From positions 1 to 64,000 of the IMG/VR virus record IMGVR_UViG_3300030329_005658: DNA of 64,000 bases. The stretch is one strand, 5' to 3'. A program made the translations under genes and the position numbers. This DNA is from a virus. The stretch's first letter is position 1, and each line of letters opens with the position of its first letter. Below the pieces are notes generated by a model. The model was not told the origin of the DNA and searched no databases. It saw nothing but the letters and a program-made list of their open reading frames with translations. Shown piece after piece: positions 1-64,000 of the stretch.

Positions 1-1524
1 CCTTCTTCCTTTGGCGAAGTCGCTCTTTTTGTAAGTGTTCCTGCTAATTCCGCTGGTACAGCACCAGATACATCGTATTTGCCAATTTTAAAAAAAGGAG
101 CCTCGTTTTCCACCTCAGACGGTAGAAACTTTATCTTAACAGAGCATGTTAATTTTAATGATCCAAAAAGCCAATTTGTCGCAACTGGTATTGATTCCGC
201 AACAGGCTTGAATACTTATTTTGCTGTGAAGGCTTACGGGCAAGTTAAATCAGGAGTCATAGAAAAAGAGGAAATTGATTTGACAAACGAAGGATTTGAA
301 AAATTCAAATTAATCCGAATTGGAGATTCAGACATTTCCGAAATTATTAGTGTTTTTGATTCTTCTGGTAACCAATATCACCAAGTAGACACCCTCTCCC
401 AGGAAGTGATATTTAAAGAGACAACAAATAAAAATGCCCATGTTGATGGTGTAAGGTCGATATTGAAGCCTTTTGTAACAACTAGGAGATTTACCCTAGA
501 GCAAGACGATACAGGCACATATTTACAATTTGGCTTTGGGAGCGAAGAGGAGGATTCTATTGCGGATGCTCTTGCTGAGCCGGCACAGGTGGCCCTAAAG
601 CTTCACGGCAAAAGGCAAATAACCACTTCTGGATTTGATCCTTCTAAGTTACTATCAACTGATAAGTTAGGAGTAGCACCATCAAATACGATATTGTCTG
701 TTTCTTATCGTACAAATTCAGGAGACAATACTAGCGCAGCAGCCAACGCTATAACTTCAGTTAACGGCTATGAGTTGGTGTTTCCAGACGAAAATTCCCT
801 ATTGTCATCTGAGGTACAATCAGTTAGAGCCTCCTTGGAATTAACCAACGAAGAGCCGGTTACTTCTGCTGGGGCCGATATTCCCGTTGACGAGCTAAAA
901 CAAAGAATAAAATCTCATTATGCTGCCCAGGGTAGAGCAGTAACTAAGCAAGATTATGAATCATTAGTATACAACATGCCGGCATCATTTGGGTCAATAA
1001 AGCGAGCCAATATCATTAACGATATGGTTAGAAATGATAGAAAAATTAAAATGTATGTTATTTCGGAAGATTCTGACAACAAGCTATCTTATACCTCTAG
1101 CGTCACTAAGAATAATATTAAAAATTGGCTCAAGCATTATAAAAGCCTGAATGATGTGGTCGAAATTCATGATGCTAAGATCATTAACTTTAGTGTTGAT
1201 TTCAAAGTCATGACTGATAGAAGATTCAATAGCGATGAAGTGCTGTTTGATTGTATAGAGGAGCTAAAATCTTATTTTGACCAAAAGTTGTATATTGGTG
1301 AACCACTATATATAACACGAATATATGATCAACTTAATAATGTTGATGGGGTTGTTGATGTTAAGAGGGTTACGATTAACAATAAAGTCAATGGGGTGTA
1401 TTCCATTCTTCCATTTAATTTTAATCATGCTCTATCAAGTGATGGAACCTACTACAAGGTTCCAAAAAATGTAATATTAGAATTAAAGTTTTCTGATTTA
1501 GATATACAAGGGATTGCAATTTAA
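1..1524 (+). CDS. gp6: Baseplate wedge subunit, T4 gp6-like (5' end missing)
   Basis: The reading frame is open from base 1, so the gene starts upstream of this window; a TTG at 79 is not needed as a start. The visible 507 codons look like the baseplate J/gp6 family: an N-terminal beta-rich region, then the typical helix-containing stretch near 925-1010 (RAVTKQDYESLVYNMP followed by FGSIKRANI), and a C-terminal region ending in a short beta domain. In T4, gp6 dimers join the wedges into the inner ring of the baseplate around the hub. The following gene starts 1 base after the stop codon. Family assignment is from motif recognition, not an alignment. Confidence 0.8.
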   Translation, partial: PSSFGEVALFVSVPANSAGTAPDTSYLPILKKGASFSTSDGRNFILTEHVNFNDPKSQFVATGIDSATGLNTYFAVKAYGQVKSGVIEKEEIDLTNEGFEKFKLIRIGDSDISEIISVFDSSGNQYHQVDTLSQEVIFKETTNKNAHVDGVRSILKPFVTTRRFTLEQDDTGTYLQFGFGSEEEDSIADALAEPAQVALKLHGKRQITTSGFDPSKLLSTDKLGVAPSNTILSVSYRTNSGDNTSAAANAITSVNGYELVFPDENSLLSSEVQSVRASLELTNEEPVTSAGADIPVDELKQRIKSHYAAQGRAVTKQDYESLVYNMPASFGSIKRANIINDMVRNDRKIKMYVISEDSDNKLSYTSSVTKNNIKNWLKHYKSLNDVVEIHDAKIINFSVDFKVMTDRRFNSDEVLFDCIEELKSYFDQKLYIGEPLYITRIYDQLNNVDGVVDVKRVTINNKVNGVYSILPFNFNHALSSDGTYYKVPKNVILELKFSDLDIQGIAI

Positions 1525-1525
1525 A

Positions 1526-3070
1526 ATGGCTATTAAAAAATACTTTTCAACCGCCGATAACACAATTACCAATGCTTTTCAAGAAGGGATGGTGACAAGG
1601 GGAACAGGCTCTAATATGGGCCAAGGAGACATATTAGAGGTTTTTTCAATTTATGGACAATCAGGCCTTACACCAAAAACATCAGAGTTATCACGAATTT
1701 TAATTCAGTTTCCAACCACGACAATGGCCACGGATAGAGCAAACGGCACAATCCCAGCTTCAGGCAGTGTAAGTTTTTATTTAAATCTTTATAATGCCGA
1801 ACATAGACAGACTACACCTCGATCGTATACGCTAACCGTTAATGCCATATCTTCTTCTTGGGAAGAGGGGTATGGAGTTGACATGCAAACATACGAGGAC
1901 TTGACATATGACAGGATCGGTTCTAACTGGATTCAGGCAAGAGCTTCCGCTTCAGTTTCAGATGACGGTAAGTGGGCCTCAGAGGGCGGAGATATTTATA
2001 CAGACACAAGCTCCTCTTTTGAGCAAAGTTTCGACACAGGGCTTGAAAATATCTCACTTGATATAACAACCCTGGTAGAGCAGTGGATTAATAGCGGAGG
2101 CAATGTTCTTGGCTCAAAAAGCAACTATGGGCTCCTTATTAAGCTGTCTTCTTCTTATGAGGCATCAAGCTCCGCAAACCCCACGGGGGCTCAAATTTCA
2201 TATTATACAAAAAAGTTTTTTAGCCGATCTTCAGAGTTTTTCTTGAAGCGGCCGACAATAGAAGCAAGATGGGATTCTTCAGAAAGAGACAACAGGGGTA
2301 ACTTTTATTATAGTAGCTCCTTAGCGCCAGCCGAAGATAATCTTAATTCTTTATATATGTACAATTATATACGCGGAAACCTTCAAGATATCGCAGGCCA
2401 AAGCACCTCATTGCCGACGTTAAAACTATATTACTCTTCTGGGTCTGTTCCTGAAGGATCGGCAAGGGGTTTTCTAAATTCCTCAAATACAGCAGTGACC
2501 AGCTTGGAAGCCTCTAGGCAATCCAAGGGTGTATATAAGGCTACACTAGCCGCAACTAGTAGCATAACAACAACCACATATCCGTATTTGGTTGATGTGT
2601 GGACAACTGGAGGAGTTGAGGTACATACTGGCTCTGCCATTTCTCCAAAGAAGTTTTCCTTTTCCAATGCCAACCCAGACAAGAGATATGTGGTTTCTGT
2701 TCCCAACATGAAGCAAAAATATTACAAATCCCAAACTGAGCGATTTAGGCTTTTTGTTAGAGAGAAGAATTGGTCACCAAATATTTACACCAAGGCTGTT
2801 TCGTCACCAGAAAACATTTTAATTCAAAGTGCTTCGTACAAGCTGATAAGAACAGCGGATGACCAAATAGTAATTAACTATGGAACGGCTTCCACCAAGC
2901 ATACCATGATGTCTTATGACGTAAGCGGCAACTACTTTGATTTGGATATGAGCATGTTGGAGCCCGGCTATATATACGGGTTAAAATTTTCTTTTTATGA
3001 AGACGCAATTTCGTCCTTCATAGAGCAGCCATATATATTCAAATTTAGAGTAGAAGAAGATGAGTCTTAA
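1526..3070 (+). CDS. Baseplate/tail-associated protein with DNRLRE-like domain
   Basis: Predicted 514 residues. The frame is open from a TTG at 1514, but ATG 1526 (MAIKKYFSTADNT) is the more natural start. Residues about 15-250 have the look of a DNRLRE-type beta-sandwich: an early strand with ILIQFP, a tryptophan-glutamate pair in SSSWEEGYG, then ISLDITTLVEQWINSG and NYGLLIKLS, which is the usual 'DvT..v..W..g...N.Gl.l' pattern of that family. Such domains often occur in secreted or virion adhesins. The rest is beta-rich and unrecognised. It overlaps the next gene by 11 bases and lies between gp6 and the giant LamG protein, which points to a baseplate-attached structural role. The function is inferred. 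Confidence 0.6.
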   Translation: MAIKKYFSTADNTITNAFQEGMVTRGTGSNMGQGDILEVFSIYGQSGLTPKTSELSRILIQFPTTTMATDRANGTIPASGSVSFYLNLYNAEHRQTTPRSYTLTVNAISSSWEEGYGVDMQTYEDLTYDRIGSNWIQARASASVSDDGKWASEGGDIYTDTSSSFEQSFDTGLENISLDITTLVEQWINSGGNVLGSKSNYGLLIKLSSSYEASSSANPTGAQISYYTKKFFSRSSEFFLKRPTIEARWDSSERDNRGNFYYSSSLAPAEDNLNSLYMYNYIRGNLQDIAGQSTSLPTLKLYYSSGSVPEGSARGFLNSSNTAVTSLEASRQSKGVYKATLAATSSITTTTYPYLVDVWTTGGVEVHTGSAISPKKFSFSNANPDKRYVVSVPNMKQKYYKSQTERFRLFVREKNWSPNIYTKAVSSPENILIQSASYKLIRTADDQIVINYGTASTKHTMMSYDVSGNYFDLDMSMLEPGYIYGLKFSFYEDAISSFIEQPYIFKFRVEEDES

Positions 3071-6000
3071 AGATTATTTTTATAATAAACAAACTGCCGC
3101 AGCAAGCGCAACTTCAGCCAGCGCCGATGTAGAATCAAAAGATTTTATTGTTACCAAATTAGTAAACAATAAAACGTTTACACCGCATTTGGATTTTGCC
3201 TCTGCGTCTAATTTCGCTAAGTTTGGTTCAGCTTATGAGTATTACACTAGAGCCATTGAGCGGATTTATAATGATTATCCATATGACGGGTCAGAAAAAG
3301 AAAAATTAGAATTTGAAATTTCTTCTTCTTATCTTGATGAGTACATTTTTAACAAACGGTATCCCAAAACGACAGGATACATTAATATGTCTCATGACAC
3401 ATGGGGCACGGCAGCATCAATAACTGATGGGTACGGCATACCGAATAGCGCAGCAGACTATGAGTATATATTTGTTAAAGGTGGAGTCCATACCAGGGCT
3501 GATTTGGTTGACACCTCTTTAAAGACTGTTTTCAAAAATTCCCCAATAATTTATGATTCTGCGAAAGACAGAACCACCACTTTCGTTCTTGATATGCCTA
3601 CTGGATTCAGTGTCGAGTTTTGGCTTAAAAAGGATGCTTTTAGCCTTGCTAAAACCAAAAAGGAAGTAATCCTTGATCTTTGGAACGGGGAACTGTCCTC
3701 TTCGGCAAACTATGGAAGATTTACGCTTGAGCTATCTGGAACTGCGAATGGCCAAGATGTTTTTAGAGCCACTCTTTATTCGGGCTCTACCGGCTTTTTT
3801 TCGCAACCAATTGGAACCTCGACCATTACCACTGGTTCCCTCTCAAGTTGGGCGCATTATGCCTTTACGGCCGTTTCTGGGGCTTCTGGTATCACATCTC
3901 GCCTGTACAAAAATGGGGATCTAAACGAAAATAAGACGCTTGGGTCTGCTGGAATGGGAGCAATAGGGGGCCTAATTAACGGTTATATCGGCGCCCTACA
4001 GACAAACCCGTCGGGATCATCAGCAGCCAAATATGCCGGTAAATTAAGCGCCAGTTTGGACGATTTTAGATTCTGGAAGACCCGAAGAACATCAGAGCAA
4101 ATATATAATAATTGGTATAGACCTGTTGGGGGTGGAACCAATTCAGACGAAGCAAATACCAAATTGGGATTATACTTTAAATTCAATGAAGGTATTGTGG
4201 GGAATACGACCACGGACTCAATAATATTAGATTATTCAGGCAGAATTGCCAATGGCGCTTGGACAGGCTACACGGCCGGTGCTAGAAACACAGGCTCTGC
4301 TTTTATATCTTCAAGCTTGGTAGCAAGAGAGGCAGAAGACCCAATCATATACAGTGGCCACTCTAGAGTCCAAAGTTTATTGACAGAGTTACAAACATCA
4401 GGAAGTCATTGGGATATACAGAATCCAACTCTCCTCTATAACACGATACCGCACTGGATTAGGAACGAAGACGAGAGTACTAATGAAAATGTAAAATATT
4501 TGTTTCAAATTATGTCAAGTTATTTTGACACTTTGTATTCTCAAATTTCTGTTTTGCCACATATTAAAAATATACAATATATAACACCTGAGTACAAGCC
4601 AAAGCCTTTTGCTGATAGGTTGATTGAGGACCGAGGGCTCCTCGTTCCAAACCTATTTGTTAATTCTGATATCTTAGAAAAATACGGAAGCAGAGATTCG
4701 AATAAGATTCTATTTGAAGATGATATTAATAATATTAAAAACTTTGTTTATACTAACATTTATAACAATCTTAGCTTCATATTGAAAACGAAAGGCACCG
4801 AGCGGTCAATCAGAAACATGCTAAGGTGTTTTGGGATTGATGATGAGATAGTCAAGTTAAACATTTACACGGATGGCGGCACTCATTACTTATCAGATAA
4901 AAGAAAGCACACGGCTCATAGAAAAAGATTTATAAATTTCAATAACTCTAATACTTTCGAAAGCACAATTTACCAAACATCGTCTGCTAATACCTCTTAT
5001 ACTTTTGTAACAGGATCGGGAGCAAGCAAGTTAGAAAAGTATTCAGCTATGACTTCCGAAATAACAATTAAGGTACCAGTTAAAATCCCTGAGGATCGGA
5101 AGCAGTTTTTTAATACTCCGTTCTTGTCGTCATCAATATTTGGTATGCATGAGCCACTCAATTCAGCAAATTACAATAACTACGCTTGGAAAACAAATGA
5201 AATAGCTAATTTTCAAGTTTATTTGGTTCGCGATAAACAGGAATCAACAAATGCCAAGTTTGTGCTGAAAACGCAAGACGAGACAACCTATTTGACGACT
5301 GGCTTTTATTCTGAAGTGTACGATAACGACTTGTGGACTTTGGCGGTTAGAGTAAAGCCTGATGCTTATCCATTTGCCGGGGGGCACCTGGAAACAACAA
5401 ACCCAACATATACTTTAGAATTTTATGGTGTAACACACGCTTTCGAAAATGTAGAAAGTGAATTTTTGCTAACGGCTTCTTTGTCATATGATAGTGGCTC
5501 CTCTTTCTTGTCAAACGCAAAAAGGTTTTATGTGGGGGCCCATAAGCAAAATTTCACCGGCTCAACATTACAAAAAACAGATTTGAAAATTGGAACGTTT
5601 AGACACTATATGGACTATCTTGAGACGGATACTATAAAAAATCATAATTTAGATATAACAAATTACGCTCACGGAAAAGGACTCCAGGCGACCACAGCTT
5701 TTAATAGCCAGTTGGGAGGTGTGCTTGTTCCTTCTGCTGACACAATAGTGATAAATTGGGACTTCGATACAGTAACTGGCTCTAATGCTGCCGGAGGTTA
5801 TACAGTTGACGATATCTCCAGTGGCTCCTCCACAGAAACTTATGGCTGGATTGACGGTATTATAAACACCGAACACAAAGCTGCTGGCTCTTCATTCCCA
5901 GCATCATCAACTTCATTTGCCTCTAAGGAGTCAACCTTTATCAGCAAAAAGGAATTGCCCGAAATTTCTTATACCGCAGATAATGTTCACATAGCAGATG

Positions 6001-9000
6001 AAAAGAGAAAATTCTTTATTGAGGATGAGGATCTTAGTGATAACTTCTTTGTACTTGAGAAGAGTATGAATCAGGTTGTATCTGAGGAAATGCTTAACAC
6101 TTTCTCTTCTATAGCTGAGTTTAATTCACTGGTTGGTAAGGCGACTGATAGATATCGAATGCAGTACAAGCAATTGGATTTTTATAGGCAAATGTTTTTC
6201 CAAAGAAACACTGGTGACCTGGATATAGAAAGGTTTACTGAGTATTACAAGTGGATTGATACTTCCATCTCCTTTATGGTCAACCAATTATTCCCAATAT
6301 CCGTAAGACACTCAGAAGGCATCATGGATGTGGTCGAAAGCCACATACTTGAAAGGAACAAATACCAAAATAAATTCCCATTGCTTACAACATATACTGC
6401 AACAGAAAATGCAATAAAGGGCCGTAAGGAATTAAATTACAATTGGAAACATGGCCATGCCCCAATAGACAAGACAGAGAACGACAACTGTTTGTGGCAG
6501 AAAGAAAGAGCGCAAAGGCCCGACATAGTTGAACGCGAGACTATAAGAAAGGCGATTATCAATGAGAACGATGCAAAATCTTCTATATTGGGTAAAGCCG
6601 ATGGAACCTCATATAAGAGCAACCTCTATCATGACAGGAGACTGGCCCAGACCATAGATTTAAAGAAAAATATTGTTAGAACAATACATGGTGGAATTAA
6701 CTATCCTGAAAACAAAGATAGGGAATTTGTTCACAATGCTGTTATGCGCCATGGCCCCAAGACTTCTATCGGGGTTCCAAAAAACGTCTTGATTGTTGGC
6801 GAAGGCCCTGGTCAAGGAATAAACCAACAGCAAGTGTGTAATGATACGATTGACCCCAATTTACTTACTAAGATACACGTACAAGCAACAGTCGGCCGCT
6901 TTGCCGCCGGCGGTGTGGTTCCGTCAGCATCTTCGGACGCAGATATTTACGCGTATAGAAATGATGAATCTAAGATTCCTATGAATATCATTTCGGCTTC
7001 CGTGACTACCGGATACAATGCCAGAGTTTCATCGAGCTATAGTGATGTAATCTTTACTAACATTCACTCAGATACGACTTATTTTGAGAATGATATCCCA
7101 ATGCAGGGGCCATTCGCAGAGGGGTGGGTTGGCGGACACCAGTCTAGACATGTTGAGATTAACAAATATGATGCCTCATTGATAGATGATTTCACCGGTG
7201 TTGTTCCCAAAAACAATGTTGATAATCAATATACGAGACCAGAGGCCTGGCGCCTCTTGTTGGGAGACAAGCACTCTTCCGATGGCGCATTCGCATTTAG
7301 TGGGTTTGATTACGGTGGTCCGTACCCAGATCCCACTCGAAAGGGAGCAACTTATTATCGTGGGGAAAGAGCAAAGCGACCAGTTAACATTGAGAATATC
7401 AAGACCACTACTGGTAGCAAAAGGCATGGAAATTACATGGAAAACTTCGAAGTAATTTCTGCTGCTGGTCGCAGAGAGAACAATCTTTATCTCAGGAACA
7501 ACACCAATCAGTCACTTTATATTCCAACCTCGATCGGATCAGAATTACCCAGCACAACGCACCCAATGAGCTTAGTTGGCAAAGAGCCATTTTCTGAAGG
7601 AAACGTCTTCGGCTCGCACAAGAATAACCGTCAACCTAACGGCCAATGCTATAATTTGGCCTATGGGCAGGGAATATATTTGAATGATACATTTATGTCT
7701 GATACTTTATTTTCTGGGTATACTAATGGCAACGGGTTTGCTTTTAGTCTGTGGCTGAAGATACCAGATGGAGAAATACCACAATCTGGTATACAATATT
7801 TATTGTATGCAAAAGATAACAGTGGCAATGTTGTTGTAACTATCTTGTTAGGGAACAACTTCAGTAAATTCACATTTACTTGTAGATATTCAGATGGCAC
7901 TTCCACCAATAAAACATTCACAGCTTCAGATGGTGGCGAGTGGAAACATTATGTATTTACTTTTGATGGTGTAACTGCTTATAATGGAGGTTCTCAAACC
8001 GCTGATAATTTAAAGTTGTATATTAATGGAGTGAGTCAACCTGCTTTAAGTACAGGTAGCAGTGTTGGGGCCGACAAGGCAGCGTCAGATTTGAGAGTTA
8101 TACAAGATATAACTCGAATCGGAGATACAGATATAAAATTGTATTTAGATGATATAGCAGTTTGGGATTCTTATTTTACGGAAGCCAATGTGTCGGAATT
8201 GTATAATAGTGGCTGTTATTCCAATTTATCAACCCACTCAAAGGCAGCAGATTATTTAGTAAGCTGGTGGCCTATTAAGGACTGGGGAGTTGGTTCCACA
8301 GACACTACTGGTTCTATTAAGGAGTTTGATAACAGAAATACTTTAACAGTAGCTACTCCAGCAAGTGCCTCTTTTGTTAGCGGAGGTGCCCCAACAATAA
8401 GTCGCCAATCATCTTTAGATGTCGTAATTGCTGTTCCTGACGACCTCCTTAACGGGTCTAAGAATCGTACGATTATTACATCACGATTTTCGGCACCCGG
8501 AGGAATTGAAGTCCAAAGCAAGGGATATCTTGATGCTTATTCGCACGAATATTCAGTTCACAACTCTCTTGCGTATAGAAATATGACGGTTAGGGGCTCT
8601 GGTTCTGGCGAGAGCGGAACGATTAGATCATCTGACGTCCATGAAAATCGCTTTGGGCTAAGAACACACCTCTCTCGCCACTCCGGTAAGTTTGGCAGTG
8701 ATTCTGTCATCGGGTCGGTAACTGAAGCAAACTATGTCACCATCCCTTCTTACCACAAAATTCAAAGAAATATAGCAAGAAAACCAGATTCAAACACTGA
8801 GAAGTCTTCTCCAATTTTTAATGAAGACCACAACAACGCATTTTTTCAAAGCCCAATACCGCAAAGTGAATTCCAATATTCATGGCTCACAGCCTCCATT
8901 GGTAACAACTACAGTATACACAGTGGAAAACAAAGGGTTTATGGTTATGCTCCAAGGAACGGAGAGGTTATTGATGGTCCGTCAAGCGCCGCCTTTGCTA

Positions 9001-9752
9001 ATTTCAATGGCATTGATAGTTATATAAATATTGGAAATGCTGCTCGATGGCAAGCGTTGGTGGGAACAGGAAACAGCAACAACGCGTTTACTGTGTCCGC
9101 GTGGATTAAGCTTAGGGATTATCAAAAATTTTCAAGCATTATTAGCTTTGGTGATGATATGATTCTTTATGTGGATATCGTCGGCAGGCTTGTTTTTCGT
9201 GTTGGTAATGGATGGGATTCTGGTGGTTTTGTTTTTTGGGTTACTGATCCTGAGCTTATACCAAAGTCTCTTTGGACTCATGTATCTATAACATATAATT
9301 ATTCGTCCACTGGCAATAACCCAGTGTTGTATATCAATGGAGAGGCACAAACTGTGTATGAAATCGATGGCCCACCAGCCGGTAGTTTCACCGGGGTTAA
9401 TACCGAAGATTCACATATTGGTAAATGGTCATCATCGTATTTTAATGGATTTATTAGCAATGTTGCTATTTGGAGTAATGCGCTGTCAGCCGCACAAGTT
9501 TTAAGAATTTATAATGCTGGTATCTCTCCTACGGAGGTTTTAGCGAACCCGACGAATTTAGCAGCGTTTTATGAAATAACAAAAAGGACGCTTGGGCACA
9601 TTCAGGGAGATACAGCCTCGCAGATTAATGATAGATCTGGGAACAGTTATAATTCTACTGCTACTAATAATATATCATTAGTGGAGGAGAACCCGAATTC
9701 TCCTGTGGAGGCTTTGGTTTTCCCGTCAGCGTCAGAGATTTTTGGAGTATAA
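3060..9752 (+). CDS. Giant virion protein (2230 aa) with three LamG-type lectin domains
   Basis: Three separate concanavalin A/LamG-like domains can be read: residues about 181-358 (starts GFSVEFWLKKDAF, ends in the typical LDDFRFWKTRRTSEQIYNNW), about 1558-1718 (GFAFSLWLKI ... YLDDIAVWDSYFTEANVSELYNSG) and about 2008-2155 (AFTVSAWIKL ... GFISNVAIWSNALSAAQ). These jelly-roll domains usually bind glycans or mediate protein contacts on virions. The long middle part (about 450-1500) is T4-baseplate-like in position but not recognised. Start ATG 3060 overlaps the upstream stop. Its place after gp6 suggests a baseplate-rim or fibre-anchoring adhesin, possibly the main receptor-contact protein. No enzymatic motif is seen. 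Confidence 0.7.
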   Translation: MSLKDYFYNKQTAAASATSASADVESKDFIVTKLVNNKTFTPHLDFASASNFAKFGSAYEYYTRAIERIYNDYPYDGSEKEKLEFEISSSYLDEYIFNKRYPKTTGYINMSHDTWGTAASITDGYGIPNSAADYEYIFVKGGVHTRADLVDTSLKTVFKNSPIIYDSAKDRTTTFVLDMPTGFSVEFWLKKDAFSLAKTKKEVILDLWNGELSSSANYGRFTLELSGTANGQDVFRATLYSGSTGFFSQPIGTSTITTGSLSSWAHYAFTAVSGASGITSRLYKNGDLNENKTLGSAGMGAIGGLINGYIGALQTNPSGSSAAKYAGKLSASLDDFRFWKTRRTSEQIYNNWYRPVGGGTNSDEANTKLGLYFKFNEGIVGNTTTDSIILDYSGRIANGAWTGYTAGARNTGSAFISSSLVAREAEDPIIYSGHSRVQSLLTELQTSGSHWDIQNPTLLYNTIPHWIRNEDESTNENVKYLFQIMSSYFDTLYSQISVLPHIKNIQYITPEYKPKPFADRLIEDRGLLVPNLFVNSDILEKYGSRDSNKILFEDDINNIKNFVYTNIYNNLSFILKTKGTERSIRNMLRCFGIDDEIVKLNIYTDGGTHYLSDKRKHTAHRKRFINFNNSNTFESTIYQTSSANTSYTFVTGSGASKLEKYSAMTSEITIKVPVKIPEDRKQFFNTPFLSSSIFGMHEPLNSANYNNYAWKTNEIANFQVYLVRDKQESTNAKFVLKTQDETTYLTTGFYSEVYDNDLWTLAVRVKPDAYPFAGGHLETTNPTYTLEFYGVTHAFENVESEFLLTASLSYDSGSSFLSNAKRFYVGAHKQNFTGSTLQKTDLKIGTFRHYMDYLETDTIKNHNLDITNYAHGKGLQATTAFNSQLGGVLVPSADTIVINWDFDTVTGSNAAGGYTVDDISSGSSTETYGWIDGIINTEHKAAGSSFPASSTSFASKESTFISKKELPEISYTADNVHIADEKRKFFIEDEDLSDNFFVLEKSMNQVVSEEMLNTFSSIAEFNSLVGKATDRYRMQYKQLDFYRQMFFQRNTGDLDIERFTEYYKWIDTSISFMVNQLFPISVRHSEGIMDVVESHILERNKYQNKFPLLTTYTATENAIKGRKELNYNWKHGHAPIDKTENDNCLWQKERAQRPDIVERETIRKAIINENDAKSSILGKADGTSYKSNLYHDRRLAQTIDLKKNIVRTIHGGINYPENKDREFVHNAVMRHGPKTSIGVPKNVLIVGEGPGQGINQQQVCNDTIDPNLLTKIHVQATVGRFAAGGVVPSASSDADIYAYRNDESKIPMNIISASVTTGYNARVSSSYSDVIFTNIHSDTTYFENDIPMQGPFAEGWVGGHQSRHVEINKYDASLIDDFTGVVPKNNVDNQYTRPEAWRLLLGDKHSSDGAFAFSGFDYGGPYPDPTRKGATYYRGERAKRPVNIENIKTTTGSKRHGNYMENFEVISAAGRRENNLYLRNNTNQSLYIPTSIGSELPSTTHPMSLVGKEPFSEGNVFGSHKNNRQPNGQCYNLAYGQGIYLNDTFMSDTLFSGYTNGNGFAFSLWLKIPDGEIPQSGIQYLLYAKDNSGNVVVTILLGNNFSKFTFTCRYSDGTSTNKTFTASDGGEWKHYVFTFDGVTAYNGGSQTADNLKLYINGVSQPALSTGSSVGADKAASDLRVIQDITRIGDTDIKLYLDDIAVWDSYFTEANVSELYNSGCYSNLSTHSKAADYLVSWWPIKDWGVGSTDTTGSIKEFDNRNTLTVATPASASFVSGGAPTISRQSSLDVVIAVPDDLLNGSKNRTIITSRFSAPGGIEVQSKGYLDAYSHEYSVHNSLAYRNMTVRGSGSGESGTIRSSDVHENRFGLRTHLSRHSGKFGSDSVIGSVTEANYVTIPSYHKIQRNIARKPDSNTEKSSPIFNEDHNNAFFQSPIPQSEFQYSWLTASIGNNYSIHSGKQRVYGYAPRNGEVIDGPSSAAFANFNGIDSYINIGNAARWQALVGTGNSNNAFTVSAWIKLRDYQKFSSIISFGDDMILYVDIVGRLVFRVGNGWDSGGFVFWVTDPELIPKSLWTHVSITYNYSSTGNNPVLYINGEAQTVYEIDGPPAGSFTGVNTEDSHIGKWSSSYFNGFISNVAIWSNALSAAQVLRIYNAGISPTEVLANPTNLAAFYEITKRTLGHIQGDTASQINDRSGNSYNSTATNNISLVEENPNSPVEALVFPSASEIFGV

Positions 9753-9753
9753 A

Positions 9754-12700
9754 ATGGCGAATTATTATTTAGATTTTGTTGGATTGAACACATTTATTTA
9801 CGAACCGGTTGGCTGGAAGCCAGAAGAGCAATATAGTATTGCCAACCAACAGGGCCGCGAGTCTCAATGGTTTGGTACTACTTTAAATTTTCAAGTTAAA
9901 CAAAACCACATTGGTTGGGGTGATATTGCTTCTGGGTCTGCTGCTTATACAAAAAATTTCCGCTTCCCGGCACACTTGGTTGATCCGTACACCCAAGCGC
10001 ATGCGGCTGATGCTGCTGGGCTTCTTCGGGCAACAGCATCTTTTTTTCCTGCTCTTATGATTCACCGAAATGGGCCGTACGGGCACCCCACGTGGAAACA
10101 GATTAGAGTTGGTGATAACCCTCTTACACGCAGGCAAAAAAAGGAAAACGTTTTCACATATGTTGTTGAGCCCGGAGAAGAATTTGTTTCTAACCTTAAT
10201 GGCATAACAGAAACCTTGACAGCCAAATATGGCCAGATAAAATCTCTTATTGAGACCCCGGTGACATCCAAATATAAGCCTCTGACACTAACTTACTATA
10301 GCCAACCGGGAACACAGAACCAAGGAGTAGGACTTCTCAGGGCGCATGTATCTTTAGGTAACGACACTCATCATTTTAATAATGAATCATTAGATACTTA
10401 TTATAATTTATATAGTTGTGAAACTAGAGGCTGGAAGCGGCTAAAGGCAATGTATTTAGAAGGTGCCAAATCCATTGGCGCCTACTCCTCAAATGGGAGC
10501 CCCGTAAGCAGAGTGGATAAGTTAACTTATTCTGAAATAGTTTATCCACCTTCCGTTTATACATATAAAAAGTATACAAGACAAAGAACGACATTTGCTT
10601 TTAATTGGAGAGACAACCGAGAAAACAGGACTGAAGTTGTTTCACACAACTTTGTTGATGTTGGGTCTGCTGTTAATATAACGCAAAGCAAGTGGTCAAT
10701 GGATGTTGAATCTACCTGGGGCACCCGAGTAGAAACAGGTGCTGGATTTTTCCGTCATCACGGAGTTGAGCAAGTTTTCGGTAAAGACCAGCGAGATTTT
10801 GGAATTCTTCAAAACTCTTATTCAAGATATCTTCTCGGGTTAAATTTTATTATTAGTCTTAGTGCGAGTGTACAACTTGATGATTATTTGAAGCCGGCCC
10901 CTCTTTACGCTTACCATCATACACTTACTGATTCGGCCTCTGTAGTTTCTCCCAATGGGATGAAAATACAGGGTGTTAGCTATGGTACTAGTATGGGGAA
11001 TCTTGCCACCACGCAATTGCCTAGTGGCGAGGCCAAATGGGAAGCAAACACAACTAGGCAAATTATATCCTCAAGCGCTGATGGTGAGTTTGTTTATATT
11101 GATGAAGCAAGAAACCCATTCTATGATTCTTATGATGAATACTGTGAAGAGCTTAGACTTAAATATAAAAATTATTCGATTGTTCCAGAATTTAGAATGA
11201 GTGGCCGAATTGGGACTGGGTTCATTTTTAATGTTCAACCAGAGCACTGGTCACACTTTGAGGTGACTGGTGGTTTAATACATAAAAAGAACAGCCGAGA
11301 TGATGATTTTTATAAGATTTTCTCCAATTCTGACTTTTTAAAGCACTTCGATGCTGTTGCTTGGACAAATAAAGATGTATTGGAACCGCACAGCATTACC
11401 CTAACTTGTAATGCGGCTATGAAATTTCTTCCGTACGAAGGGTTTTACCCGGCAGAGAGGACTGTACAATTATCTGAGCAGTTTTTTAATTCCTACAAAG
11501 GAGGATTATCTTTTGAGCAATCAGGTAGCAACCAGTACGAACCAAGAGATGTGGGGTATACGATACTGATGACACCCCTCTTCGCTCCAGGGGTACTGTT
11601 TAACTCAATTAAATCGGGTATTGCCTGTGACTACCCAATTATAACTGGTTCTTTTCTCTCTTTAACAAACAAAATTACTAAAAGTAGTGGCAATTATTAT
11701 TTACACGTAAACCAGCCTCACGACGGCACAGCGCTGTTTGATAAAAGGGTGCCATTTAGAGCCCTTTTGGAGCCGGAAAAATATTTAAAGAATGTTAGTC
11801 TTCCTAGCAACATACCACACGAATATGGCAATCTATCTTCATCTATTCTTTGGGCCCCGGAAGGTAGCGAAGACAGGCTATATAAAATGATGATGCATAA
11901 TTTTGTTTCTGAAGTACCAGAATTCTTTTTGTCGGATGATAACTTTACAACATTTACTTCCTTGCCCTCTAACGATTCCAATTTTGGTAATCTGGTGAGT
12001 GGCAGCACTTATTTTATGAGAGTGGCCCTAAACAAGACAATGGGCGGAGCAAATATTCCTGTTGTGTCTGGGTCTTCTGAAGTAAAATACATACCTCCTC
12101 AATATGTAAATACAAATGATCGAGATACTATTTTGGACACTAGTTACGAAAATTTTACAATGTATTCTAGGCCTACGGGTTTTGGCCCCCCTTCGATAAT
12201 CCAGCATTTTTATCAAGGTGAAGGAGTTACTGGGTCTACAAATTCAGCTAATGGGGAAAACTACCCCTTTACACCTCCGTATTATTATGGTGGGGGCTTC
12301 GCGGATATACAATTCACTCCTACTACAACCAAAAAACACACAGTTTATGAGATAATTGCCGGTGCGGAAGTAGAATATTATAGATATCACAACATCAACG
12401 GCAGAGACCAATGGCTCAAGACAGACGCGATCAATAAGAATGCCATGCATGTGGATGCTTCTCTTTCTTTATTTGGAATAGGTGAAGTAGACGATGATCG
12501 AATGATGTCAAGTAACGAGCCGAATGCTCGCTGGATAATACAGCCTTGGTTTGAGACACCGATGTTAAACTTTAATCATTTATCTGCTTCATCAGCGGTG
12601 ACACTGCCAACAAATGCATCCCAGTCTGTACCGAGGGGAATGTGGCACCAATATGGAAGAATAGAGCAGGACCCAGCAAAGGGCATTTTTATGAGCGTCT

Positions 12701-13947
12701 CAGACATTCCTGCTGATTGGCACATAAATGCGATAGGCGGCAATTTTGCGCACATCCCACCAGCCGGAAATCACTCTGGTAGTCACAAGATCAGAAGCCT
12801 CGCAGAGGCCATTGGGATGCAGAACCAATCAAGGCGCCTTGGTGAATTAAAAGAAACTAAATTGGTCAAAGAGGCCATCGTCGCCGTGCCTTTCTTCGAA
12901 CCACTCACTGGTGAAAGAAGTTTTTTTAGAATAGCAAGACAAGATTGGGATAACTCCGTTTTCAGGGCCGAAGAGGGCATAGGCATGTCCGCTAGGATGG
13001 CCCTGTCTGAGGAAGCAGTGAAGCTGGCTTCTCAAATGAAAGAGTTTGTGTTTCCACCACCAATGGACTTTTACCACAATAGGCATATTCAGCCATTTGT
13101 TATGTACGTTTTCGAATTTGAGCATCTTTTTAATAAACAGGATTTGGCGGACATGTGGCAGAATTTACCCCCTAAGCTCTCAAGGCAGTTTAAATCAGCC
13201 ACTAGCACCATAACTCATGAGTTGTTTTCACATGAATTTCTGGGCAGTGGGGCCTTTTATGCTGATGGCGGCAGCGACCAGATGATTCCAGGCATAAAGG
13301 ACCCAAAAAAATTACGAGACCGCATTCAGTGGATGGTATTTAAAGTAAAACAGAGGGCAAAGTCTAATTGGTATGAGAAGGTTGCCATACAAGATCCAGA
13401 GGCCCCACCTGATTTCCAGGTATCAATTGGCAACGAAAACATTAAGAACGAAGCCCCAATTAACTATAATTGGCCTTATGATTTCTTTTCTATGATCGAA
13501 CTAGTTAACATCGAGGCAGCAATTGATATGAAGAAAATCCCCCCTGGTAGACAGGCCATCCCAGATAGACCGCCCGAAGAAGAGCAGACTCCCTCAGAAT
13601 CAGGTTATGCTGTTTTTGAAAACGAAACAGATATGATAACAGATTTTATGGAAAAACGGGATGATTCCACCCCTCAGATGGAAATTGATCGAGGGCAGTT
13701 TGAAGCATTGCAGCCATCCTCGATTCACGGCCAGAATACTTCAGAGGTCATGGGGGCTGTTGTTAAAGTAACTCCGCAGTATGTAACGAATCAGATATCT
13801 GAAATTGAACAAAAGCTCACGGAGGGATCTTATCTGCCGGCTACAGCGAATCAAGCTCGAAATGAAATCCAGGCGATCAGTCAAATGAATACAAACTCCC
13901 CAGCAGTGCTTCAGCGCCTACAGGCATTAAAGAATATGTTGGAATAA
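9754..13947 (+). CDS. Large virion-type protein of unknown fold (1397 aa)
   Basis: I do not recognise a family. ATG 9754 is chosen over an in-frame TTG at 9742 because GGAG lies just upstream at the right distance. The protein starts MANYYLDFVGLNTFIYEP, is rich in aromatic residues, Asn and Ser, and lacks a signal peptide or membrane segment. The last 150 residues change character: Pro/Glu-rich linker (PDRPPEEEQTPSES), then a helical, Gln-rich tail. It sits between the LamG protein and a group of tail-type genes and begins 1 base after the previous stop, so it is most likely a baseplate or tail-fibre component expressed with them. The function is inferred from context only. Confidence 0.55.
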   Translation: MANYYLDFVGLNTFIYEPVGWKPEEQYSIANQQGRESQWFGTTLNFQVKQNHIGWGDIASGSAAYTKNFRFPAHLVDPYTQAHAADAAGLLRATASFFPALMIHRNGPYGHPTWKQIRVGDNPLTRRQKKENVFTYVVEPGEEFVSNLNGITETLTAKYGQIKSLIETPVTSKYKPLTLTYYSQPGTQNQGVGLLRAHVSLGNDTHHFNNESLDTYYNLYSCETRGWKRLKAMYLEGAKSIGAYSSNGSPVSRVDKLTYSEIVYPPSVYTYKKYTRQRTTFAFNWRDNRENRTEVVSHNFVDVGSAVNITQSKWSMDVESTWGTRVETGAGFFRHHGVEQVFGKDQRDFGILQNSYSRYLLGLNFIISLSASVQLDDYLKPAPLYAYHHTLTDSASVVSPNGMKIQGVSYGTSMGNLATTQLPSGEAKWEANTTRQIISSSADGEFVYIDEARNPFYDSYDEYCEELRLKYKNYSIVPEFRMSGRIGTGFIFNVQPEHWSHFEVTGGLIHKKNSRDDDFYKIFSNSDFLKHFDAVAWTNKDVLEPHSITLTCNAAMKFLPYEGFYPAERTVQLSEQFFNSYKGGLSFEQSGSNQYEPRDVGYTILMTPLFAPGVLFNSIKSGIACDYPIITGSFLSLTNKITKSSGNYYLHVNQPHDGTALFDKRVPFRALLEPEKYLKNVSLPSNIPHEYGNLSSSILWAPEGSEDRLYKMMMHNFVSEVPEFFLSDDNFTTFTSLPSNDSNFGNLVSGSTYFMRVALNKTMGGANIPVVSGSSEVKYIPPQYVNTNDRDTILDTSYENFTMYSRPTGFGPPSIIQHFYQGEGVTGSTNSANGENYPFTPPYYYGGGFADIQFTPTTTKKHTVYEIIAGAEVEYYRYHNINGRDQWLKTDAINKNAMHVDASLSLFGIGEVDDDRMMSSNEPNARWIIQPWFETPMLNFNHLSASSAVTLPTNASQSVPRGMWHQYGRIEQDPAKGIFMSVSDIPADWHINAIGGNFAHIPPAGNHSGSHKIRSLAEAIGMQNQSRRLGELKETKLVKEAIVAVPFFEPLTGERSFFRIARQDWDNSVFRAEEGIGMSARMALSEEAVKLASQMKEFVFPPPMDFYHNRHIQPFVMYVFEFEHLFNKQDLADMWQNLPPKLSRQFKSATSTITHELFSHEFLGSGAFYADGGSDQMIPGIKDPKKLRDRIQWMVFKVKQRAKSNWYEKVAIQDPEAPPDFQVSIGNENIKNEAPINYNWPYDFFSMIELVNIEAAIDMKKIPPGRQAIPDRPPEEEQTPSESGYAVFENETDMITDFMEKRDDSTPQMEIDRGQFEALQPSSIHGQNTSEVMGAVVKVTPQYVTNQISEIEQKLTEGSYLPATANQARNEIQAISQMNTNSPAVLQRLQALKNMLE

Positions 13948-13950
13948 AAA

Positions 13951-14841
13951 ATGACTTTTTTTAATAGCAAAGAGGAAAGTGTAATCATAGAGCTAACAAA
14001 GCACGGCAGAGAGCTTTTGTCCAAAGGGCAAATGAAGCCGGTATATTATGCTTTTTCTGATGACGATATTTTATATGATTCCCAAAAAGGAGGATTTTCA
14101 GAAGTTAACAGTGCTATCAAAACTAGAATTGTAGATGAGACCCCAAGGCTTAAACCAATTTCCTCTAAAAAGATAGAATCAGATCATTCAAACATTGTTG
14201 GCCATGAGGATTATGATCACGACAAAAGATCATTAATAGGGACGGTGTCTCACAATAATACACTATTTTCTCCTTCCTGGGATGCTACACTATTAGACGG
14301 CGAAATTACATCAGTGACCAATACAATAGACTCAGTAGCTACAGTTGATTGTGTTTTCGAATATTCAATGTCTTTTGGCCGGGTGTCAGATCGCAATGAG
14401 TCATTTTCAAATTATGGAATGAATCCTGTTAATTTTAAAGCCGACGGCTCCTTTCTAAATATAGAGGAAAACAATCTTCTGCTGCACCTTGAAGAGAAGA
14501 ACACTGATATTAATAAAGACAATTTCGAGCTTGAGGTTTACATTTATGAACACGATGAGCAAACAATGAATCAACTACACTTTATCAAAAGGCCCTCAAA
14601 TGTAATTAACAATATTTATGTTGACGATGTGAAAGGCGCTATTGAGCCTACTCCGGACCATGTAGAATATTATTTTAATGTCACTTTTGATAGAGAGATA
14701 CCAGATGAAGATGTCTGCGAGGGTATTAGCAATTTAAAAAGTAAAAACATTTATTTAGATTACGATATAAAATGCCCTGATAGGGAGCCTGGTGAAATAA
14801 ACATCTACGGTTCTGAAATTGAAGATTTGGAGGATTGCTAA
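13951..14841 (+). CDS. Virion-type protein sharing an N-terminal domain with gene 19761
   Basis: 296 residues, no named family recognised. The first 45 residues (FFNSKEESVIIELTKHGREL followed by a LSKG turn and a DDDILYD segment) match the pattern of the protein encoded at 19761 (VLTDHGRKVLAKG ... DEEIDY), so the two share a small N-terminal module. The remainder is acidic, with a C-terminal section (residues about 220-296) ending in many Asp/Glu. It starts 3 bases after the previous stop, with weak ribosome binding, and is probably coupled to it. Likely a tail or baseplate attachment protein; that role is inferred from position and the shared module. Confidence 0.5.
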   Translation: MTFFNSKEESVIIELTKHGRELLSKGQMKPVYYAFSDDDILYDSQKGGFSEVNSAIKTRIVDETPRLKPISSKKIESDHSNIVGHEDYDHDKRSLIGTVSHNNTLFSPSWDATLLDGEITSVTNTIDSVATVDCVFEYSMSFGRVSDRNESFSNYGMNPVNFKADGSFLNIEENNLLLHLEEKNTDINKDNFELEVYIYEHDEQTMNQLHFIKRPSNVINNIYVDDVKGAIEPTPDHVEYYFNVTFDREIPDEDVCEGISNLKSKNIYLDYDIKCPDREPGEINIYGSEIEDLEDC

Positions 14842-14842
14842 T

Positions 14843-17725
14843 ATGTCAACTGAGCAGATAGGTTTTGAAATTTTACCAAACACATACATATCTAAAATCT
14901 CTTTACATGAGGGCACCAACAACTCATATTATGGACGAGCACATGTTTATGTTAGAGACCAAACGCAAGATGATGGCCGTTTGGTGTGGTCGGGCGATAA
15001 AAATATAATGGAAAAACTTAAATTCATGTTTATGGATGTTCGCGCTTCTGCCTATATTGGCTCAATCACCTCTGGTAGATATAAATTAAATGACTTGATG
15101 AAGCTGGAGTCGAGATCTGAAGGCAGGGTAAGAACACAATATAGAAATGTAAATAATTGTAAAAAGATTCAAAAGGGAAACGACATTTATTATAAAACTA
15201 CTTTTGAGTTTAGTATAAATCAATATACTGCCGATCATGCGATTTTTTGCTGCCTTGTGATGGATTCCTCAATGGCCTCAAGCGGAAATCCAATTATTGA
15301 TAAATACACAATGAATCTAAAGGGCCCCACAACATCTGAATATATAATTCAAAATTTTAATTTAAATACAAAAAGCAATATTTTTACAAGACCAGACGGA
15401 AGCCAGTGGCATGGACCTGTTCATTATCACCAATCTGTGGGATATATGGAGGGAGCCACCCATACCGATCAGGCCCATGGGGAGCTTCGAAGAAGAGCTA
15501 TTAATAATCTTAAAATAATAAATCATATTGATTTCTTGTTTAAGCCGAAAACAACATTAAGAAAACCAAGAAATACACCAGTTACAAAATTGTGGCACCT
15601 GTTTAGAAGCAACGGAAATTTAAATGGCCTCTTTGGTATAAATTACAAAAACATATTAATTCGACACACGAAATATGGCCATAGTTTAGTCAATATAGAT
15701 CCAGCAGATATGGTGTCTTTGATACAAAGTATCAAAGTAAACAAATTAGCTATTAAAAGAAACAAGGTTAAAGTCTCCATGGGCGCTGGTGTGGTTCCAA
15801 GGAGAAAAATTAATACAAAGATTCTAGAATCTAGTGACGTGATAAGCTCATTTAGTGATGATTTCGGCACGTTCAAAGAGGCCATGATCGTTGATGATGG
15901 TGTCGATAGAATGCTGTTTTCTGACGAGATACGAACCAAAGCAGGCCTTGAAGTGGTAGACGAGAGTAGAATATATGTTGAGGACCTTTCTTCATTAAAA
16001 ATTAAATCTAATATAAAAGAGGTTTTTTTCAACATTAATGACAATATTAGATTTTATGAATTCCAAGATAACACTGTTGATAGAACCACTTACGGCGATT
16101 ATACATATCATGCCTCTCTGTCTTTTAGAGATCCGACTATTGACTTTGTCAACAATCTGTTGAAAGAAGCCAAAGCAGGGCTCAGTTCTTTAAAAAATTA
16201 TTTAAGTCGTCTTTTAGCGCATGACAATTATGATTATGATTTGGATTTAATAGAACAGCACTTTATTGATAGTGAGCTTAAGAGGTATAAGGGCAGTTTA
16301 GATTCTGCGCCTTGGTCAAAGAGCGTAAAGAATTATTCAAAATATATAAACTTCCTTTTCCAAGTGACAGAGGAGCAGGTTGATTTTTTGCTAAACACTT
16401 CCATTCCCAAGGTACATCCTAAAACAGCAAGCATAGATTCGATTAAATTATTTATAAAACAATATGAACAAGTGCTTAATAAATTATATAAACAATTTGA
16501 TATTTCTGTAGCAAAAATAACCTCAGGTAGAGCAAGACAAACAGCCAGGCCCCTTAACAGCCATCCTCATACTAATATTATTACATTATCTTTTGATTTT
16601 AAGAATGTTGTAGAGACAAAGGATAACAAGTTGTTTTATAATTTTTTACCAGCAAGCCCCGGCAGCGGAATAAGATCGGTGCTAAAACAAGACCTCTTAC
16701 AAAGGCTTCAGTATGAACAAGGCAGATACAGTTCGCGTAATTTACTAACAGGGCTTACAGCGCATTCGTTACAAAATGGAAGCGATGCCACCATGATTCG
16801 ATTTCCAGACTGGGACAACGCATACATTAGGAAATTAAATAAAATATTTAGAAATTTAACATTAATAACGTGGAATGATATTGTTATAACAGAGGAAGAT
16901 GCTGAGGTTGACATTATTTCTGAAATTCCAGAGTCCGTATACGAACCAGCAGCAACATATTTGGATGAGTCTTCAAAATTTATCACAAGTGAAGATTCAG
17001 ATGATCGTTGTAACTATAACACTTGGCACACTTACAGGGAAGAGCGAATTTACCCTCAACAAGATAGTATTGTAGCTTATGATGATCTTAGTGAAGTAGA
17101 GAAGTCACAACTTGTTGGAAGCGCAGATTTAATTATACGTGCTTATGTCAGCTACTGGACTTCTCATCAAATAGAAGTGCTTGACGGGTTCATGAGTAGC
17201 GAAAGAGACAGTCCGATTACTCATTTGGAAAACTGGAGATCCCTAAGTCTTGATGATTTAGCAACGCAAGAGGGGGCCCTGTTGTGTAGGATAAGGTATG
17301 TTGGCCCAGGGTGGCAATCAAGTCCTGAAGAAAGGCCGCTGCTCCATGCTACAATGCTACCAGACACAGTTAACAAGTATTTTTTTGTAATTTCTAACTT
17401 AAATGACTTAAATACAGAACCGAAAGGCCCAGGTAAAAGAAGCGACAAATATAATATTTCAATACTTCAATCATTCGATTATAACTTGGACATTTCAACT
17501 AGTAATATTATAAAACAAAACATTACAACAGATAAAAAGAACATGGAGCCAACTTTACTCGAAAATCTAAATGAAATGGTTGATGCGTCTGATATGGTGG
17601 CGACAGGAGTTAATATTATAGGGTCTTTTGCCGAGCCGACTCCATCGCAAGCCCCAGCAGCGACTCCAACGAGTATTAGCCCCACTTCAATGGCAACACC
17701 TGTCGCTTCAGGAGGGGGATATTAA
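14843..17725 (+). CDS. Large tail/baseplate-region protein, unrecognised (960 aa)
   Basis: ATG 14843 is selected because GGAGG lies 8 bases upstream; an in-frame TTG at 14819 would remove that spacing. No domain is recognised with confidence. The N-terminal third is beta-rich; a helical region with basic residues lies around residues 440-600 (NNLLKEAKAGLSSLKNYLSR); the C-terminal 40 residues are a Pro/Ala/Thr-rich tail (TPSQAPAATPTS). It overlaps the preceding coding region only by sequence outside the chosen start, and its stop overlaps the next ATG (TAATG). A baseplate or tail-hub accessory role is inferred from its neighbours. Confidence 0.5.
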   Translation: MSTEQIGFEILPNTYISKISLHEGTNNSYYGRAHVYVRDQTQDDGRLVWSGDKNIMEKLKFMFMDVRASAYIGSITSGRYKLNDLMKLESRSEGRVRTQYRNVNNCKKIQKGNDIYYKTTFEFSINQYTADHAIFCCLVMDSSMASSGNPIIDKYTMNLKGPTTSEYIIQNFNLNTKSNIFTRPDGSQWHGPVHYHQSVGYMEGATHTDQAHGELRRRAINNLKIINHIDFLFKPKTTLRKPRNTPVTKLWHLFRSNGNLNGLFGINYKNILIRHTKYGHSLVNIDPADMVSLIQSIKVNKLAIKRNKVKVSMGAGVVPRRKINTKILESSDVISSFSDDFGTFKEAMIVDDGVDRMLFSDEIRTKAGLEVVDESRIYVEDLSSLKIKSNIKEVFFNINDNIRFYEFQDNTVDRTTYGDYTYHASLSFRDPTIDFVNNLLKEAKAGLSSLKNYLSRLLAHDNYDYDLDLIEQHFIDSELKRYKGSLDSAPWSKSVKNYSKYINFLFQVTEEQVDFLLNTSIPKVHPKTASIDSIKLFIKQYEQVLNKLYKQFDISVAKITSGRARQTARPLNSHPHTNIITLSFDFKNVVETKDNKLFYNFLPASPGSGIRSVLKQDLLQRLQYEQGRYSSRNLLTGLTAHSLQNGSDATMIRFPDWDNAYIRKLNKIFRNLTLITWNDIVITEEDAEVDIISEIPESVYEPAATYLDESSKFITSEDSDDRCNYNTWHTYREERIYPQQDSIVAYDDLSEVEKSQLVGSADLIIRAYVSYWTSHQIEVLDGFMSSERDSPITHLENWRSLSLDDLATQEGALLCRIRYVGPGWQSSPEERPLLHATMLPDTVNKYFFVISNLNDLNTEPKGPGKRSDKYNISILQSFDYNLDISTSNIIKQNITTDKKNMEPTLLENLNEMVDASDMVATGVNIIGSFAEPTPSQAPAATPTSISPTSMATPVASGGGY

Positions 17726-19716
17726 TGAGTATAAAAAGACGGTTTCTTTCTAACAATGATCCATTGCTGACAGATGCTATAATAGAAAAAACAATAATTA
17801 AGAATTATAGTATTATAAATGAGGGCCCTGTTCAAAAGATAATAGTACATTCTGAAGTTGGTGCTTTCAATAATATTGAACAGTGGGAGAATCAACTTAA
17901 TTTATCTTTTTCTTTAGATACCGCAATTAGAAATTATGATTTTTCTTTTGCGTTCGCGGAAAATGCTAAAGACAAAAACTCAACAGAACAAAATTTCTCA
18001 AGCCCATTTTATTCTATTGATGGTCAATTTAATTATTATTCTGATTATCTAGATAAGAGCGATATCACTAACGAGAAAGACTTATTATCATTTTACTTAT
18101 TTTACGAAAACGAAGAAAACAAAAAGTATAGAGACATATCCTCGTTGCCTATGGTCAAGCAGTTGAGCAAGCCTTTATTCTCTAATTTTGTTTACAATTA
18201 CTCTTCACAATACATAATGAAATCAGATACTTCTTTGGGGGTTATATCTAATACGCTTTTTGGTACGGATTACAATTTAACGAAAAACTTTAATAAAAAG
18301 GGCGATTTTCCAATTTATAATGAGGTTAAGTTTTCTTACCAAGATCATACAAATATACTTAAATCAAATTTAAATAAAGCAAACTTACTTGAACATTTTA
18401 TTTGTAATATGTTATATACCCCGATGGCAGTGGATACAATGTCAATCGGCCTCCAGCAGCCAGCTAGTATAAGATATACTGATTTGTTTAGTATTGTTGA
18501 TAACTTTACAAACCACTCAGAAAATAAAATTATTTTATCAAAAAAAGATATGACAACTTTAACCTCTATGTCTTTTTTGAGGAGGTCGATCCTTACATCT
18601 GCTATTGTTGATATAACTTCAAAACATAGAACATTTCACCAATTAATTCTTCAAGAGGGTTGTGAAACCGAAATGTTATTTTTTAGAGTTGACAAATACG
18701 CTGGTAATGTTGGTGGGGTTCCGATACAAACATATCATGTCCCGGCTAACAGTGATGTTATAAGCATATTAGACACCCAAGTATTCCATGATACAACTTA
18801 CTTTTATGTTGTAACGGCATATGTTATAGTTTACGGAACAGAGTATTCTTATTCAATTGATAAGAGTTACGAAGACCGTGGAAAGTTTAAGTCGGAAATT
18901 GTAGTCAATACAAAACCTAGTGCTAGAATATACGAGGTGGAAGTGTTTAGAGATAGCTCCACAATAATAGAAACACCGCTCAATAAGCCAGGGGCCGTTT
19001 TTATAAATTCATCTGACAGTTCAAACAAAATAATATTTAAAATAGAGCAGCCTTTAATGGGCCTTGAGAGTGAATTTAATGAAATTTCATTCTCTGATGC
19101 CACACAGCGCGAATTGATGAAACAAAGTGTTACAGATTCTAGGAAATATAAATTCAAACACAGCAAGATCCAAACCAAATATCAAGTATACAGAATGAAC
19201 ACAAAACCAAAAAGCTATTTGGATTTTGATGCCAATCTTATTGATGAGATAGATTCTGAATATAATTCTAGTATTTTGATATCAGAAGATTATATATTGC
19301 CGAATAAAAAATATTATTATACATTTAGGGCTATAAATATTACTGGGAAACTTTCAAACCCTTCAGCAGTTTACGAAGTTGAATTAGTTAAGAATGGTGA
19401 TCAATCGAGAGTGGTGACCAAGGTAATTGATTTCGAGAGCCACAAGCCAGAAGTCAAATCTATGCCATTCAAGCAATTGATGCAGGTGCTCCCAGCAGAT
19501 GAGCAACGTTTCTTTGACCCAGAAGACGAAATAATAGTTAATGCCAATAGTTATAGTGATTTGTTTCATTATATAAATTTGGGAGCAGGTTTGGATAGAC
19601 AATTGTGGAATAGGAAATTTAAATTTCGAATCAAATCAAAATCAACAGGAAAAGTTTTGGACTTTAATATTAAATTTAAAATTAAGAAGATTAAGGACGT
19701 TGAAGATTTAAAATAA
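17725..19716 (+). CDS. Tail-region protein with fibronectin III-like segments
   Basis: 663 residues, overlapping the upstream stop by one base. No close family is recognised. Two stretches look like fibronectin type III or similar beta-sandwiches: residues about 305-385 (ETEMLFFRVDKYAG ... DTTYFYVVTAYV) and about 470-560 (YQVYRMNTKPKSYLDF ... NKKYYYTFRAINITGKLS). The 'YYY.F.A.N..G..S' ending is typical of Fn3 strands F and G. Fn3-like modules are common in phage tail and baseplate proteins and serve as spacers or carbohydrate-contact domains. It is the last gene before an intergenic gap carrying the CTATTTAT motif. Confidence 0.5.
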   Translation: MSIKRRFLSNNDPLLTDAIIEKTIIKNYSIINEGPVQKIIVHSEVGAFNNIEQWENQLNLSFSLDTAIRNYDFSFAFAENAKDKNSTEQNFSSPFYSIDGQFNYYSDYLDKSDITNEKDLLSFYLFYENEENKKYRDISSLPMVKQLSKPLFSNFVYNYSSQYIMKSDTSLGVISNTLFGTDYNLTKNFNKKGDFPIYNEVKFSYQDHTNILKSNLNKANLLEHFICNMLYTPMAVDTMSIGLQQPASIRYTDLFSIVDNFTNHSENKIILSKKDMTTLTSMSFLRRSILTSAIVDITSKHRTFHQLILQEGCETEMLFFRVDKYAGNVGGVPIQTYHVPANSDVISILDTQVFHDTTYFYVVTAYVIVYGTEYSYSIDKSYEDRGKFKSEIVVNTKPSARIYEVEVFRDSSTIIETPLNKPGAVFINSSDSSNKIIFKIEQPLMGLESEFNEISFSDATQRELMKQSVTDSRKYKFKHSKIQTKYQVYRMNTKPKSYLDFDANLIDEIDSEYNSSILISEDYILPNKKYYYTFRAINITGKLSNPSAVYEVELVKNGDQSRVVTKVIDFESHKPEVKSMPFKQLMQVLPADEQRFFDPEDEIIVNANSYSDLFHYINLGAGLDRQLWNRKFKFRIKSKSTGKVLDFNIKFKIKKIKDVEDLK

Positions 19717-19720
19717 AGTT

Positions 19721-19728
19721 CTATTTAT
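19721..19728 (+). promoter_or_regulatory. Candidate late promoter element (CTATTTAT)
   Basis: One of about ten copies of CTATTTAN found in the short gaps ahead of late genes. Here it lies in the 44-base gap and is 32 bases from the end of the motif to ATG 19761. A ribosome-binding AGGAG follows. Assignment as a promoter is inferred from recurrence and position. Confidence 0.4.
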
Positions 19729-19760
19729 AGAGTGAATAAAATATTAATAGGAGCATTTAG

Positions 19761-20708
19761 ATGGGTTTTTTAGATAATAGCGGTGATATAATTTTGGATG
19801 CCGTTTTAACAGATCATGGAAGAAAGGTATTGGCAAAGGGAGATGGTTCCTTTCAAATTACAAAATTCGCCGTTGGGGATGAAGAGATAGATTATTCTCT
19901 GTATAATATCAACCACGCTAGTGGATCTGCTTATTATGATTTAGAGATTTTGCAGACTCCTGTTTTGGAAGCGTTCACAAATAATGCCTCTTCCATGAAG
20001 ACAAAACTAATTTCATATGATAATGAAAGGCTGTTATATTTGCCAATGTTAAAATTAAATACTAACCTTAATGACACCAGGCAGCATACAAGCGGATCGT
20101 TTTTCATTGCCGTAGACCAAGAGACAGAGGGAACAGATGCCGCCGCCACTACTGCTGCTGTCGGGATTGATTCTGCTGGTGCCCATGTTCAGGGTATCTT
20201 GTTTGGAGTTTCGTTTGAGTCTTCGAATTCAATTAGAGTCGACCAGGGAATTGATTCCACTGAAGTAAGCGCACAAAACCCAGGCCTGATGCAAGGGCTA
20301 ATTGATGATATGTATATTATTCAAATGGATAATCGTTTGGGGAGAATTGTAGATTTGACTGGTGGCCGAATCGGTTTAGACTATATCGACGACGATGATG
20401 TTGGATTCTATACCGTTGATGCGTCTCATGGAATCGTTTCTAGAAACAATGACACAACCAACTCAGCAACCCAAACAATTGCTGGTCCGCGCGGAACCAT
20501 TTTACAATTTAAGGTTGCCGCGTCTTTGGATCTTAACACAAGTACATATTTGTTTAACCAACTTGGTGGGCAAACTACTATGGTCAATAAGGCAGGCTCA
20601 GTTAGTCAAAGTGTCCGATATATTGACACAATAATCAGAGTCACCGGTATGCAAACTGGATATAGTTTGGATATCCCTGTAAGATTCATCAAAACAATTA
20701 CAACTTAA
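19761..20708 (+). CDS. Virion-type protein with HGRxxLxKG N-terminal module
   Basis: 315 residues. The start is supported by AGGAG 8 bases upstream. The N-terminus carries VLTDHGRKVLAKG then KFAVGDEEIDYSLYN, a module also present at the N-terminus of the protein at 13951. The rest is beta-rich with acidic patches (DYIDDDDVGFYTVD) and no enzymatic motif. It heads a three-gene set (19761, 20722, 21831) with short gaps, preceded by a candidate late promoter. I recall this N-terminal pattern from T4-like phage structural proteins, but cannot name the gene. A tail or fibre-connector role is an inference. Confidence 0.5.
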   Translation: MGFLDNSGDIILDAVLTDHGRKVLAKGDGSFQITKFAVGDEEIDYSLYNINHASGSAYYDLEILQTPVLEAFTNNASSMKTKLISYDNERLLYLPMLKLNTNLNDTRQHTSGSFFIAVDQETEGTDAAATTAAVGIDSAGAHVQGILFGVSFESSNSIRVDQGIDSTEVSAQNPGLMQGLIDDMYIIQMDNRLGRIVDLTGGRIGLDYIDDDDVGFYTVDASHGIVSRNNDTTNSATQTIAGPRGTILQFKVAASLDLNTSTYLFNQLGGQTTMVNKAGSVSQSVRYIDTIIRVTGMQTGYSLDIPVRFIKTITT

Positions 20709-20721
20709 AAGAGAGAAAATT

Positions 20722-21819
20722 ATGGCTGAAAGTTTTTATAAACCACTGGATAATGCTAACGACATTATCAACACCAGAACCCTACTTCATGAGGCGATAC
20801 CTCTAACTGGTACGATTGTAAGTGGCACCTATGGCACAAACAATATTAAAGATTATACACATGGGATGTTTCAATCTGTATACGATTATCCGTATCTTAG
20901 CTCTTCTGCGAATCATATTTTCGATATCACCGTTGGAGTTGGCACGCAATCAGGTATTTATGGGTCTGTTACGAGTCAGCAATCAAAAAAGAAGAACATT
21001 TACAACCAAATGGCACAAGTGCTTATGGGCTATGATGCCACGGGGTCTATACTTCAGTTTGATGCGGACGGAAATATTATTGCTGGGGGTACCAAGATCA
21101 ATGACGGGTTCTTTTTGAATTTCGCAAGGCTGTTGACCAAAGACGAAATTAAGAAAGGTTCTTTTAGATTAGATTTGGGTGTTGATGATGCTTACACAGA
21201 GGGCGGCGCCGTATTTAATAATAGAATTAAAATCACAGATGCCAGTGGTTCGGACGGATATCTTGTTAACTCACCTGCTGGTGAATATGGTATTCTTTAT
21301 GCTACCGCCAGTTCTGGAACGAACGTTTTAGGCGCGAACCAGTCTTATGCTGTCGGGCTTTTGTTTTATCAAGCCGGAATCGCATTCATCTCTGGGTCTG
21401 TGTTCAATGATACGGATGACGGGGGTATTATTCACACCGACATCGGTTCCAACCATCTCGCATCGACTGCTGGGGCAACAGGGTTTCAGTTTGCTACAGC
21501 TTCTACCATTTCTAATGTTGCGAACGCAATCAGGACTAGAATTTACAATCTCCAATTCAATAACACAGTGGAGTTGAATTCTACAATTTATTTTTGCCGC
21601 GTTAACCACAACGAATATAACTATTCGACCAACCCGACATATCTAAACGCTAGCAAGATTAGAGTCAAGACAAAATCAACTGACGAGCCAGTTTCATATA
21701 TTACGACAATAGGGCTCTATAGCGACAATAATGAGTTGATGGCAACAGCGAAACTCAGCGAACCTCTTAAGAAGACAAGCAACAACGAGTTTACTATTCG
21801 GGTTAGATTAGATTACTAA
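20722..21819 (+). CDS. Structural paralogue 1 (365 aa)
   Basis: Starts 13 bases after the previous stop with GAGAG upstream. No named family, but it is clearly related to the next gene (21831): both have a central IYGS..KKGS segment, a strand around FxxGxAxxSGS (GLLFYQAGIAFISGS here), a shared NPTYxxAS motif and the same C-terminus (IGLYSDNNELMATAKLSEPL then a K-rich turn and RVRLDY). It is beta-rich without a signal peptide. The pair probably arose by duplication and divergence and would form repeated subunits of a tail or fibre structure; that is inferred. Confidence 0.5.
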   Translation: MAESFYKPLDNANDIINTRTLLHEAIPLTGTIVSGTYGTNNIKDYTHGMFQSVYDYPYLSSSANHIFDITVGVGTQSGIYGSVTSQQSKKKNIYNQMAQVLMGYDATGSILQFDADGNIIAGGTKINDGFFLNFARLLTKDEIKKGSFRLDLGVDDAYTEGGAVFNNRIKITDASGSDGYLVNSPAGEYGILYATASSGTNVLGANQSYAVGLLFYQAGIAFISGSVFNDTDDGGIIHTDIGSNHLASTAGATGFQFATASTISNVANAIRTRIYNLQFNNTVELNSTIYFCRVNHNEYNYSTNPTYLNASKIRVKTKSTDEPVSYITTIGLYSDNNELMATAKLSEPLKKTSNNEFTIRVRLDY

Positions 21820-21830
21820 AATAATATGTT

Positions 21831-22976
21831 ATGCTATACTACAAATTTGAAGAAGACGACATTTTTGTCAATACACTGAGAACTTATCCACTATACCAAT
21901 ATTATATTTATAGCGGCTCAATTTATTTTGATAATAGTCCAAAAGTTGTAGGCCAAAACACGAGCAACATATTATCAGTTGATGATAATCACATATCTTT
22001 ATATGAGTATAATATTGACCGTAGCAGCAACTACATTTATCCCTTTATAATAAAAGGAGATGAAAGGCACTGCTTTAAGAAGATAACAAGAGAAGATTTC
22101 TCAACACAATATGCCTTGGGAGATCAAATCACATCTTCTTATCGCATGTCGGCTAGTATAATTCGATACCACTACGCAGCGAATGCCACTAGGGCCAGAA
22201 TCAGGGCCATGAGAAATACAACAGATCATTATACATATAGGTCTCCGCATTATCAATATTCATCTTCGTTTGGGAATAAGGCAACCCAGCAATTAAACCT
22301 GGTGTCTATCCCATCCATATTGTATGGAAGCTCAATTAAAAAAGGCTCAGTCTCTCTTAAATATTATATTACCGGGTCTTTGATCGGGGAGCTTTCAGAT
22401 TATAGAATGAACGGGGAGCTTGTACAAATTGGCCCTGCCGGCTCAAATGGGTCTGGGTCTGTAGCAGGTGTTGTTCTATATAATGAAGGCCTTTTGGTAT
22501 TAACAGGTAGTTGGGAGCTTAATTCTCAAACTATCGCATATGATGCCTCGGATAAATCAAAGTGGGTTTATTTTGGTTATGGCGCCAATGATGGCAATAC
22601 CACTAATTTGACTTCTGTTTCTTCCTCATTTTATTTGGGCTATTCCGGGTCTCATGACACCCAAGTGGTAACAATGCTGGCTAAAGCCCCGTATGAAAAT
22701 CTCAATTATAGCAATAACCCGACATATGTTTCGGCCTCGCAGGCGAATTCAATCATTTCAGGGTCAAATCGGTTTATTGAAATGCCGAGAGAGGTGAGGA
22801 ACACTTCTGATTATAACTTCAATGATGTCACTGCCCCGATGGATCAATCAATCTATATTTCAAAAATTAATATTTATGATGATGACAAGAATTTAATTGG
22901 AGTTGCTAAACTCGCCAAGCCCATAAGAAAAACCAAAGATCGCCAATTTACATTTAAATTGAAGTTGGACATATAA
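21831..22976 (+). CDS. Structural paralogue 2 (381 aa)
   Basis: Related to the preceding gene. Shared signatures are IPSILYGSSIKKGSVSL, VVLYNEGLLVLTGSWEL, the NPTYVSAS motif and the C-terminal INIYDDDKNLIGVAKLAKPI followed by FTFKLKLDI. The start ATG 21831 has only a poor ribosome site and another out-of-frame ATG lies five bases before, so expression may depend on coupling to the upstream gene 11 bases away. It is the last gene of the distal tail block; the next 54 bases carry a strong sigma-70 promoter for the early-type block. The role as a virion protein is inferred from context. Confidence 0.5.
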   Translation: MLYYKFEEDDIFVNTLRTYPLYQYYIYSGSIYFDNSPKVVGQNTSNILSVDDNHISLYEYNIDRSSNYIYPFIIKGDERHCFKKITREDFSTQYALGDQITSSYRMSASIIRYHYAANATRARIRAMRNTTDHYTYRSPHYQYSSSFGNKATQQLNLVSIPSILYGSSIKKGSVSLKYYITGSLIGELSDYRMNGELVQIGPAGSNGSGSVAGVVLYNEGLLVLTGSWELNSQTIAYDASDKSKWVYFGYGANDGNTTNLTSVSSSFYLGYSGSHDTQVVTMLAKAPYENLNYSNNPTYVSASQANSIISGSNRFIEMPREVRNTSDYNFNDVTAPMDQSIYISKINIYDDDKNLIGVAKLAKPIRKTKDRQFTFKLKLDI

Positions 22977-22994
22977 GATTTTACATTTTTTTAC

Positions 22995-23023
22995 TTGACA
23001 GAAGTTTGAAATTGTGTTATAAT
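22995..23023 (+). promoter_or_regulatory. Consensus sigma-70 promoter for the RuvC-like gene
   Basis: TTGACA at 22995-23000 and TATAAT at 23018-23023 with a 17-base spacer: a perfect consensus pair. The expected transcription start (6-7 bases after the -10 box) falls at about 23030, on the base before ATG 23031, so the message may be leaderless. No Shine-Dalgarno sequence is present upstream of that ATG, which fits. Confidence 0.8.
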
Positions 23024-23030
23024 TTATATT

Positions 23031-23555
23031 ATGAAAGAATTTATTTTAGGCCTAGATGTTAGTACAAGCCGAGTTGGAATAACTGTTTTAAGCCCTGAAG
23101 CAGACTTAATTGATTGTCAAGTGGTTAAGTTGAACTCTAAAGATGAATTAGAAGATAGATGTGATCAATTAAAGAAACATTTACAGATAAATTATAATAA
23201 ATATTATATAAAAGAAGTATATATAGAATCTCCATTTATTATGTTTTCTGGAGGGAAAACAACAGCAATGACAATGGCAAAGCTACAGCGATTCAATGGA
23301 ATGGTGTCCTATATGGTGCGAGAATTGTATGGTGTGAATGCTGTATCTATCGCTGCTAATAAAGCAAGAGGACTTGTTGGTCTAAAGGTAAAGCGAGGTG
23401 AAAACACAAAGCTTAAGGTTATTGAGTGGGCACAAAAACAGTACCCAAAAAACTTTATTGTAGAATACACAAGGCATGGAAACCCAAAGCCCGGAACTGA
23501 TGATAAAGCAGATTCAATCGTAATTGCCAGAGCAGGACTACTTATTGAAAGATAG
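23031..23555 (+). CDS. ruvC: RuvC-like Holliday junction resolvase/nuclease
   Basis: 174 residues, the usual size for RuvC. The RNase H-fold metal site can be followed: Asp9 in LGLDVSTSRVGIT (strand 1), Glu66 in VYIESPF (strand 4) and Asp158/Asp161 in GTDDKADSIVIA (C-terminal helix). Cutting four-way junctions would serve recombination-dependent replication and debranching of DNA before packaging, the job done by endonuclease VII (gp49, a different fold) in T4. It is the first gene behind a consensus promoter and seems to lack a leader and ribosome-binding site. The alternative is a RuvC-family regulator without resolvase activity, but all acidic residues appear to be kept. Confidence 0.8.
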   Translation: MKEFILGLDVSTSRVGITVLSPEADLIDCQVVKLNSKDELEDRCDQLKKHLQINYNKYYIKEVYIESPFIMFSGGKTTAMTMAKLQRFNGMVSYMVRELYGVNAVSIAANKARGLVGLKVKRGENTKLKVIEWAQKQYPKNFIVEYTRHGNPKPGTDDKADSIVIARAGLLIER

Positions 23556-23563
23556 GAGTTTTT

Positions 23564-23704
23564 ATGAAGGCAATCTGTTTAACTTGTTTTTGGGTTAATG
23601 CTGGATTAGCATGGTATGCTGTTGCGAATGATGTGGGGATAGCCCCAGTGGCTTTGGCTCTGGTTTCTGCCGGGCTTTGTTTGGCTGGTTATTTACAGAA
23701 ATAA
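23564..23704 (+). CDS. Small hydrophobic membrane protein (46 aa)
   Basis: Short open frame with a good ribosome site (TAGGAG, 6 bases before ATG 23564), 8 bases after the RuvC-like gene. The product is mostly hydrophobic: a first segment MKAICLTCFWVNAGLAWYAV and a second APVALALVSAGLCLAGYL, separated by ANDVGI, so it probably forms a two-helix hairpin in the inner membrane. No homologue is recognised. Phage early regions often carry such small membrane proteins that change the host envelope or exclude other phages; whether this one does is unknown. The stop codon is followed one base later by a promoter -35 box. Confidence 0.55.
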   Translation: MKAICLTCFWVNAGLAWYAVANDVGIAPVALALVSAGLCLAGYLQK

Positions 23705-23705
23705 T

Positions 23706-23734
23706 TTGACAACTGCCTTGTGGCATGATATATG
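23706..23734 (+). promoter_or_regulatory. Sigma-70 promoter at the head of the first microgene run
   Basis: TTGACA at 23706-23711 and TATATG at 23729-23734, spacer 17. The sequence before the -35 box (ATAATTTGACA) is the same as at the promoter at 26128. The -10 box overlaps the ATG at 23732, so transcripts from here would start about 23741, inside the annotated first microgene. Confidence 0.65.
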
Positions 23735-23935
23735 GAGAATAAGCACTTAATAAAAGTTGGCTCATTGGTAGTAGATGCCAATCCCTATAAGGCACCAGAG
23801 TTGTTTTATGGTTATGGAATTGTTCTCGAAGTAATAAGCGAATTTTATGTGATTGTCCATTGGGATAAATATAATTTTACTCAAGCTGTAAGAATTTCTG
23901 ATTTGGAGGTATTAGATGAAATTGAAGATAGGTGA
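23732..23935 (+). CDS. SH3/KOW-like microprotein 1
   Basis: 67 residues. The family pattern is visible as IKVGSLVV (for the usual MKIGDLVK), then YGYGIVLEV, a VIVHW strand and the C-terminal LEVLDE. The start is uncertain: ATG 23732 lies inside the -10 box and has no ribosome site, while alignment with the other copies would start translation at codon 23750 (ATA), 12 bases after a GGAG. The gene overlaps the next one by 20 bases. The fold and function are inferred: a small five-strand barrel that may bind protein or RNA. Confidence 0.55.
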   Translation: MENKHLIKVGSLVVDANPYKAPELFYGYGIVLEVISEFYVIVHWDKYNFTQAVRISDLEVLDEIEDR

Positions 23936-24089
23936 TAAGGTAGAGCGGAGGTGGAAACCGGCTTTAGGCCATGGGGTCATTACTCATATACTTGGGAATA
24001 AGATAGTAGTGACTTGGTACGGCCCGGAAAAACCAATAGTTGAATTTGAGCAAGCAAAATATCTAAGAGTGCTCAATGAAAGTCGGTGA
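23916..24089 (+). CDS. SH3/KOW-like microprotein 2
   Basis: 57 residues, MKLKIGDKVERRW then HGVITHI, a VVTW strand followed by YGPEK, and C-terminal LRVLNESR. ATG 23916 is preceded by GGAGGT six bases upstream; that GGAGGT encodes part of the LEVLDE end of microprotein 1. Two extra residues precede the IGD motif compared with most copies, making the overlap with the upstream gene 20 instead of 14 bases. Confidence 0.7.
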   Translation: MKLKIGDKVERRWKPALGHGVITHILGNKIVVTWYGPEKPIVEFEQAKYLRVLNESR

Positions 24090-24252
24090 TCTTGTAAAAG
24101 TCAAGCCATCACCTTGGGTTTTTCGCTCTACGGACATTGGAATCATATATAATAAGACTAGCACCTGTGTCCATGTGAATTGGTTTGAGTGGGGCTCTAT
24201 TCGTTATAGCATTGGAACCACAGAAGACGAATTAGAAGTTATCTCATCATGA
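24076..24252 (+). CDS. SH3/KOW-like microprotein 3
   Basis: 58 residues: MKVGDLVKVKPSPW, then TDIGIIYN, VHVNW with FEWGS turn, and LEVISS at the end. The first 14 bases (ATG AAA GTC GGT GA) are also the end of microprotein 2 (…NESR stop). The ribosome site is weaker here (AAGAGTGCTC) than at later copies. Confidence 0.7.
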   Translation: MKVGDLVKVKPSPWVFRSTDIGIIYNKTSTCVHVNWFEWGSIRYSIGTTEDELEVISS

Positions 24253-24464
24253 ATTCGGGAGATTTAATTCTAATTCGAGTATGGCCTTGCGATGAATTGA
24301 GGTTTGGGCTTTTGGTTCAACAACTAGGCTGGAGAGAAGTGATGGAGTTACAAATTAGATGTAGGCGAGCATGGTGGGTTCATTTCCCAGATATTAACAA
24401 AATGATGGCTTACGATGAAGACTTAATAATATTATTATCCGAGGACGAAAATGAACACGTTTAA
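24249..24464 (+). CDS. SH3/KOW-like microprotein 4 (divergent)
   Basis: 71 residues; overlaps the previous gene by ATGA. It keeps SGDLILIRVW, FGLLVQQ and a WWVHF strand in the expected places but has a longer loop and ends LSEDENEHV rather than EVINE. It overlaps the next, unrelated gene by exactly 14 bases (ATG AAC ACG TTT AA), the same overlap length as in the array, although the sequence differs. Confidence 0.65.
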   Translation: MNSGDLILIRVWPCDELRFGLLVQQLGWREVMELQIRCRRAWWVHFPDINKMMAYDEDLIILLSEDENEHV

Positions 24465-25155
24465 GACATATGAAACCTGCCAAGTATTTTATTCCAATTG
24501 GTCGCAGAAATTAAAAAAGGGTGACGAAAACTATTGGTGGACGATAGCTACCATTGCTGATTGGATCGGTCATGCCCTTGAGGGAAGCCGCAGAATCCCA
24601 GGCCAGCAGCCCATATGGGCATCAACAATAGGAGTTGTCCAGACAAAAGAGAAGTTTGGGCAAGTTAGGGTGTATTGTTATTTTGCTCTTTCAGAAGCTG
24701 TTGAGGCGGAGTACAAATTATATGTAAGTAATATTAAGGAGGAAAATAGCAAATATTACGACTGGAAATCTTCAGGCCAACAAGCTCATATTAAAAAAGA
24801 AGAATATGAAAGCGGCAAGTATCCTATTAAATTGAAAACTATTGAAGACTTTTCTCAAGAATGTTATTTCAAGGACTTGCGACATTATAGAGAAGTTTAT
24901 TATGAAGCTTTTAAGCTTTGGCCACAATACGAATCTGCCATCCGCGCAGGCGCTGACTTCTCTGAATACCTTCTTGAATTGGACGAGGTTGATGCGTATT
25001 TCGATTTTATTTTAAACAGCAACCTTAAATGGTATCGCGAATCCTCTACTTGGTCTGACCAGGGAGAAAATGGAATGAGGGAGTCCAATTTGAGAAGGAA
25101 GAACAAAGTTAAAAATATACTTGATTTCTTAAACAACGGAGAGGAAAATGCCTAA
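24451..25155 (+). CDS. Hypothetical protein, 234 aa
   Basis: No family recognised. The first half holds a conserved-looking core, WWTIATIADWIGHALEG then a STIGVVQTKEKFGQVRVY strand-helix unit; the second half is Tyr/Glu-rich and helical, with a basic end (MRESNLRRKNKVKNIL). No signal peptide or membrane segment. The start overlaps microgene 4 by 14 bases and its last 8 bases overlap ClpS, so it is part of the same translation-coupled operon. The core reminds me of short phage and plasmid proteins that contain a 'KFG.lR.Y' motif, but I cannot assign a function. Confidence 0.6.
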   Translation: MNTFKTYETCQVFYSNWSQKLKKGDENYWWTIATIADWIGHALEGSRRIPGQQPIWASTIGVVQTKEKFGQVRVYCYFALSEAVEAEYKLYVSNIKEENSKYYDWKSSGQQAHIKKEEYESGKYPIKLKTIEDFSQECYFKDLRHYREVYYEAFKLWPQYESAIRAGADFSEYLLELDEVDAYFDFILNSNLKWYRESSTWSDQGENGMRESNLRRKNKVKNILDFLNNGEENA

Positions 25156-25468
25156 AAAAGGATTAGATAAAAAAGGCGATGTCGGACTTAAAGACAGGCA
25201 AAAACATAAGGTAGAGCCACCAAAGGAATATAAAGTTGTTTTTTATAATGACGATTATACACCAATGGAATTTGTAACTCAGTTGTTGATGCAGATTTTT
25301 CATAAAGACTCAATGACAGCAAAAGCAATAACTCAGCACGTTCATAACAACGGTAGAGGTATCGCCGGAGTATATTCGAGAGAAATAGCGGAAACAAAGA
25401 CACATGAATGTATGGCTATAGCTAAAAACTATGAGCACCCTTTAATGATTGATTTTGAGCCGGAGTGA
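25148..25468 (+). CDS. clpS: ClpS-like N-degron adaptor
   Basis: 106 residues, the size of bacterial ClpS. The recognisable core is YKVVFYNDDYTPMEFV, followed by HVHNNGRGIAGVYSREIAETK. Residues that bind N-terminal Leu/Phe/Tyr/Trp in E. coli ClpS (Asn34, Asp35, His66) fall at the same numbers here (N34, D35, H66), and the N-terminal extension needed to act on the ClpA pore is present and Lys-rich. The protein should deliver N-degron proteins to host ClpAP, or compete with host ClpS and so redirect degradation. It overlaps the upstream gene by 8 bases and is followed by a CTATTTAA motif. Confidence 0.9.
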   Translation: MPKKGLDKKGDVGLKDRQKHKVEPPKEYKVVFYNDDYTPMEFVTQLLMQIFHKDSMTAKAITQHVHNNGRGIAGVYSREIAETKTHECMAIAKNYEHPLMIDFEPE

Positions 25469-25476
25469 CTATTTAA
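25469..25476 (+). promoter_or_regulatory. Candidate promoter element (CTATTTAA)
   Basis: A copy of the CTATTTAN motif directly after the ClpS stop, 40 bases before the aldolase start at 25517. It is the only copy in the early-type block, so its meaning is less certain here. Confidence 0.3.
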
Positions 25477-25516
25477 GTGGTCTTACGAATGGCAAGAAAA
25501 AACAAAGGATAATAAT

Positions 25517-26119
25517 ATGATAACAGCAATGGGCGATGTAATGCGCCGGGCCTATGAGAGGGGCTGGATAACAACAAGAGATGGAAATATTTCACTGAGG
25601 CGAAAGGCGAGTGATATTTTTTACGTCACACCCTCAGGTTGGAGAAAGACGATTATCCATCCAGAGCACATGATCAAAATCAGACTAACTCCAGCCGGCC
25701 TTGATGTTTTAGATGGTCACGCAAAACCATCTGGAGAATTGGCTATGCACGGCAAACTACAGAGGTACCATAAAAGGACTAGGGCTGTTGTTCATCTTCA
25801 TCCTACTAATATTATTGCTGCCATGTATGCTGGGTGGGATTTACAAACTTTAGCCGCCGAATTTCCTGAAGTTTCTAGATACACCAGGGTTGGGCCATCT
25901 GTTCCAGTTTTACCTGTAACTTCCGATGAATTAGCTTGCGCAACCTTTCAAGCAATGACAGCAGAACACTCGAATAGAGTCATTTATGATATAGTTGGGC
26001 AAGGTGCTCATGGGGTTTGTGCTATTGGGCCCAACCCTTGGGATGCTTATGAGCATATTGAGAGACTGGAACACATATGCGAAATCGCCCTTAGGAGTGG
26101 GGTCAAGCCCAAAAAGTAA
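25517..26119 (+). CDS. Class II aldolase/adducin-family protein
   Basis: 200 residues, close to the length of L-fuculose-phosphate aldolase and ribulose-5-phosphate 4-epimerase. The family features are present: TTRDGNISLR near residue 19 (phosphate-binding loop), a PSG at 39-41 and KPSGE at 70-74, catalytic Glu74, and zinc ligands His93 and His95 in VVHLHPTN plus His165 in GQGAHGV. These zinc enzymes cleave or epimerise sugar phosphates; the substrate cannot be told from sequence. All catalytic residues appear to be kept, so it is probably active. As an auxiliary metabolic gene it could alter host sugar metabolism or supply a sugar for DNA or envelope modification. A hairpin-free gap with a sigma-70 promoter follows. 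Confidence 0.85.
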   Translation: MITAMGDVMRRAYERGWITTRDGNISLRRKASDIFYVTPSGWRKTIIHPEHMIKIRLTPAGLDVLDGHAKPSGELAMHGKLQRYHKRTRAVVHLHPTNIIAAMYAGWDLQTLAAEFPEVSRYTRVGPSVPVLPVTSDELACATFQAMTAEHSNRVIYDIVGQGAHGVCAIGPNPWDAYEHIERLEHICEIALRSGVKPKK

Positions 26120-26127
26120 AAAATAAT

Positions 26128-26157
26128 TTGACAAATTCTTCAAGCATGTTATATATT
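26128..26157 (+). promoter_or_regulatory. Sigma-70 promoter of the second microgene run
   Basis: TTGACA at 26128-26133 within AATAATTTGACA, then an AT-rich -10 region: TATATA at 26150-26155 (spacer 16) or TATATT at 26152-26157 (spacer 18). Transcription would start about 26163, leaving a short leader with the strong ribosome site CGGAGGT before ATG 26180. Confidence 0.7.
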
Positions 26158-26179
26158 CTATGTACATCGGAGGTACATT

Positions 26180-26227
26180 ATGAATAGCAGTGGTGGAAAG
26201 CTTCGTGAAAATTGGCGACTTAGTTAG
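26180..26227 (+). CDS. 15-residue leader peptide overlapping the array
   Basis: ATG 26180 follows an ideal ribosome site (GGAGGT, 5 bases away), the best at the head of the array. It encodes MNSSGGKLRENWRLS and stops at 26225-26227, inside the first codons of microgene 5. The GTG start of microgene 5 (26205) has only a weak site of its own, so this leader probably brings ribosomes to it by coupling. I see no amino-acid run or hairpin that would suggest attenuation. Confidence 0.45.
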   Translation: MNSSGGKLRENWRLS

Positions 26228-26390
26228 AGGAACCTATTCCGGAAGAATTGGGATTATTGTGTCACAACCTATTGAATTTGTTAAAGAGACAATAGTTATT
26301 AAGGCATTTGTTTCAGTTTTATGGTCAGACGGGCAGTATTCTAATTCTTATGAATCTCAATTTTTAGAGGTAATAAATGAAAGTAGGTGA
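26205..26390 (+). CDS. SH3/KOW-like microprotein 5 (first of the long run)
   Basis: 61 residues, VKIGDLVRGTYSGRIGIIVS ... FVSVLWSDG ... FLEVINESR. GTG 26205 is chosen because it places the start exactly at the family KIGDLV motif; in-frame GTG codons at 26190 and 26193 are possible alternatives. Its last 14 bases contain the start of microgene 6, and AGAGGT encoding LEV is that gene's ribosome site. Confidence 0.75.
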   Translation: MKIGDLVRGTYSGRIGIIVSQPIEFVKETIVIKAFVSVLWSDGQYSNSYESQFLEVINESR

Positions 26391-26568
26391 TTTGGTACAA
26401 GAGCGCGAATCAGGCGAGGTTGGCATTATTATTGGGGGTCCAATAAACAAGCTCATAGACGGTCCATCGATCATGATACTATTTAATGTTCTATGGATCA
26501 ATGGAGAGGAGGAGCTTGAGGATGTTGAGTTTCTAAAAGTAATAAATGAAAATAGGGGATCTGGTTAA
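26377..26568 (+). CDS. SH3/KOW-like microprotein 6
   Basis: 63 residues: MKVGDLVQERESGEVGIIIG, NVLWINGEE, FLKVINENRGSG. In this copy the usual AGG TGA stop has become AGG GGA, so the protein reads four codons further and the overlap with the next gene grows to 23 bases. That is a clear record of drift from the standard junction. Confidence 0.75.
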   Translation: MKVGDLVQERESGEVGIIIGGPINKLIDGPSIMILFNVLWINGEEELEDVEFLKVINENRGSG

Positions 26569-26734
26569 ATTAAAATGGAGCGGTAATGGTCGACCAAGTA
26601 TCGGAATCGTTGTGAGGCTTTTAAGCGAAAAGCCATATAATAATAAAGTAGTTCAAATTTCGTGGGCAGGGTGGACTATAGCAAAATCCTATTGGGATAT
26701 AGGTGACTTGGAAATAATCAGTGAAATTAGGTGA
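26546..26734 (+). CDS. SH3/KOW-like microprotein 7
   Basis: 62 residues: MKIGDLVKLKWSGNGRPSIG with IVVRLL following, a VQISWAGW strand and LEIISEIR end. ATG 26546 is followed by AAA ATA GGG GAT, the same motif with GGG in place of GGT. Overlaps the next gene by 14 bases (GTG AAA TTA GGT GA). Confidence 0.75.
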   Translation: MKIGDLVKLKWSGNGRPSIGIVVRLLSEKPYNNKVVQISWAGWTIAKSYWDIGDLEIISEIR

Positions 26735-26891
26735 TTTAGTAAGGGTGAGGGATAGATTCTCTAGTGGGGAGGATTATGGGTTTGGGATTATTCTTGAGCC
26801 GCCTAATCAGTATGGAGACGCTATAGTGTATTGGATTGATGACGGGGAGATAGTATGTATTTTAGATCTTTGTTTGGAGGTAGTTCAGTGA
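26721..26891 (+). CDS. SH3/KOW-like microprotein 8
   Basis: 56 residues starting at GTG 26721: VKLGDLVRVRDRFSSG, YGFGIILE, IVYWIDDGE, C-terminal LEVVQ. The C-terminus is cut short relative to the family because the CAG TGA stop comes early, and the overlap with the next gene is only 4 bases (GTGA). Confidence 0.7.
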   Translation: MKLGDLVRVRDRFSSGEDYGFGIILEPPNQYGDAIVYWIDDGEIVCILDLCLEVVQ

Positions 26892-27046
26892 AGATTGGCG
26901 ACTTAGTAAAAATGAGCGTTTGGGAAGATGTCGGCATAGTCATTGAAATTGACGATCATATGGCCCTTGTTTATTGGATTAACGACAAGTTTCTTGAAAA
27001 TTGGAATTGGATAAGCACCCTGGAGATAATCAATGAAAAAAGGTGA
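26888..27046 (+). CDS. SH3/KOW-like microprotein 9
   Basis: 52 residues, the shortest copy: VKIGDLVKMSVWEDVGIVIE, ALVYWINDK, LEIINEKR. GTG 26888 places the start at the conserved motif; a longer in-frame version from ATG 26855 would lie wholly within the previous gene and lacks a ribosome site. Ends with the standard 14-base overlap (ATG AAA AAA GGT GA). Confidence 0.7.
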   Translation: MKIGDLVKMSVWEDVGIVIEIDDHMALVYWINDKFLENWNWISTLEIINEKR

Positions 27047-27215
27047 TTTGGTTAAAGTGAAAGAAGAATTCGCCCAGACATATTATTATACGGAGATGTA
27101 TGGTATTATTATATATCCCCGTGATGAATTTGGTGATGTTGTGGTCTGCTGGACTGACGGACAGACTGAAGTAATTCAGTTTTTTGAGGTAGAGGTAATT
27201 AATGAAAATTGGTGA
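27033..27215 (+). CDS. SH3/KOW-like microprotein 10
   Basis: 60 residues: MKKGDLVKVKEEF, MYGIIIYP, VVVCWTDGQ, VEVINENW. The ribosome site GGAGATAATCA overlaps the LEIINE codons of the previous copy. The next start overlaps its last 14 bases (ATG AAA ATT GGT GA). Confidence 0.75.
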   Translation: MKKGDLVKVKEEFAQTYYYTEMYGIIIYPRDEFGDVVVCWTDGQTEVIQFFEVEVINENW

Positions 27216-27453
27216 TCTCATAAGATATAGAGGTAGAAAGCCCACAGATCCACATCCAGGAGTTGTCGGTAACCTTGGAACGTGGAAGACGCTTGGTGTT
27301 GTCGTACGCTTTACAAAAGCTGCGTATGATATAACAGGGGAAATGTTTCCCTCAGTTGAATATGTTGACTTTAATGGGGATCATATAATTTGTAAATGTG
27401 AAGATGTAGAGGTGATTAATGAAAAAAGGGTCCAAAGTAAGAACAACCTTTGA
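27202..27453 (+). CDS. SH3/KOW-like microprotein 11
   Basis: 83 residues, the longest copy: MKIGDLIRYRGRKP, LGVVVRFT, VEYVDFNGD, VEVINEKRVQSKNNL. The usual stop after NE(K/N/S)R is lost (GGG TCC instead of GGT GA), so it reads seven more codons and overlaps the next gene by 35 bases. A longer loop is inserted between the first two strands. Confidence 0.75.
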   Translation: MKIGDLIRYRGRKPTDPHPGVVGNLGTWKTLGVVVRFTKAAYDITGEMFPSVEYVDFNGDHIICKCEDVEVINEKRVQSKNNL

Positions 27454-27583
27454 TGGCAAAGTAGGTATCTCAAAGGGTCCAATCTTTGCTCTTAGTGTTT
27501 GGTGGATTTTGGTTCAGTGGCCCGATGGGAGAGAAGCCATGGTTAAGGAGCAATTTCTAGAGGTGATAGATGCAGATCGGTGA
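27419..27583 (+). CDS. SH3/KOW-like microprotein 12
   Basis: 54 residues, recovered here by reading the frame from ATG 27419: MKKGSKVRTTFDGKVGISKG, WWILVQWPDGREA, FLEVIDADR. The start is preceded by AGAGGTGATTA. It starts with KKGSKV rather than KIGDLV, but the W..DG strand and LEVI end are kept. Overlaps the next copy by 14 bases (ATG CAG ATC GGT GA). Confidence 0.7.
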   Translation: MKKGSKVRTTFDGKVGISKGPIFALSVWWILVQWPDGREAMVKEQFLEVIDADR

Positions 27584-27755
27584 TTTAGTAAGATGTAAGT
27601 ATTTTCATACTATTGGCATTGTGGCATCACGACCTGAATACTGGCCTAATGATGGTACATCGAATGTTGATAAGGTTGTCAAAGTATACTGGGCCCATGG
27701 CGCATATTCAAAATACAAGACTCAATACTTGGAGGTGATAAATGGAAGTCGGTGA
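27570..27755 (+). CDS. SH3/KOW-like microprotein 13
   Basis: 61 residues: MQIGDLVRCKYFHTIGIVAS, VVKVYWAHGAY, YLEVINGSR. Ribosome site AGAGGTGATAG. The standard 14-base overlap with the next copy is ATG GAA GTC GGT GA. Confidence 0.75.
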   Translation: MQIGDLVRCKYFHTIGIVASRPEYWPNDGTSNVDKVVKVYWAHGAYSKYKTQYLEVINGSR

Positions 27756-27960
27756 CTTAGTAAAATTTGTGAAATATTATGATTCGAATCTATTGGATCG
27801 GGTATCATATCATTTAGTTGGAAAAACAGGAGTCTTAATAAGAAAGGTTACCGATTCCATAGCAGAGGATTGGGGAGCAGCATGGGATGTTTTAGTTGGA
27901 GACGAGGTAGAACCCTTCTGTTATGAAAGGTGGATGGAGGTGATCAGTGAAAATAGGTGA
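27742..27960 (+). CDS. SH3/KOW-like microprotein 14
   Basis: 72 residues: MEVGDLVKFVKYYDSN, GKTGVLIRK, AWDVLVGDE, MEVISENR. Ribosome site GGAGGTGATA at 27731-27740. The centre is longer and the W..DG strand is changed to WDVLVGDE. Overlaps the next copy by 14 bases (GTG AAA ATA GGT GA). Confidence 0.75.
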   Translation: MEVGDLVKFVKYYDSNLLDRVSYHLVGKTGVLIRKVTDSIAEDWGAAWDVLVGDEVEPFCYERWMEVISENR

Positions 27961-28144
27961 CTTGGTAAAACTAAAGAAGAAATGGAAAAATGTTGAATAT
28001 AGCCCTCAAGAGGTTGAAAATCGAGTTGGGGTTGTTATTGCTCGTTCCCGAGAATATGGCTGGAAGGTTTATTGGATTACGAATGGAGACACAGCATTCA
28101 AGTTTGGTCAAGATTTGGAGGTGATCAATGGAAGAAAAGATTAA
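27947..28144 (+). CDS. SH3/KOW-like microprotein 15 (last of the run)
   Basis: 65 residues from GTG 27947: VKIGDLVKLKKKWKNVEY, RVGVVIARS, WKVYWITNGD, LEVINGRKD. Ribosome site GGAGGTGATC at 27936-27945, a ten-base match to the complement of the 16S rRNA 3' end. The gene overlaps the primase start by 17 bases. Confidence 0.75.
   Translation: MKIGDLVKLKKKWKNVEYSPQEVENRVGVVIARSREYGWKVYWITNGDTAFKFGQDLEVINGRKD
28117..28130 (+). promoter_or_regulatory. Extended Shine-Dalgarno site of the primase inside microgene 15
   Basis: GGAGGTGATC at 28117-28126, one base before ATG 28128. It is complementary over ten bases to the usual 16S rRNA tail (GATCACCTCC) and at the same time encodes the EVI of microprotein 15. 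The same ten bases precede GTG 27947, and nine of them (GGAGGTGAT) precede ATG 27742. Confidence 0.7.
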
Positions 28145-29066
28145 AATACTGTCAGACATCCTTGGAAGACCCAACACCCCTCAAGGTGGAGAGCTTTACT
28201 ATCATTGTCCGTATTGCAACCATCATAAGAAGAAGCTTGCCATTAACCTCAAGCGAGGCTGGCACTGCTGGGTCTGCGACAAACGAGGCAAGAACGCTTA
28301 TCGTATCGTTCGCAAGTTTGGAACATATCAGCAAAGACAGAAATGGCTTGAGCTTGAAGGCAGACTCGATTTATCAGAGTTTGATGAAATCTTTAATGAA
28401 ATTAACAACATAGAAGAAGAACAAGTGATCTCCTTACCAGACGAATTCGTTTCGCTCTGCAACAGACACCTGCCCCGGTCTTCAAAGAAAGCCCTCGATT
28501 ACCTCAAGAGCAGAGGTATTGGCCCAAGTGAAATCCTGAGGTGGAAAATCGGCTATTGCCCTGAGGGCCGATACGGCGGTCGCATCATCATTCCCTCCTT
28601 CAACAACAGGGGCAACGTCAATTATTTCATTGCCAGATCATATGTCGGTCACTCTTGGAGATACCTCAATCCCCCGGCAGAAAGAGACATAATTTTCAAC
28701 GAATTGTATGTAGACTGGGATGAGCCGGTGACGCTCGTAGAAGGAGTTTTTGATGCCATTTCGGCCGGGGAAAACGCTATTCCCGTATTAGGCTCCACTC
28801 TCCGAGACAGAGCCAAGCTTTTCCAAGCGATTGTGCTGAATGATACTCCGGTTTACATGGCCTTTGACCAAGATGCAGAAAAAAAGACTGGACAAATCAT
28901 CAAGAATATGTTATACTATGATATCGAGCTTTACAAAATTGACGTAGGTGGCTTTGAGGACATTGCCGAAATGCCGCCACGGATTTTTGCATCTCGAAAA
29001 CAAATGGCGCAAGCTATCGATCATGATGATTATTTCTTGATGGATGAGCTTAGGAGGATCATGTGA
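28128..29066 (+). CDS. DNA primase (CHC2-type zinc finger plus TOPRIM)
   Basis: 312 residues. N-terminal zinc finger with Cys27, Cys30, Cys47 and Cys50 (HCPYC ... GWHCWVCDKRGKN), then a region with RSSKKALDYLKSRGI, and a TOPRIM core with VTLVEGVFDAISAGE (catalytic Glu), VLGSTL and MAFDQDAEKK (metal-binding DxD). It makes RNA primers for lagging-strand synthesis; the T4 counterpart is gp61, of similar length (342). No helicase domain is fused, so a separate helicase must be encoded elsewhere. Translation is likely coupled to the microgene array. The stop overlaps the next gene's GTG. Confidence 0.9.
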   Translation: MEEKIKILSDILGRPNTPQGGELYYHCPYCNHHKKKLAINLKRGWHCWVCDKRGKNAYRIVRKFGTYQQRQKWLELEGRLDLSEFDEIFNEINNIEEEQVISLPDEFVSLCNRHLPRSSKKALDYLKSRGIGPSEILRWKIGYCPEGRYGGRIIIPSFNNRGNVNYFIARSYVGHSWRYLNPPAERDIIFNELYVDWDEPVTLVEGVFDAISAGENAIPVLGSTLRDRAKLFQAIVLNDTPVYMAFDQDAEKKTGQIIKNMLYYDIELYKIDVGGFEDIAEMPPRIFASRKQMAQAIDHDDYFLMDELRRIM

Positions 29067-29758
29067 AGAAGATTAAAATTGGTAAAACATGGAACGCTTG
29101 GTGCTGGGAAGACGAGAATGGGGTCAAGCACAAAGAGTGTACTAAGTGCAACACCCTATTGGAGCTAAGCGCAGAAAACTTCTACAAACAAAATACAACC
29201 AAATCTGGGTTTAGAGCCTCTTGCAAAAAGTGTTGTGATAAACAAACAATGGAAAAATATAAGAAAGACCCACAATATTTTAAAGAATGTGCCAAAAAAT
29301 GGAAAGAAAACAACCCAGAAAGATATAGAAAGCTCTTAAATAAGCAAAGAGAAAAACAGAAACTGAAAAGAGCATCACTATCGCCCGAAGAATTAGAAGT
29401 TGTAAGAGAAGCAGAAAGAGAGAGAATAATGGATTGGAAAAGGAATAAATGTACTTCCGGAATCTATACAATAACAAACAAAGTCAACGGTAAAGTGTAT
29501 GTCGGAGAATCTTATGCTATCGAGAACAGGTGGCACTCCCATAGAAGTGCTTTGAATCGCAAAGGCAAATGCAATAGACAATTATTAAGTGATTGGGAGA
29601 CATACGGAGAGCAAGCTTTTGAATTTAAAATAATAAAAGAGTTGACAAACTCTTCAAAAATGATTAGGTTGATTGAAGAAGAAAGAATAATTACAGAATT
29701 CGAAAATAGTGGCACCACTGTTTATAACGCAGATGACAGCAGAAATAAAATAGTTTAG
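29063..29758 (+). CDS. GIY-YIG homing endonuclease
   Basis: 231 residues, start GTG 29063 with GGAGG upstream. The nuclease domain is at about residues 131-225: SGIYTITNKVNGKVYVGES has both GIY and YVG elements, followed by R(W)xxH and a C-terminal Glu (EEERIITEF). Ahead of it are a Cys-rich element (ECTKCNT ... CKKCCDKQ; four to five Cys, probably a zinc finger) and a Lys/Glu-rich linker typical of free-standing homing enzymes. Such enzymes cut DNA at a specific site and spread by repair. It lies between primase and the recombination genes without splitting a gene, so it is probably an inserted free-standing element that uses neighbouring signals. Confidence 0.85.
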   Translation: MKKIKIGKTWNAWCWEDENGVKHKECTKCNTLLELSAENFYKQNTTKSGFRASCKKCCDKQTMEKYKKDPQYFKECAKKWKENNPERYRKLLNKQREKQKLKRASLSPEELEVVREAERERIMDWKRNKCTSGIYTITNKVNGKVYVGESYAIENRWHSHRSALNRKGKCNRQLLSDWETYGEQAFEFKIIKELTNSSKMIRLIEEERIITEFENSGTTVYNADDSRNKIV

Positions 29759-29767
29759 GAGGATAAT

Positions 29768-29980
29768 GTGAAAGAATTAGATTTACACGGAGCGAATTAT
29801 GAAGAAGTTGTCATCAAATGTCACCGGTTTCTTAATGATAACTGGGGCAAAGAGATGAAAATTATAACAGGCAAGTCAGACGAGATGAAGAAGTTGGTTT
29901 GCGAAATTATAGAAAAGTACAGACTCCAGTACCAAGTTGGAGGAGCCACAGGCTTTGAAGGCCACATAACGATCCGATAG
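29768..29980 (+). CDS. Smr-domain protein
   Basis: 70 residues, starting at GTG 29768 after the ribosome site TAGGAGG. The Smr pattern is clear: LDLHG at residues 4-8, the helix NYEEVVIKCHRFL, then KIITGKS in place of the usual 'hIIHGKG', and a final GGATGFEGHITIR strand. Stand-alone Smr domains nick or bind branched DNA or RNA. This minimal version sits next to the gp47-gp46 nuclease and the RuvC-like gene, so a part in processing recombination intermediates is reasonable. The key LDLHG is kept; the GKG loop is GKS. Confidence 0.75.
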   Translation: MKELDLHGANYEEVVIKCHRFLNDNWGKEMKIITGKSDEMKKLVCEIIEKYRLQYQVGGATGFEGHITIR

Positions 29981-29988
29981 GAGGGTTC

Positions 29989-32900
29989 ATGTTTAAAATT
30001 GTACATATGGCGGATATTCACATTCGCAACCTCAAGTATCACGAAGAGTACCGAGCGGTCTTCAGCAAAATGTATGAGTCTCTGCTCGAACAGCAGCCAG
30101 ACTATATTACGGTTTGCGGTGATATCGCACACACGAAGACCCAACTGAGCCCTGAGTATTTTCAGCTTTGTACTGAGTATTTGCTTGGCTTGGCAAACAT
30201 CGCACCAACAATTATAATTGCCGGTAACCATGATGGCAATCTAAAAAACGCAGATCGCCAAGATGCTGTGACTCCTATTGTTAATGCGCTCAAGCACCCG
30301 AACCTTCATTATTTGAAGAATTCCGGGGAGTTTAGTCCAGAGCCGGGTATTTGTTTTAATGTTCTTTCGATTTTCGACCGAGGCAACTGGATTAAGCCGT
30401 CAAACGAAAGCGCAATCAATATCGCTCTTTATCACGGCGCGATGATTGGCAGCAAAACCGGATCAAATTGGACAATGTCACAAGGCGATGATGACATTAG
30501 CATTTTTAAGAATTTTGATTACGCAATGCTTGGAGATATACACCGGCAGCAAGAATTGGACCCTGAGGGCCGCGTTAGGTACTCTGGTAGCCTCATTCAG
30601 CAAAAGTTTAGCGAGAGCCCTCTTAAGGGCTATCTTCTTTGGGAAATAGAGTCGAAAGACAATTTTAAAGTAAAGAAAGTCAATCTTGCCAATCCAAGGC
30701 CATTTATTACAGTGCGTTTAAATTCTGATGGCACGATACCAGCAGGCACTCATGCCCCTCGTAATTGCCGCTTGCGCCTTGTGTCTTCCACAAATCTCCC
30801 TTCAGATAAGCTCAGAAAAGCAAGGGCGATAGCAGAGGCAAATTGGAGGCCATATTCGATTACAACTATTAACGGCAAAGAGGCTCATTCATCAAATGAC
30901 GGCAGTTACGCGAATGTTGTATTAAAGGAAAATCTTAGAGACTTGTCTGTTCAGGAAAAATATATTAGAGACTATTTATCGGGCATGGAACTGGACAATG
31001 CCGTAATCGACAAGGTTCTAGATCATAATAAAAAATATGACATCGTAGCACAACAGAATGAGGAGGTATCACGCAATGTTGTTTGGAAAATCAAAGAAGT
31101 CGAGTGGGAAAACTTATTTAATTACGGAGAAAAAAATAAAATCAATTTTGAAAACCTCCGGGGGCTTGTTGGCATCTTCGGCCGTAATTATTCCGGCAAG
31201 TCTAGTATTATTGACAGTATTTTATTCACACTATTTAATTCAACCTCAAAGGGTGAACGAAAGAATGTACACGTAATTAACCAAAACCGAGAGAGAGCCA
31301 AGGGCAAAATTCAAATTCAAATCGGAGATAGGACGTACCAAGTTTGCCGCAACCTTGAGAAGTATAAAAAGCGGTTGCGAGGAAAAGAGACGCAAGAAGC
31401 TAGGATCGATTTAGATTTCTCATTAATATCCGAAGACGAAAGTTTGAATGGCACCACCAGAAACGAAACAGATGCCAATATCCGTAAAAGGTTTGGAACC
31501 ATTGATGATTTTCTTTTGACATCAATGTCGAGCCAACTTGACTCTCTCTCTTTTGTTAAAGAGGGCTCAACAAAGCGCAAAGAGATTCTCGCCAAGTTTC
31601 TTGACTTGGAAATCTTTGATAAGAAATTCAAGATGGCTAAAAAAGATGCTGCGGAGATGCGTGGTGTTATAAAAAGAATGCAAGAAAAGCAGTGGGATCG
31701 CGAAATCATAAAAAACCAGGAGATTCTGGAAGAGATAGCAGAGGATAAGGCAAGGCAAGATGAGATGTGCGATTTGTTGGGCAAGCAAGTGGTTAAGATT
31801 AGTAATGAGCTTGATGCCGTAGAGGCGCAAATTAGAAGTATTCCAGCCGAGATTCTTGACATTGAACAAATCAGATCTGAAATTGAACATAAGGAATCCC
31901 AGAGGGCTATTCTGCTTAAACGAAATTTGAATCTGACATCTGATATCTCGCAAGCCCTGGATGGAATCAAGAACAGTCAGGAAATAATTTCAAAAATAGA
32001 CAAATCCATGCTCCTCTCTATTAAGAGCGAAGCCTCTGAGATTGAAGAGGGAATTAAAAAAATAAAAGATACTGCGAAGTCCTTATTGCGAGAACAACAC
32101 CAAAATCAGAAAAAGATGAAATTACTTAATGGCATCCCATGCGGAGACCAGTACCCAAGTTGTAAATTTATCTGTGATGCCAACAAGGCCTTAAAAATAC
32201 TTCCTGACCTCAGGGAGCAGTCCATACACCTTGAAAGCATGAAAAACGATTTATTGAGCGATTTGGCCGTTTTAGGGATTGGTGATGTGGATAGGCAATT
32301 GGCCCAGTATGAAGATTTAAGTAACAAGGTGAAAAAGCTCCAGAGGCAAGTAGAGACGAACCAGCTAATGTTGGAGTCTAATCGTGACAAGGCCAAGTTG
32401 TTCGCGAACGAGATTACTGACTTAAAAGTGAAATGTAAGTCCTATGAGGACAATCGAGAAGCAATTGAAAATCTGGAAACGCTCCTGAGAGAAAAACAAG
32501 GGCTGGTTTCTTCTGTCAAAAACAAACAGGTTAAGCTTGACAGGTGTGAAGCAAAATTCCATGACCTTTTGGTTGAAGAGGGAACAACTAAGCAAATTCT
32601 TAAATCCTTAATTGAAGGCAAGGCTGAAATGGAAGAGGTTGAAAAGGGTTGGGTTGCTTATGACTTGTTCATGCAATGTATGCATCCAAGTGGTATCCCT
32701 TATAGCATTATCAAGAAGCGCCTTCCCCTTCTTAACGAAGAGATAAGCAAGGTTCTGGAAAATATTGTTGATTTTGAGGTCTTTTTTATTAACAATGATA
32801 AAACGCTTGACATCATGATTAAGCACCCTGCTTATGATCCAAGGCCCCTCTCTATGGGCTCTGGTGCGGAAAAGACTCTTGCTTCTATGGCGATACGGCT

Positions 32901-33129
32901 GGCATTGATTTCAGTTACAAATTTGCCGAAATCCGAACTATTTATACTTGATGAACCAGCAACAGCTTTGGATCAAGACCATATGGAAGGGTTTACAAAC
33001 CTTTTGCGAATTATTAAAAACCAGTTTAAGACTGTAATTTTGATCTCTCATCTTGACTCATTAAAAGACGTTGTTGATAAAGTCATTGATATTCAGAAAG
33101 AAGATGGGTATGCGAAGGTTGATATATAA
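29989..33129 (+). CDS. gp47/46: Fused recombination nuclease, gp47-gp46 (Mre11-Rad50/SbcD-SbcC) in one chain
   Basis: 1046 residues. Residues 1-350 form a calcineurin-like phosphoesterase: MADIHIR (Asp9, His11), VCGDIAH (Asp45), AGNHDGN (Asn80, His81), LYHG (His149) and LGDIHRQQ (His185). Residues about 370-1046 form the Rad50-type ATPase: Walker A GIFGRNYSGKSS at 395-406, long coiled coils, a hook region PCGDQYPSC at 717-725, an ABC signature LSMGSGAEKT near 953 and Walker B ELFILDEPATALD near 983-995, then ISHLDS. In T4 gp46 and gp47 are two proteins that resect DNA ends for recombination-dependent replication and host DNA breakdown. Here no stop or frameshift divides them, so this is a natural fusion. 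Start ATG 29989 has AGGAGGG upstream. Confidence 0.9.
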   Translation: MFKIVHMADIHIRNLKYHEEYRAVFSKMYESLLEQQPDYITVCGDIAHTKTQLSPEYFQLCTEYLLGLANIAPTIIIAGNHDGNLKNADRQDAVTPIVNALKHPNLHYLKNSGEFSPEPGICFNVLSIFDRGNWIKPSNESAINIALYHGAMIGSKTGSNWTMSQGDDDISIFKNFDYAMLGDIHRQQELDPEGRVRYSGSLIQQKFSESPLKGYLLWEIESKDNFKVKKVNLANPRPFITVRLNSDGTIPAGTHAPRNCRLRLVSSTNLPSDKLRKARAIAEANWRPYSITTINGKEAHSSNDGSYANVVLKENLRDLSVQEKYIRDYLSGMELDNAVIDKVLDHNKKYDIVAQQNEEVSRNVVWKIKEVEWENLFNYGEKNKINFENLRGLVGIFGRNYSGKSSIIDSILFTLFNSTSKGERKNVHVINQNRERAKGKIQIQIGDRTYQVCRNLEKYKKRLRGKETQEARIDLDFSLISEDESLNGTTRNETDANIRKRFGTIDDFLLTSMSSQLDSLSFVKEGSTKRKEILAKFLDLEIFDKKFKMAKKDAAEMRGVIKRMQEKQWDREIIKNQEILEEIAEDKARQDEMCDLLGKQVVKISNELDAVEAQIRSIPAEILDIEQIRSEIEHKESQRAILLKRNLNLTSDISQALDGIKNSQEIISKIDKSMLLSIKSEASEIEEGIKKIKDTAKSLLREQHQNQKKMKLLNGIPCGDQYPSCKFICDANKALKILPDLREQSIHLESMKNDLLSDLAVLGIGDVDRQLAQYEDLSNKVKKLQRQVETNQLMLESNRDKAKLFANEITDLKVKCKSYEDNREAIENLETLLREKQGLVSSVKNKQVKLDRCEAKFHDLLVEEGTTKQILKSLIEGKAEMEEVEKGWVAYDLFMQCMHPSGIPYSIIKKRLPLLNEEISKVLENIVDFEVFFINNDKTLDIMIKHPAYDPRPLSMGSGAEKTLASMAIRLALISVTNLPKSELFILDEPATALDQDHMEGFTNLLRIIKNQFKTVILISHLDSLKDVVDKVIDIQKEDGYAKVDI

Positions 33130-33302
33130 TGAAGGCTGAGATTGACATAAAGACAATGATTGCTATTGTTGCTAGCGTTGGGGTGCTTGGTGGCTTCTAT
33201 TACACAACGCAAATGAGGCTTGATAATATCGAGCAAGATATAATCCAACTTCAGGCTGATATCAAAAAGACCAATAAGCTTGTAAGGAGGGCTAACAAAT
33301 GA
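33129..33302 (+). CDS. Small single-span membrane protein (57 aa)
   Basis: ATG 33129 overlaps the stop of the fused nuclease (TAATG). One membrane segment, MIAIVASVGVLGGFYY, near residues 10-25, then a coiled-coil-like, polar C-terminus (MRLDNIEQDIIQLQADIKKT). This layout resembles small phage membrane proteins such as holin-associated or spanin-like factors. The stop overlaps the next start (ATGA). It opens the row of membrane proteins 33129-34451. Confidence 0.6.
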   Translation: MKAEIDIKTMIAIVASVGVLGGFYYTTQMRLDNIEQDIIQLQADIKKTNKLVRRANK

Positions 33303-33637
33303 GTGAACAAAATGATATTGAAAAAGAAGAGTCATGTTGTGGAGCGGAGTGCTGCGAGGAAGGCTGCGTTTGTAAGGCAGAGTGCTGTAAAGGTGGTTGC
33401 GCATGTTGTAAGCGTGACAGCCAAGGCGATGTTAAGTATGAGAATAAGTTGGGCTGGGTTGACAAGTTTATGGGAAAGTTTGTGTCTCGTAAGCTTCTTG
33501 TGTTTTCAACAGCTACTGCTTTACTAGCAATGTCTGAATTAGACACAGAGACATGGGGCCTGATCGCTATTATATATGTTGGTGGCCAATCGGTTATCGA
33601 TGCCGTGAAGACATATAAGCACGGAGGCTCTGTGTGA
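33299..33637 (+). CDS. Cys-rich, holin-like membrane protein
   Basis: 112 residues in two parts. Residues 13-37 hold eleven cysteines in CCGAECCEEGCVCK and CCKGGCACC arrangements, giving a metallothionein-like look. Residues about 60-105 contain two hydrophobic stretches (KLLVFSTATALLAMS and WGLIAIIYVGGQSVIDAV) in the way of small holins. Start ATG 33299 overlaps the previous stop (ATGA) and a clear AGGAGG lies upstream. The second half could oligomerise in the inner membrane as a holin; the cysteine cluster could bind metal or sense redox. Neither role can be shown from sequence. The next gene starts at the overlapping GTGTGA. Confidence 0.5.
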   Translation: MSEQNDIEKEESCCGAECCEEGCVCKAECCKGGCACCKRDSQGDVKYENKLGWVDKFMGKFVSRKLLVFSTATALLAMSELDTETWGLIAIIYVGGQSVIDAVKTYKHGGSV

Positions 33638-34041
33638 TTTGGCTTGCGCTTCTAAAGCACCTTAAGATAGCAGCAGTCTTCTGCCGCCAGCATTGGCGCT
33701 GGTTGGTGGGGATTGTGGCTTTTGTTGTTGTCTATATGCTTGGCAGAAAAGGCGCAAGAGGTGTGATGGTTCAGGCTGAATTGGCTCGCAAACAATACAA
33801 AAGAGAAAGGGAAGCGATTGAAAGAGCGCATGAATTAGAGATTAAAAAGAGGCAAGAAGCTGAAAAGAGATACTCCGAAGCTTCGAAAATTATAGAACGG
33901 AGATATGAGAAAGACAAATCAAATATGTCAAAATCTAAAAAAGAAAGTATCAAACAAATGATCAAGAAAGCGAAGGACGATCCTGATGAAGTAAACAGGA
34001 TATTACAAAACGAACTAGGAATCAAAATGGAGGGTAAATGA
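33634..34041 (+). CDS. Membrane-anchored coiled-coil protein, i-spanin-like
   Basis: 135 residues, start GTG 33634 after GGAGG. One transmembrane segment near residues 24-40 (LVGIVAFVVVYMLG), followed by a highly charged coiled coil (ELARKQYKREREAIERAHEL and on) that would lie in the periplasm or cytoplasm. Inner-membrane spanins have this N-in anchor plus coiled coil, but the long lysine-rich end is unusual for them. Overlaps both neighbours by four bases. Classified by layout only. Confidence 0.5.
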   Translation: MIWLALLKHLKIAAVFCRQHWRWLVGIVAFVVVYMLGRKGARGVMVQAELARKQYKREREAIERAHELEIKKRQEAEKRYSEASKIIERRYEKDKSNMSKSKKESIKQMIKKAKDDPDEVNRILQNELGIKMEGK

Positions 34042-34451
34042 AATATTTTTTAATGGGATTTTTAATCACTTGGTCTAACGCGGCCATTGCTAGCGAGCCT
34101 GTGTTTGCTCCCTTGAAGAAAGGAGAGAGGGCACCTTTTGATGGCCGCTTGTTTAACGATGCCGCTGTGTCAAAGCTAATAATTGAAAATCGTCTAAAAG
34201 CAGAGCAGTGTAATATTGAAATTGAGTTTCATAAGAGTAGGGCGATTGCCAAAGAAAACTACAAGTACGCTCTCCTTGAGGCGAAATCCCAAGCTGCTGA
34301 TGAGCGTCTTAATGATTTAATTTCTATTAAGCAGGATGAAATAGATCGGATATCTAAGCAATTAAAGCCCAATAGGAATTCTTGGTGGCTGGCTGGTGGG
34401 TTTGTTACAGGTGTGCTAACATCGATTGGTATTATGCATGCTGTTAAGTAG
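34038..34451 (+). CDS. Exported coiled-coil protein with C-terminal anchor
   Basis: 137 residues. A signal peptide is visible (MKYFLMGFLITWSNAAIA, cut probably after ASA-like site near residue 19), then a conserved-looking GERAPFDGRLFNDAAVS stretch, a helical coiled coil with one Cys, and a C-terminal hydrophobic segment WWLAGGFVTGVLTSIGI. I recall the 'G..APFdG.L' pattern from other phage proteins near lysis genes, but it has no lipobox, so it is not a standard o-spanin. It overlaps the upstream gene by ATGA. With its neighbours it suggests an envelope-disruption cassette; no endolysin is seen nearby. Confidence 0.45.
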   Translation: MKYFLMGFLITWSNAAIASEPVFAPLKKGERAPFDGRLFNDAAVSKLIIENRLKAEQCNIEIEFHKSRAIAKENYKYALLEAKSQAADERLNDLISIKQDEIDRISKQLKPNRNSWWLAGGFVTGVLTSIGIMHAVK

Positions 34452-34460
34452 GAGATCCAT

Positions 34461-34838
34461 ATGAAGAACAAAGATCCAAATTATGCTATTAAAGTCGAAA
34501 AGGCAATTGCCGACAAATACGGAGAAGAAGCCGTTCAGAATCCAAAAGCCAACTGGACAGACGAGAAGGAAAAAGAATACCTTGAACAGCTAAGCCAGGT
34601 TTATAAAAATTCCTTGTCTTCTGCATGTGGCGAAGAGCAAGTAAATGGAGTTTTTATATCCAAGAAACTACTTAAAAGAGAATCGAAGCGCTCTTGTCCG
34701 GTTTGTAATACTTATTCATTTAAATCAAACGATGACCTTTACATGTCTAAATTCGAATGTTGTGAAAAGTGCTATATCCAGTGGGTAGAGGGCAGAGAGG
34801 AAAGATGGAAACAAGGATGGAGACCCAACAATGGCTAA
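34461..34838 (+). CDS. Zinc-ribbon protein, 125 aa
   Basis: A helical N-terminal half (YAIKVEKAIADKYGEEAV, DEKEKEYLEQLSQVY) is followed by a zinc-ribbon-like part: Cys79-Pro-Val-Cys82 and Cys100/Cys101-x-x-Cys104, ending in WVEGREERW. Ribosome site TAGGAG 6 bases before ATG. The stop overlaps the next gene by 8 bases. This unit has been seen in phage proteins near terminase genes (from memory), but no function is known to me. It could bind DNA or stabilise a packaging complex; inference only. Confidence 0.55.
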   Translation: MKNKDPNYAIKVEKAIADKYGEEAVQNPKANWTDEKEKEYLEQLSQVYKNSLSSACGEEQVNGVFISKKLLKRESKRSCPVCNTYSFKSNDDLYMSKFECCEKCYIQWVEGREERWKQGWRPNNG

Positions 34839-35376
34839 ATCAAATATTTTAGAAATAATTCAAGGACTTGCCCAAGCAGCATCAAATGGATATGATGGCG
34901 CCCATGACGAACGTTTTGTTCGCGATGGAGAGGTTAAAAAAGTCGGCCTTAAGAGAGAAGAGGGTTGCCCCATTATGGATAAGAGAGTTAATGATGGATT
35001 TAGCGTAAGGTTTATGGGCAACCAGATGTGTATTCATTATCAATCAGATGTTAAATTAAAAGAGATTTATGCTGGTGGCTTTGAAGATGAAATGGCACGT
35101 GTAATTAATGAGATTAAGAAGTTTCTTCAAAAAGAATATAAAGCCATCACTGGTAACTCAGTTACGTTGACTAAGGAAGGCGATATTAAGATCCTTGCTT
35201 CTTCAACCTCTAGAGTCAGAAGCTTCGTACAAGCTCATCAATATTTTTCGATTTCGGGCCTTAAAGTTGATCCGGATGCTGGTGGATCAGAGAACAGAAA
35301 AGTTGAAGATTCATGGCGCAGTTTTTTAGAACTGAGCAATAATAATAAAAGGCCCCCAAACGATACAAGGAAATAA
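34831..35376 (+). CDS. Hypothetical protein upstream of terminase (181 aa)
   Basis: No family recognised. It begins MAKSNILEIIQGLAQAASNG, has a mixed alpha/beta centre (FSVRFMGNQMCIHYQ; MARVINEIKKFLQKEYKAIT) and a disordered end (NNNKRPPNDTRK). The position directly before terminase is where T4-type genomes carry the small terminase gp16, but the predicted fold is not the long coiled-coil of gp16, so that identity is not claimed. Separated from terminase by 9 bases, so both are probably made together. Confidence 0.5.
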   Translation: MAKSNILEIIQGLAQAASNGYDGAHDERFVRDGEVKKVGLKREEGCPIMDKRVNDGFSVRFMGNQMCIHYQSDVKLKEIYAGGFEDEMARVINEIKKFLQKEYKAITGNSVTLTKEGDIKILASSTSRVRSFVQAHQYFSISGLKVDPDAGGSENRKVEDSWRSFLELSNNNKRPPNDTRK

Positions 35377-35385
35377 TAGGATGGT

Positions 35386-36969
35386 ATGGCCTTTAAACTT
35401 TCGAAACAAGATATTGTAAAGGAAATTGTTAAATCTGGCAAAAGCCCAATCTACTTTATTAATACGTATTGTAGAATTAGTCACCCCATGAGGGGCCTAA
35501 TACAATTTAAGACATATCCGTATCAGGATGATTTGCTAGATGATTATAACGATTTTCGTTTTAATATTATTTTAAAAGCAAGGCAGTTGGGGATTTCAAC
35601 AATCACCGCTGCCTATTGCGTTTGGTTCATGCTGTTTCACAAAGAAAAGAACATTGTTGTTCTTGCGACGAAGTTTAGCACAGCAGCCAACCTCGTTAAG
35701 AAAGTCAAAAGCATCATGAAGCACTTACCAGAGTGGATGAAAGTTGCGAGAATTTCAGTTGATAATAGAACATCTTTTGAGTTGTCTAATGGTTCCATAA
35801 TCAAAGCGGTGCCGACATCAGAAGACGCAGGTCGCTCAGAGGCGCTATCTCTATTGGTTGTTGATGAGGCTGCTCATATTGAGAAGATGACAGAAATATG
35901 GACTGCGGTCTATTCAACTCTCGCAACAGGTGGCCGTTGTATCGCCCTATCTACTCCAAAAGGAACAGGTAACTGGTTTCATAAAACATACATCGGAGCA
36001 GTTGATGGAGAGAACGAATTCAACCCGATAGAGTTAATGTGGGATGTACACCCAGAGAGAGATGCTGAGTGGTTTGAGCGTGAAACTAAAAATATGTCCA
36101 AAAGACAAATCGCTCAAGAATTGCTTTGTAATTTTAATACTTCCGGAGATACAGTTATTCACCCGGACGATTTGACATGGTTACATAAATTATTAAAGGA
36201 CCCAGATTACAGGACAGGCCATGATAGAAATTTCTGGATTTGGGAAAAGTACAATGAAGACAACACATATTTGCTCGTTGCGGATGTCGCAAGAGGCGAT
36301 GGGGCGGACAATTCAGTGTTCCACATCATTAAACTTGAGACAATGGAAGTGATAGCAGAATATCAGGGCAAACCAAATTTGGATATGTATTCCCAGATGC
36401 TTTATTCCGCCGGCTCTGAGTACGGCGACTGCCTTCTGGTCGTTGAGAACAATGGCATTGGGATATCAATATTAGAAAAGCTGGTTACTTTAGGGTATCC
36501 AAATCTGTATTATTCTGTTAAATCAACACACGAATTTGTAACACAAATCCAGGGCGAAAATATGAATAATGCTGTCGCTGGTTTTACAACATCGACCAAA
36601 ACCCGGCCACTGATAGTTGCCAAGTTGGAGGAATTCGTTAGAAATAAATTAATAAAAACTTATTCCTCAAGGTCTTATCATGAATTTAAAACTTTTATTT
36701 GGTCCAACGGGAAGCCCCAGGCGATGAGAAGCTATAACGACGATCTAGTTATGTCATTGGCAATTGCGTGTTGGGTCAGAGACACCGCACTACAAGTTAA
36801 TCAAAAGGAACAAGAATATAAAAAAGCAATGGTAAGCTCAATGTATATGAATACCACAAAGCTGAACACATCAATAAAGGGGATGGAAGGCTTTTCCCAG
36901 ACTCATCAGGAGAAATATGTTGATGAAATTCAACAAGTAAAAGATTTTTTATGGATTTACAAAGGATAA
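35386..36969 (+). CDS. gp17: Terminase large subunit, gp17-like
   Basis: 527 residues. The ATPase half has the Walker A variant KARQLGIST (Lys64-Thr72), Walker B LLVVDEAAH (Asp160, Glu161) and the coupling motif LSTPKGTG. The nuclease half has Asp300 in LLVADVARGDGAD, an acidic strand CLLVVENNG and a C-terminal YNDDLVMSLAIA with the last catalytic Asp. This is the motor and headful nuclease that packages DNA into the prohead through the portal. T4 gp17 is 610 residues; this is shorter, mainly at the ends. The portal gene follows after 6 bases, the classic head order. Confidence 0.95.
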   Translation: MAFKLSKQDIVKEIVKSGKSPIYFINTYCRISHPMRGLIQFKTYPYQDDLLDDYNDFRFNIILKARQLGISTITAAYCVWFMLFHKEKNIVVLATKFSTAANLVKKVKSIMKHLPEWMKVARISVDNRTSFELSNGSIIKAVPTSEDAGRSEALSLLVVDEAAHIEKMTEIWTAVYSTLATGGRCIALSTPKGTGNWFHKTYIGAVDGENEFNPIELMWDVHPERDAEWFERETKNMSKRQIAQELLCNFNTSGDTVIHPDDLTWLHKLLKDPDYRTGHDRNFWIWEKYNEDNTYLLVADVARGDGADNSVFHIIKLETMEVIAEYQGKPNLDMYSQMLYSAGSEYGDCLLVVENNGIGISILEKLVTLGYPNLYYSVKSTHEFVTQIQGENMNNAVAGFTTSTKTRPLIVAKLEEFVRNKLIKTYSSRSYHEFKTFIWSNGKPQAMRSYNDDLVMSLAIACWVRDTALQVNQKEQEYKKAMVSSMYMNTTKLNTSIKGMEGFSQTHQEKYVDEIQQVKDFLWIYKG

Positions 36970-36975
36970 TATAAT

Positions 36976-38868
36976 ATGGCTAAAAAATACAGAAAGGGTA
37001 ATAACCCATACAATGAAGCAAGTGGATTATTTAAATCGCTAACAAGGCTGTTTTCAGGCCCGATAGTCAACCGCAGAACGCAAACAGGCAGACAATTAAG
37101 ACGGAGGCATTTAGATATATACGCTAATCGCTTTAAGTCTGCGACGGGCAAACAGTTTAAGAAAACAGAATATAATCCCATGAACGTTCTCACGGTCAAC
37201 ATGATCTCCAATCGTAATAGGTCAGAGCGTTATGTTGATTTCGATCAAATGGAGTACGAACCGATTATTGCTTCGGCTCTTGATATATACGCTGATGAGA
37301 TGACAACATATTCAGGCCTAAATCCGATGCTTCGGATCAAGTGCCCGAATGATGAGATTAAATCAATTCTAGATTCATTGTACTTTAATGTTCTCAATAT
37401 CAACCATAACTTGTTCGGATGGTCTAGAACAATGTGTAAATATGGTGATTTGTTTTTATATCTTGATATTGATGAGAAGGTTGGGATTAAGAGTGTTATT
37501 GGGTTGCCCCAACATGAAGTCGAAAGACTTGAAGGAGAGGACGAGAGCAATCCAAATTATGTCCAATACCAGTGGAATAGCGCCGGCCTGACATTAGAAA
37601 ACTGGCAGGTGGCCCATTTCCGAGTATTGGGGAACGACAAGCATGTGCCTTATGGCACATCTGTCCTTGAGCCTGCTCGTCGTATTTGGAGGCAACTGAC
37701 GCTTCTTGAGGACGCAATGATGGCCTATCGCATTGTTAGATCACCAGAGCGACGAGTATTTAAGATTGATGTTGGAAATATTGCCCCTCAAGATGTAGAG
37801 CAGTATATGCAAAAGGTCATGACTCAGATGAAACGTCACCAGGTTGTTGACCCTAAAAGCGGCCGCGTGGACTTGAGATACAATCCGCTGTCTGTAGAAG
37901 AAGATTATTTTATTCCTGTTCGTGGTGGGTCTGCGTCGGAAATTACAAACTTGCCGGGTGGACAATTTACTGGAACGGTTGAGGATGTTAAATACCTTAA
38001 GGATAAGCTCTTTGCAGCGATTAAGATTCCTCAGGCCTATCTCACAATGGGCGAGGGTGCGATGGAAGATAAGACCACATTGGCCCAAAAGGACATCCGC
38101 TTCTCAAGAACCATTCAGAGGCTACAACGAGTTGTAATTTCAGAGCTTGAGAAAATTGGTATTATTCACCTGTTTACACTTGGGTTTAGAAGCGATGATC
38201 TTCTTTCGTTTTCTCTTCATCTTAACAATCCATCAAAAATAGCAGAATTACAAGAGCTTGAGCATTGGAAAACAAAGTTTGAAGCCGCCGGAGCAGCCAC
38301 AGAAGGATACTTCTCTAAGCGCTGGGTAGCGGAGCATATGCTTGGCATCTCAGAAGAAGAGTTTATTCGAAACCAGAGAGAGATGTTTCATGATATGAAA
38401 TTTGCTACCCAACTTCAAGGAGGGGAAGCAGAAGCCGCCGGTGGTGATTTGGGAGATCTTGGAGGCGGAGACTTGGGAGGTGGTCTTGGCGATCTTGGCG
38501 GTCTGGCCGGAGAAGACGCATCCCCTGAAGCAGAGCCACCAGCAGACGAAGAGGAGGATATTTTATTAGCAGAGCCCCCAGCAAAACGAGATGATGCCCC
38601 TCAGTATAAGCGAGGCAAATACAAAAGGCACAAGAGTACTTATAATAAAGGCGGCAGAAAAAAGAATATTAAGAATCAAGCAACGGGCGAGTATGGCAAT
38701 ACTAATAGAAGTATGTGGATGGGAGCGTCTGAATTAAGACAGTTATCAAAAGGAATCACTGAATCTCACCAACTTGAAGAAAATAAACTATTTAATACAA
38801 AACATGAAGTAAGCAAGTTGCTTTATGGCTTGCTAAAAAAGGAGAATAAAGATCATGAAACACAATAA
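36976..38868 (+). CDS. gp20: Portal vertex protein, gp20-like
   Basis: 630 residues; T4 gp20 is 524. The portal core is recognisable: EYEPIIASALDIYADEMTT, KYGDLFLYLDID, VAHFRVLG, RIVRSPERRVFKIDVG, and KDKLFAAIKIPQAYLTMGEG. These form the dodecameric ring through which DNA passes. After residue about 475 there is an added tail: a Gly/Asp/Leu repeat (DLGGGDLGGGLGDLGG), an acidic linker, a Lys/Arg-rich patch (KRGKYKRHKSTYNKGG), then a helix that may dock to the core. T4 gp20 lacks this tail. It overlaps the next gene by 14 bases. Confidence 0.95.
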   Translation: MAKKYRKGNNPYNEASGLFKSLTRLFSGPIVNRRTQTGRQLRRRHLDIYANRFKSATGKQFKKTEYNPMNVLTVNMISNRNRSERYVDFDQMEYEPIIASALDIYADEMTTYSGLNPMLRIKCPNDEIKSILDSLYFNVLNINHNLFGWSRTMCKYGDLFLYLDIDEKVGIKSVIGLPQHEVERLEGEDESNPNYVQYQWNSAGLTLENWQVAHFRVLGNDKHVPYGTSVLEPARRIWRQLTLLEDAMMAYRIVRSPERRVFKIDVGNIAPQDVEQYMQKVMTQMKRHQVVDPKSGRVDLRYNPLSVEEDYFIPVRGGSASEITNLPGGQFTGTVEDVKYLKDKLFAAIKIPQAYLTMGEGAMEDKTTLAQKDIRFSRTIQRLQRVVISELEKIGIIHLFTLGFRSDDLLSFSLHLNNPSKIAELQELEHWKTKFEAAGAATEGYFSKRWVAEHMLGISEEEFIRNQREMFHDMKFATQLQGGEAEAAGGDLGDLGGGDLGGGLGDLGGLAGEDASPEAEPPADEEEDILLAEPPAKRDDAPQYKRGKYKRHKSTYNKGGRKKNIKNQATGEYGNTNRSMWMGASELRQLSKGITESHQLEENKLFNTKHEVSKLLYGLLKKENKDHETQ

Positions 38869-39670
38869 GAAAAGAAATACCGCTTTTCTTTATGAATGCC
38901 TTGTAAAGGAATTGACAAAAGCAATTGTTAGAAAGGAGAGTAAAAGGAAAAATAAAATCATTAATATTTTAAAAGATAATTTTAAAAAAGGGTCTGCGCT
39001 TAAAGCAGAGCTTGATGTTTATAAATCGATTACTGAGTGTAAAAAACTTTCAAAGGACTTTGCGAGGCGACTCCTTGTGGAAACTAAAAAAGATTTTGAC
39101 TCTATTGATAAGAGAAGGGTCTTCAACGAGCAGACTAATCTCATTAAGCAGATTAATGAATCTCTATCGAATAACGTATTCGCCAATTTTATTTCAAATT
39201 ATAAAAACATTGCTTCTGTCGGGCAATATTTTCAATCCAATGACCTTAAAGCCAAGAGTCGTCTTTTGGTCGAGACAAGAGTTATGAATTTGCTGACCTC
39301 CGAAAAGAAACCAGAAGAGAAAATGCGGCATATTGATAATTTAACCTATAAGACCTTCACTGATAAATTTAACAAGACGTATAATAAGTCTCTAAGACAA
39401 GAGCAGAAAGATTTGTTGATGAATTATATTGTTTCATTTTCTGACAACGGGTTGGCCCTTAAATCGTTCTTAAACGAGGAAATTTTGCGTCTTAAAAATA
39501 CCCTTAGGGAACATACCAAAAAAGAAAAAATCGCTAAAAATAAGGCCTTTTTGGCGAAAACAGAGCAAGTTTTAAACAAGCTTGAAAGTTTCAAGGGTAT
39601 TCCAATCTCTGAGGAGATGGTCAAGGATGTGTTCTATATCCAAGATCTTGTTTTGGAGGTGGAAAAATAA
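38855..39670 (+). CDS. Lysine-rich helical protein, probable prohead core component
   Basis: 271 residues, largely alpha-helical and basic, starting MKHNKKRNTAFLYECLVKEL. No family recognised. In T4 the genes between portal and protease (67, 68) encode small prohead core proteins; this gene is in that position but is longer. The start overlaps the portal stop by 14 bases and the stop overlaps the next start (TAATG), so it is produced in step with portal. A role in prohead core or portal initiation is inferred. Confidence 0.5.
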   Translation: MKHNKKRNTAFLYECLVKELTKAIVRKESKRKNKIINILKDNFKKGSALKAELDVYKSITECKKLSKDFARRLLVETKKDFDSIDKRRVFNEQTNLIKQINESLSNNVFANFISNYKNIASVGQYFQSNDLKAKSRLLVETRVMNLLTSEKKPEEKMRHIDNLTYKTFTDKFNKTYNKSLRQEQKDLLMNYIVSFSDNGLALKSFLNEEILRLKNTLREHTKKEKIAKNKAFLAKTEQVLNKLESFKGIPISEEMVKDVFYIQDLVLEVEK

Positions 39671-40257
39671 TGGCAATCAAAGTTAAAGTTGAGCAGCCTC
39701 AGTTGCCCCCAATTAAAGTTAAACTAACAGAGCCAATCAAAGTTAAGGTCACAGACCCGAGCAAACGTGTTGTTGAATTTAAACTGATGCTCCGCAGGGC
39801 TCTTAACGGTGACCTCATGATTTTTGATCATTCAGATATTGATATCGTTATAATGCCTGAAAAAAAGAAAATCATTGCTTTTGCCAAAGACCTTATGACT
39901 GAATCTGTTTACGGCGCTGAAAATCGACTCTTGGAGCATTTAAAAAGAAAGGGCATTATAGCTATTGACTCAATCCAGGGTGGTAACGTATACGGCTCTC
40001 TTGAGGCGCAAATTCATGAATCCAATGAGCTTGACCCGATTAAAGCAACTCTTTACGAGGTGAGTCAGTGGATGGACCAAGAGCGTCCGTATTTTAAATC
40101 CAGGCAGGCCTTTGATGATATGATGGATGATCACCTCGTAGATCCAAGCGACGAAGAATCGACAGAGTTGGGTGAGGTTCCCCATGAAGAGCAAAAGGGA
40201 TCAATTTTGCAACGTGGATTGTTTGCGCCCTATTTATATGGTAAATACACATACTAA
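39670..40257 (+). CDS. Head-region protein, 195 aa
   Basis: Starts with a repeated IKVKV element (MAIKVKVEQPQLPPIKVKLT then IKVKVTDP), followed by an alpha/beta part (FKLMLRRALNGDLMIFDHSDIDIVIMPEKKK) and an acidic end (DPSDEESTELGEV) with a last GLFAPYLYGKYTY. I do not recognise the family. It overlaps the previous stop by one base. The final part of its gene contains a CTATTTAT motif that may serve the next gene. Context suggests a head-assembly or prohead role. Confidence 0.5.
   Translation: MAIKVKVEQPQLPPIKVKLTEPIKVKVTDPSKRVVEFKLMLRRALNGDLMIFDHSDIDIVIMPEKKKIIAFAKDLMTESVYGAENRLLEHLKRKGIIAIDSIQGGNVYGSLEAQIHESNELDPIKATLYEVSQWMDQERPYFKSRQAFDDMMDDHLVDPSDEESTELGEVPHEEQKGSILQRGLFAPYLYGKYTY
40230..40237 (+). 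promoter_or_regulatory. Candidate late promoter element (CTATTTAT) inside upstream gene
   Basis: A motif copy 34 bases before ATG 40272, within the codons for PYLYG of the upstream gene. Being in coding DNA, it is weaker evidence than the intergenic copies. Confidence 0.3.
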
Positions 40258-40271
40258 AGGAGATTATTATC

Positions 40272-41111
40272 ATGAAATTAACAAATAAGATGTTAGAACG
40301 ATATATTAGAGAGGAAATTCAAAAAGAAGGATTTTTTGGAGATATTGTTTCAAAAGGCAAAAAAATGATTGGCATGGGAGGCTTAGGTCTTGAACAAGAA
40401 TTGGATAGATTGGAGACTAACTTGCAAAAATTAATTGATGCATCACCGGGGCTAAAGATGATTAACTGGGGCTTTTTAAACGTGGTTCCTATTGATAGTC
40501 GTATCGCCAAAAGATTTGGGACTGTTCATGGCGGTGATGAAGGTCAAATTTTAAGATATATTAAATCTAGAGGCAGTGGGTCTAATTGGAAAAGAACAAT
40601 GTCTGTTCCTGGGGCGGCTCAAAATAATATGTATAGATTGGCTCAATATTTAGCACATGGCACACAATCAGGCGCAATGAGTGGGTATTCTGGGGAAGGG
40701 CAATCTGGAAAAGATATCTCAAAAGTGATGAATAAGTTTAGAAGCAAACACGCAGAAAAATTTGGTTTAAGAAATTACTACAACCTATCATATATGACAG
40801 GTATGGCCATAGAACACATTAAGGCGCATATTTCTAAATTAGAGGCAAACGAAATGGGACACGGGCAGGCCGTAAAAGATGCACTTTCAGAAATGAATGA
40901 AAAAATAGAGAAATTAATTAAAAATTTAGCTATGTATTTGAAAAAATTAGCCTCTTATATTGGCACTAGATTGGGAGCAGCGAAAGCATCGAGACAACAA
41001 GGGACACCCATAGAGCCAGTTTACGGCTTAGGGAAAACTGTTCCATATGGGGCTGCTGCTCAAGCCAAGGAGTGGGCTGAAAAAACCTCTGGTATATTGG
41101 GAATATCTTAA
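40272..41111 (+). CDS. Possible internal head protein with targeting-like N-terminus
   Basis: 279 residues with AAGGAG 9 bases upstream of the start. The N-terminus MKLTNKMLERYIREEIQKEG is almost the same as that of the gene at 41542 (MKLTKKLLEQYIRKAMKES), while the rest differs. T4 internal head proteins carry a short N-terminal capsid-targeting peptide removed by gp21 after an (I/L)xE motif; I12-R13-E14 fits that rule here. The body has Gly-rich and helical parts (EHIKAHISKLEAN) and no enzymatic motif I recognise. Its identity as an internal protein ejected with DNA is an inference. Confidence 0.45.
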   Translation: MKLTNKMLERYIREEIQKEGFFGDIVSKGKKMIGMGGLGLEQELDRLETNLQKLIDASPGLKMINWGFLNVVPIDSRIAKRFGTVHGGDEGQILRYIKSRGSGSNWKRTMSVPGAAQNNMYRLAQYLAHGTQSGAMSGYSGEGQSGKDISKVMNKFRSKHAEKFGLRNYYNLSYMTGMAIEHIKAHISKLEANEMGHGQAVKDALSEMNEKIEKLIKNLAMYLKKLASYIGTRLGAAKASRQQGTPIEPVYGLGKTVPYGAAAQAKEWAEKTSGILGIS

Positions 41112-41129
41112 TAAACAATAGGAAGATTA

Positions 41130-41450
41130 ATGAATTTACTTTACTTTATTCTAGCCTCGTATGGCATGACCTTTATTCTGGTATACGGCAAGATATTTGA
41201 AGATGTAAGGCCCAAAAAGGACTATACAAAAAAGTGGAATACCTTATGGCATTGTCCTCTTTGTTTGGGATTCTGGGTCGGATGTTTCTTATTTTTGATA
41301 AATGGTTTCACCGAACTATTTACTTTCGAGTATTCAATCGCAAACTTTTTTATTTGTGGTTGTATCTCAGCCGGGTCATCTTATTTCCTATCAATGATAG
41401 TAAAAGACGAAGGCATCAATGTTAACCATATAGGAGTTGGTCATGACTAA
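41130..41450 (+). CDS. Integral membrane protein, DUF1360-like
   Basis: 106 residues with three likely membrane segments (LLYFILASYGMTFILVYG, FWVGCFLFLINGFTELF, IANFFICGCISAGSSYFL). The signature WHCPLCLGFWVGC matches the CxxCxGFW motif of small bacterial and phage membrane proteins usually called DUF1360. Their function is unknown. The gene lies between possible head proteins, which is an odd place for a membrane protein, and overlaps a 17-codon reading frame that ends just before a terminator. Confidence 0.65.
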   Translation: MNLLYFILASYGMTFILVYGKIFEDVRPKKDYTKKWNTLWHCPLCLGFWVGCFLFLINGFTELFTFEYSIANFFICGCISAGSSYFLSMIVKDEGINVNHIGVGHD

Positions 41451-41496
41451 GAAATGGATGCTTCAACCAGTGAGACGTTGCTGTAGCGGAAGCTGA
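41443..41496 (+). CDS. 17-residue peptide before a terminator
   Basis: ATG 41443 follows TAGGAGTTGGTC, a good ribosome site, and encodes MTKKWMLQPVRRCCSGS. It overlaps the previous stop by eight bases and ends four bases before a strong hairpin. The basic Cys-Cys ending is curious. It may be a real micropeptide or a way of bringing ribosomes close to the terminator. Confidence 0.35.
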   Translation: MTKKWMLQPVRRCCSGS

Positions 41497-41499
41497 ATC

Positions 41500-41527
41500 G
41501 TGGGGGTTGCGCCCCCCACATTTTTTT
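41500..41527 (+). terminator. Intrinsic terminator
   Basis: Perfect seven-pair stem GTGGGGG / CCCCCAC with a short loop, followed by ATTTTTTT. A strong factor-independent terminator that divides the head operon before the gene at 41542. Confidence 0.9.
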
Positions 41528-41541
41528 AAGGAATTATTAAA

Positions 41542-42021
41542 GTGAAATTAACTAAGAAATTATTGGAACAATATATTAGAAAAGCGATGAAAGAGTCTAG
41601 GTGGGATCGGAGAGGCTACAGCCAATCCGCGGAAAGAAGACGTGAAATGAATATTGGCACTGGGGCAAGCCCCGGACCACAATCCGATTGGTATGTTGAC
41701 GATAATTATGAGCCACCACCTGCGCCCATCTACAAATCTCATATTGAGAGAGCGCAGAGAATTGCGGCTGGAAATAAAATGACAGTGCAATTGATGGTCG
41801 ATCAGTGTATAGAGTTAGCTCCCACAGTGCAAGACGAAGATCGTGAGCCAACGATAGAGCATATCGCTGCCGAGGTTGCTGCTAAAATATCATCACAAAG
41901 GCGCTATACGATAACAAAAGAAGACCTTCTAACACCCACTCATCGCCGAACAATCGGAAATTTGCTGGATGCGGCCATTAAGGATCACCGAGGTATACCT
42001 TTAGAGCCGAGGAAGACCTAA
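41542..42021 (+). CDS. Possible prohead core/internal protein with targeting-like N-terminus
   Basis: 159 residues, start GTG 41542. The N-terminus MKLTKKLLEQYIRKAMKES repeats that of the gene at 40272, also at the DNA level (about 31 of 39 bases). After it comes a Pro/Arg-rich, disordered stretch and a helical end with EDREPTIEHIAAEVAAK. No enzyme motif. An L7-L8-E9 site would fit gp21 cleavage. It lies two bases before the protease gene, as expected of a protease substrate in the prohead. The assignment is inferred. Confidence 0.45.
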   Translation: MKLTKKLLEQYIRKAMKESRWDRRGYSQSAERRREMNIGTGASPGPQSDWYVDDNYEPPPAPIYKSHIERAQRIAAGNKMTVQLMVDQCIELAPTVQDEDREPTIEHIAAEVAAKISSQRRYTITKEDLLTPTHRRTIGNLLDAAIKDHRGIPLEPRKT

Positions 42022-42022
42022 C

Positions 42023-42646
42023 ATGCCAAAGCAATTACTAACAGAATTTTATGAATTATGTAAAGACGGGGTCTGCCAAGACCTCCTAACCGAGAGAGAA
42101 AAAAGAGAGGTGCAAAATGGCGCACTTTACCTTTCCGGACGAATGCAGACCTGTGAGATGAAGAACGGAAACGGAAGAATTTATCCTTGCGATGTTCTCA
42201 GAAAGGAAATACAAAATTACCAAACTGTCATCAAAGACAACAGGGCACTCGGAGAATTAGACCACCCAGACGACTCTGTTATTAATTTAAGAAATGTGTC
42301 TCATGTTGTAACCGACATGTGGTGGGAAGGTAAGGATGTCATGGGCAAGATTAAGATTCTTGACACCCCTTCCGGTAAAATTTTGAAAGGCCTCATTCAT
42401 TCTGGAATCAAACTTGGGATATCCAGTAGAGGGTTGGGCTCGGTTAAGGAGTCAGCCCAAGGCACGATTGTCCAAGAGGACTTCGAGCTAATTTGTTTTG
42501 ATATTGTATCCGAGCCTTCAACTCCAAATGCTTATATTTATCCCGACGGACAATCGGAAAAAACATTTAAAGTATATGAGAACAAAATAAATCAGAAAAG
42601 TGATCTAATTATAAACGATTTATTTAATAAAATTTTGAGAGACTAA
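42023..42646 (+). CDS. gp21: Prohead core protease, gp21-like
   Basis: 207 residues (T4 gp21 is 212). The family's pattern is clear: MKNGNGRIYP near 47-55, catalytic His81 in GELDHPDD, VVTDMWW and GKIKILDTPSGK, and catalytic Ser134/Ser135 in LGISSRGLGS, then FDIVSEPSTPNAYI. It is a serine protease that assembles inside the prohead, cleaves core and capsid proteins after (I/L)xE and digests itself. Ribosome site GAGGAAG. The following gene starts at its stop (TAATG). Confidence 0.93.
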   Translation: MPKQLLTEFYELCKDGVCQDLLTEREKREVQNGALYLSGRMQTCEMKNGNGRIYPCDVLRKEIQNYQTVIKDNRALGELDHPDDSVINLRNVSHVVTDMWWEGKDVMGKIKILDTPSGKILKGLIHSGIKLGISSRGLGSVKESAQGTIVQEDFELICFDIVSEPSTPNAYIYPDGQSEKTFKVYENKINQKSDLIINDLFNKILRD

Positions 42647-43053
42647 TGGACAAAAAACAACTTAAAAGGGTTTTAAGACCCTTGATCAAAGAATGTATTA
42701 GGGAGGTTTTGTTTGAAGAGAAAGGCGCCCTATCTCACATTATAAACGAAGTCGCCACTGGGCTTGGCACCACAACAAAACAAGTCGTCAAGGAAGCTGC
42801 CCCTCCGCCACCGAAACAGAATAATACAGAAAGCTTAAGAGAGCACAAGAAAAAACTTCTTAATGCTATAGGGGCCGACGCTTACAGAGGCATTAACATC
42901 TTCGAGGGAACAACTCCGATGGATAACCCTGGTGGCCCTTCTGCGGCAGGGGCGCTATCTGATGTCGCCCCAAATGATCCGGGGGTAGATATTTCAAATT
43001 TGTTTGGCAACAAGTCTTCTGCCATATTTAATAAAATGATGGAGAAGAAATAA
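42646..43053 (+). CDS. Small prohead/scaffold-type protein (135 aa)
   Basis: No named family. An N-terminal helix MDKKQLKRVLRPLIKECIRE contains three sites fitting (I/L)xE cleavage (I14-K-E16, I18-R-E20, L22-F-E24). A Pro-rich linker (AAPPPPKQNN) and a Gly/Pro-rich part follow, then a last helix NKSSAIFNKMMEKK. The position right after the protease matches the core proteins of T4. Coupled to the protease by TAATG and to bS21 by another TAATG. Confidence 0.45.
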   Translation: MDKKQLKRVLRPLIKECIREVLFEEKGALSHIINEVATGLGTTTKQVVKEAAPPPPKQNNTESLREHKKKLLNAIGADAYRGINIFEGTTPMDNPGGPSAAGALSDVAPNDPGVDISNLFGNKSSAIFNKMMEKK

Positions 43054-43259
43054 TGGCAACAAATTATATAGTTTATCCAAGACGGAATGAGAGTCCTGAG
43101 CGCCTGATCAAGCGATTCGGAAAAAAGGTCAAGAAACTTGGCATTATTGATGATTATAGAGAAAAGCAAAGATATATGAAACCTTCTGAGAAAAGAAGAC
43201 GTGCTAAAAAACGATCTGATAGAAGAAGGGCAAAAGAATTAGCAAAACAAAAAAGATAA
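43053..43259 (+). CDS. rpsU: Phage-encoded ribosomal protein bS21
   Basis: 68 residues, strongly basic. It aligns along its length with bacterial bS21 (71 residues in E. coli): ESPERLIKRFGKKVKKLG for EPFDVALRRFKRSCEKAG, then YREKQRYMKPSEKRRRAKKR for the RRREFYEKPTTERKRAK region, and a last basic helix. Host bS21 sits on the 30S platform beside the anti-Shine-Dalgarno end of 16S rRNA and is needed for efficient initiation. Phage bS21 genes are known in other large and marine phages and are thought to replace the host copy. It overlaps the prohead gene by one base and is followed at once by CTATTTAT. Confidence 0.88.
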   Translation: MATNYIVYPRRNESPERLIKRFGKKVKKLGIIDDYREKQRYMKPSEKRRRAKKRSDRRRAKELAKQKR

Positions 43260-43267
43260 CTATTTAT
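43260..43267 (+). promoter_or_regulatory. Candidate late promoter element (CTATTTAT)
   Basis: Begins one base after the bS21 stop, 20 bases before ATG 43288. It would start the fibre block. A ribosome site GTTGGAG follows. Confidence 0.4.
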
Positions 43268-43287
43268 AGGAAGTTGGAGATTTTATT

Positions 43288-43686
43288 ATGTCAAATTATG
43301 TAGCACAAAGCTGGGGGAGAACAAGAAGCCCTAAAAATATAGCTGGTAAACAAGGCACGGCGGCAACAGTTATTGACCACGGTGCATCGTTTAGTGGAAT
43401 AACGGCGACTGATGGAACTGCTGGGTATGTAACTGAAAACCAAAGATATCTTCATGTGACTGTGGATGTTGGTGGCGGAAATCCCGGAAGGGATATAGAG
43501 GTTGCGGTTTATAATCATGCGTCTGGCCAGTGGGCGGAATTTACTGTGATAGACTGTGATGCGATTACTGTTAATACCACATATGTGATAGAGATTTATG
43601 GCGCTGATAGAGTTGGATTAAAACGAGCCGGGGGTACTTGGACAAATGCGCCAACTGCTGTTTACGCTGCTTGTAGTACTTTTTAA
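43288..43686 (+). CDS. Small beta-rich virion protein (132 aa)
   Basis: No family recognised. Starts MSNYVAQSWGRTRSPKN and has the composition of a beta-sandwich (YLHVTVDVGGGNPGRDIEVA; TYVIEIYGADRVGLKRAG), rich in Gly, Thr and Ala, without signal peptide. Size and composition fit a head decoration or fibre-cap protein. It is first in the fibre block, behind a candidate late promoter and 12 bases before the next gene. Function inferred. Confidence 0.5.
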   Translation: MSNYVAQSWGRTRSPKNIAGKQGTAATVIDHGASFSGITATDGTAGYVTENQRYLHVTVDVGGGNPGRDIEVAVYNHASGQWAEFTVIDCDAITVNTTYVIEIYGADRVGLKRAGGTWTNAPTAVYAACSTF

Positions 43687-43698
43687 CGGAATTATATA

Positions 43699-44307
43699 AT
43701 GGGTGAATTTGGATGGGCATATTTAAATGATGTAATAACTGGGCAAGGCCCTGAAGGCGCCTTACAGTACGTCTCTGGTACTTCTGGGATGATTTCTGGG
43801 AGCAATAAGTTTGTATATAATAATGCCAGCAGCACACTGTCGTTAACAGGCAGCATGATTATCAGCGGCACGCTTCAAGCCCACACATTTGATGTTGTTC
43901 ATACCAACAAGATTGAGCTTAACTCCAGTGGGAGTACCAATTTTGGCAACGATTCATCGGATACACATGTCTTTACTGGTTCGGTTTCTATTGTTTCTGG
44001 AGGGGTCAAGCAAGCTTATCACAAGCTAGTCGCTTCTTCCTATACTGTAACAACAGCCAATTCTATAATAGGTGTTAGTTCAAGTGCCTACGTATCCATC
44101 CAATTGCCATCGGCTTCTGTTGTCGGTGCTGGTCATACTTTAATCATTAAAGATGAGTATAATGCTACAAGAGTCACAGCTACTCAAATAGTAGTATCAG
44201 CCTCTGGTGGGAATACAATAGACCATGCAACTACTTATAGTATAACTGGGGATAGCGCAGCCCTCACCCTTTATAGTGATGGCACGACGAATTGGTTTAT
44301 TTACTAA
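43699..44307 (+). CDS. Short fibre protein with shared C-terminal domain
   Basis: 202 residues. A Gly/Ser-rich N-terminal part resembles fibre repeats (SGTSGMISGSNKFVYNN, LSLTGSMIISGTL). The last 95 residues carry the domain also found in the proteins at 44323, 45264 and 47236: ANSIIGVSSSAYVSIQLPSA, HTLIIKDEYNA, VVSASGGNTID, then LTLYSDGTTNWFIY. This looks like a trimerising beta-structured tip. Probably a tail or head fibre subunit. Confidence 0.55.
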   Translation: MGEFGWAYLNDVITGQGPEGALQYVSGTSGMISGSNKFVYNNASSTLSLTGSMIISGTLQAHTFDVVHTNKIELNSSGSTNFGNDSSDTHVFTGSVSIVSGGVKQAYHKLVASSYTVTTANSIIGVSSSAYVSIQLPSASVVGAGHTLIIKDEYNATRVTATQIVVSASGGNTIDHATTYSITGDSAALTLYSDGTTNWFIY

Positions 44308-44322
44308 AGGGAGGCTTGATGA

Positions 44323-45177
44323 ATGGGTTACAACGTATTAAGCGGAAGTACCTCTGCAATCGGTGTAATTTCTAGTGGGTCCTTTATTGGTGACGGCTCT
44401 GGGCTTGAGAATGTAAAGCAGTTTGAATTATATAATGCTGGTGATACTAGAATACCATTTTATAAAGTAGTAAATGCCGAATATACCCTGGATGCTGATT
44501 CTGTTTTTACGTATAATACGTCTACCGATACAGTTAATATCCCACATCTAAATGCCTCCAAGGGAATAACGGGATCAGCAGGCATGATCATGTCTGGTAA
44601 CATTGTTCTGACAGGGTCTTTTTTACCAGGGCAAAGCAATGTATATGACTTAGGATCACCCAGTAAGCAGTGGAAGTCTTTATATGTTTCAAGCAGTACA
44701 ATTTACTTTGGGGGAGAAGCGCTTAGTGTTAAAGACGGCAGCATGAAATTCGGTTCCGGTAGCGCCACAAAGGGTTTCCATGTTGGGCACATGCATCTTC
44801 TTGATCGCGGCATTGTTATGGACCCCAATAGGGTATTTCAAATGAAGGCCTTTCAAATGCAGTTTCACGGAGGCCTTGCTTATAAAAGAAATGTTGTTTC
44901 TTGGGATTATCAAGTGCTGAAAACAGATTATATGATAGGCATTCAGAGCAACACACTAACAGCCTCAGTCAGATTAACTTTGCCTGATGCGAGTATTTGT
45001 GTACCAGGACAGACATTTATTTTTAAGGATGAGGGTGGAAATTGTCATACCCACAATATTGTAATAAGTACGTCAAACGGCGACCAAATTGATGGAAACA
45101 CTGTTATTACATTAGAAAGTCCATACTCTTCTGTTAATATTTACACAAACGGAATTAATAAGTACTTTATCTACTGA
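44323..45177 (+). CDS. Fibre protein with shared C-terminal domain (284 aa)
   Basis: Ribosome site GGGAGG before ATG 44323. The middle has a tail-fibre element I recognise from many phages: VYDLGSPSKQWKSLYVSSST then IYFGGE. The C-terminus repeats the shared domain: SVRLTLPDASICVPGQTF, IIFKDEGG-like strand, NIVISTSNGDQIDG, LESPYSSVNIYTNGINKYF. No enzyme motif. A fibre or adhesin subunit; the shared tip suggests it assembles like its neighbours or competes for the same binding place. Confidence 0.6.
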   Translation: MGYNVLSGSTSAIGVISSGSFIGDGSGLENVKQFELYNAGDTRIPFYKVVNAEYTLDADSVFTYNTSTDTVNIPHLNASKGITGSAGMIMSGNIVLTGSFLPGQSNVYDLGSPSKQWKSLYVSSSTIYFGGEALSVKDGSMKFGSGSATKGFHVGHMHLLDRGIVMDPNRVFQMKAFQMQFHGGLAYKRNVVSWDYQVLKTDYMIGIQSNTLTASVRLTLPDASICVPGQTFIFKDEGGNCHTHNIVISTSNGDQIDGNTVITLESPYSSVNIYTNGINKYFIY

Positions 45178-45207
45178 TCAGAAGTGTTTCTGTTGGGTAA
45201 TATTAGC

Positions 45208-45215
45208 CTATTTAT
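45208..45215 (+). promoter_or_regulatory. Candidate late promoter element (CTATTTAT)
   Basis: A motif copy 31 bases after the previous stop and 49 bases before ATG 45264. Unusually, a hairpin with a short T run lies between it and the gene. Confidence 0.3.
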
Positions 45216-45220
45216 AATCG

Positions 45221-45238
45221 AAGGCCTGCGGGCCTTTT
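45221..45238 (+). terminator. Short hairpin, weak terminator or 5' leader structure
   Basis: AAGGCC-TGCG-GGCCTT followed by two T residues then AG. The T run is short, so termination may be weak; because it lies downstream of the motif at 45208 it could also protect the 5' end of the next message. Confidence 0.55.
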
Positions 45239-45263
45239 AGTCTATATTTTGGAGGATTATAAT

Positions 45264-47120
45264 ATGGCTTATAAATTTCAATTGGGAGCGTTTACCGCTT
45301 CCGGTTCTATTAAAGCAGAGGACGGACTCGTTGCAACTGACGTTGACGATGCTACCGCTGCTAATGTTGTAGCACAAATCGATGCTGGTGAAATTCCAAT
45401 CGCTAAATTGGCTGCTACTACCATCTCTGGAAAAGCTCTTGGTGCCAACCTTGATGCTCTTTCTGTTGATGATTCATCTATTGAATTCAGCGCTGGTTCT
45501 GCTTTCAATGGTTCTGCTGCTTCTGCTATTCGTGTAAAAGCTGCTGGTATCACCGACGCAATGTTGGCTGGTTCTATTTCTAATGCAAAGCTTTCTAACT
45601 CTACCATCTCTGGAAAAGCTCTTGGTGCTAACCTTGACGCTCTTTCAGTTTCTGCTAACAAAGGTCTCTCTATGAGTTCTTACAATGGTTCTGCTGCTGT
45701 ATCTGATCTTCAGGTTGTTCTTGATGGTAATGGTGGTCTTGAATTCAATGGTGGTTCGGGAATTCGTCTTGAAGCTGCTGTTGCTGGTAATGGTTTAACA
45801 CACAATGCTGGTGTTCTTGCTGTTGTTGGGGCTGCTGCTGGTGGTATCGACGTTCAAGCAAATGACATCAAGCTTGACTTTGGCGCTTTGACTGCTGCTG
45901 ATGTAGCTGTTGCTAATGACTCTTTTGCGTTCTGGGATAATGACGCAACCGCAGTTAGAAAAGAATCTATGGCTGATTATGCTGCTGCTATCGCTGGTAA
46001 TGGTCTTGCTGCTTCTGCTGGTGTTCTTGCTGTTGGAGTTGACGCTTCTTCAATCGAGATTAACTCTGATGCTCTTAGAGTAAAAGCTGCTGGTATCACC
46101 AATGCTATGCTTTCTGGCTCTATTGCTGATAGCAAAATGTTGAAAATTTCAAGCGCGAACAAGGTTGACCTTTCTGCTCTTGATTTGGATGGCGGAACTG
46201 ATATCGGTGCTGCTCTTGTTGATGCTGACTTGTTCATCGTTGATGATGGCGCAGGCGGAACAAACAGAAAATCTGCTATGTCTCGTGTTGCTACTTACGC
46301 AAAAAGCAAATTCAGTGCTGCTTCTACTGGTGGCAAAGCTGAAGGCTCTCTTGCTTATAACGATGGTGTTTACACCTTTACTCAGATGAGTGTTGCTGAA
46401 TTGCGTGCTCATCTTTCTGTTTCTGATAGCAACTCTATTGACATGAGCTACTCCGGTGGTGCTTTCTCTGGTGATCTTCGTTTAGGATCTGCTGATGCTC
46501 TCGAAGTTGATGGTGACGGTCTTGATCTTAAAAGCACTATTGCTGGTAACAGAACCTTTTCTGGTAACCTTATCGTTAGTGGTGACTTGACTGTTAACGG
46601 AACCAACACCATTCTTAACACTACTACTCTTGAAGTAGAAGATCTTAATATCAAAGTTGCTAAGAATGCTGCTAACTCTTCTGCTGCTGATGGCGCTGGT
46701 ATCACCATTGAAATGGGATCTGATGATCTTACATTCGCTTGGGCTCACGCTACAAGCAGAATGGAGCTTAAATTGGGTGCCGCTTACACTAACATGAAAG
46801 CTAATAAATTCATTGGTGATCTTGAAGGTGCTGTTGCGCAAACTATTACTGCTATTGGTGATGCTGATGGCTCCTTAGCTGTTGGTTTCAATTACGGCTC
46901 TGCTGATACTACTGCTCTTCGTACCTGGACCCTTCCAGCTTCTCCGGAAATTGGTCAGGTTGTTCATGTTAAAGCTCCTGCTGCTGTACACGCGGATGGC
47001 ATCAAGATTCTAAAAGCTGGATCTCAGACCATTGATGGTGCTACTTTTATCGTTCTTGAATCTCCATTTGCTGCTGTTAACCTCATGTACGTTGCTAACA
47101 ACACTTGGAGAGTATACTAA
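45264..47120 (+). CDS. Abundant-type fibre protein with internal repeats (618 aa)
   Basis: Real start ATG 45264 (MAYKFQLGAFTASGS) has GGAGG nine bases upstream; an in-frame TTG at 45249 would include the ribosome site. The body is built of repeats: TISGKALGANLDALSV occurs twice (45420s and 45603s), IRVKAAGITDAMLAGSI returns as LRVKAAGITNAMLSGSI, and IAGNGLxxxAGVLAV occurs at least twice. The C-terminus has GDLEGAVAQTI then the shared fibre tip (IVLESPFAAVNLMYVANNTW). Codons are strongly biased to GCT, CTT and GTT, like the capsid gene at 53021, which suggests a highly produced protein. Shares its first residues with the next gene. Confidence 0.6.
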   Translation: MAYKFQLGAFTASGSIKAEDGLVATDVDDATAANVVAQIDAGEIPIAKLAATTISGKALGANLDALSVDDSSIEFSAGSAFNGSAASAIRVKAAGITDAMLAGSISNAKLSNSTISGKALGANLDALSVSANKGLSMSSYNGSAAVSDLQVVLDGNGGLEFNGGSGIRLEAAVAGNGLTHNAGVLAVVGAAAGGIDVQANDIKLDFGALTAADVAVANDSFAFWDNDATAVRKESMADYAAAIAGNGLAASAGVLAVGVDASSIEINSDALRVKAAGITNAMLSGSIADSKMLKISSANKVDLSALDLDGGTDIGAALVDADLFIVDDGAGGTNRKSAMSRVATYAKSKFSAASTGGKAEGSLAYNDGVYTFTQMSVAELRAHLSVSDSNSIDMSYSGGAFSGDLRLGSADALEVDGDGLDLKSTIAGNRTFSGNLIVSGDLTVNGTNTILNTTTLEVEDLNIKVAKNAANSSAADGAGITIEMGSDDLTFAWAHATSRMELKLGAAYTNMKANKFIGDLEGAVAQTITAIGDADGSLAVGFNYGSADTTALRTWTLPASPEIGQVVHVKAPAAVHADGIKILKAGSQTIDGATFIVLESPFAAVNLMYVANNTWRVY

Positions 47121-47162
47121 GATCGACCTTCGGGACGATTTGAGTTTTGCTCAATGATATTT

Positions 47163-47198
47163 GGTGGGGGCCCTTCATTGGGTTCCCGCCTTTTTTTT
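47163..47198 (+). terminator. Intrinsic terminator
   Basis: GGTGGG stem pairs with CCCGCC around a 16-base internal part (GGCCC/GGGTT can extend it), followed by eight T residues. Ends the transcript of the gene at 45264. Confidence 0.8.
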
Positions 47199-47235
47199 AA
47201 AAACGCTTTTTTAATTTTATAGGAGGACAAATTAA

Positions 47236-48702
47236 ATGGCTTATAAATTTCAACTAGGAGATGCTCGCTTGAGCGGCTCTTTAATTCAGGAGGGGTCGAT
47301 CCAGACATCTGGTGACATCACTCCATTAAATGCTGATGGCGCACGGCTTGGTAGCGCATCAAAAGAATGGGCAGATTTATATCTCGCTGATGAGGGAATA
47401 ATCTATTGGGGTGCTGATAACGAGGTCATGTTACAACATGAGCACAACGATGGAGTGACGCTAATTTCATCTGTTGCTTCAAAGCCGGTTCTTAGAGTTA
47501 AGAACACAAACGATGATGCTAATGGTGCTAAGATTAGAATTGTCAAAGACACTAGTAATTCCGCTTCAAACAATGATGTTCTAGGAATTATTGACTTTAC
47601 CGGTGAAGATGCTGGTCATGCTGGACACATTTATGCGTCAATGACAGCTAAATCAAGAGTTGTGACTGCCGGGAGCGAAGAGGGTGCTATTGTTTTTGCG
47701 GTTACTGACGGCGGAAATGACGAAACAAATCTCTTAGATATTAACAACACTCTTGATGGTGGTGTTTCTATTGCCAATGATCTACAGGTTGGGGATGATA
47801 TTTTTATGAAGTCCGACAGTGCCGCTATCCGCTTCGGAGCAGATTCTGAAGTCGTATTGGAGCATGAGCATGACGATGGCTTGACATTAATTTCATCTGT
47901 TGCTTCAAAGCCGGTTCTTAGAGTTAAGAACACAAATAATGATGCTAATGGTGCTAAGATTAGAATTGTTAAAGACACTAGCAATTCTGCTGCCAATGGC
48001 GACACTTTGGGGATTATTGACTTCACTGGTGAAGATGCCGGCCACGCTGGGCACATTTATGCATCAATGATAGTTAAATCAAGAATTGTGACTGCCGGGA
48101 GTGAAGAGGGTGCTTTTGTTTTCGCGGTGACTGATGGTGGAAGTGACGAAACAAATCTCTTAGATATTAATAACACTCTTGATGGTGGTGTTAATGTCAC
48201 TAATGGGCTGAATGTAAACGGCCACAATGGATCGAACGAGGGTTTGCGATTGGGCGGAACCTTGATAACATCAACTGCTGCTGAATTAAATCTTATAGAC
48301 GGCGGAACCGCTGTTGGGTCTTCAATTGCGCTAGCAGATGGCGATGGGATTATCGTTGATGATGGCGGAACAATGAAAAAGATCCCAGCTTCTGATTTCA
48401 AAACGTATCTTGCTGATAACAGCATGAACGTTGCTATTAAAGATAACGGCCAGACTCTCGCAAATGGTATTAATTATTTTGCTGATTTAGGCGGAGCAGA
48501 ATCAGTAAACCTACCAGCATCACCTGATGTAGGGGATTCCGTTTACGTTAAAGCGCCAAGCAATTGTAATTCCACGAGAACCTTGACTATTAGCAAGCAA
48601 GGCTCTCATACCATTGATGGACTTACTTCAATTGTTCTTGAATCACCTCATGCTGCTGTCATGATAGTTTACGTTACAGCAAACACTTGGAAAGTATTCT
48701 AA
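47236..48702 (+). CDS. Fibre protein with internal tandem duplication (488 aa)
   Basis: ATG 47236 follows an ideal GGAGG. Starts MAYKFQLGDARLSGSL, like its neighbour. It has the fibre element RLGSASKEWADLYLADEG and then two copies of a 142-codon unit beginning at GADNEVMLQHEHND and GADSEVVLEHEHDD; both include LISSVASKPVLRVKNTN, IIDFTGEDAGHAGHIYASM and NLLDINNTLDGGV. The C-terminus is the shared tip (IVLESPHAAVMIVYVTANTW). A trimeric fibre shaft that grew by duplication is the simplest reading. Confidence 0.6.
   Translation: MAYKFQLGDARLSGSLIQEGSIQTSGDITPLNADGARLGSASKEWADLYLADEGIIYWGADNEVMLQHEHNDGVTLISSVASKPVLRVKNTNDDANGAKIRIVKDTSNSASNNDVLGIIDFTGEDAGHAGHIYASMTAKSRVVTAGSEEGAIVFAVTDGGNDETNLLDINNTLDGGVSIANDLQVGDDIFMKSDSAAIRFGADSEVVLEHEHDDGLTLISSVASKPVLRVKNTNNDANGAKIRIVKDTSNSAANGDTLGIIDFTGEDAGHAGHIYASMIVKSRIVTAGSEEGAFVFAVTDGGSDETNLLDINNTLDGGVNVTNGLNVNGHNGSNEGLRLGGTLITSTAAELNLIDGGTAVGSSIALADGDGIIVDDGGTMKKIPASDFKTYLADNSMNVAIKDNGQTLANGINYFADLGGAESVNLPASPDVGDSVYVKAPSNCNSTRTLTISKQGSHTIDGLTSIVLESPHAAVMIVYVTANTWKVF
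47407..48192 (+). repeat. Direct repeat, 426-base period
   Basis: Two in-frame copies, 47407-47766 and 47833-48192. Long identical stretches exist (for example around 47473 and 47899), so the duplication seems recent compared with the protein's overall age. Confidence 0.85.
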
Positions 48703-48724
48703 TCCTTATTGGGTTATTTACTTG

Positions 48725-48756
48725 GGCTGGTGCTTCCGGGCACCAGCCTTTTTTAT
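48725..48756 (+). terminator. Intrinsic terminator
   Basis: Nine-pair stem GGCTGGTGC / GCACCAGCC with loop TTCCGG, followed by TTTTTTATTTT. Very strong. Confidence 0.92.
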
Positions 48757-48764
48757 TTTAAAAT

Positions 48765-48772
48765 CTATTTAT
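48765..48772 (+). promoter_or_regulatory. Candidate late promoter element (CTATTTAT)
   Basis: Nine bases after the terminator and 22 bases before ATG 48795. The terminator-motif-start order is what a new late transcription unit would show. Confidence 0.45.
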
Positions 48773-48794
48773 GTACAAAAACAGAGGTTTATAA

Positions 48795-51719
48795 ATGTCA
48801 TATAATATTCTTAACAAAAACGTTAATTTCCAAGGACCAACACAGGGGCAAATTGAAGATATCGTTGATACTCACACTAATCAAGTCGTTTCTGGTAGCA
48901 AAGACTTTAATGCTTTAACAGGGTCCAATACGTATGTTAGAAATACGTTAAGTGTTTCAACTCATGCTGTTGATCATGCTATATCTGTCGCTGGTGCTGT
49001 TAGCGCATCATTAAACATTTCAGCCTCTGCTTTTTATGCTAACGGTGAAGAGGTTACAGGTGGTTCAGTTAGTGCTGTTGCTAACGGAGCAAACAATAGA
49101 ATAGCAACTTTTTCTTCTGCGGATGCTTTGAACGGGGAAGCTAATCTTGAATTCAATGGCTCTGTTCTTGATTTTAAAGCAACATCCATCTCTGGGTCTG
49201 GTAACATTTCCGGATCTCAGTTTTATGGTACCTGGGCCGGAGCAAATATAAACGGCTCCCAAGTCCAATTAGCTTCCGGTGGCGGTATAACAGATTCAAG
49301 TGGTCTAAAATTGAATTCTGGGGTTTCGGCAGTCGGGTCACTAAACACAGCAGATAAGATTTTAATTTTTGATGCTGATGACGGTGATGCTGTGAAGAGA
49401 ACAACCGCAGGCACTATTGCCAACTTATTCTCAGCAGCAGTCACTTCATATAGTGGAGATACAGACAATAGGATTATAACATCTGGCGGTTCCAAGGCGC
49501 TAGTTGGAGAGGCCAATCTTACGTTTGACGGAACAGATCTACTATTAACTGGTAATGTGTCAGGGTCTGGTAATTTGCAATTAGGGGGCACAGTTAGGGC
49601 TGATGGAATTGCCGCAGCGGCTCCAGCTTACGCAAACGATCATATTATTATTGTGGACGCAGGGGATAGTTTACTTAAGAAATCAACATTTTCAAATTTT
49701 TCAACTCAAATCGCTGGTAATGGACTTATTAACGATGGTGGCAAATTGGAAGTGCAGGTTTCTGGTGCTGTAAAAATTACTTCAGATAAGATTGGCATTA
49801 CGGGTTCCGTTGCTGGAGATGGTCTGTCTTTCGGCGGAGGAGCCGACAGCATTAACGAGCTTAGTGTCGAATTACAGTCTAATTCGGGACTCACGGTCGC
49901 AGCTACAGGCCTAAAGACAAATATGAATGGCCTTGCCTCAGCAACCCCGGCACCAGCATCAGATAGTTTGGCTTTTATTGATTCTGACGGGGATAAAAAG
50001 TGCTCATTTGATACTTTCTTGACGGCTATCGCTGGAGCTAATATTGGAGTATCGGGTAGTCAATTGACAGCATCTGCTGGTGGTGGTAGTGGGGCGGTAT
50101 CTTCTGTTGCCAATGGGGCAGACAATAGAATAGCAACTTTCTCCTCTTCAGACGCTCTAAACGGAGAAGAAACTTTAACATTCGATCTTTATCGATTGAG
50201 TATTGTTCAAGATCAAAATAATATTAGTGGCTCTTTCCTGCGCCTTAATAATACACATGCTGGTAATGACGGAACGGATGCGGACATTTGCGGCACCATT
50301 GAGTTTTATGGCCAAGATGATGGAACACCAACCGCTACTGAATATGCTCGAATCAGGGGAGAGATTGAAGATGCCTCTAGTGGAGCAGAGGGGGGAAGGC
50401 TGACTCTTTCTGTTGCTAGCCACAACGGCTCTTTGGCTGATGGTTTGGTCTTGGTAGATGGTGATGCCGTTGGGGAGGTTGATGTAACTGTTGGGGCTGG
50501 GGCTAATTCCGTAACCACTGTTGCAGGTCAATTAAATGTTCCTCTATACATTACTCATGAAGGAGACGAGGACACTAGATTAAAATTTCAAGATGATCAA
50601 CTTTATATTGAAGTTGGCGGTGTGGCCTTTATGAAAATGCTTGAAGACGGATCACAAGATATGACTGTTTTCAATGAGGCTGGAAACGATATTGATTTCC
50701 GAATCGAAGCACCAGGAAAAGACCACATGTTCTACATTGATGCTGGGAATGACCGTGTATATATCAATAGGCAAGGCGCTAGCCCCTTAACTTCAACTGA
50801 TGTCAATATTGTTGGTGACCTTTCGTTTGCGAAAAATTCTAATGACAATATTGGTTGTGAAATTATTTTTGAGAAATCACGTCATGGAACTGCCGGTGGT
50901 CATACTGCGGTGCAGCATGGAGACGTCTTGGGCGCTATAAAGGCTAAAGGCTCTGACGGAACCAATAGTGAATTTGCTTGCGCAATTGAGATGATAGCTG
51001 GCTCCGGATCAGCCGGAAGCAATGATATGCCTGGGTCGATTGTTTTTAGCACAACTGCCGATGGAGCTAACACCACCACAGAGGCTATGAAAATTACCCA
51101 AGGACAGGGGATTTTGGTGCCTAATGGCAGTCTAGCAATCTTTGGGACAAATAGTGGTCTAGAAGTTTCAGACAGCGGCACAAACAATTATTCTGGCCTA
51201 CAAGTAAGTTATGGCCACAGAGGTGTGACCGGAAGAGGTGGTATAATAATTCGAGGTCAAAATAGTAGTACTGTTGGTACATTTGGAATTACTATTGAAG
51301 AATCAGACGCTGGAGGGACTGCTGATGTGATGATTATTGCTACAAATGAAAATGTTACTTTTACTGGAACAGTCTCTGATGGTTCTGATGCTAGAATTAA
51401 AACAAACATTAGAAGCATGCCTGATAATATATTAGCAAAAGTCATGCAATTACGACCAGTGAATTACAATCGTATTAATCAGCCCAACGACGATGAACAA
51501 TCGTCGGCAGAATATACTGGATTTGTTGCGCAAGAGGTTGAGGAAGTTTTTCCTGATATGGTTCACACCACGGAATTGGCTGCTGGGGTCTCTGATGTCA
51601 TTCCTGACTTTAAATCACTGGCTCAAAAAGAATTGATCGCCGTACTTACAAAAGCAATCCAAGAACAACAAGAAATTATAGATGATCTTAAGGAAAGGGT
51701 TGCTGTATTGGAAGGATAA
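48795..51719 (+). CDS. Tail fibre/spike with C-terminal S74 self-cleaving chaperone domain
   Basis: 974 residues. The long middle is Gly/Ser/Ala-rich with repeated phrases (ANGANNRIATFSSADALNGE near 95 and ANGADNRIATFSSSDALNGE near 435; GNISGSQFYG; GSGNLQLGG). The last 110 residues are an S74 intramolecular chaperone: VSDGSDARIKTNIRSMPDN, then LRPVNYNRI, YTGFVAQEVEEVFPDMV and a C-terminal coiled coil (AVLTKAIQEQQEIIDDLKER). In this family the Ser of SDxR(I/L)K is the catalytic residue that releases the chaperone after trimer folding. Thus a trimeric receptor-binding fibre is likely. Confidence 0.8.
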   Translation: MSYNILNKNVNFQGPTQGQIEDIVDTHTNQVVSGSKDFNALTGSNTYVRNTLSVSTHAVDHAISVAGAVSASLNISASAFYANGEEVTGGSVSAVANGANNRIATFSSADALNGEANLEFNGSVLDFKATSISGSGNISGSQFYGTWAGANINGSQVQLASGGGITDSSGLKLNSGVSAVGSLNTADKILIFDADDGDAVKRTTAGTIANLFSAAVTSYSGDTDNRIITSGGSKALVGEANLTFDGTDLLLTGNVSGSGNLQLGGTVRADGIAAAAPAYANDHIIIVDAGDSLLKKSTFSNFSTQIAGNGLINDGGKLEVQVSGAVKITSDKIGITGSVAGDGLSFGGGADSINELSVELQSNSGLTVAATGLKTNMNGLASATPAPASDSLAFIDSDGDKKCSFDTFLTAIAGANIGVSGSQLTASAGGGSGAVSSVANGADNRIATFSSSDALNGEETLTFDLYRLSIVQDQNNISGSFLRLNNTHAGNDGTDADICGTIEFYGQDDGTPTATEYARIRGEIEDASSGAEGGRLTLSVASHNGSLADGLVLVDGDAVGEVDVTVGAGANSVTTVAGQLNVPLYITHEGDEDTRLKFQDDQLYIEVGGVAFMKMLEDGSQDMTVFNEAGNDIDFRIEAPGKDHMFYIDAGNDRVYINRQGASPLTSTDVNIVGDLSFAKNSNDNIGCEIIFEKSRHGTAGGHTAVQHGDVLGAIKAKGSDGTNSEFACAIEMIAGSGSAGSNDMPGSIVFSTTADGANTTTEAMKITQGQGILVPNGSLAIFGTNSGLEVSDSGTNNYSGLQVSYGHRGVTGRGGIIIRGQNSSTVGTFGITIEESDAGGTADVMIIATNENVTFTGTVSDGSDARIKTNIRSMPDNILAKVMQLRPVNYNRINQPNDDEQSSAEYTGFVAQEVEEVFPDMVHTTELAAGVSDVIPDFKSLAQKELIAVLTKAIQEQQEIIDDLKERVAVLEG

Positions 51720-51750
51720 TCGATCATACTTCCTTTTCCTGTTGTTGACA

Positions 51751-51758
51751 CTATTTAT
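51751..51758 (+). promoter_or_regulatory. Candidate late promoter element (CTATTTAT), with overlapping TTGACA
   Basis: In the gap before the scaffold gene, 33 bases before ATG 51792. TTGACA at 51745-51750 directly precedes it, and TATTAT at 51768-51773 would give a 17-base spacer, so a sigma-70-type promoter may overlap the motif. Confidence 0.4.
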
Positions 51759-51791
51759 CTTTGATAATATTATTACCAGGAGAAAGCTTTA

Positions 51792-52997
51792 ATGTCCTCA
51801 ATGTTAGAACAAGCGATTGTTGATGCCGCTGCGCTAAGAGAAGCGGCTCTTAAAAATGCTGAACAGGCAATTATTGATAAATACGCACCCCAAATCAAAG
51901 CCGCTGTCGATACTCTGCTTGAAAGTGAGACAAGAACCCTTAACAGGGGCGATCTAGTCAAATATGAGGGCCGATATGCCCGAGTTACTACTGAGTCCGA
52001 TAATGGAAAGGTGGGGATTACTATGATTGGAGAAGAAAAAACAAATTTAGTTTTGGAATCTGATCTTGAAGAGGCTACAGAGGGAGATTTGCTGTCGGAA
52101 CAAGAAGAAGTAGACCCATTGGGCGGTTCAGTGCCAGGGTCCGCACCAGAAGCAGTTTTTGATCCTGGTTTTGCGGCTGCTGATTTAAGCCCAGATGAAG
52201 CCGTTGATCTTGAGATGGAGTTGGAGTTTGATCCAGAAGACTTTAAGCTGGACCTTGAGCAGTTGAAGCATATTGCTGCTGTTGATCAGCCTGATCCAGA
52301 AGAAATAGAAGGAACAGAAGATCTCTTAGGAGACCTTGACTTGCCGGGAGGTGATGATTTAGAAGCCGAGGTACCAGAGACAGATGAAGAGGATTTAGCT
52401 CTTCAGGAAATTATGAATATTATAAGTGAGATTGAAGAAGAAGAAGTTTTAGAAGAAGAACTGGTTGTAGATATGGCCGGTGAACACAAAAATGGCACTT
52501 TTGAGACCAGCAAAGAGACGCTGGGCTATCAACAGGAAATGGAATTGGCTAAAATGGAATCAAGCGAACATAAAGAAGAAAAAGAGGCTCTTGAAAAAAG
52601 AATTCAAGAGCTTGATGAAGCTCTATCCCTATCTCAAACCCAAACAAAAGATTTTGAAAGCATTATTGAAAAATTGGAAGATGTTTTGAACGAAACTCTT
52701 CTATCAAATGCTAAATTGCTTTATAGCAACAATACACTAAGCGATGCCTCCTTGAATGAGCGACAAAAACGAAAAATTGTTGAAGCCATCGCAAAGGCAA
52801 ACACACCAGAAGAGGCGAAAGCTCTACAAGAGACTCTTAGGGCTACAGTGGGCTCTACTAAAAAGTATAAGCCACAATCACTTAGCGAGTCAATCCAGAG
52901 AAAATCAACCTTATCAGGTATTTTGCCAAGAAAAAATAAACCAAGCCAAGAGCTTACATTCGCAGATCGAATGAAGAAGTTGGCTGGTATTGATTAA
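51792..52997 (+). CDS. gp22: Prohead scaffold (core) protein, gp22-type, with KOW-like segment
   Basis: 401 residues, very acidic, located directly upstream of the capsid gene like T4 gene 22. After an Ala-rich N-terminal helix comes an SH3/KOW-like segment at residues about 50-95 (LNRGDLVKYEGRYARV ... GKVGITMIGEEKTNLV), then a long Glu/Asp-rich part, a coiled coil (KEEKEALEKRIQELDEALSL) and a conserved-looking helical end (LNERQKRKIVEAIAKANTPEEA). Scaffold proteins fill the prohead and are broken down by gp21. The GDLVK segment resembles the microproteins at 26-28 kb. The identity is from position and composition. Confidence 0.65.
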   Translation: MSSMLEQAIVDAAALREAALKNAEQAIIDKYAPQIKAAVDTLLESETRTLNRGDLVKYEGRYARVTTESDNGKVGITMIGEEKTNLVLESDLEEATEGDLLSEQEEVDPLGGSVPGSAPEAVFDPGFAAADLSPDEAVDLEMELEFDPEDFKLDLEQLKHIAAVDQPDPEEIEGTEDLLGDLDLPGGDDLEAEVPETDEEDLALQEIMNIISEIEEEEVLEEELVVDMAGEHKNGTFETSKETLGYQQEMELAKMESSEHKEEKEALEKRIQELDEALSLSQTQTKDFESIIEKLEDVLNETLLSNAKLLYSNNTLSDASLNERQKRKIVEAIAKANTPEEAKALQETLRATVGSTKKYKPQSLSESIQRKSTLSGILPRKNKPSQELTFADRMKKLAGID

Positions 52998-53020
52998 GAC
53001 ATACTGTAGGAGGTATTAAA

Positions 53021-54835
53021 ATGTCTATTGTACAAAAACTTACTGAAGGCATCGTAAACCGTGATATGAAAGCAGAGGGCGCAGCCCTTTTGGATAAATG
53101 GTCACAAACAGGTTTACTTGAAGGCCTTGACGGCGAGCGCAACAAGCACAACATGGCTCGCCTGCTTGAAAACCAAGCAAAAGAGCTTCTTCGAGAAGCT
53201 TCTTCCATGAGTGCTGGTGATGTTGAAGGATTCGCTGCTGTTGCATTCCCAATTGTTCGTCGTGTATTCGCCGGACTTATCGCTAACGAATTGGTTAGTG
53301 TTCAACCAATGAGTCTTCCTTCAGGGCTCATTTTCTTCCTTGATTTCACTTTTGGTGATTCCGAAGGTGGTTCCGCTGTTTCTGGGGCTCGCCTTGGTAA
53401 CACACAAGGGGGTACTGCTTCGATTTACGGCACTGATGCTCTTGGTGCTGGAGTGATCGACGGTGTTAACATCGTTGGTTCTAGCAAAGAAGACCAATCT
53501 GGTCCCCGTGGAATGACCGGTTATGCTTATTCTTCACCAAGTGGTTCTAACAACGCAGCACTTACAGATGGTGCTGGTGGCATGGATATGAAAGCAGCAT
53601 TTACTCTTGATGGCGCAGTTAGCGAAGCTAACAAAAAACTTATCCAGTATGACCCAGACCTTCTTTCTATTACTGATTCTTCCCAAGGTATTATTGTAAT
53701 TGATATCGAAGAAGAAGAAATCAGTGCTAAAGTTTCTGAAGGCGACCCAGATTTTGATAATCTTTCTGCGTTTATCTTGGATGCTGCTGCTGCTCAGGCT
53801 TATTCTGATGCTGCTGGGGCCGCTGTGACACAGATCCGTCGTTTGACTGCTTTAGTTTCTGCTGCTGACGCTGCGACCGACAAAAAGGCTGTTCGCCTTG
53901 TATTTACTGGTGGAATTATCTCTGCTGGTACCTTGACTAGTACAACCGCTGTTGCTGCGGAAAAGTTGGTTTTTCCAGTTAAGGATCAATATGATAATGC
54001 TGGTGCTGCTAAGCAAGGAGCAATTGTCGGTGACTTGTTCGAACTTGAAGCAAACTCAAACATCCCAGAGATTGACATCAAGGTTGATTCAACCGCGATC
54101 ACCGCTCAAACCAAGAAGCTTAAAGCTAAGTGGACCCCTGAGCTTGGTCAAGACTTGAATGCTTACCATAATCTTGATGCTGAAGTTGAATTGACTTCTA
54201 TTCTCTCTGAGCAAATTGCTCTTGAGATCGACCGCGAGATCCTCGCTGACCTTGTAAATGGCGCTACTGCTGCGACCTATTACTGGTCTCGTTCACCCGG
54301 TCTTTTCGTTAATCGTCAAACTGGTGCGGAACTGGGCGCTACTGCTGCTGCTCCTGACTTCACCGGAACTGTTAGCGAATGGTATGAGACTCTCATTGAG
54401 ACCATCAATGACGTTTCTGCCCAAATCCACAGAAAGACTCTTCGTGGTGGTGCTAACTTCGTAGTTTGTTCTCCAGAAGTTGCTAACATCCTTGAGTTTA
54501 CCTCTGGATTCCGTGCTAATGTTACCGCTGATGCAGACAAAGGCGAGATCGGCGCTGTTAAAGTTGGTGCCTTGAGCCGTAAGTTCGACGTTATGGTCGA
54601 TCCTTACTTCCCAAGAAACGTTGTCCTTGTCGGTCGTCGTGGTAACTCTTTCCTTGAAAGCGGTTATGTATACGCACCTTACGTGCCTCTACAAACCACA
54701 CCAACGATCTTCGGTGTAGAAGACTTCGTTCCTCGTAAAGGGGTAATGACTCGCTACGCTAAGAAGATGGTTCGTCCTGATATGTACGGTCTTGTTATCG
54801 TTCGAGGGCTTCTTGGAGAGAGCGGCGCAAGCTAA
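53021..54835 (+). CDS. gp23: Major capsid protein, gp23-like
   Basis: 604 residues (T4 gp23 is 521). Diagnostic stretches are FPIVRRVFAGLIANELVSVQ, SLPSGLIFFLDFTFG, LSEQIALEIDREIL, FVVCSPEVANILE and the end TTPTIFGVEDFVPRKGVMTR. An N-terminal delta region of about 59 residues would be removed by the gp21 protease: L57-R58-E59 followed by Ala60 fits the LxE rule and lies close to the T4 cut after residue 65. An insert around residues 160-330 (acidic, DIEEEEISAKVSEGD; Ala-rich) explains the extra length and may form a surface domain. Ribosome site AGGAGGT. Codons are biased in the manner of highly expressed genes. Confidence 0.96.
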   Translation: MSIVQKLTEGIVNRDMKAEGAALLDKWSQTGLLEGLDGERNKHNMARLLENQAKELLREASSMSAGDVEGFAAVAFPIVRRVFAGLIANELVSVQPMSLPSGLIFFLDFTFGDSEGGSAVSGARLGNTQGGTASIYGTDALGAGVIDGVNIVGSSKEDQSGPRGMTGYAYSSPSGSNNAALTDGAGGMDMKAAFTLDGAVSEANKKLIQYDPDLLSITDSSQGIIVIDIEEEEISAKVSEGDPDFDNLSAFILDAAAAQAYSDAAGAAVTQIRRLTALVSAADAATDKKAVRLVFTGGIISAGTLTSTTAVAAEKLVFPVKDQYDNAGAAKQGAIVGDLFELEANSNIPEIDIKVDSTAITAQTKKLKAKWTPELGQDLNAYHNLDAEVELTSILSEQIALEIDREILADLVNGATAATYYWSRSPGLFVNRQTGAELGATAAAPDFTGTVSEWYETLIETINDVSAQIHRKTLRGGANFVVCSPEVANILEFTSGFRANVTADADKGEIGAVKVGALSRKFDVMVDPYFPRNVVLVGRRGNSFLESGYVYAPYVPLQTTPTIFGVEDFVPRKGVMTRYAKKMVRPDMYGLVIVRGLLGESGAS

Positions 54836-54859
54836 TCTAAGCCAATAGGTTAAAAAGAT

Positions 54860-54888
54860 ACCCCCTTCCATTTCGGTTGGGGGTTTTC
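54860..54888 (+). terminator. Intrinsic terminator after the capsid gene
   Basis: Stem CCCCC / GGGGG (extended by ACC/GGT-like pairs) with a 13-base loop region, followed by TTTT. Ends the capsid transcript. Confidence 0.75.
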
Positions 54889-54900
54889 TATTTGGGGGCA

Positions 54901-54908
54901 CTATTTAC
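54901..54908 (+). promoter_or_regulatory. Candidate late promoter element (CTATTTAC)
   Basis: Thirteen bases after the capsid terminator and 54 bases before ATG 54963. The 127-base gap otherwise holds only the terminator and the ribosome site AAGGAG. Confidence 0.4.
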
Positions 54909-54962
54909 TAATGATTGCGAGTTACGCAAATAAGATTTATTGATTATAAGGAGATTAATTAA

Positions 54963-55397
54963 ATGGCTAAATTAGGAAGATATGCTGCGAACCGTTTTAA
55001 AACAGAAGCGTTGGCGGCAAACAAGACCGTTGATGTTTCAGATTGCGGAACCATGTTCATGTATAGTGAAACCGCTAGTTTTACAAGTATTCAGTTGCCA
55101 ACCGTTGCCGAAGCAGGAGCAGGATGGTGGTGTCGTGTTGTTGTCACTTCAATGAATGGTGGTGCTGATGTTGATTGCTCTATTAAACAATCAACAAGCG
55201 ACTCTAACAACATTGTTAAAGTTAGGTTCTTAGACGGCTCTGGTGGTTCGGTTACACAAACTGCTGGTGATGGTGTAACTATTATTGGAAATACTGCTGT
55301 CGTTGGTGATTATGTTGAGTTGTGGTGTGACGGAACAACTTGGCATGGTGTTGCTGTTTGTTCTGCCGCTGGTGGTCTTGTAAAGTATGACGCATAA
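54963..55397 (+). CDS. Small beta-rich virion protein (144 aa)
   Basis: Begins MAKLGRYAANRFKTEALAAN. The body is a probable beta-sandwich: TMFMYSETASFTSIQLPTVA, WWCRVVVTSMNGGADVDCSI, GDYVELWCDGTTWHGVAVCS. The 'IQLPTVAEAG' and 'LWCDGTTWHG' strands resemble the shared fibre-tip domain (IQLPSASVVG, LYSDGTTNW) of the genes at 43699 and 44323, so it may be the same fold on its own. It is isolated between terminators behind a candidate late promoter, next to the capsid gene, which fits a decoration protein. Inferred. Confidence 0.55.
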   Translation: MAKLGRYAANRFKTEALAANKTVDVSDCGTMFMYSETASFTSIQLPTVAEAGAGWWCRVVVTSMNGGADVDCSIKQSTSDSNNIVKVRFLDGSGGSVTQTAGDGVTIIGNTAVVGDYVELWCDGTTWHGVAVCSAAGGLVKYDA

Positions 55398-55425
55398 TCC
55401 CTAATCTCCGCAACATTAAGACTAA

Positions 55426-55448
55426 GCTCACTTCGGTGGGCTTTTTCT
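55426..55448 (+). terminator. Intrinsic terminator with TTCG loop
   Basis: AAGCTCAC-TTCG-GTGGGCTT followed by TTTTT. The stable TTCG tetraloop is typical. Ends the transcript of the gene at 54963. Confidence 0.88.
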
Positions 55449-55528
55449 ATTTGGGGAATATCCAAAATTTTATTTTCGACCAATTTTCCAGATTTGAAAC
55501 TAATTACAGAAGCTAACAAGGAGTTACC

Positions 55529-55933
55529 ATGGCTAAAAGATCACAACGCTTGAGGCGACAACAAAGAATCGAGCGAATAAAAGCAAGAGAGCAAGAGGCA
55601 AAAATGACAAAGGTTGTTGAAGACAATTCGGTCATTCTAGAGCGAATGAAAGACGTGTCAAATTCTTGTGACAAAATTTTACAAACTTTTAATATGGACG
55701 CAGACGTCATGGGCACTGATGAGGCCGATGTGACCGAGACAGCGGAAACTAACACCCCGTTATTGAAAGCCACCCAAACAGAGCCAGAATTAAAAGAAAC
55801 CACACCTACTGTTCCAAATTTAAAGAAAATGACAAAGAAAAAACTAATCACTTTGGCGAAAGAACAAAATATTAAGGTTTCCGCATCTATGACAAAGGCC
55901 AACATTATCAAGACCATCGAAGCCGAACAATAG
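55529..55933 (+). CDS. HeH/SAP-like small basic protein (134 aa)
   Basis: The N-terminus is Arg/Lys-rich (MAKRSQRLRRQQRIERIKAR), the middle acidic and Thr-rich, and residues about 97-134 form a helix-extension-helix unit (LKKMTKKKLITLAKEQNIKV then MTKANIIKTIEAE), as in Rho N-terminal/SAP-type domains that bind nucleic acids. Similar modules are found at the C-terminus of phage head-tail proteins. A strong ribosome site (AAGGAG) precedes ATG 55529. The 131-base gap upstream holds a terminator and a weak CTATTTGG. It could bind DNA at the head-neck region; inferred. Confidence 0.5.
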   Translation: MAKRSQRLRRQQRIERIKAREQEAKMTKVVEDNSVILERMKDVSNSCDKILQTFNMDADVMGTDEADVTETAETNTPLLKATQTEPELKETTPTVPNLKKMTKKKLITLAKEQNIKVSASMTKANIIKTIEAEQ

Positions 55934-55941
55934 ATATAAGA

Positions 55942-55949
55942 CTATTTAC
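55942..55949 (+). promoter_or_regulatory. Candidate late promoter element (CTATTTAC)
   Basis: In the 36-base gap, 20 bases before ATG 55970, directly ahead of the ribosome site GGAGGT. Confidence 0.4.
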
Positions 55950-55969
55950 TTTGATTGGAGGTTTCATGA

Positions 55970-57217
55970 ATGTCATTACCAACTTTAACACCAACTTCGA
56001 CAACTAGCGCAATTGTGCTTCCCATAACAGGGACAGCATCTAATGTAGCAGCAGCATGTCCTATAGGATTTTATACCGCTTCAGCGGCATTTGTCACTGG
56101 GGCTGTGGCGCAAGTGGCCTTTACTTATAAAAAGTTAGGCGGAGATGTCCTTGATATTGAATTAAAAGAGCAAAATGTCTATGCTAATTACGAAGAGGCC
56201 GTATTAGAATATTCTTATATTGTAAACTTACATCAATCAAAAAACGTTTTGGGAACAGCGCTTGGAACAGAAACTGGGTCATTTAACCACAAGGGGGAAA
56301 GAACAGATAGCGGCACAAAAAATATTGAGTTAAAATATCCTAAGTTTAAATTCCAAACAGCGTTTAAGATATCGGATACCTTTTCTACAGAAGCAGGTGT
56401 CGGTGGCACCACTCCTATATATTCTGCCTCGTTCGCCCCTGTTAGTAATCAGCAGGATTATGATTTACAAAGCATTGTAGAGACACTAGACACTGCTGGT
56501 GGTGCCACATTCTCCGGAAAAGTGGGAAATAAACGAGTTTTTGTGCGCCAGGTATACTATGTGACCCCTCGACAGATGTGGAGATTTTACGGCTATTACG
56601 GCGGAATAAACGTGGTTGGCGATATGCATACTTATGGGCAATATGCTGACGATTCAACGTTCCAAGTTATACCTGCTTGGCATAACAAGGCCCAAGCAAT
56701 TGCTTATGAAGACCACCTGTATACAAGAACAAGTCACTATTCATATGAGATCATCGATAATAAATTAAGGATATATCCCACACCTACTAGCGTTTCACCA
56801 GAGAAATTTTGGTTTAGATTTTCAATTGATGAAAACCCGTTTACAGATGACGATGATGCCGGACAGGATGGTGTCAATAATATGAACACACTTCCTTTTG
56901 AGAATATAGCGTACGAGAGTATTAATTCAATTGGCAAGCAGTGGATTCGAAGATTCTCTCTTGCTTTATCAAAAGAGACTCTTGGGCAAATTAGAGGGAA
57001 GTTTGGAGGCTCTATACCTATACCTGGCGATAATATTACACTTAATTCTGCTGATCTTTTGTCGCAAGCCAAAGACGAGCAAAATCAACTTAGAGATGAA
57101 TTAAAAACACAACTTGACGAGATAACTTATCCAAAATTATTAGCCACTGATAACGAAATGACTGAGAATGCCAAAAATATATTAACTGATGTTCCTCTTA
57201 AGGTCTTTGTAGGATAA
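55970..57217 (+). CDS. Neck-region protein, possibly gp13-like
   Basis: 415 residues. The position between capsid and the gp14/gp15-type genes is that of T4 neck protein gp13 (309 residues). Features: FVTGAVAQVAFTYKKLGGDV and YANYEEAVLEYSYIVNLHQS near the start, RQVYYVTPRQMWRFYGYYGG in the middle, a loop with DENPFTDDDDAGQDG, a helical end LRDELKTQLDEITYPKLLA. I think I have seen this type called neck or structural protein in T4-like phages, but a direct link to gp13 is not proven. An out-of-frame ATG lies four bases before the start. GGAGGT ribosome site. Confidence 0.55.
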   Translation: MSLPTLTPTSTTSAIVLPITGTASNVAAACPIGFYTASAAFVTGAVAQVAFTYKKLGGDVLDIELKEQNVYANYEEAVLEYSYIVNLHQSKNVLGTALGTETGSFNHKGERTDSGTKNIELKYPKFKFQTAFKISDTFSTEAGVGGTTPIYSASFAPVSNQQDYDLQSIVETLDTAGGATFSGKVGNKRVFVRQVYYVTPRQMWRFYGYYGGINVVGDMHTYGQYADDSTFQVIPAWHNKAQAIAYEDHLYTRTSHYSYEIIDNKLRIYPTPTSVSPEKFWFRFSIDENPFTDDDDAGQDGVNNMNTLPFENIAYESINSIGKQWIRRFSLALSKETLGQIRGKFGGSIPIPGDNITLNSADLLSQAKDEQNQLRDELKTQLDEITYPKLLATDNEMTENAKNILTDVPLKVFVG

Positions 57218-57221
57218 TATA

Positions 57222-57713
57222 ATGTCTGATAACAAATGGAAAAAACCAAACCAACCGCCCCCACCGCTGTTTTTGGGAGAAAAAGAGCGTGATCTTGTAA
57301 AGCAGGTCAATGATGAAATTATAGAAAGGGTCGTGGGGCAGCAAATACTATATTTTGCTATTGACACAGATTATACAAATTACCATCACTTGTATGGCGA
57401 GGCTATGGAGAAAACTTTTCTCCCACCAATAAGGGTTCATGCCCTTGTAGAATACCAAGGTGTTGAGAGCACATATACAAGCAACATTGGTGTCGACAAG
57501 TTAACCAAAATTAGTGTTAAGTTTCATAAAAGGCGCTTAACAGAAGACCAGGATCTTTTTGTGAGGGAAGGCGACTTCGTTAGATACGGGGAGATATTTT
57601 ACGAAGTTGTTAAGCTAATAGAGCCAAAATTACTCTTCGGACAACCGGAACACAGATTTGAAATACAAGCAGAATGCATAAGAGCAAGGGATGGATTATT
57701 TAATGCCAACTAA
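57222..57713 (+). CDS. Neck protein, gp14-like
   Basis: 163 residues, shorter than T4 gp14 (256). Pro-rich start (KPNQPPPPLFLGEKE), then ILYFAIDTDYTNYHHLYGEA and KTFLPPIRVHALVE, and EGDFVRYGEIFYEVVKLIE near the end. The 'D..n.h.lYGEa..Ktf' and 'gDfv.yG..fyEv' elements are ones I associate with phage neck or head-completion proteins. It begins 4 bases after the preceding gene and overlaps the gp15-type gene. It would seal the head and receive the tail. Name by context; moderate certainty. Confidence 0.6.
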   Translation: MSDNKWKKPNQPPPPLFLGEKERDLVKQVNDEIIERVVGQQILYFAIDTDYTNYHHLYGEAMEKTFLPPIRVHALVEYQGVESTYTSNIGVDKLTKISVKFHKRRLTEDQDLFVREGDFVRYGEIFYEVVKLIEPKLLFGQPEHRFEIQAECIRARDGLFNAN

Positions 57714-58524
57714 AAAGCAACTAAAACCCTCAACTATAGAGAATATTGATGTTGGATTTTACAATTGGGTAAAAGAGGATATTAATATTTCTGTAAACAC
57801 AAATGAGGGATATAAAAAAGTACCAGTCTTATGGCTAGGGGCAGAAAGGGCCTTTCAGATTAAAAACGATAAATTAATCAGAGACAGCGCAGGAAAATTA
57901 ATTATGCCTCTCATGACTGTCCATAGAGATTCCATCTCAAAAGATCCCAATTTCAAAGGAACGTTTCAGGCACACATTGAAGAATTCAGCGATATTAAGG
58001 GTGGGGTTATTTCTGTTCACCAAGAAGTAAATCAAGAAAAAAGCAGAAATCTAGAAAATGCTGCCAAAGCAAAAATACTGAAGAACGCAAATGAAACTGG
58101 AACCAACAGGGAGGGGTTTAAAACCAAATCAGTTACGGTTTATAACAATTACAGCATGCCTATTCCGACTTATATCACGGTCATGTATACAATAACCCTC
58201 AGGGCCGAATATCAACAGCAAATGAATGATTTAATAACACCATTTATAATATCAACTGGTCAAATTAATGGTTTCATTTTCAAAAACGACAACTGGCCCT
58301 ACGAAGCGTTTATACAACAAGATTTTTCCGAAAATAAAAACTTAGAGAATATGGGCGAAGAAGAGCGCATGTTTGAGACTAAAGTACAAGTTAAGGTTTC
58401 GGGGTATTTAATTGGAGACCCCAATAATAGAGACAAACCCATATTAACTAAAAGAGAGAGCATTATTAAAGTTGAAATAGGCTCAGAGCGAGCTATTATT
58501 GGTGATCCATTTGTAAAAAGATAG
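57703..58524 (+). CDS. gp15: Tail terminator/sheath stabiliser, gp15-like
   Basis: 273 residues from ATG 57703; T4 gp15 has 272. An in-frame ATG at 57691 (four codons more) is possible. The family features include a VLWLGAERAF strand, PLMTVHRDSI, a central helix-rich part, VYNNYSMPIPTYITVMYTIT followed by LRAEYQQQMNDLITPF, FIQQDFSENKNLENMG and VSGYLIGD. In T4 a ring of gp15 caps the finished tail, contacts the last sheath and tube rings and joins the neck. Its place just before the sheath gene supports this. Confidence 0.75.
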   Translation: MPTKKQLKPSTIENIDVGFYNWVKEDINISVNTNEGYKKVPVLWLGAERAFQIKNDKLIRDSAGKLIMPLMTVHRDSISKDPNFKGTFQAHIEEFSDIKGGVISVHQEVNQEKSRNLENAAKAKILKNANETGTNREGFKTKSVTVYNNYSMPIPTYITVMYTITLRAEYQQQMNDLITPFIISTGQINGFIFKNDNWPYEAFIQQDFSENKNLENMGEEERMFETKVQVKVSGYLIGDPNNRDKPILTKRESIIKVEIGSERAIIGDPFVKR

Positions 58525-58570
58525 AAATAAAATGCTTTTTTTATTAAAATGCGTTTACAGCAATAAAGCA

Positions 58571-58578
58571 CTATTTAG
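58571..58578 (+). promoter_or_regulatory. Candidate late promoter element (CTATTTAG)
   Basis: In the 84-base gap, 30 bases before the sheath start, followed by AAGGAGA. The earlier part of the gap is AT-rich with no clear hairpin. Confidence 0.4.
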
Positions 58579-58608
58579 TTTAGATAAAATTATAAGGAGA
58601 ATATTTTA

Positions 58609-61600
58609 ATGGCTATTTCAGATTTCGATTTCAAGTCACCGGGTGTTCAAATCCGAGAGGTAGACAAGTCTACTTTCCCACAAGCTCCAGACGAGCCAGG
58701 TATTGTAATCATTGGCAGGGCGCCTTCAGGCCCCGGAATGACTCCAGTTAAAGTTAATAGTTTAGAGCAATTTGAATTAATTTTCGGTAAGCCGATCAAT
58801 GGTTTAAGCTCTGGAAAGGGTGACGTATATAGAAACGGGAATACACAGGGCCCCACATACGGGATGTATGCTGCTAAGGCTTGGTTAGCCTCTGGTGAAT
58901 CTCCTGTCACATTCATAAGATTGCTTGGTGAGGATAATGCTGAATCCACAGCCGCAGCAACAAAAGCCGGATGGAATTTAGGAGGAGCAGCGCTCCATAC
59001 CAGTGCCCCAGAGTCCAATACTAGCGCGTATGGTCTTTTTGTAATGCCGTCGTCTTCGGCCACTGCGGATGGCAAAGGTACGTTGGCTGCGATTATTTAC
59101 ACAACTGGCTCCGCTTTGACTCTTAGCGGTACTGCTGTTGAGGGCAGTCCTGTTTCTGAGGCTGGTACTCTTATTAAATCAGTTGGCTCTAACAATTCTT
59201 TTATTTTGGATATTTGGGATGACGCTAGCACATTGAATGAATCTCTTACATTCCATTTTAATCCCGACAACAGAGATGGTTATATTAGAAATGTTCTCAA
59301 TACAAATCCGCAAAGAATTTACACCACAAACTATGCCTCTTCAGAAGCTAAAACATATTTTCTTGGTGAGACTTTCGAAGAAAGCTATAATAGGTTCGCA
59401 TCGGCGACAACTGCTGATAATTACGCAATGTTGTTGCCCCTGGAGTTAAAAAGTGGGGGCGCATCCGACAACTTTATTAACCACCTAGGTGATGCTGCCG
59501 CTCCCAAAACAGGGTGGATCATTTCAAAAGATCCGAGTCCACAGGCTGCTTCATATGCTTCATGGAAAGCGGAAGATATGAAAAAGCTATTTAGAATTCA
59601 TTCTCGTCATGACGGGGAGTGGATGCATAAATATCACATTAGAGTGACTGATTTGGCCATTGGGAACACCATAAACCCGGATTCGTCTTTTACAATTGAA
59701 GTTGTAAGAGGAGAAACCGTTGTTGAAAGATTCTCCAACCTTAATCTTAATGCGGAAAGCAGCAACTTTGTTGCCAGAAGAATTGGAGATGCTAAACTGA
59801 ATTGGGATACGGTGAATCGTGTATTTAATACGGAAGGCGAATTTCCAAATCGTTCAAACTATATTAGAATTGAACAAAGTGATGCTCTGAAGGCCAATGC
59901 TCTTTCTGATGATTACGCAATTCCTTGGGGCTTTTATGGCCCTGCGAGACCAAAAGGCTTTACTTTGGTACAGGGCTCCAGCGGACCAAACGCGTTTGGA
60001 GATACAGTTAATGATGGCGCATCGGCAGCAGCCGCCAAAGTGACTCTTACTTTTGCCGGTCAGGCGCACGCAAACAATAATGATGAATTTAAGCTTACTG
60101 TGGATGGGATTGAATATAAGATTTTGGCGAATAATGGTGGCTCAACCGCTACGGATTGGTCCGCTGATGGGGCTAATTTCACTGCTACTATTGACGGATC
60201 ACCGGGTAATGCCGAAGGTTATAGAGATGAAGTATTCGTTCTTGTAAACAAAATTGATACTGATAACTGGGTTGCTGCAAAGCCTACCAGCACTTCGCTA
60301 ACACTGACAGCCAAATCTACAGGGCCTGGATTTACTGTGACTTATTCTGAAACCACCGACGATAATAATGCCCTTTCAGCGTCGGCAGTTGTTGGTGTAG
60401 ACGATGACGATGTAACCAACGTATATATAAAAGGCAACGATGCGGTGCCAAAAACTGGTGGTAGTACTAATATTTTTGCGCAACTAGCAAATGATATGTC
60501 TGCCTCCTTTAGATTCCCAAGAATGAAATTGACAGAACAAAGCACAGCTAATGGTGCTGATTACACCAAGAACGATGATATGGGTGTCAGGCAAGCGTTC
60601 TCCACTGATAAGAAAAAGAATGCCGCTGGTGTTAAATATCGCGGCGATTACGGAGATCTCTGTAGGGAACAAGTCTTCGGGCTCCACAGTGATGCTGGTA
60701 CAAATACAGAGCACTCTTTCATCTTTAGTATGGATGATGTTAAGTCTGATCCTACTAAAAGCGATGGAACCAATACCGCAAGATGGTATTGGGCATCTGG
60801 CTCTCATGCTGCCGGAACAGCTTATACTTACCTTTCTGGTAGCAACAAGCTGCTTACTAACGGGCCAAGGTCGTTTAACATTCCTATTTTTGGTGGAAGG
60901 GACGGACTTGATATCACTCATGTAGATCCTTTTTCTAACCTTAATGTTTTGGCCACTGCTAATATTTCTGAAACATCCCATTACGCATACAACTCTATCG
61001 CAAAAGCATTCGATATGCTTAGAGATGAAGAGCAACTTCCTGCTAGTCTTATTGCTATGCCTGGTCTTACAAACAATGCTCTATTAACTGAATTGGTTGA
61101 GATCGTCGAAACAAGAAAAGACACTATGGCGATTGTTGATTATGCCGATGGTTACAAGGAAAAGTATGAAAATAATGGCGCATTTGATACTTCTGGTGGA
61201 ACGGTGGCAACCGTCAAAGACACCTCTGATACATTGGAGATTGATTCCTCAAGAGTAGCGACTTACTTCCCAAGAGTTAGAATCACAGATGGAGCATTTA
61301 ACTTCATTGCTCCTGCTTCTGTTGCTGCCATTGGCGCTTTGGCCTTTAACGACGCTAATTCTTCTGGTCCTTGGTTTGCTCCAGCAGGGTTTAACAGGGG
61401 TGGGCTTTCCATTCTTGGCGGACGAGATTCAGGGCTATCTGTTGTTAACACACTGAAAAATTTGACCAAAGCCAATAGAGATGATTTGTACGATAGCCGA
61501 TACCATATCAATCCTATTGCGAGATTCCCTGCGGTTGGTGAGATTGTAATCTTTGGTCAAAAGACTCTGTATAAAGCAGAGCCGACTTCAGCGCTTACAA

Positions 61601-61905
61601 GAGTAAACGTAAGAAGGCTTTTGATTTATTTAAGAGAAAAGATAGGCGCAATCGCAGATACTGTATTGTTTGAACAAAGTGTAGCAGCTACGTTTAATAA
61701 CTTCTCAGCAAGAGTAAGAAGCGTCTTGGATGATGTCAAGTCTAATTTTGGTATCACGCAATACAAAATTGACCTTGATGAAAGTCTAACTGCCGAGGCG
61801 CAAGATAAAAACATGATGTATGTCAAGATTTTTATCAAGCCTGCGCGCGCAATTGAGTTCATCGCTATCGATTTTATTATAAGTCGATCTGACGCAGAAT
61901 TGTAA
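58609..61905 (+). CDS. gp18: Tail sheath protein, gp18-like, expanded
   Basis: 1098 residues, far longer than T4 gp18 (659). The N-terminus is typical (SPGVQIREVDKSTFPQA, then IVIIGRAPSGPGMTPV), and the C-terminal polymerisation core is also clear: NPIARFPAVGEIVIFGQKTL, RVNVRRLLIYLREKIGAIAD, LFEQSVAATFNNFSARVRS and YVKIFIKPARAIEFIAIDF. The middle carries added beta-rich regions, e.g. residues about 455-625 (AKVTLTFAGQAHANNNDEF ... LTLTAKSTGPGFTVTYSE), probably surface domains that stick out from the sheath. The sheath contracts to drive the tube through the envelope. Ends 40 bases before the tube genes, with a CTATTTAA motif between. Confidence 0.93.
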   Translation: MAISDFDFKSPGVQIREVDKSTFPQAPDEPGIVIIGRAPSGPGMTPVKVNSLEQFELIFGKPINGLSSGKGDVYRNGNTQGPTYGMYAAKAWLASGESPVTFIRLLGEDNAESTAAATKAGWNLGGAALHTSAPESNTSAYGLFVMPSSSATADGKGTLAAIIYTTGSALTLSGTAVEGSPVSEAGTLIKSVGSNNSFILDIWDDASTLNESLTFHFNPDNRDGYIRNVLNTNPQRIYTTNYASSEAKTYFLGETFEESYNRFASATTADNYAMLLPLELKSGGASDNFINHLGDAAAPKTGWIISKDPSPQAASYASWKAEDMKKLFRIHSRHDGEWMHKYHIRVTDLAIGNTINPDSSFTIEVVRGETVVERFSNLNLNAESSNFVARRIGDAKLNWDTVNRVFNTEGEFPNRSNYIRIEQSDALKANALSDDYAIPWGFYGPARPKGFTLVQGSSGPNAFGDTVNDGASAAAAKVTLTFAGQAHANNNDEFKLTVDGIEYKILANNGGSTATDWSADGANFTATIDGSPGNAEGYRDEVFVLVNKIDTDNWVAAKPTSTSLTLTAKSTGPGFTVTYSETTDDNNALSASAVVGVDDDDVTNVYIKGNDAVPKTGGSTNIFAQLANDMSASFRFPRMKLTEQSTANGADYTKNDDMGVRQAFSTDKKKNAAGVKYRGDYGDLCREQVFGLHSDAGTNTEHSFIFSMDDVKSDPTKSDGTNTARWYWASGSHAAGTAYTYLSGSNKLLTNGPRSFNIPIFGGRDGLDITHVDPFSNLNVLATANISETSHYAYNSIAKAFDMLRDEEQLPASLIAMPGLTNNALLTELVEIVETRKDTMAIVDYADGYKEKYENNGAFDTSGGTVATVKDTSDTLEIDSSRVATYFPRVRITDGAFNFIAPASVAAIGALAFNDANSSGPWFAPAGFNRGGLSILGGRDSGLSVVNTLKNLTKANRDDLYDSRYHINPIARFPAVGEIVIFGQKTLYKAEPTSALTRVNVRRLLIYLREKIGAIADTVLFEQSVAATFNNFSARVRSVLDDVKSNFGITQYKIDLDESLTAEAQDKNMMYVKIFIKPARAIEFIAIDFIISRSDAEL

Positions 61906-61913
61906 TCTGTGTA

Positions 61914-61921
61914 CTATTTAA
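61914..61921 (+). promoter_or_regulatory. Candidate late promoter element (CTATTTAA)
   Basis: Between sheath and tube genes, 24 bases before ATG 61946, ahead of the ribosome site TAGGAG. Confidence 0.4.
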
Positions 61922-61945
61922 AGTAAAAGTAGGAGATTTTTTAAT

Positions 61946-62533
61946 ATGGCATTTTGGCACACGGGTGATGTAGAGCCCAAAAGAAATTATAGGTTTTTAG
62001 TAGAACTTGGAGCTACCACCGACAGCATGGGCGGTACCCAATGGTGGGCAAAAACCTGCGATACTCCCTCTTGGGATGTTAGCGAGGTCGAGCACAATTT
62101 CTATGATAATAAGTATTATTATCCTGGTCGTGTTTCGTGGAATGAGATCTCAATGACTGTTGTTGACCCCAAGGCAACTAATGTTGTTTGGAAACTTAAC
62201 AAAACTCTCCAGAAAGGAAATTATAATATTAAGGATGAAGCGGACGTAAACGACGCTCCAACGTCGATGTCGAAACCTTCTATGAACGGGGCCCTGGGCC
62301 AAGTGACTATAACTGTTTATGATGCTGAGGGCAACCAGGTAGAAAAGTGGACACTTAAAAACGCATGGTTGAAATCCGCTAAATTCGGAACACTAGACTA
62401 TAGTAGCGACGAATTAAAGCAAGTAGATTTAACAATTAGATATGACTGGTGTCTTGTACAAGGAGAAACCGGCGGAGAAACAATACATGATAACGGCTCT
62501 GCGCCATCAGGTCCAGGCACACCAACAATATAG
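61946..62533 (+). CDS. gp19: Tail tube protein 1, gp19-like
   Basis: 195 residues (T4 gp19 is 163). Family features: MAFWHTGDVEPKRNYRFLVE, WWAKTCDTPSWDVSEVEHN, YYYPGRVSWNEISMTVVDP, VTITVYDAEGNQVEKWTLKN and LDYSSDELKQVDLTIRYDW. Hexamers of this fold stack to form the inner tube. The last 25 residues are a Gly/Ser/Pro tail (GSAPSGPGTPTI). Ten bases separate it from a second tube-type gene. Ribosome site TAGGAG. Confidence 0.9.
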   Translation: MAFWHTGDVEPKRNYRFLVELGATTDSMGGTQWWAKTCDTPSWDVSEVEHNFYDNKYYYPGRVSWNEISMTVVDPKATNVVWKLNKTLQKGNYNIKDEADVNDAPTSMSKPSMNGALGQVTITVYDAEGNQVEKWTLKNAWLKSAKFGTLDYSSDELKQVDLTIRYDWCLVQGETGGETIHDNGSAPSGPGTPTI

Positions 62534-62542
62534 AGGTAAGTA

Positions 62543-63061
62543 ATGGCCTTCTGGAATTTAGGCGACGTAACACCAGTTAGAAAATATAGATTTTCCTTTT
62601 CGCTGGGTGGCTCCAATAAAGAGAAAGAGCAGACTCCATGGTGGTGGGCGAAAACCGTTTCAAAGCCCTCATATGAGGTTAATACGTCCGAATACCAACT
62701 GATTAATCATAAATTTAAATATCCTGGTGTTTTAGTGTGGCAGGATGTTAATATTGTTATTGTTGATGTTGGCGGAAAAGCCAAATCCCTTATGGATGAA
62801 ATAAAAGGTTTTGGATATAAAAAGCCTACTGATAAGTCAAAAGGCATTGAGAAGCAAAAAGCGAATTGTAATATTATTCAATACGATGATCAAGGGGCCT
62901 CCATCGAAAAATGGACTTTGAATAATGTGTTCATTAAATCAATTAATTTTGGAGATTTGGATTATTCAAGCGATGAATTTGTTGAATTACAGCTAACTTT
63001 AATGTATGATTGGGCTGAGCTTGAATCGGCAGACTCTAAAGATAAAAAAACAACTAAATAA
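62543..63061 (+). CDS. Tail tube protein 2, gp19/gp54-type paralogue
   Basis: 172 residues with the same outline as the previous gene: MAFWNLGDVTPVRKYRFSFS, WWWAKTVSKPSYEVNTSEY, KYPGVLVWQDVNIVIVDVGG, NIIQYDDQGASIEKWTLNN and LDYSSDEFVELQLTLMYDW. Identity is moderate and the helical middle differs. T4 uses the same fold in gp19, gp48 and gp54 to make tube, cap and initiator; this second copy could be a tube initiator, a second tube subunit, or a terminator ring. Which one cannot be decided from sequence. Confidence 0.8.
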   Translation: MAFWNLGDVTPVRKYRFSFSLGGSNKEKEQTPWWWAKTVSKPSYEVNTSEYQLINHKFKYPGVLVWQDVNIVIVDVGGKAKSLMDEIKGFGYKKPTDKSKGIEKQKANCNIIQYDDQGASIEKWTLNNVFIKSINFGDLDYSSDEFVELQLTLMYDWAELESADSKDKKTTK

Positions 63062-63072
63062 CAGGAGTTTAA

Positions 63073-63921
63073 ATGAGTAGAAATAGTAGCAGACTTGGGG
63101 CAGAGCAACCACAAAACTCTGACGCACCTCCAAGGGAAAAGTCTTTTGACCCTCTGCATTTTGTAGCACCAACGGAGTTTGTAGAACTCCCGTCGAAAGG
63201 AATGGGGTATCCTGAAAACCACCCACTACACAACCAAGAAACAGTCGAGATAAGATACATGACTGCTAAAGACGAAGACATTTTGTCCTCAAGGGCTTTG
63301 CTAAAAAAGGGTGTCGCTCTTGAGAGGTTTATGGAAAATATCATTGTTGACAAGAGCATCAAACCAGAAGGGCTTTTGACTGGAGACCGCAATGCTATAA
63401 TCATTGCTGCTCGCGTTTCTGGATATGGGTCCAATTACGAAACCTTGGTTACTTGTCCAGCTTGCGGATCAAAGGAGACGTATTCATTTGATCTAAATAA
63501 CAGAAAGGTCCATGAACCAACATTCACTGACGAGTTGAACATCACCAAGACTGAGAACGGAACGTTCACCACAGTCATGCCGCATACCAAATTTAATGTT
63601 GAATTTAAATTGCTGCGAGGACAAGACGAAACGTATCTTGCGACGCTACTTGAAGACAAGAGAAGAAGGAAGATTGTGGAAAGCGCACTCTCTGATCAAT
63701 ACAGGACGATGATCGTCTCGATTGAGGGGCACACAGATGGAGCAATCATCAACAGGTATGTTCAGAATATGCCGACCCTTGACTCTCGACATCTCCGGAT
63801 GTGTTATAAAATGATGTCTCCAGATGTCAAAATCGAAAACAATTTTGTATGCTCCACTTGCGATCATGCTGAGGAGGTAAATGTTCCGTTCGGAACGGAC
63901 TTTTTTTGGCCTGACCGATAA
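63073..63921 (+). CDS. gp26: Baseplate hub assembly protein, gp26-type, with zinc ribbon
   Basis: 282 residues (T4 gp26 is 208). Features: FVELPSKGMGYPENHPLHNQ, VEIRYMTAKDEDILSSRALL, a KKGVALERFME helix, LLTGDRNAIIIAARVSGYG, then Cys128-x-x-Cys131 (TCPACGS) and at the end Cys260-x-x-Cys263 (VCSTCDH), which together make a probable four-Cys zinc site. I associate this pattern with the T4-type baseplate hub family; T4 gp26 itself is shorter. Its position after the tube genes fits baseplate assembly. Preceded by AGGAG. Its last 41 bases overlap the next gene. Confidence 0.7.
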   Translation: MSRNSSRLGAEQPQNSDAPPREKSFDPLHFVAPTEFVELPSKGMGYPENHPLHNQETVEIRYMTAKDEDILSSRALLKKGVALERFMENIIVDKSIKPEGLLTGDRNAIIIAARVSGYGSNYETLVTCPACGSKETYSFDLNNRKVHEPTFTDELNITKTENGTFTTVMPHTKFNVEFKLLRGQDETYLATLLEDKRRRKIVESALSDQYRTMIVSIEGHTDGAIINRYVQNMPTLDSRHLRMCYKMMSPDVKIENNFVCSTCDHAEEVNVPFGTDFFWPDR

Positions 63922-64000
63922 GTACCAAGAAGCATTGTATGAGCAATTCTTTTTGCTCAAGCACTTTGGGGGATGGTCATTAATGGAATTATATAATCTC
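63881..64000 (+). CDS. Small baseplate-type protein, 3' end outside the window
   Basis: ATG 63881 follows GAGGAGGTAA, an excellent ribosome site, and starts inside the last part of the hub gene. Forty codons are visible: MFRSERTFFGLTDKYQEALY, then EQFFLLKHFGGWSLMELYNL. The 'yeqfF.L....GGWS..E.Ynl' pattern is one I know from small proteins encoded next to T4-type baseplate hub genes. No function is proven; a chaperone or small hub component is likely. The frame is open to the last base. Confidence 0.65.
   Translation, partial: MFRSERTFFGLTDKYQEALYEQFFLLKHFGGWSLMELYNL

Follow-up and report, generated by a model that had tools for sequence, protein, structure and literature searches.

Two runs of overlapping small genes

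The window, the whole stretch of 64,000 nucleotides analysed here, belongs to a marine IMG/VR record of 72,564 bp (G000) that looks like the genome of a T4-like phage. On our own reading of the virion genes it would encode a large terminase, a portal, a sheath and tail-tube-like proteins; the primase and others could be named through Pfam, and recombination genes are also present. Two runs of overlapping genes lie on the plus strand, four at 23732-24464 and eleven at 26205-28144 (Table 1). The 15 open reading frames span about 52-83 codons, and the pairwise identity of the other copies to gene 5 is 20-48%. The start of gene 9 was corrected to the GTG at 26888, and that of gene 1 is uncertain because the promoter-like site before run 1 overlaps its ATG. 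Both promoter-like sites are consensus matches, of a kind no more numerous in this region than in shuffled sequence. The leader upstream of gene 5 is possibly the remnant of an earlier cassette end, and at the far end of the same run the GGAGGTGATC within gene 15 could serve as the ribosome-binding site of the primase gene.

Table 1. Positions of the array genes and of the features around them.
Feature	Position	Strand	Evidence or remark
Promoter-like TTGACA-17-TATATG before run 1	23706..23734	+	Read from sequence; weak -10, absent from promoter scan list
Cassette gene 1, start codon uncertain	23732..23935	+	External profile E 2e-8
Cassette gene 2; 60% identity to copy within primase array of relative L006	23916..24089	+	External profile E 9e-5; orthologue
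Cassette gene 3	24076..24252	+	External profile E 8e-13
Cassette gene 4, most divergent; end without junction motif	24249..24464	+	External profile E 9e-4
ClpS gene between runs	25148-25468		PF02617 E 6e-29
Sigma-70-like promoter TTGACA-18-TATATT before run 2	26128..26157	+	11/12 match; suggestive only
15-codon leader ORF MNSSGGKLRENWRLS	26180..26227	+	Read from sequence; end overlaps gene 5 start, frame as at array junctions
Cassette gene 5; 74% identity to first copy of L006 array	26205..26390	+	External profile; orthologue comparison
Cassette gene 6; overlap TGA mutated, short GSG tail	26377..26568	+	External profile; junction reading
Cassette gene 7	26546..26734	+	External profile; junction reading
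Cassette gene 8	26721..26891	+	External profile; junction reading
Cassette gene 9, GTG start, 4-nt overlap	26888..27046	+	External profile; junction reading
Cassette gene 10	27033..27215	+	External profile; junction reading
Cassette gene 11; strands 1 and 2 separated by a long loop of low confidence; tail through loss of overlap TGA	27202..27453	+	AlphaFold pLDDT 79; external profile
Cassette gene 12	27419..27583	+	External profile; junction reading
Cassette gene 13; modelled six-strand SH3-like barrel	27570..27755	+	pLDDT 93.5; external profile
Cassette gene 14	27742..27960	+	External profile; junction reading
Cassette gene 15, retains GGAGGTGATC	27947..28144	+	External profile; sequence reading
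DnaG-type primase gene, 3' boundary of run 2, anchor for comparing relatives	28128..29066	+	PF08275 E 1e-6

A family of predicted SH3-like barrels

A profile trained on 953 members from other phages, with the sequences of the window and its close relatives excluded, recovers exactly these 15 among the 1,021 open reading frames of the window at E<1e-3, and on reversed reading frames it gives no match in the window control and none among 41,703 over all loci. The original prediction of 15 tandem paralogous SH3/KOW-like microgenes in two runs is borne out in this respect, all of the reading frames being present, and the models of copies 13 and 11 point to the common fold that it implied. Gene 13 is modelled by AlphaFold as a six-strand SH3-like barrel (pLDDT 93.5), as expected of a small barrel of 5-6 strands, and gene 11, the longest, has a similar barrel outline with a long loose loop and a weaker pLDDT of 79.4. 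Searched against the PDB, the family profile matches the KOW regions of Spt5 (E 5e-5) and NusG (E 3.5e-4). Foldseek returned HspQ, eS4, PetP and the SH3 domains of MutS2, no single one of which is significant, HspQ being the best match to a solved structure (5ycq, E 0.013, TM 0.65).

Searches of Pfam and PHROGs gave weak unnamed matches only. At E<=0.01 the Pfam matches obtained with 100 members include no KOW model, and DUF2158 (PF09926) was matched by one of the 100 (E 0.0021). The best matches among viral models are unnamed BFVD proteins (A0A516L/A0A516M..., E 2.5e-4, up to 39% identity), which are probably members of the same family, since many belong to one accession series. On the profile and the modelled folds, the 15 overlapping genes are best described as a single family of small SH3/KOW-like barrels.

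Between phages, the same copy shows a dN/dS of about 0.1, the middle of the protein included, an approximate value with several dS values saturated. This argues that the array reading frames are translated coding genes under purifying selection, with the middle held once a cassette exists. The earlier description of conserved ends around a variable middle therefore holds between copies but not within a cassette; it is from copy to copy that the middle varies, and the two ends are one and the same stretch of DNA. Repetitive DNA or RNA elements in which open frames occur by chance, instead of protein genes, would agree with the conserved DNA repeat at every unit border, but such elements are rejected by the selection between orthologous copies, as well as by the external profile, the fold and the lack of any RNA match in Rfam, and we give this explanation practically no chance.

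A junction with overlapping signals

At 8 of the 13 junctions in the window neighbouring genes share exactly 14 nt, which end the one (..ESR*) and begin the other (MK(V/I)GD..), and the same overlap is found at most of about 670 junctions elsewhere. At the GAGGTGATAA-ATGAAAGTAGGTGA junction, for example, one frame gives ..EVINESR* and the next gives MKVGD... Where the TGA within the overlap is mutated, as in genes 6 and 11, the protein continues into a short tail. The consensus of the border across the family is tggaGgT.aT.A.TGaAagTcGGTGAttT.gT. Loci were fetched by a DNA pattern of the junction, and some by the primase alone; the overlap is no artefact of that pattern, since among junctions lacking the pattern 332 of 492 overlap by exactly 14 nt, and among those in the loci fetched by primase alone 21 of 32 do so. 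In 97% of internal copies GAG encodes the Glu of the C-terminal (L)EV(I), as against 44% GAG at other Glu codons, so the conservation of this end acts at the RNA level, on a GGAGGT ribosome-binding site. The conserved C-terminal end of the proteins is largely the ribosome-binding site of the next gene.

Exchange of single genes at the junctions

Within runs of four or more copies, identity of at least 50% was reached by none of the 471 adjacent pairs and by 1 of the 1166 other pairs. Neighbours are not each other's closest relatives, and the arrays have therefore not grown by recent local duplication. Orthologues of 80-95% identity are followed by a different next gene in 28 of 40 cases. In a small and partly related set of 20 orthologue pairs with 80-99.9% identity and a different next gene, all of them from metagenome assemblies like the other sequences used here, nucleotide identity runs at 0.84-0.97 as far as the end of the overlap, drops to 0.71 at positions +14 to +22 and is 0.25 beyond +22, where 0.27-0.28 is random; in pairs that share the next gene it stays at about 0.8 past the junction. 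A mirrored drop is seen on the 5' side in a similarly limited set of 27 pairs. The crossover point is fixed by these comparisons only within about 40 nt, because a strongly constrained junction looks conserved regardless of crossovers.

Over about 11 kb the loci L100 and L102 show 99.5-100% identity save for exactly one 176-bp cassette, which is bounded by perfect 20-bp repeats, ATGAAAGTCGGTGATTTGGT. An assembly slip could in principle produce this indel, but the many differing contexts argue against slip as the general cause. One cassette was found at >=90% identity in four neighbourhoods, including an A-X-B against an A-Y-B arrangement in which the gene two places upstream is constant and the gene between differs. 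The closest relatives of genes 5 and 2, which are in separate runs here, adjoin in L006. Exchange is less clearly seen among the close relatives of the window than in other phages, as few cassettes are shared there.

These observations bear directly on whether this is an ordinary gene family that arose by local tandem duplication and divergence, with the shared ends reflecting the needs of translation coupling and of the fold. The tandem layout, the homology of all members and the translational constraint on the junction would all be expected of such a family. The absence of similar neighbours, the occurrence of the same cassette beside different neighbours, the break in identity at the junction on both sides and the exact single-cassette indel would not, and this origin is distinctly unlikely.

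As with the gene cassettes of integrons, single-gene units with conserved borders are found in variable order and are gained, lost and reordered within an array. In contrast to integrons, the exchange point lies inside overlapping coding sequence and the units belong to one protein family; no integrase turned up in the scan of flanking genes, and on inspection by eye the border does not look palindromic, with no site of the attC type seen. We infer that homologous recombination, rather than a site-specific enzyme, is the agent. In the boundary-sequence mosaicism of lambdoid phages, short conserved sequences between modules promote exchange; the boundary in the arrays differs in recurring at every gene, in one family, and in being also ribosome-binding site, stop and start. 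What the comparison of sequences establishes is an array of modular units in which one border acts as translation start, as stop and as recombination repeat.

Distribution

The junction pattern was found in at least 120 stretches of viral contigs, and in about 135 fetched loci the profile search for similar arrays proposed with the original prediction detected at least 1,179 family members, in runs of up to at least 16. The loci are from uncultivated, mostly marine large phages, and in 26 further phage contigs of 62-267 kb, searched over their full length, there are 3-33 members each. Copy number among close relatives, which had likewise been proposed for comparison, is 1 to 7 detected copies per locus where the primase is 85-91% identical and 0-1 where it is 60-66% identical. 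The MoxR-type AAA and VWA metallopeptidase pair lies near some arrays, and clustering of the neighbouring genes found nothing constant.

Searches by tblastn and blastn with single copies, a consensus and a 16-gene array found nothing credible in 50,697 phage records, cultured phages included, and the family profile found nothing in T4, KVP40, P-SSM2, HTVC008M, Mel-JY01 or immuto. No description of such arrays was found in the open-access literature. A series of this length had been called unfamiliar; that holds for the named databases, but long arrays of these microgenes are common in uncultivated phages and not a local oddity, and the family is an abundant, essentially unnamed one.

In metagenome-assembled genomes the junction pattern occurs in only 5 contigs. 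Carriage by bacteria was rejected, the contigs checked looking like phage or chimeric sequence: a WOR-3 'chromosome' has phage terminase and tail genes beside masked runs and looks chimeric, and a TMED69 contig has repeated ends, as in a circular phage.

Possible functions of the array proteins

The 15 proteins have pI values from 4.1 to 9.8, and pI is below 6 in about 45% of family members. Such differences in surface and pI among the copies would fit different partners, but would also fit plain drift. The suggestion that each copy binds a different partner is thus compatible with the pI values, but the ends are not simply a scaffold round a variable binding site, since the C-terminal end is shaped by the next translation start and the shared start is an exchange repeat.

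The main rival to a set of different binders is a shared nucleic-acid role, in which the proteins would be nucleic-acid or ribosome-binding regulators like the KOW-like NusG, Spt5, uL24, eS4 and T4 MotB, each tuned to another site. The resemblance of the profile and the fold to the KOW/SH3 domains of such proteins would suit this role, as would the finding that MotB, itself a KOW protein, binds to DNA and changes the binding of H-NS (PMC7827196). SH3-like barrels bind proteins equally, however, no KOW model was among the Pfam matches, and so wide a range of pI within single arrays, with so many acidic members, is unlike a common nucleic-acid-binding role, which we consider unlikely. MotB has an N-terminal KOW domain and a C-terminal OB fold, and is an early gene that improves phage fitness (PMC7827196). 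The likeness is that of a phage protein with a KOW/SH3-like domain. MotB is a single two-domain gene conserved among T4-type phages, in contrast to the array members, which are single-domain, mostly of 50-80 residues, arrayed and exchanged as cassettes; at mostly 52-76 residues they cannot accommodate a second domain.

A similar barrel is also found in the T4-type gp30.5 (phage TuIa) and in DUF2158/YodC (Foldseek E 0.003-0.009), the one weak match of a family member to DUF2158 (E 0.002) being below the curated cut-offs. To our knowledge gp30.5 and DUF2158/YodC are solitary genes, and we know of no arrays or junctions of them.

A weaker rival is that the proteins are adaptors, each directing a host protease to another substrate, and that they act alongside the phage ClpS whose gene lies between the runs. 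HspQ, the best solved-structure match, is a Lon protease specificity factor, and a ClpS gene also adjoins a copy in L006. The HspQ match is not significant and many unrelated SH3-like barrels come close behind, while ClpS is missing from most related loci and is present without an array in L017, making this role very unlikely.

A proposed cassette array of small binding proteins

The explanation preferred here, to which we assign a probability of about 0.68, is a cassette array of SH3/KOW-like barrels, swapped at multi-purpose junctions, that provides a repertoire of binders for takeover or counter-defence. Each gene would be a plug-in unit of 150-250 bp for one small barrel, and a junction of about 30 bp would do four jobs, as the next gene's ribosome-binding site, the previous protein's end, the next protein's start and a short direct repeat. 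Homologous recombination between junctions, in one genome or between co-infecting phages, would add, remove or replace single units, and, with the same junction at either end of every unit, the reading frames and translation of the remaining units would be undisturbed. Translation is presumably coupled from gene to gene and expression early, from promoters of the host type, and the proteins would make up a repertoire whose members bind different targets of the host (or of an invader). The likely result would be a set of small binding proteins that is rapidly reshuffled. Small early genes are also clustered in regions devoted to host takeover, as in phage SPO1, and our best guess is that the arrays may be a host-takeover or counter-defence repertoire, since the diversity of their surfaces, purifying selection acting on every copy and their position among small variable genes fit such a role.

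The family would have a self-consistent means of swapping single genes, and the junction offers a DNA tag with which many candidate host-targeting proteins can be collected. The conserved protein end, as a by-product of the next gene's start signal, is a warning for the reading of conservation in overlapping small genes. There is perhaps an even chance that large marine phages maintain small binders as an exchangeable library with a universal border of 20-30 bp, in effect an integrase-free integron for host interaction, and such a border would let them rewrite their host-targeting set gene by gene without breaking expression. If the proteins do bind different host or defence factors, each array may be a readable record of the hosts and defences that the phage has met.

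Genes neighbouring the arrays

The ClpS gene of the window sits between the two runs of the family; in the related locus L006 a ClpS gene adjoins a family copy, and in L017 one is present without an array. The class II aldolases of relatives are 72-76% identical to the phage gene. Several relatives have no GIY-YIG endonuclease gene in the corresponding primase/Smr-domain interval, and the gene in the window has the appearance of a mobile insertion. A single protein appears to combine an SbcD-like nuclease with an SbcC-like ATPase (T4 gp47/gp46 type), and the same arrangement appears in relatives L002-L019. In several phages a MoxR-type AAA ATPase and VWA metallopeptidase (DUF2201) pair lies repeatedly close to arrays.

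Features in the window and in locus L117
Feature	Position	Detail
Perfect extended sigma-70 promoter sequence	22995-23023	TTGACA-17-TATAAT; precedes gene at 23031
ClpS adaptor, phage-encoded	25148-25468	PF02617, E 6e-29
Class II aldolase, metabolic type	25517-26119	PF00596
GIY-YIG endonuclease	29063-29758	Flanked by primase and Smr-domain genes
SbcD-like nuclease + SbcC-like ATPase	29989-33129	1,046 residues, apparent fusion in one protein
MoxR-type AAA ATPase, then VWA metallopeptidase (DUF2201)	L117 10840-13390	

Contigs filed as bacterial that carry the family

The published MAG 'chromosome' CP070664.1 (candidate division WOR-3 bin77; loci L224-L226), in which phage terminase and tail genes as well as family arrays adjoin masked runs, is probably a chimeric assembly. 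All 24 family matches listed for genome G050 are on NHDW01000006.1 (L215, contig G050:C5), a 305,838-bp contig assigned to Methylococcaceae. One match recurs 280 kb apart, close to the contig ends, as would be expected of a circular jumbo phage genome read beyond its start.
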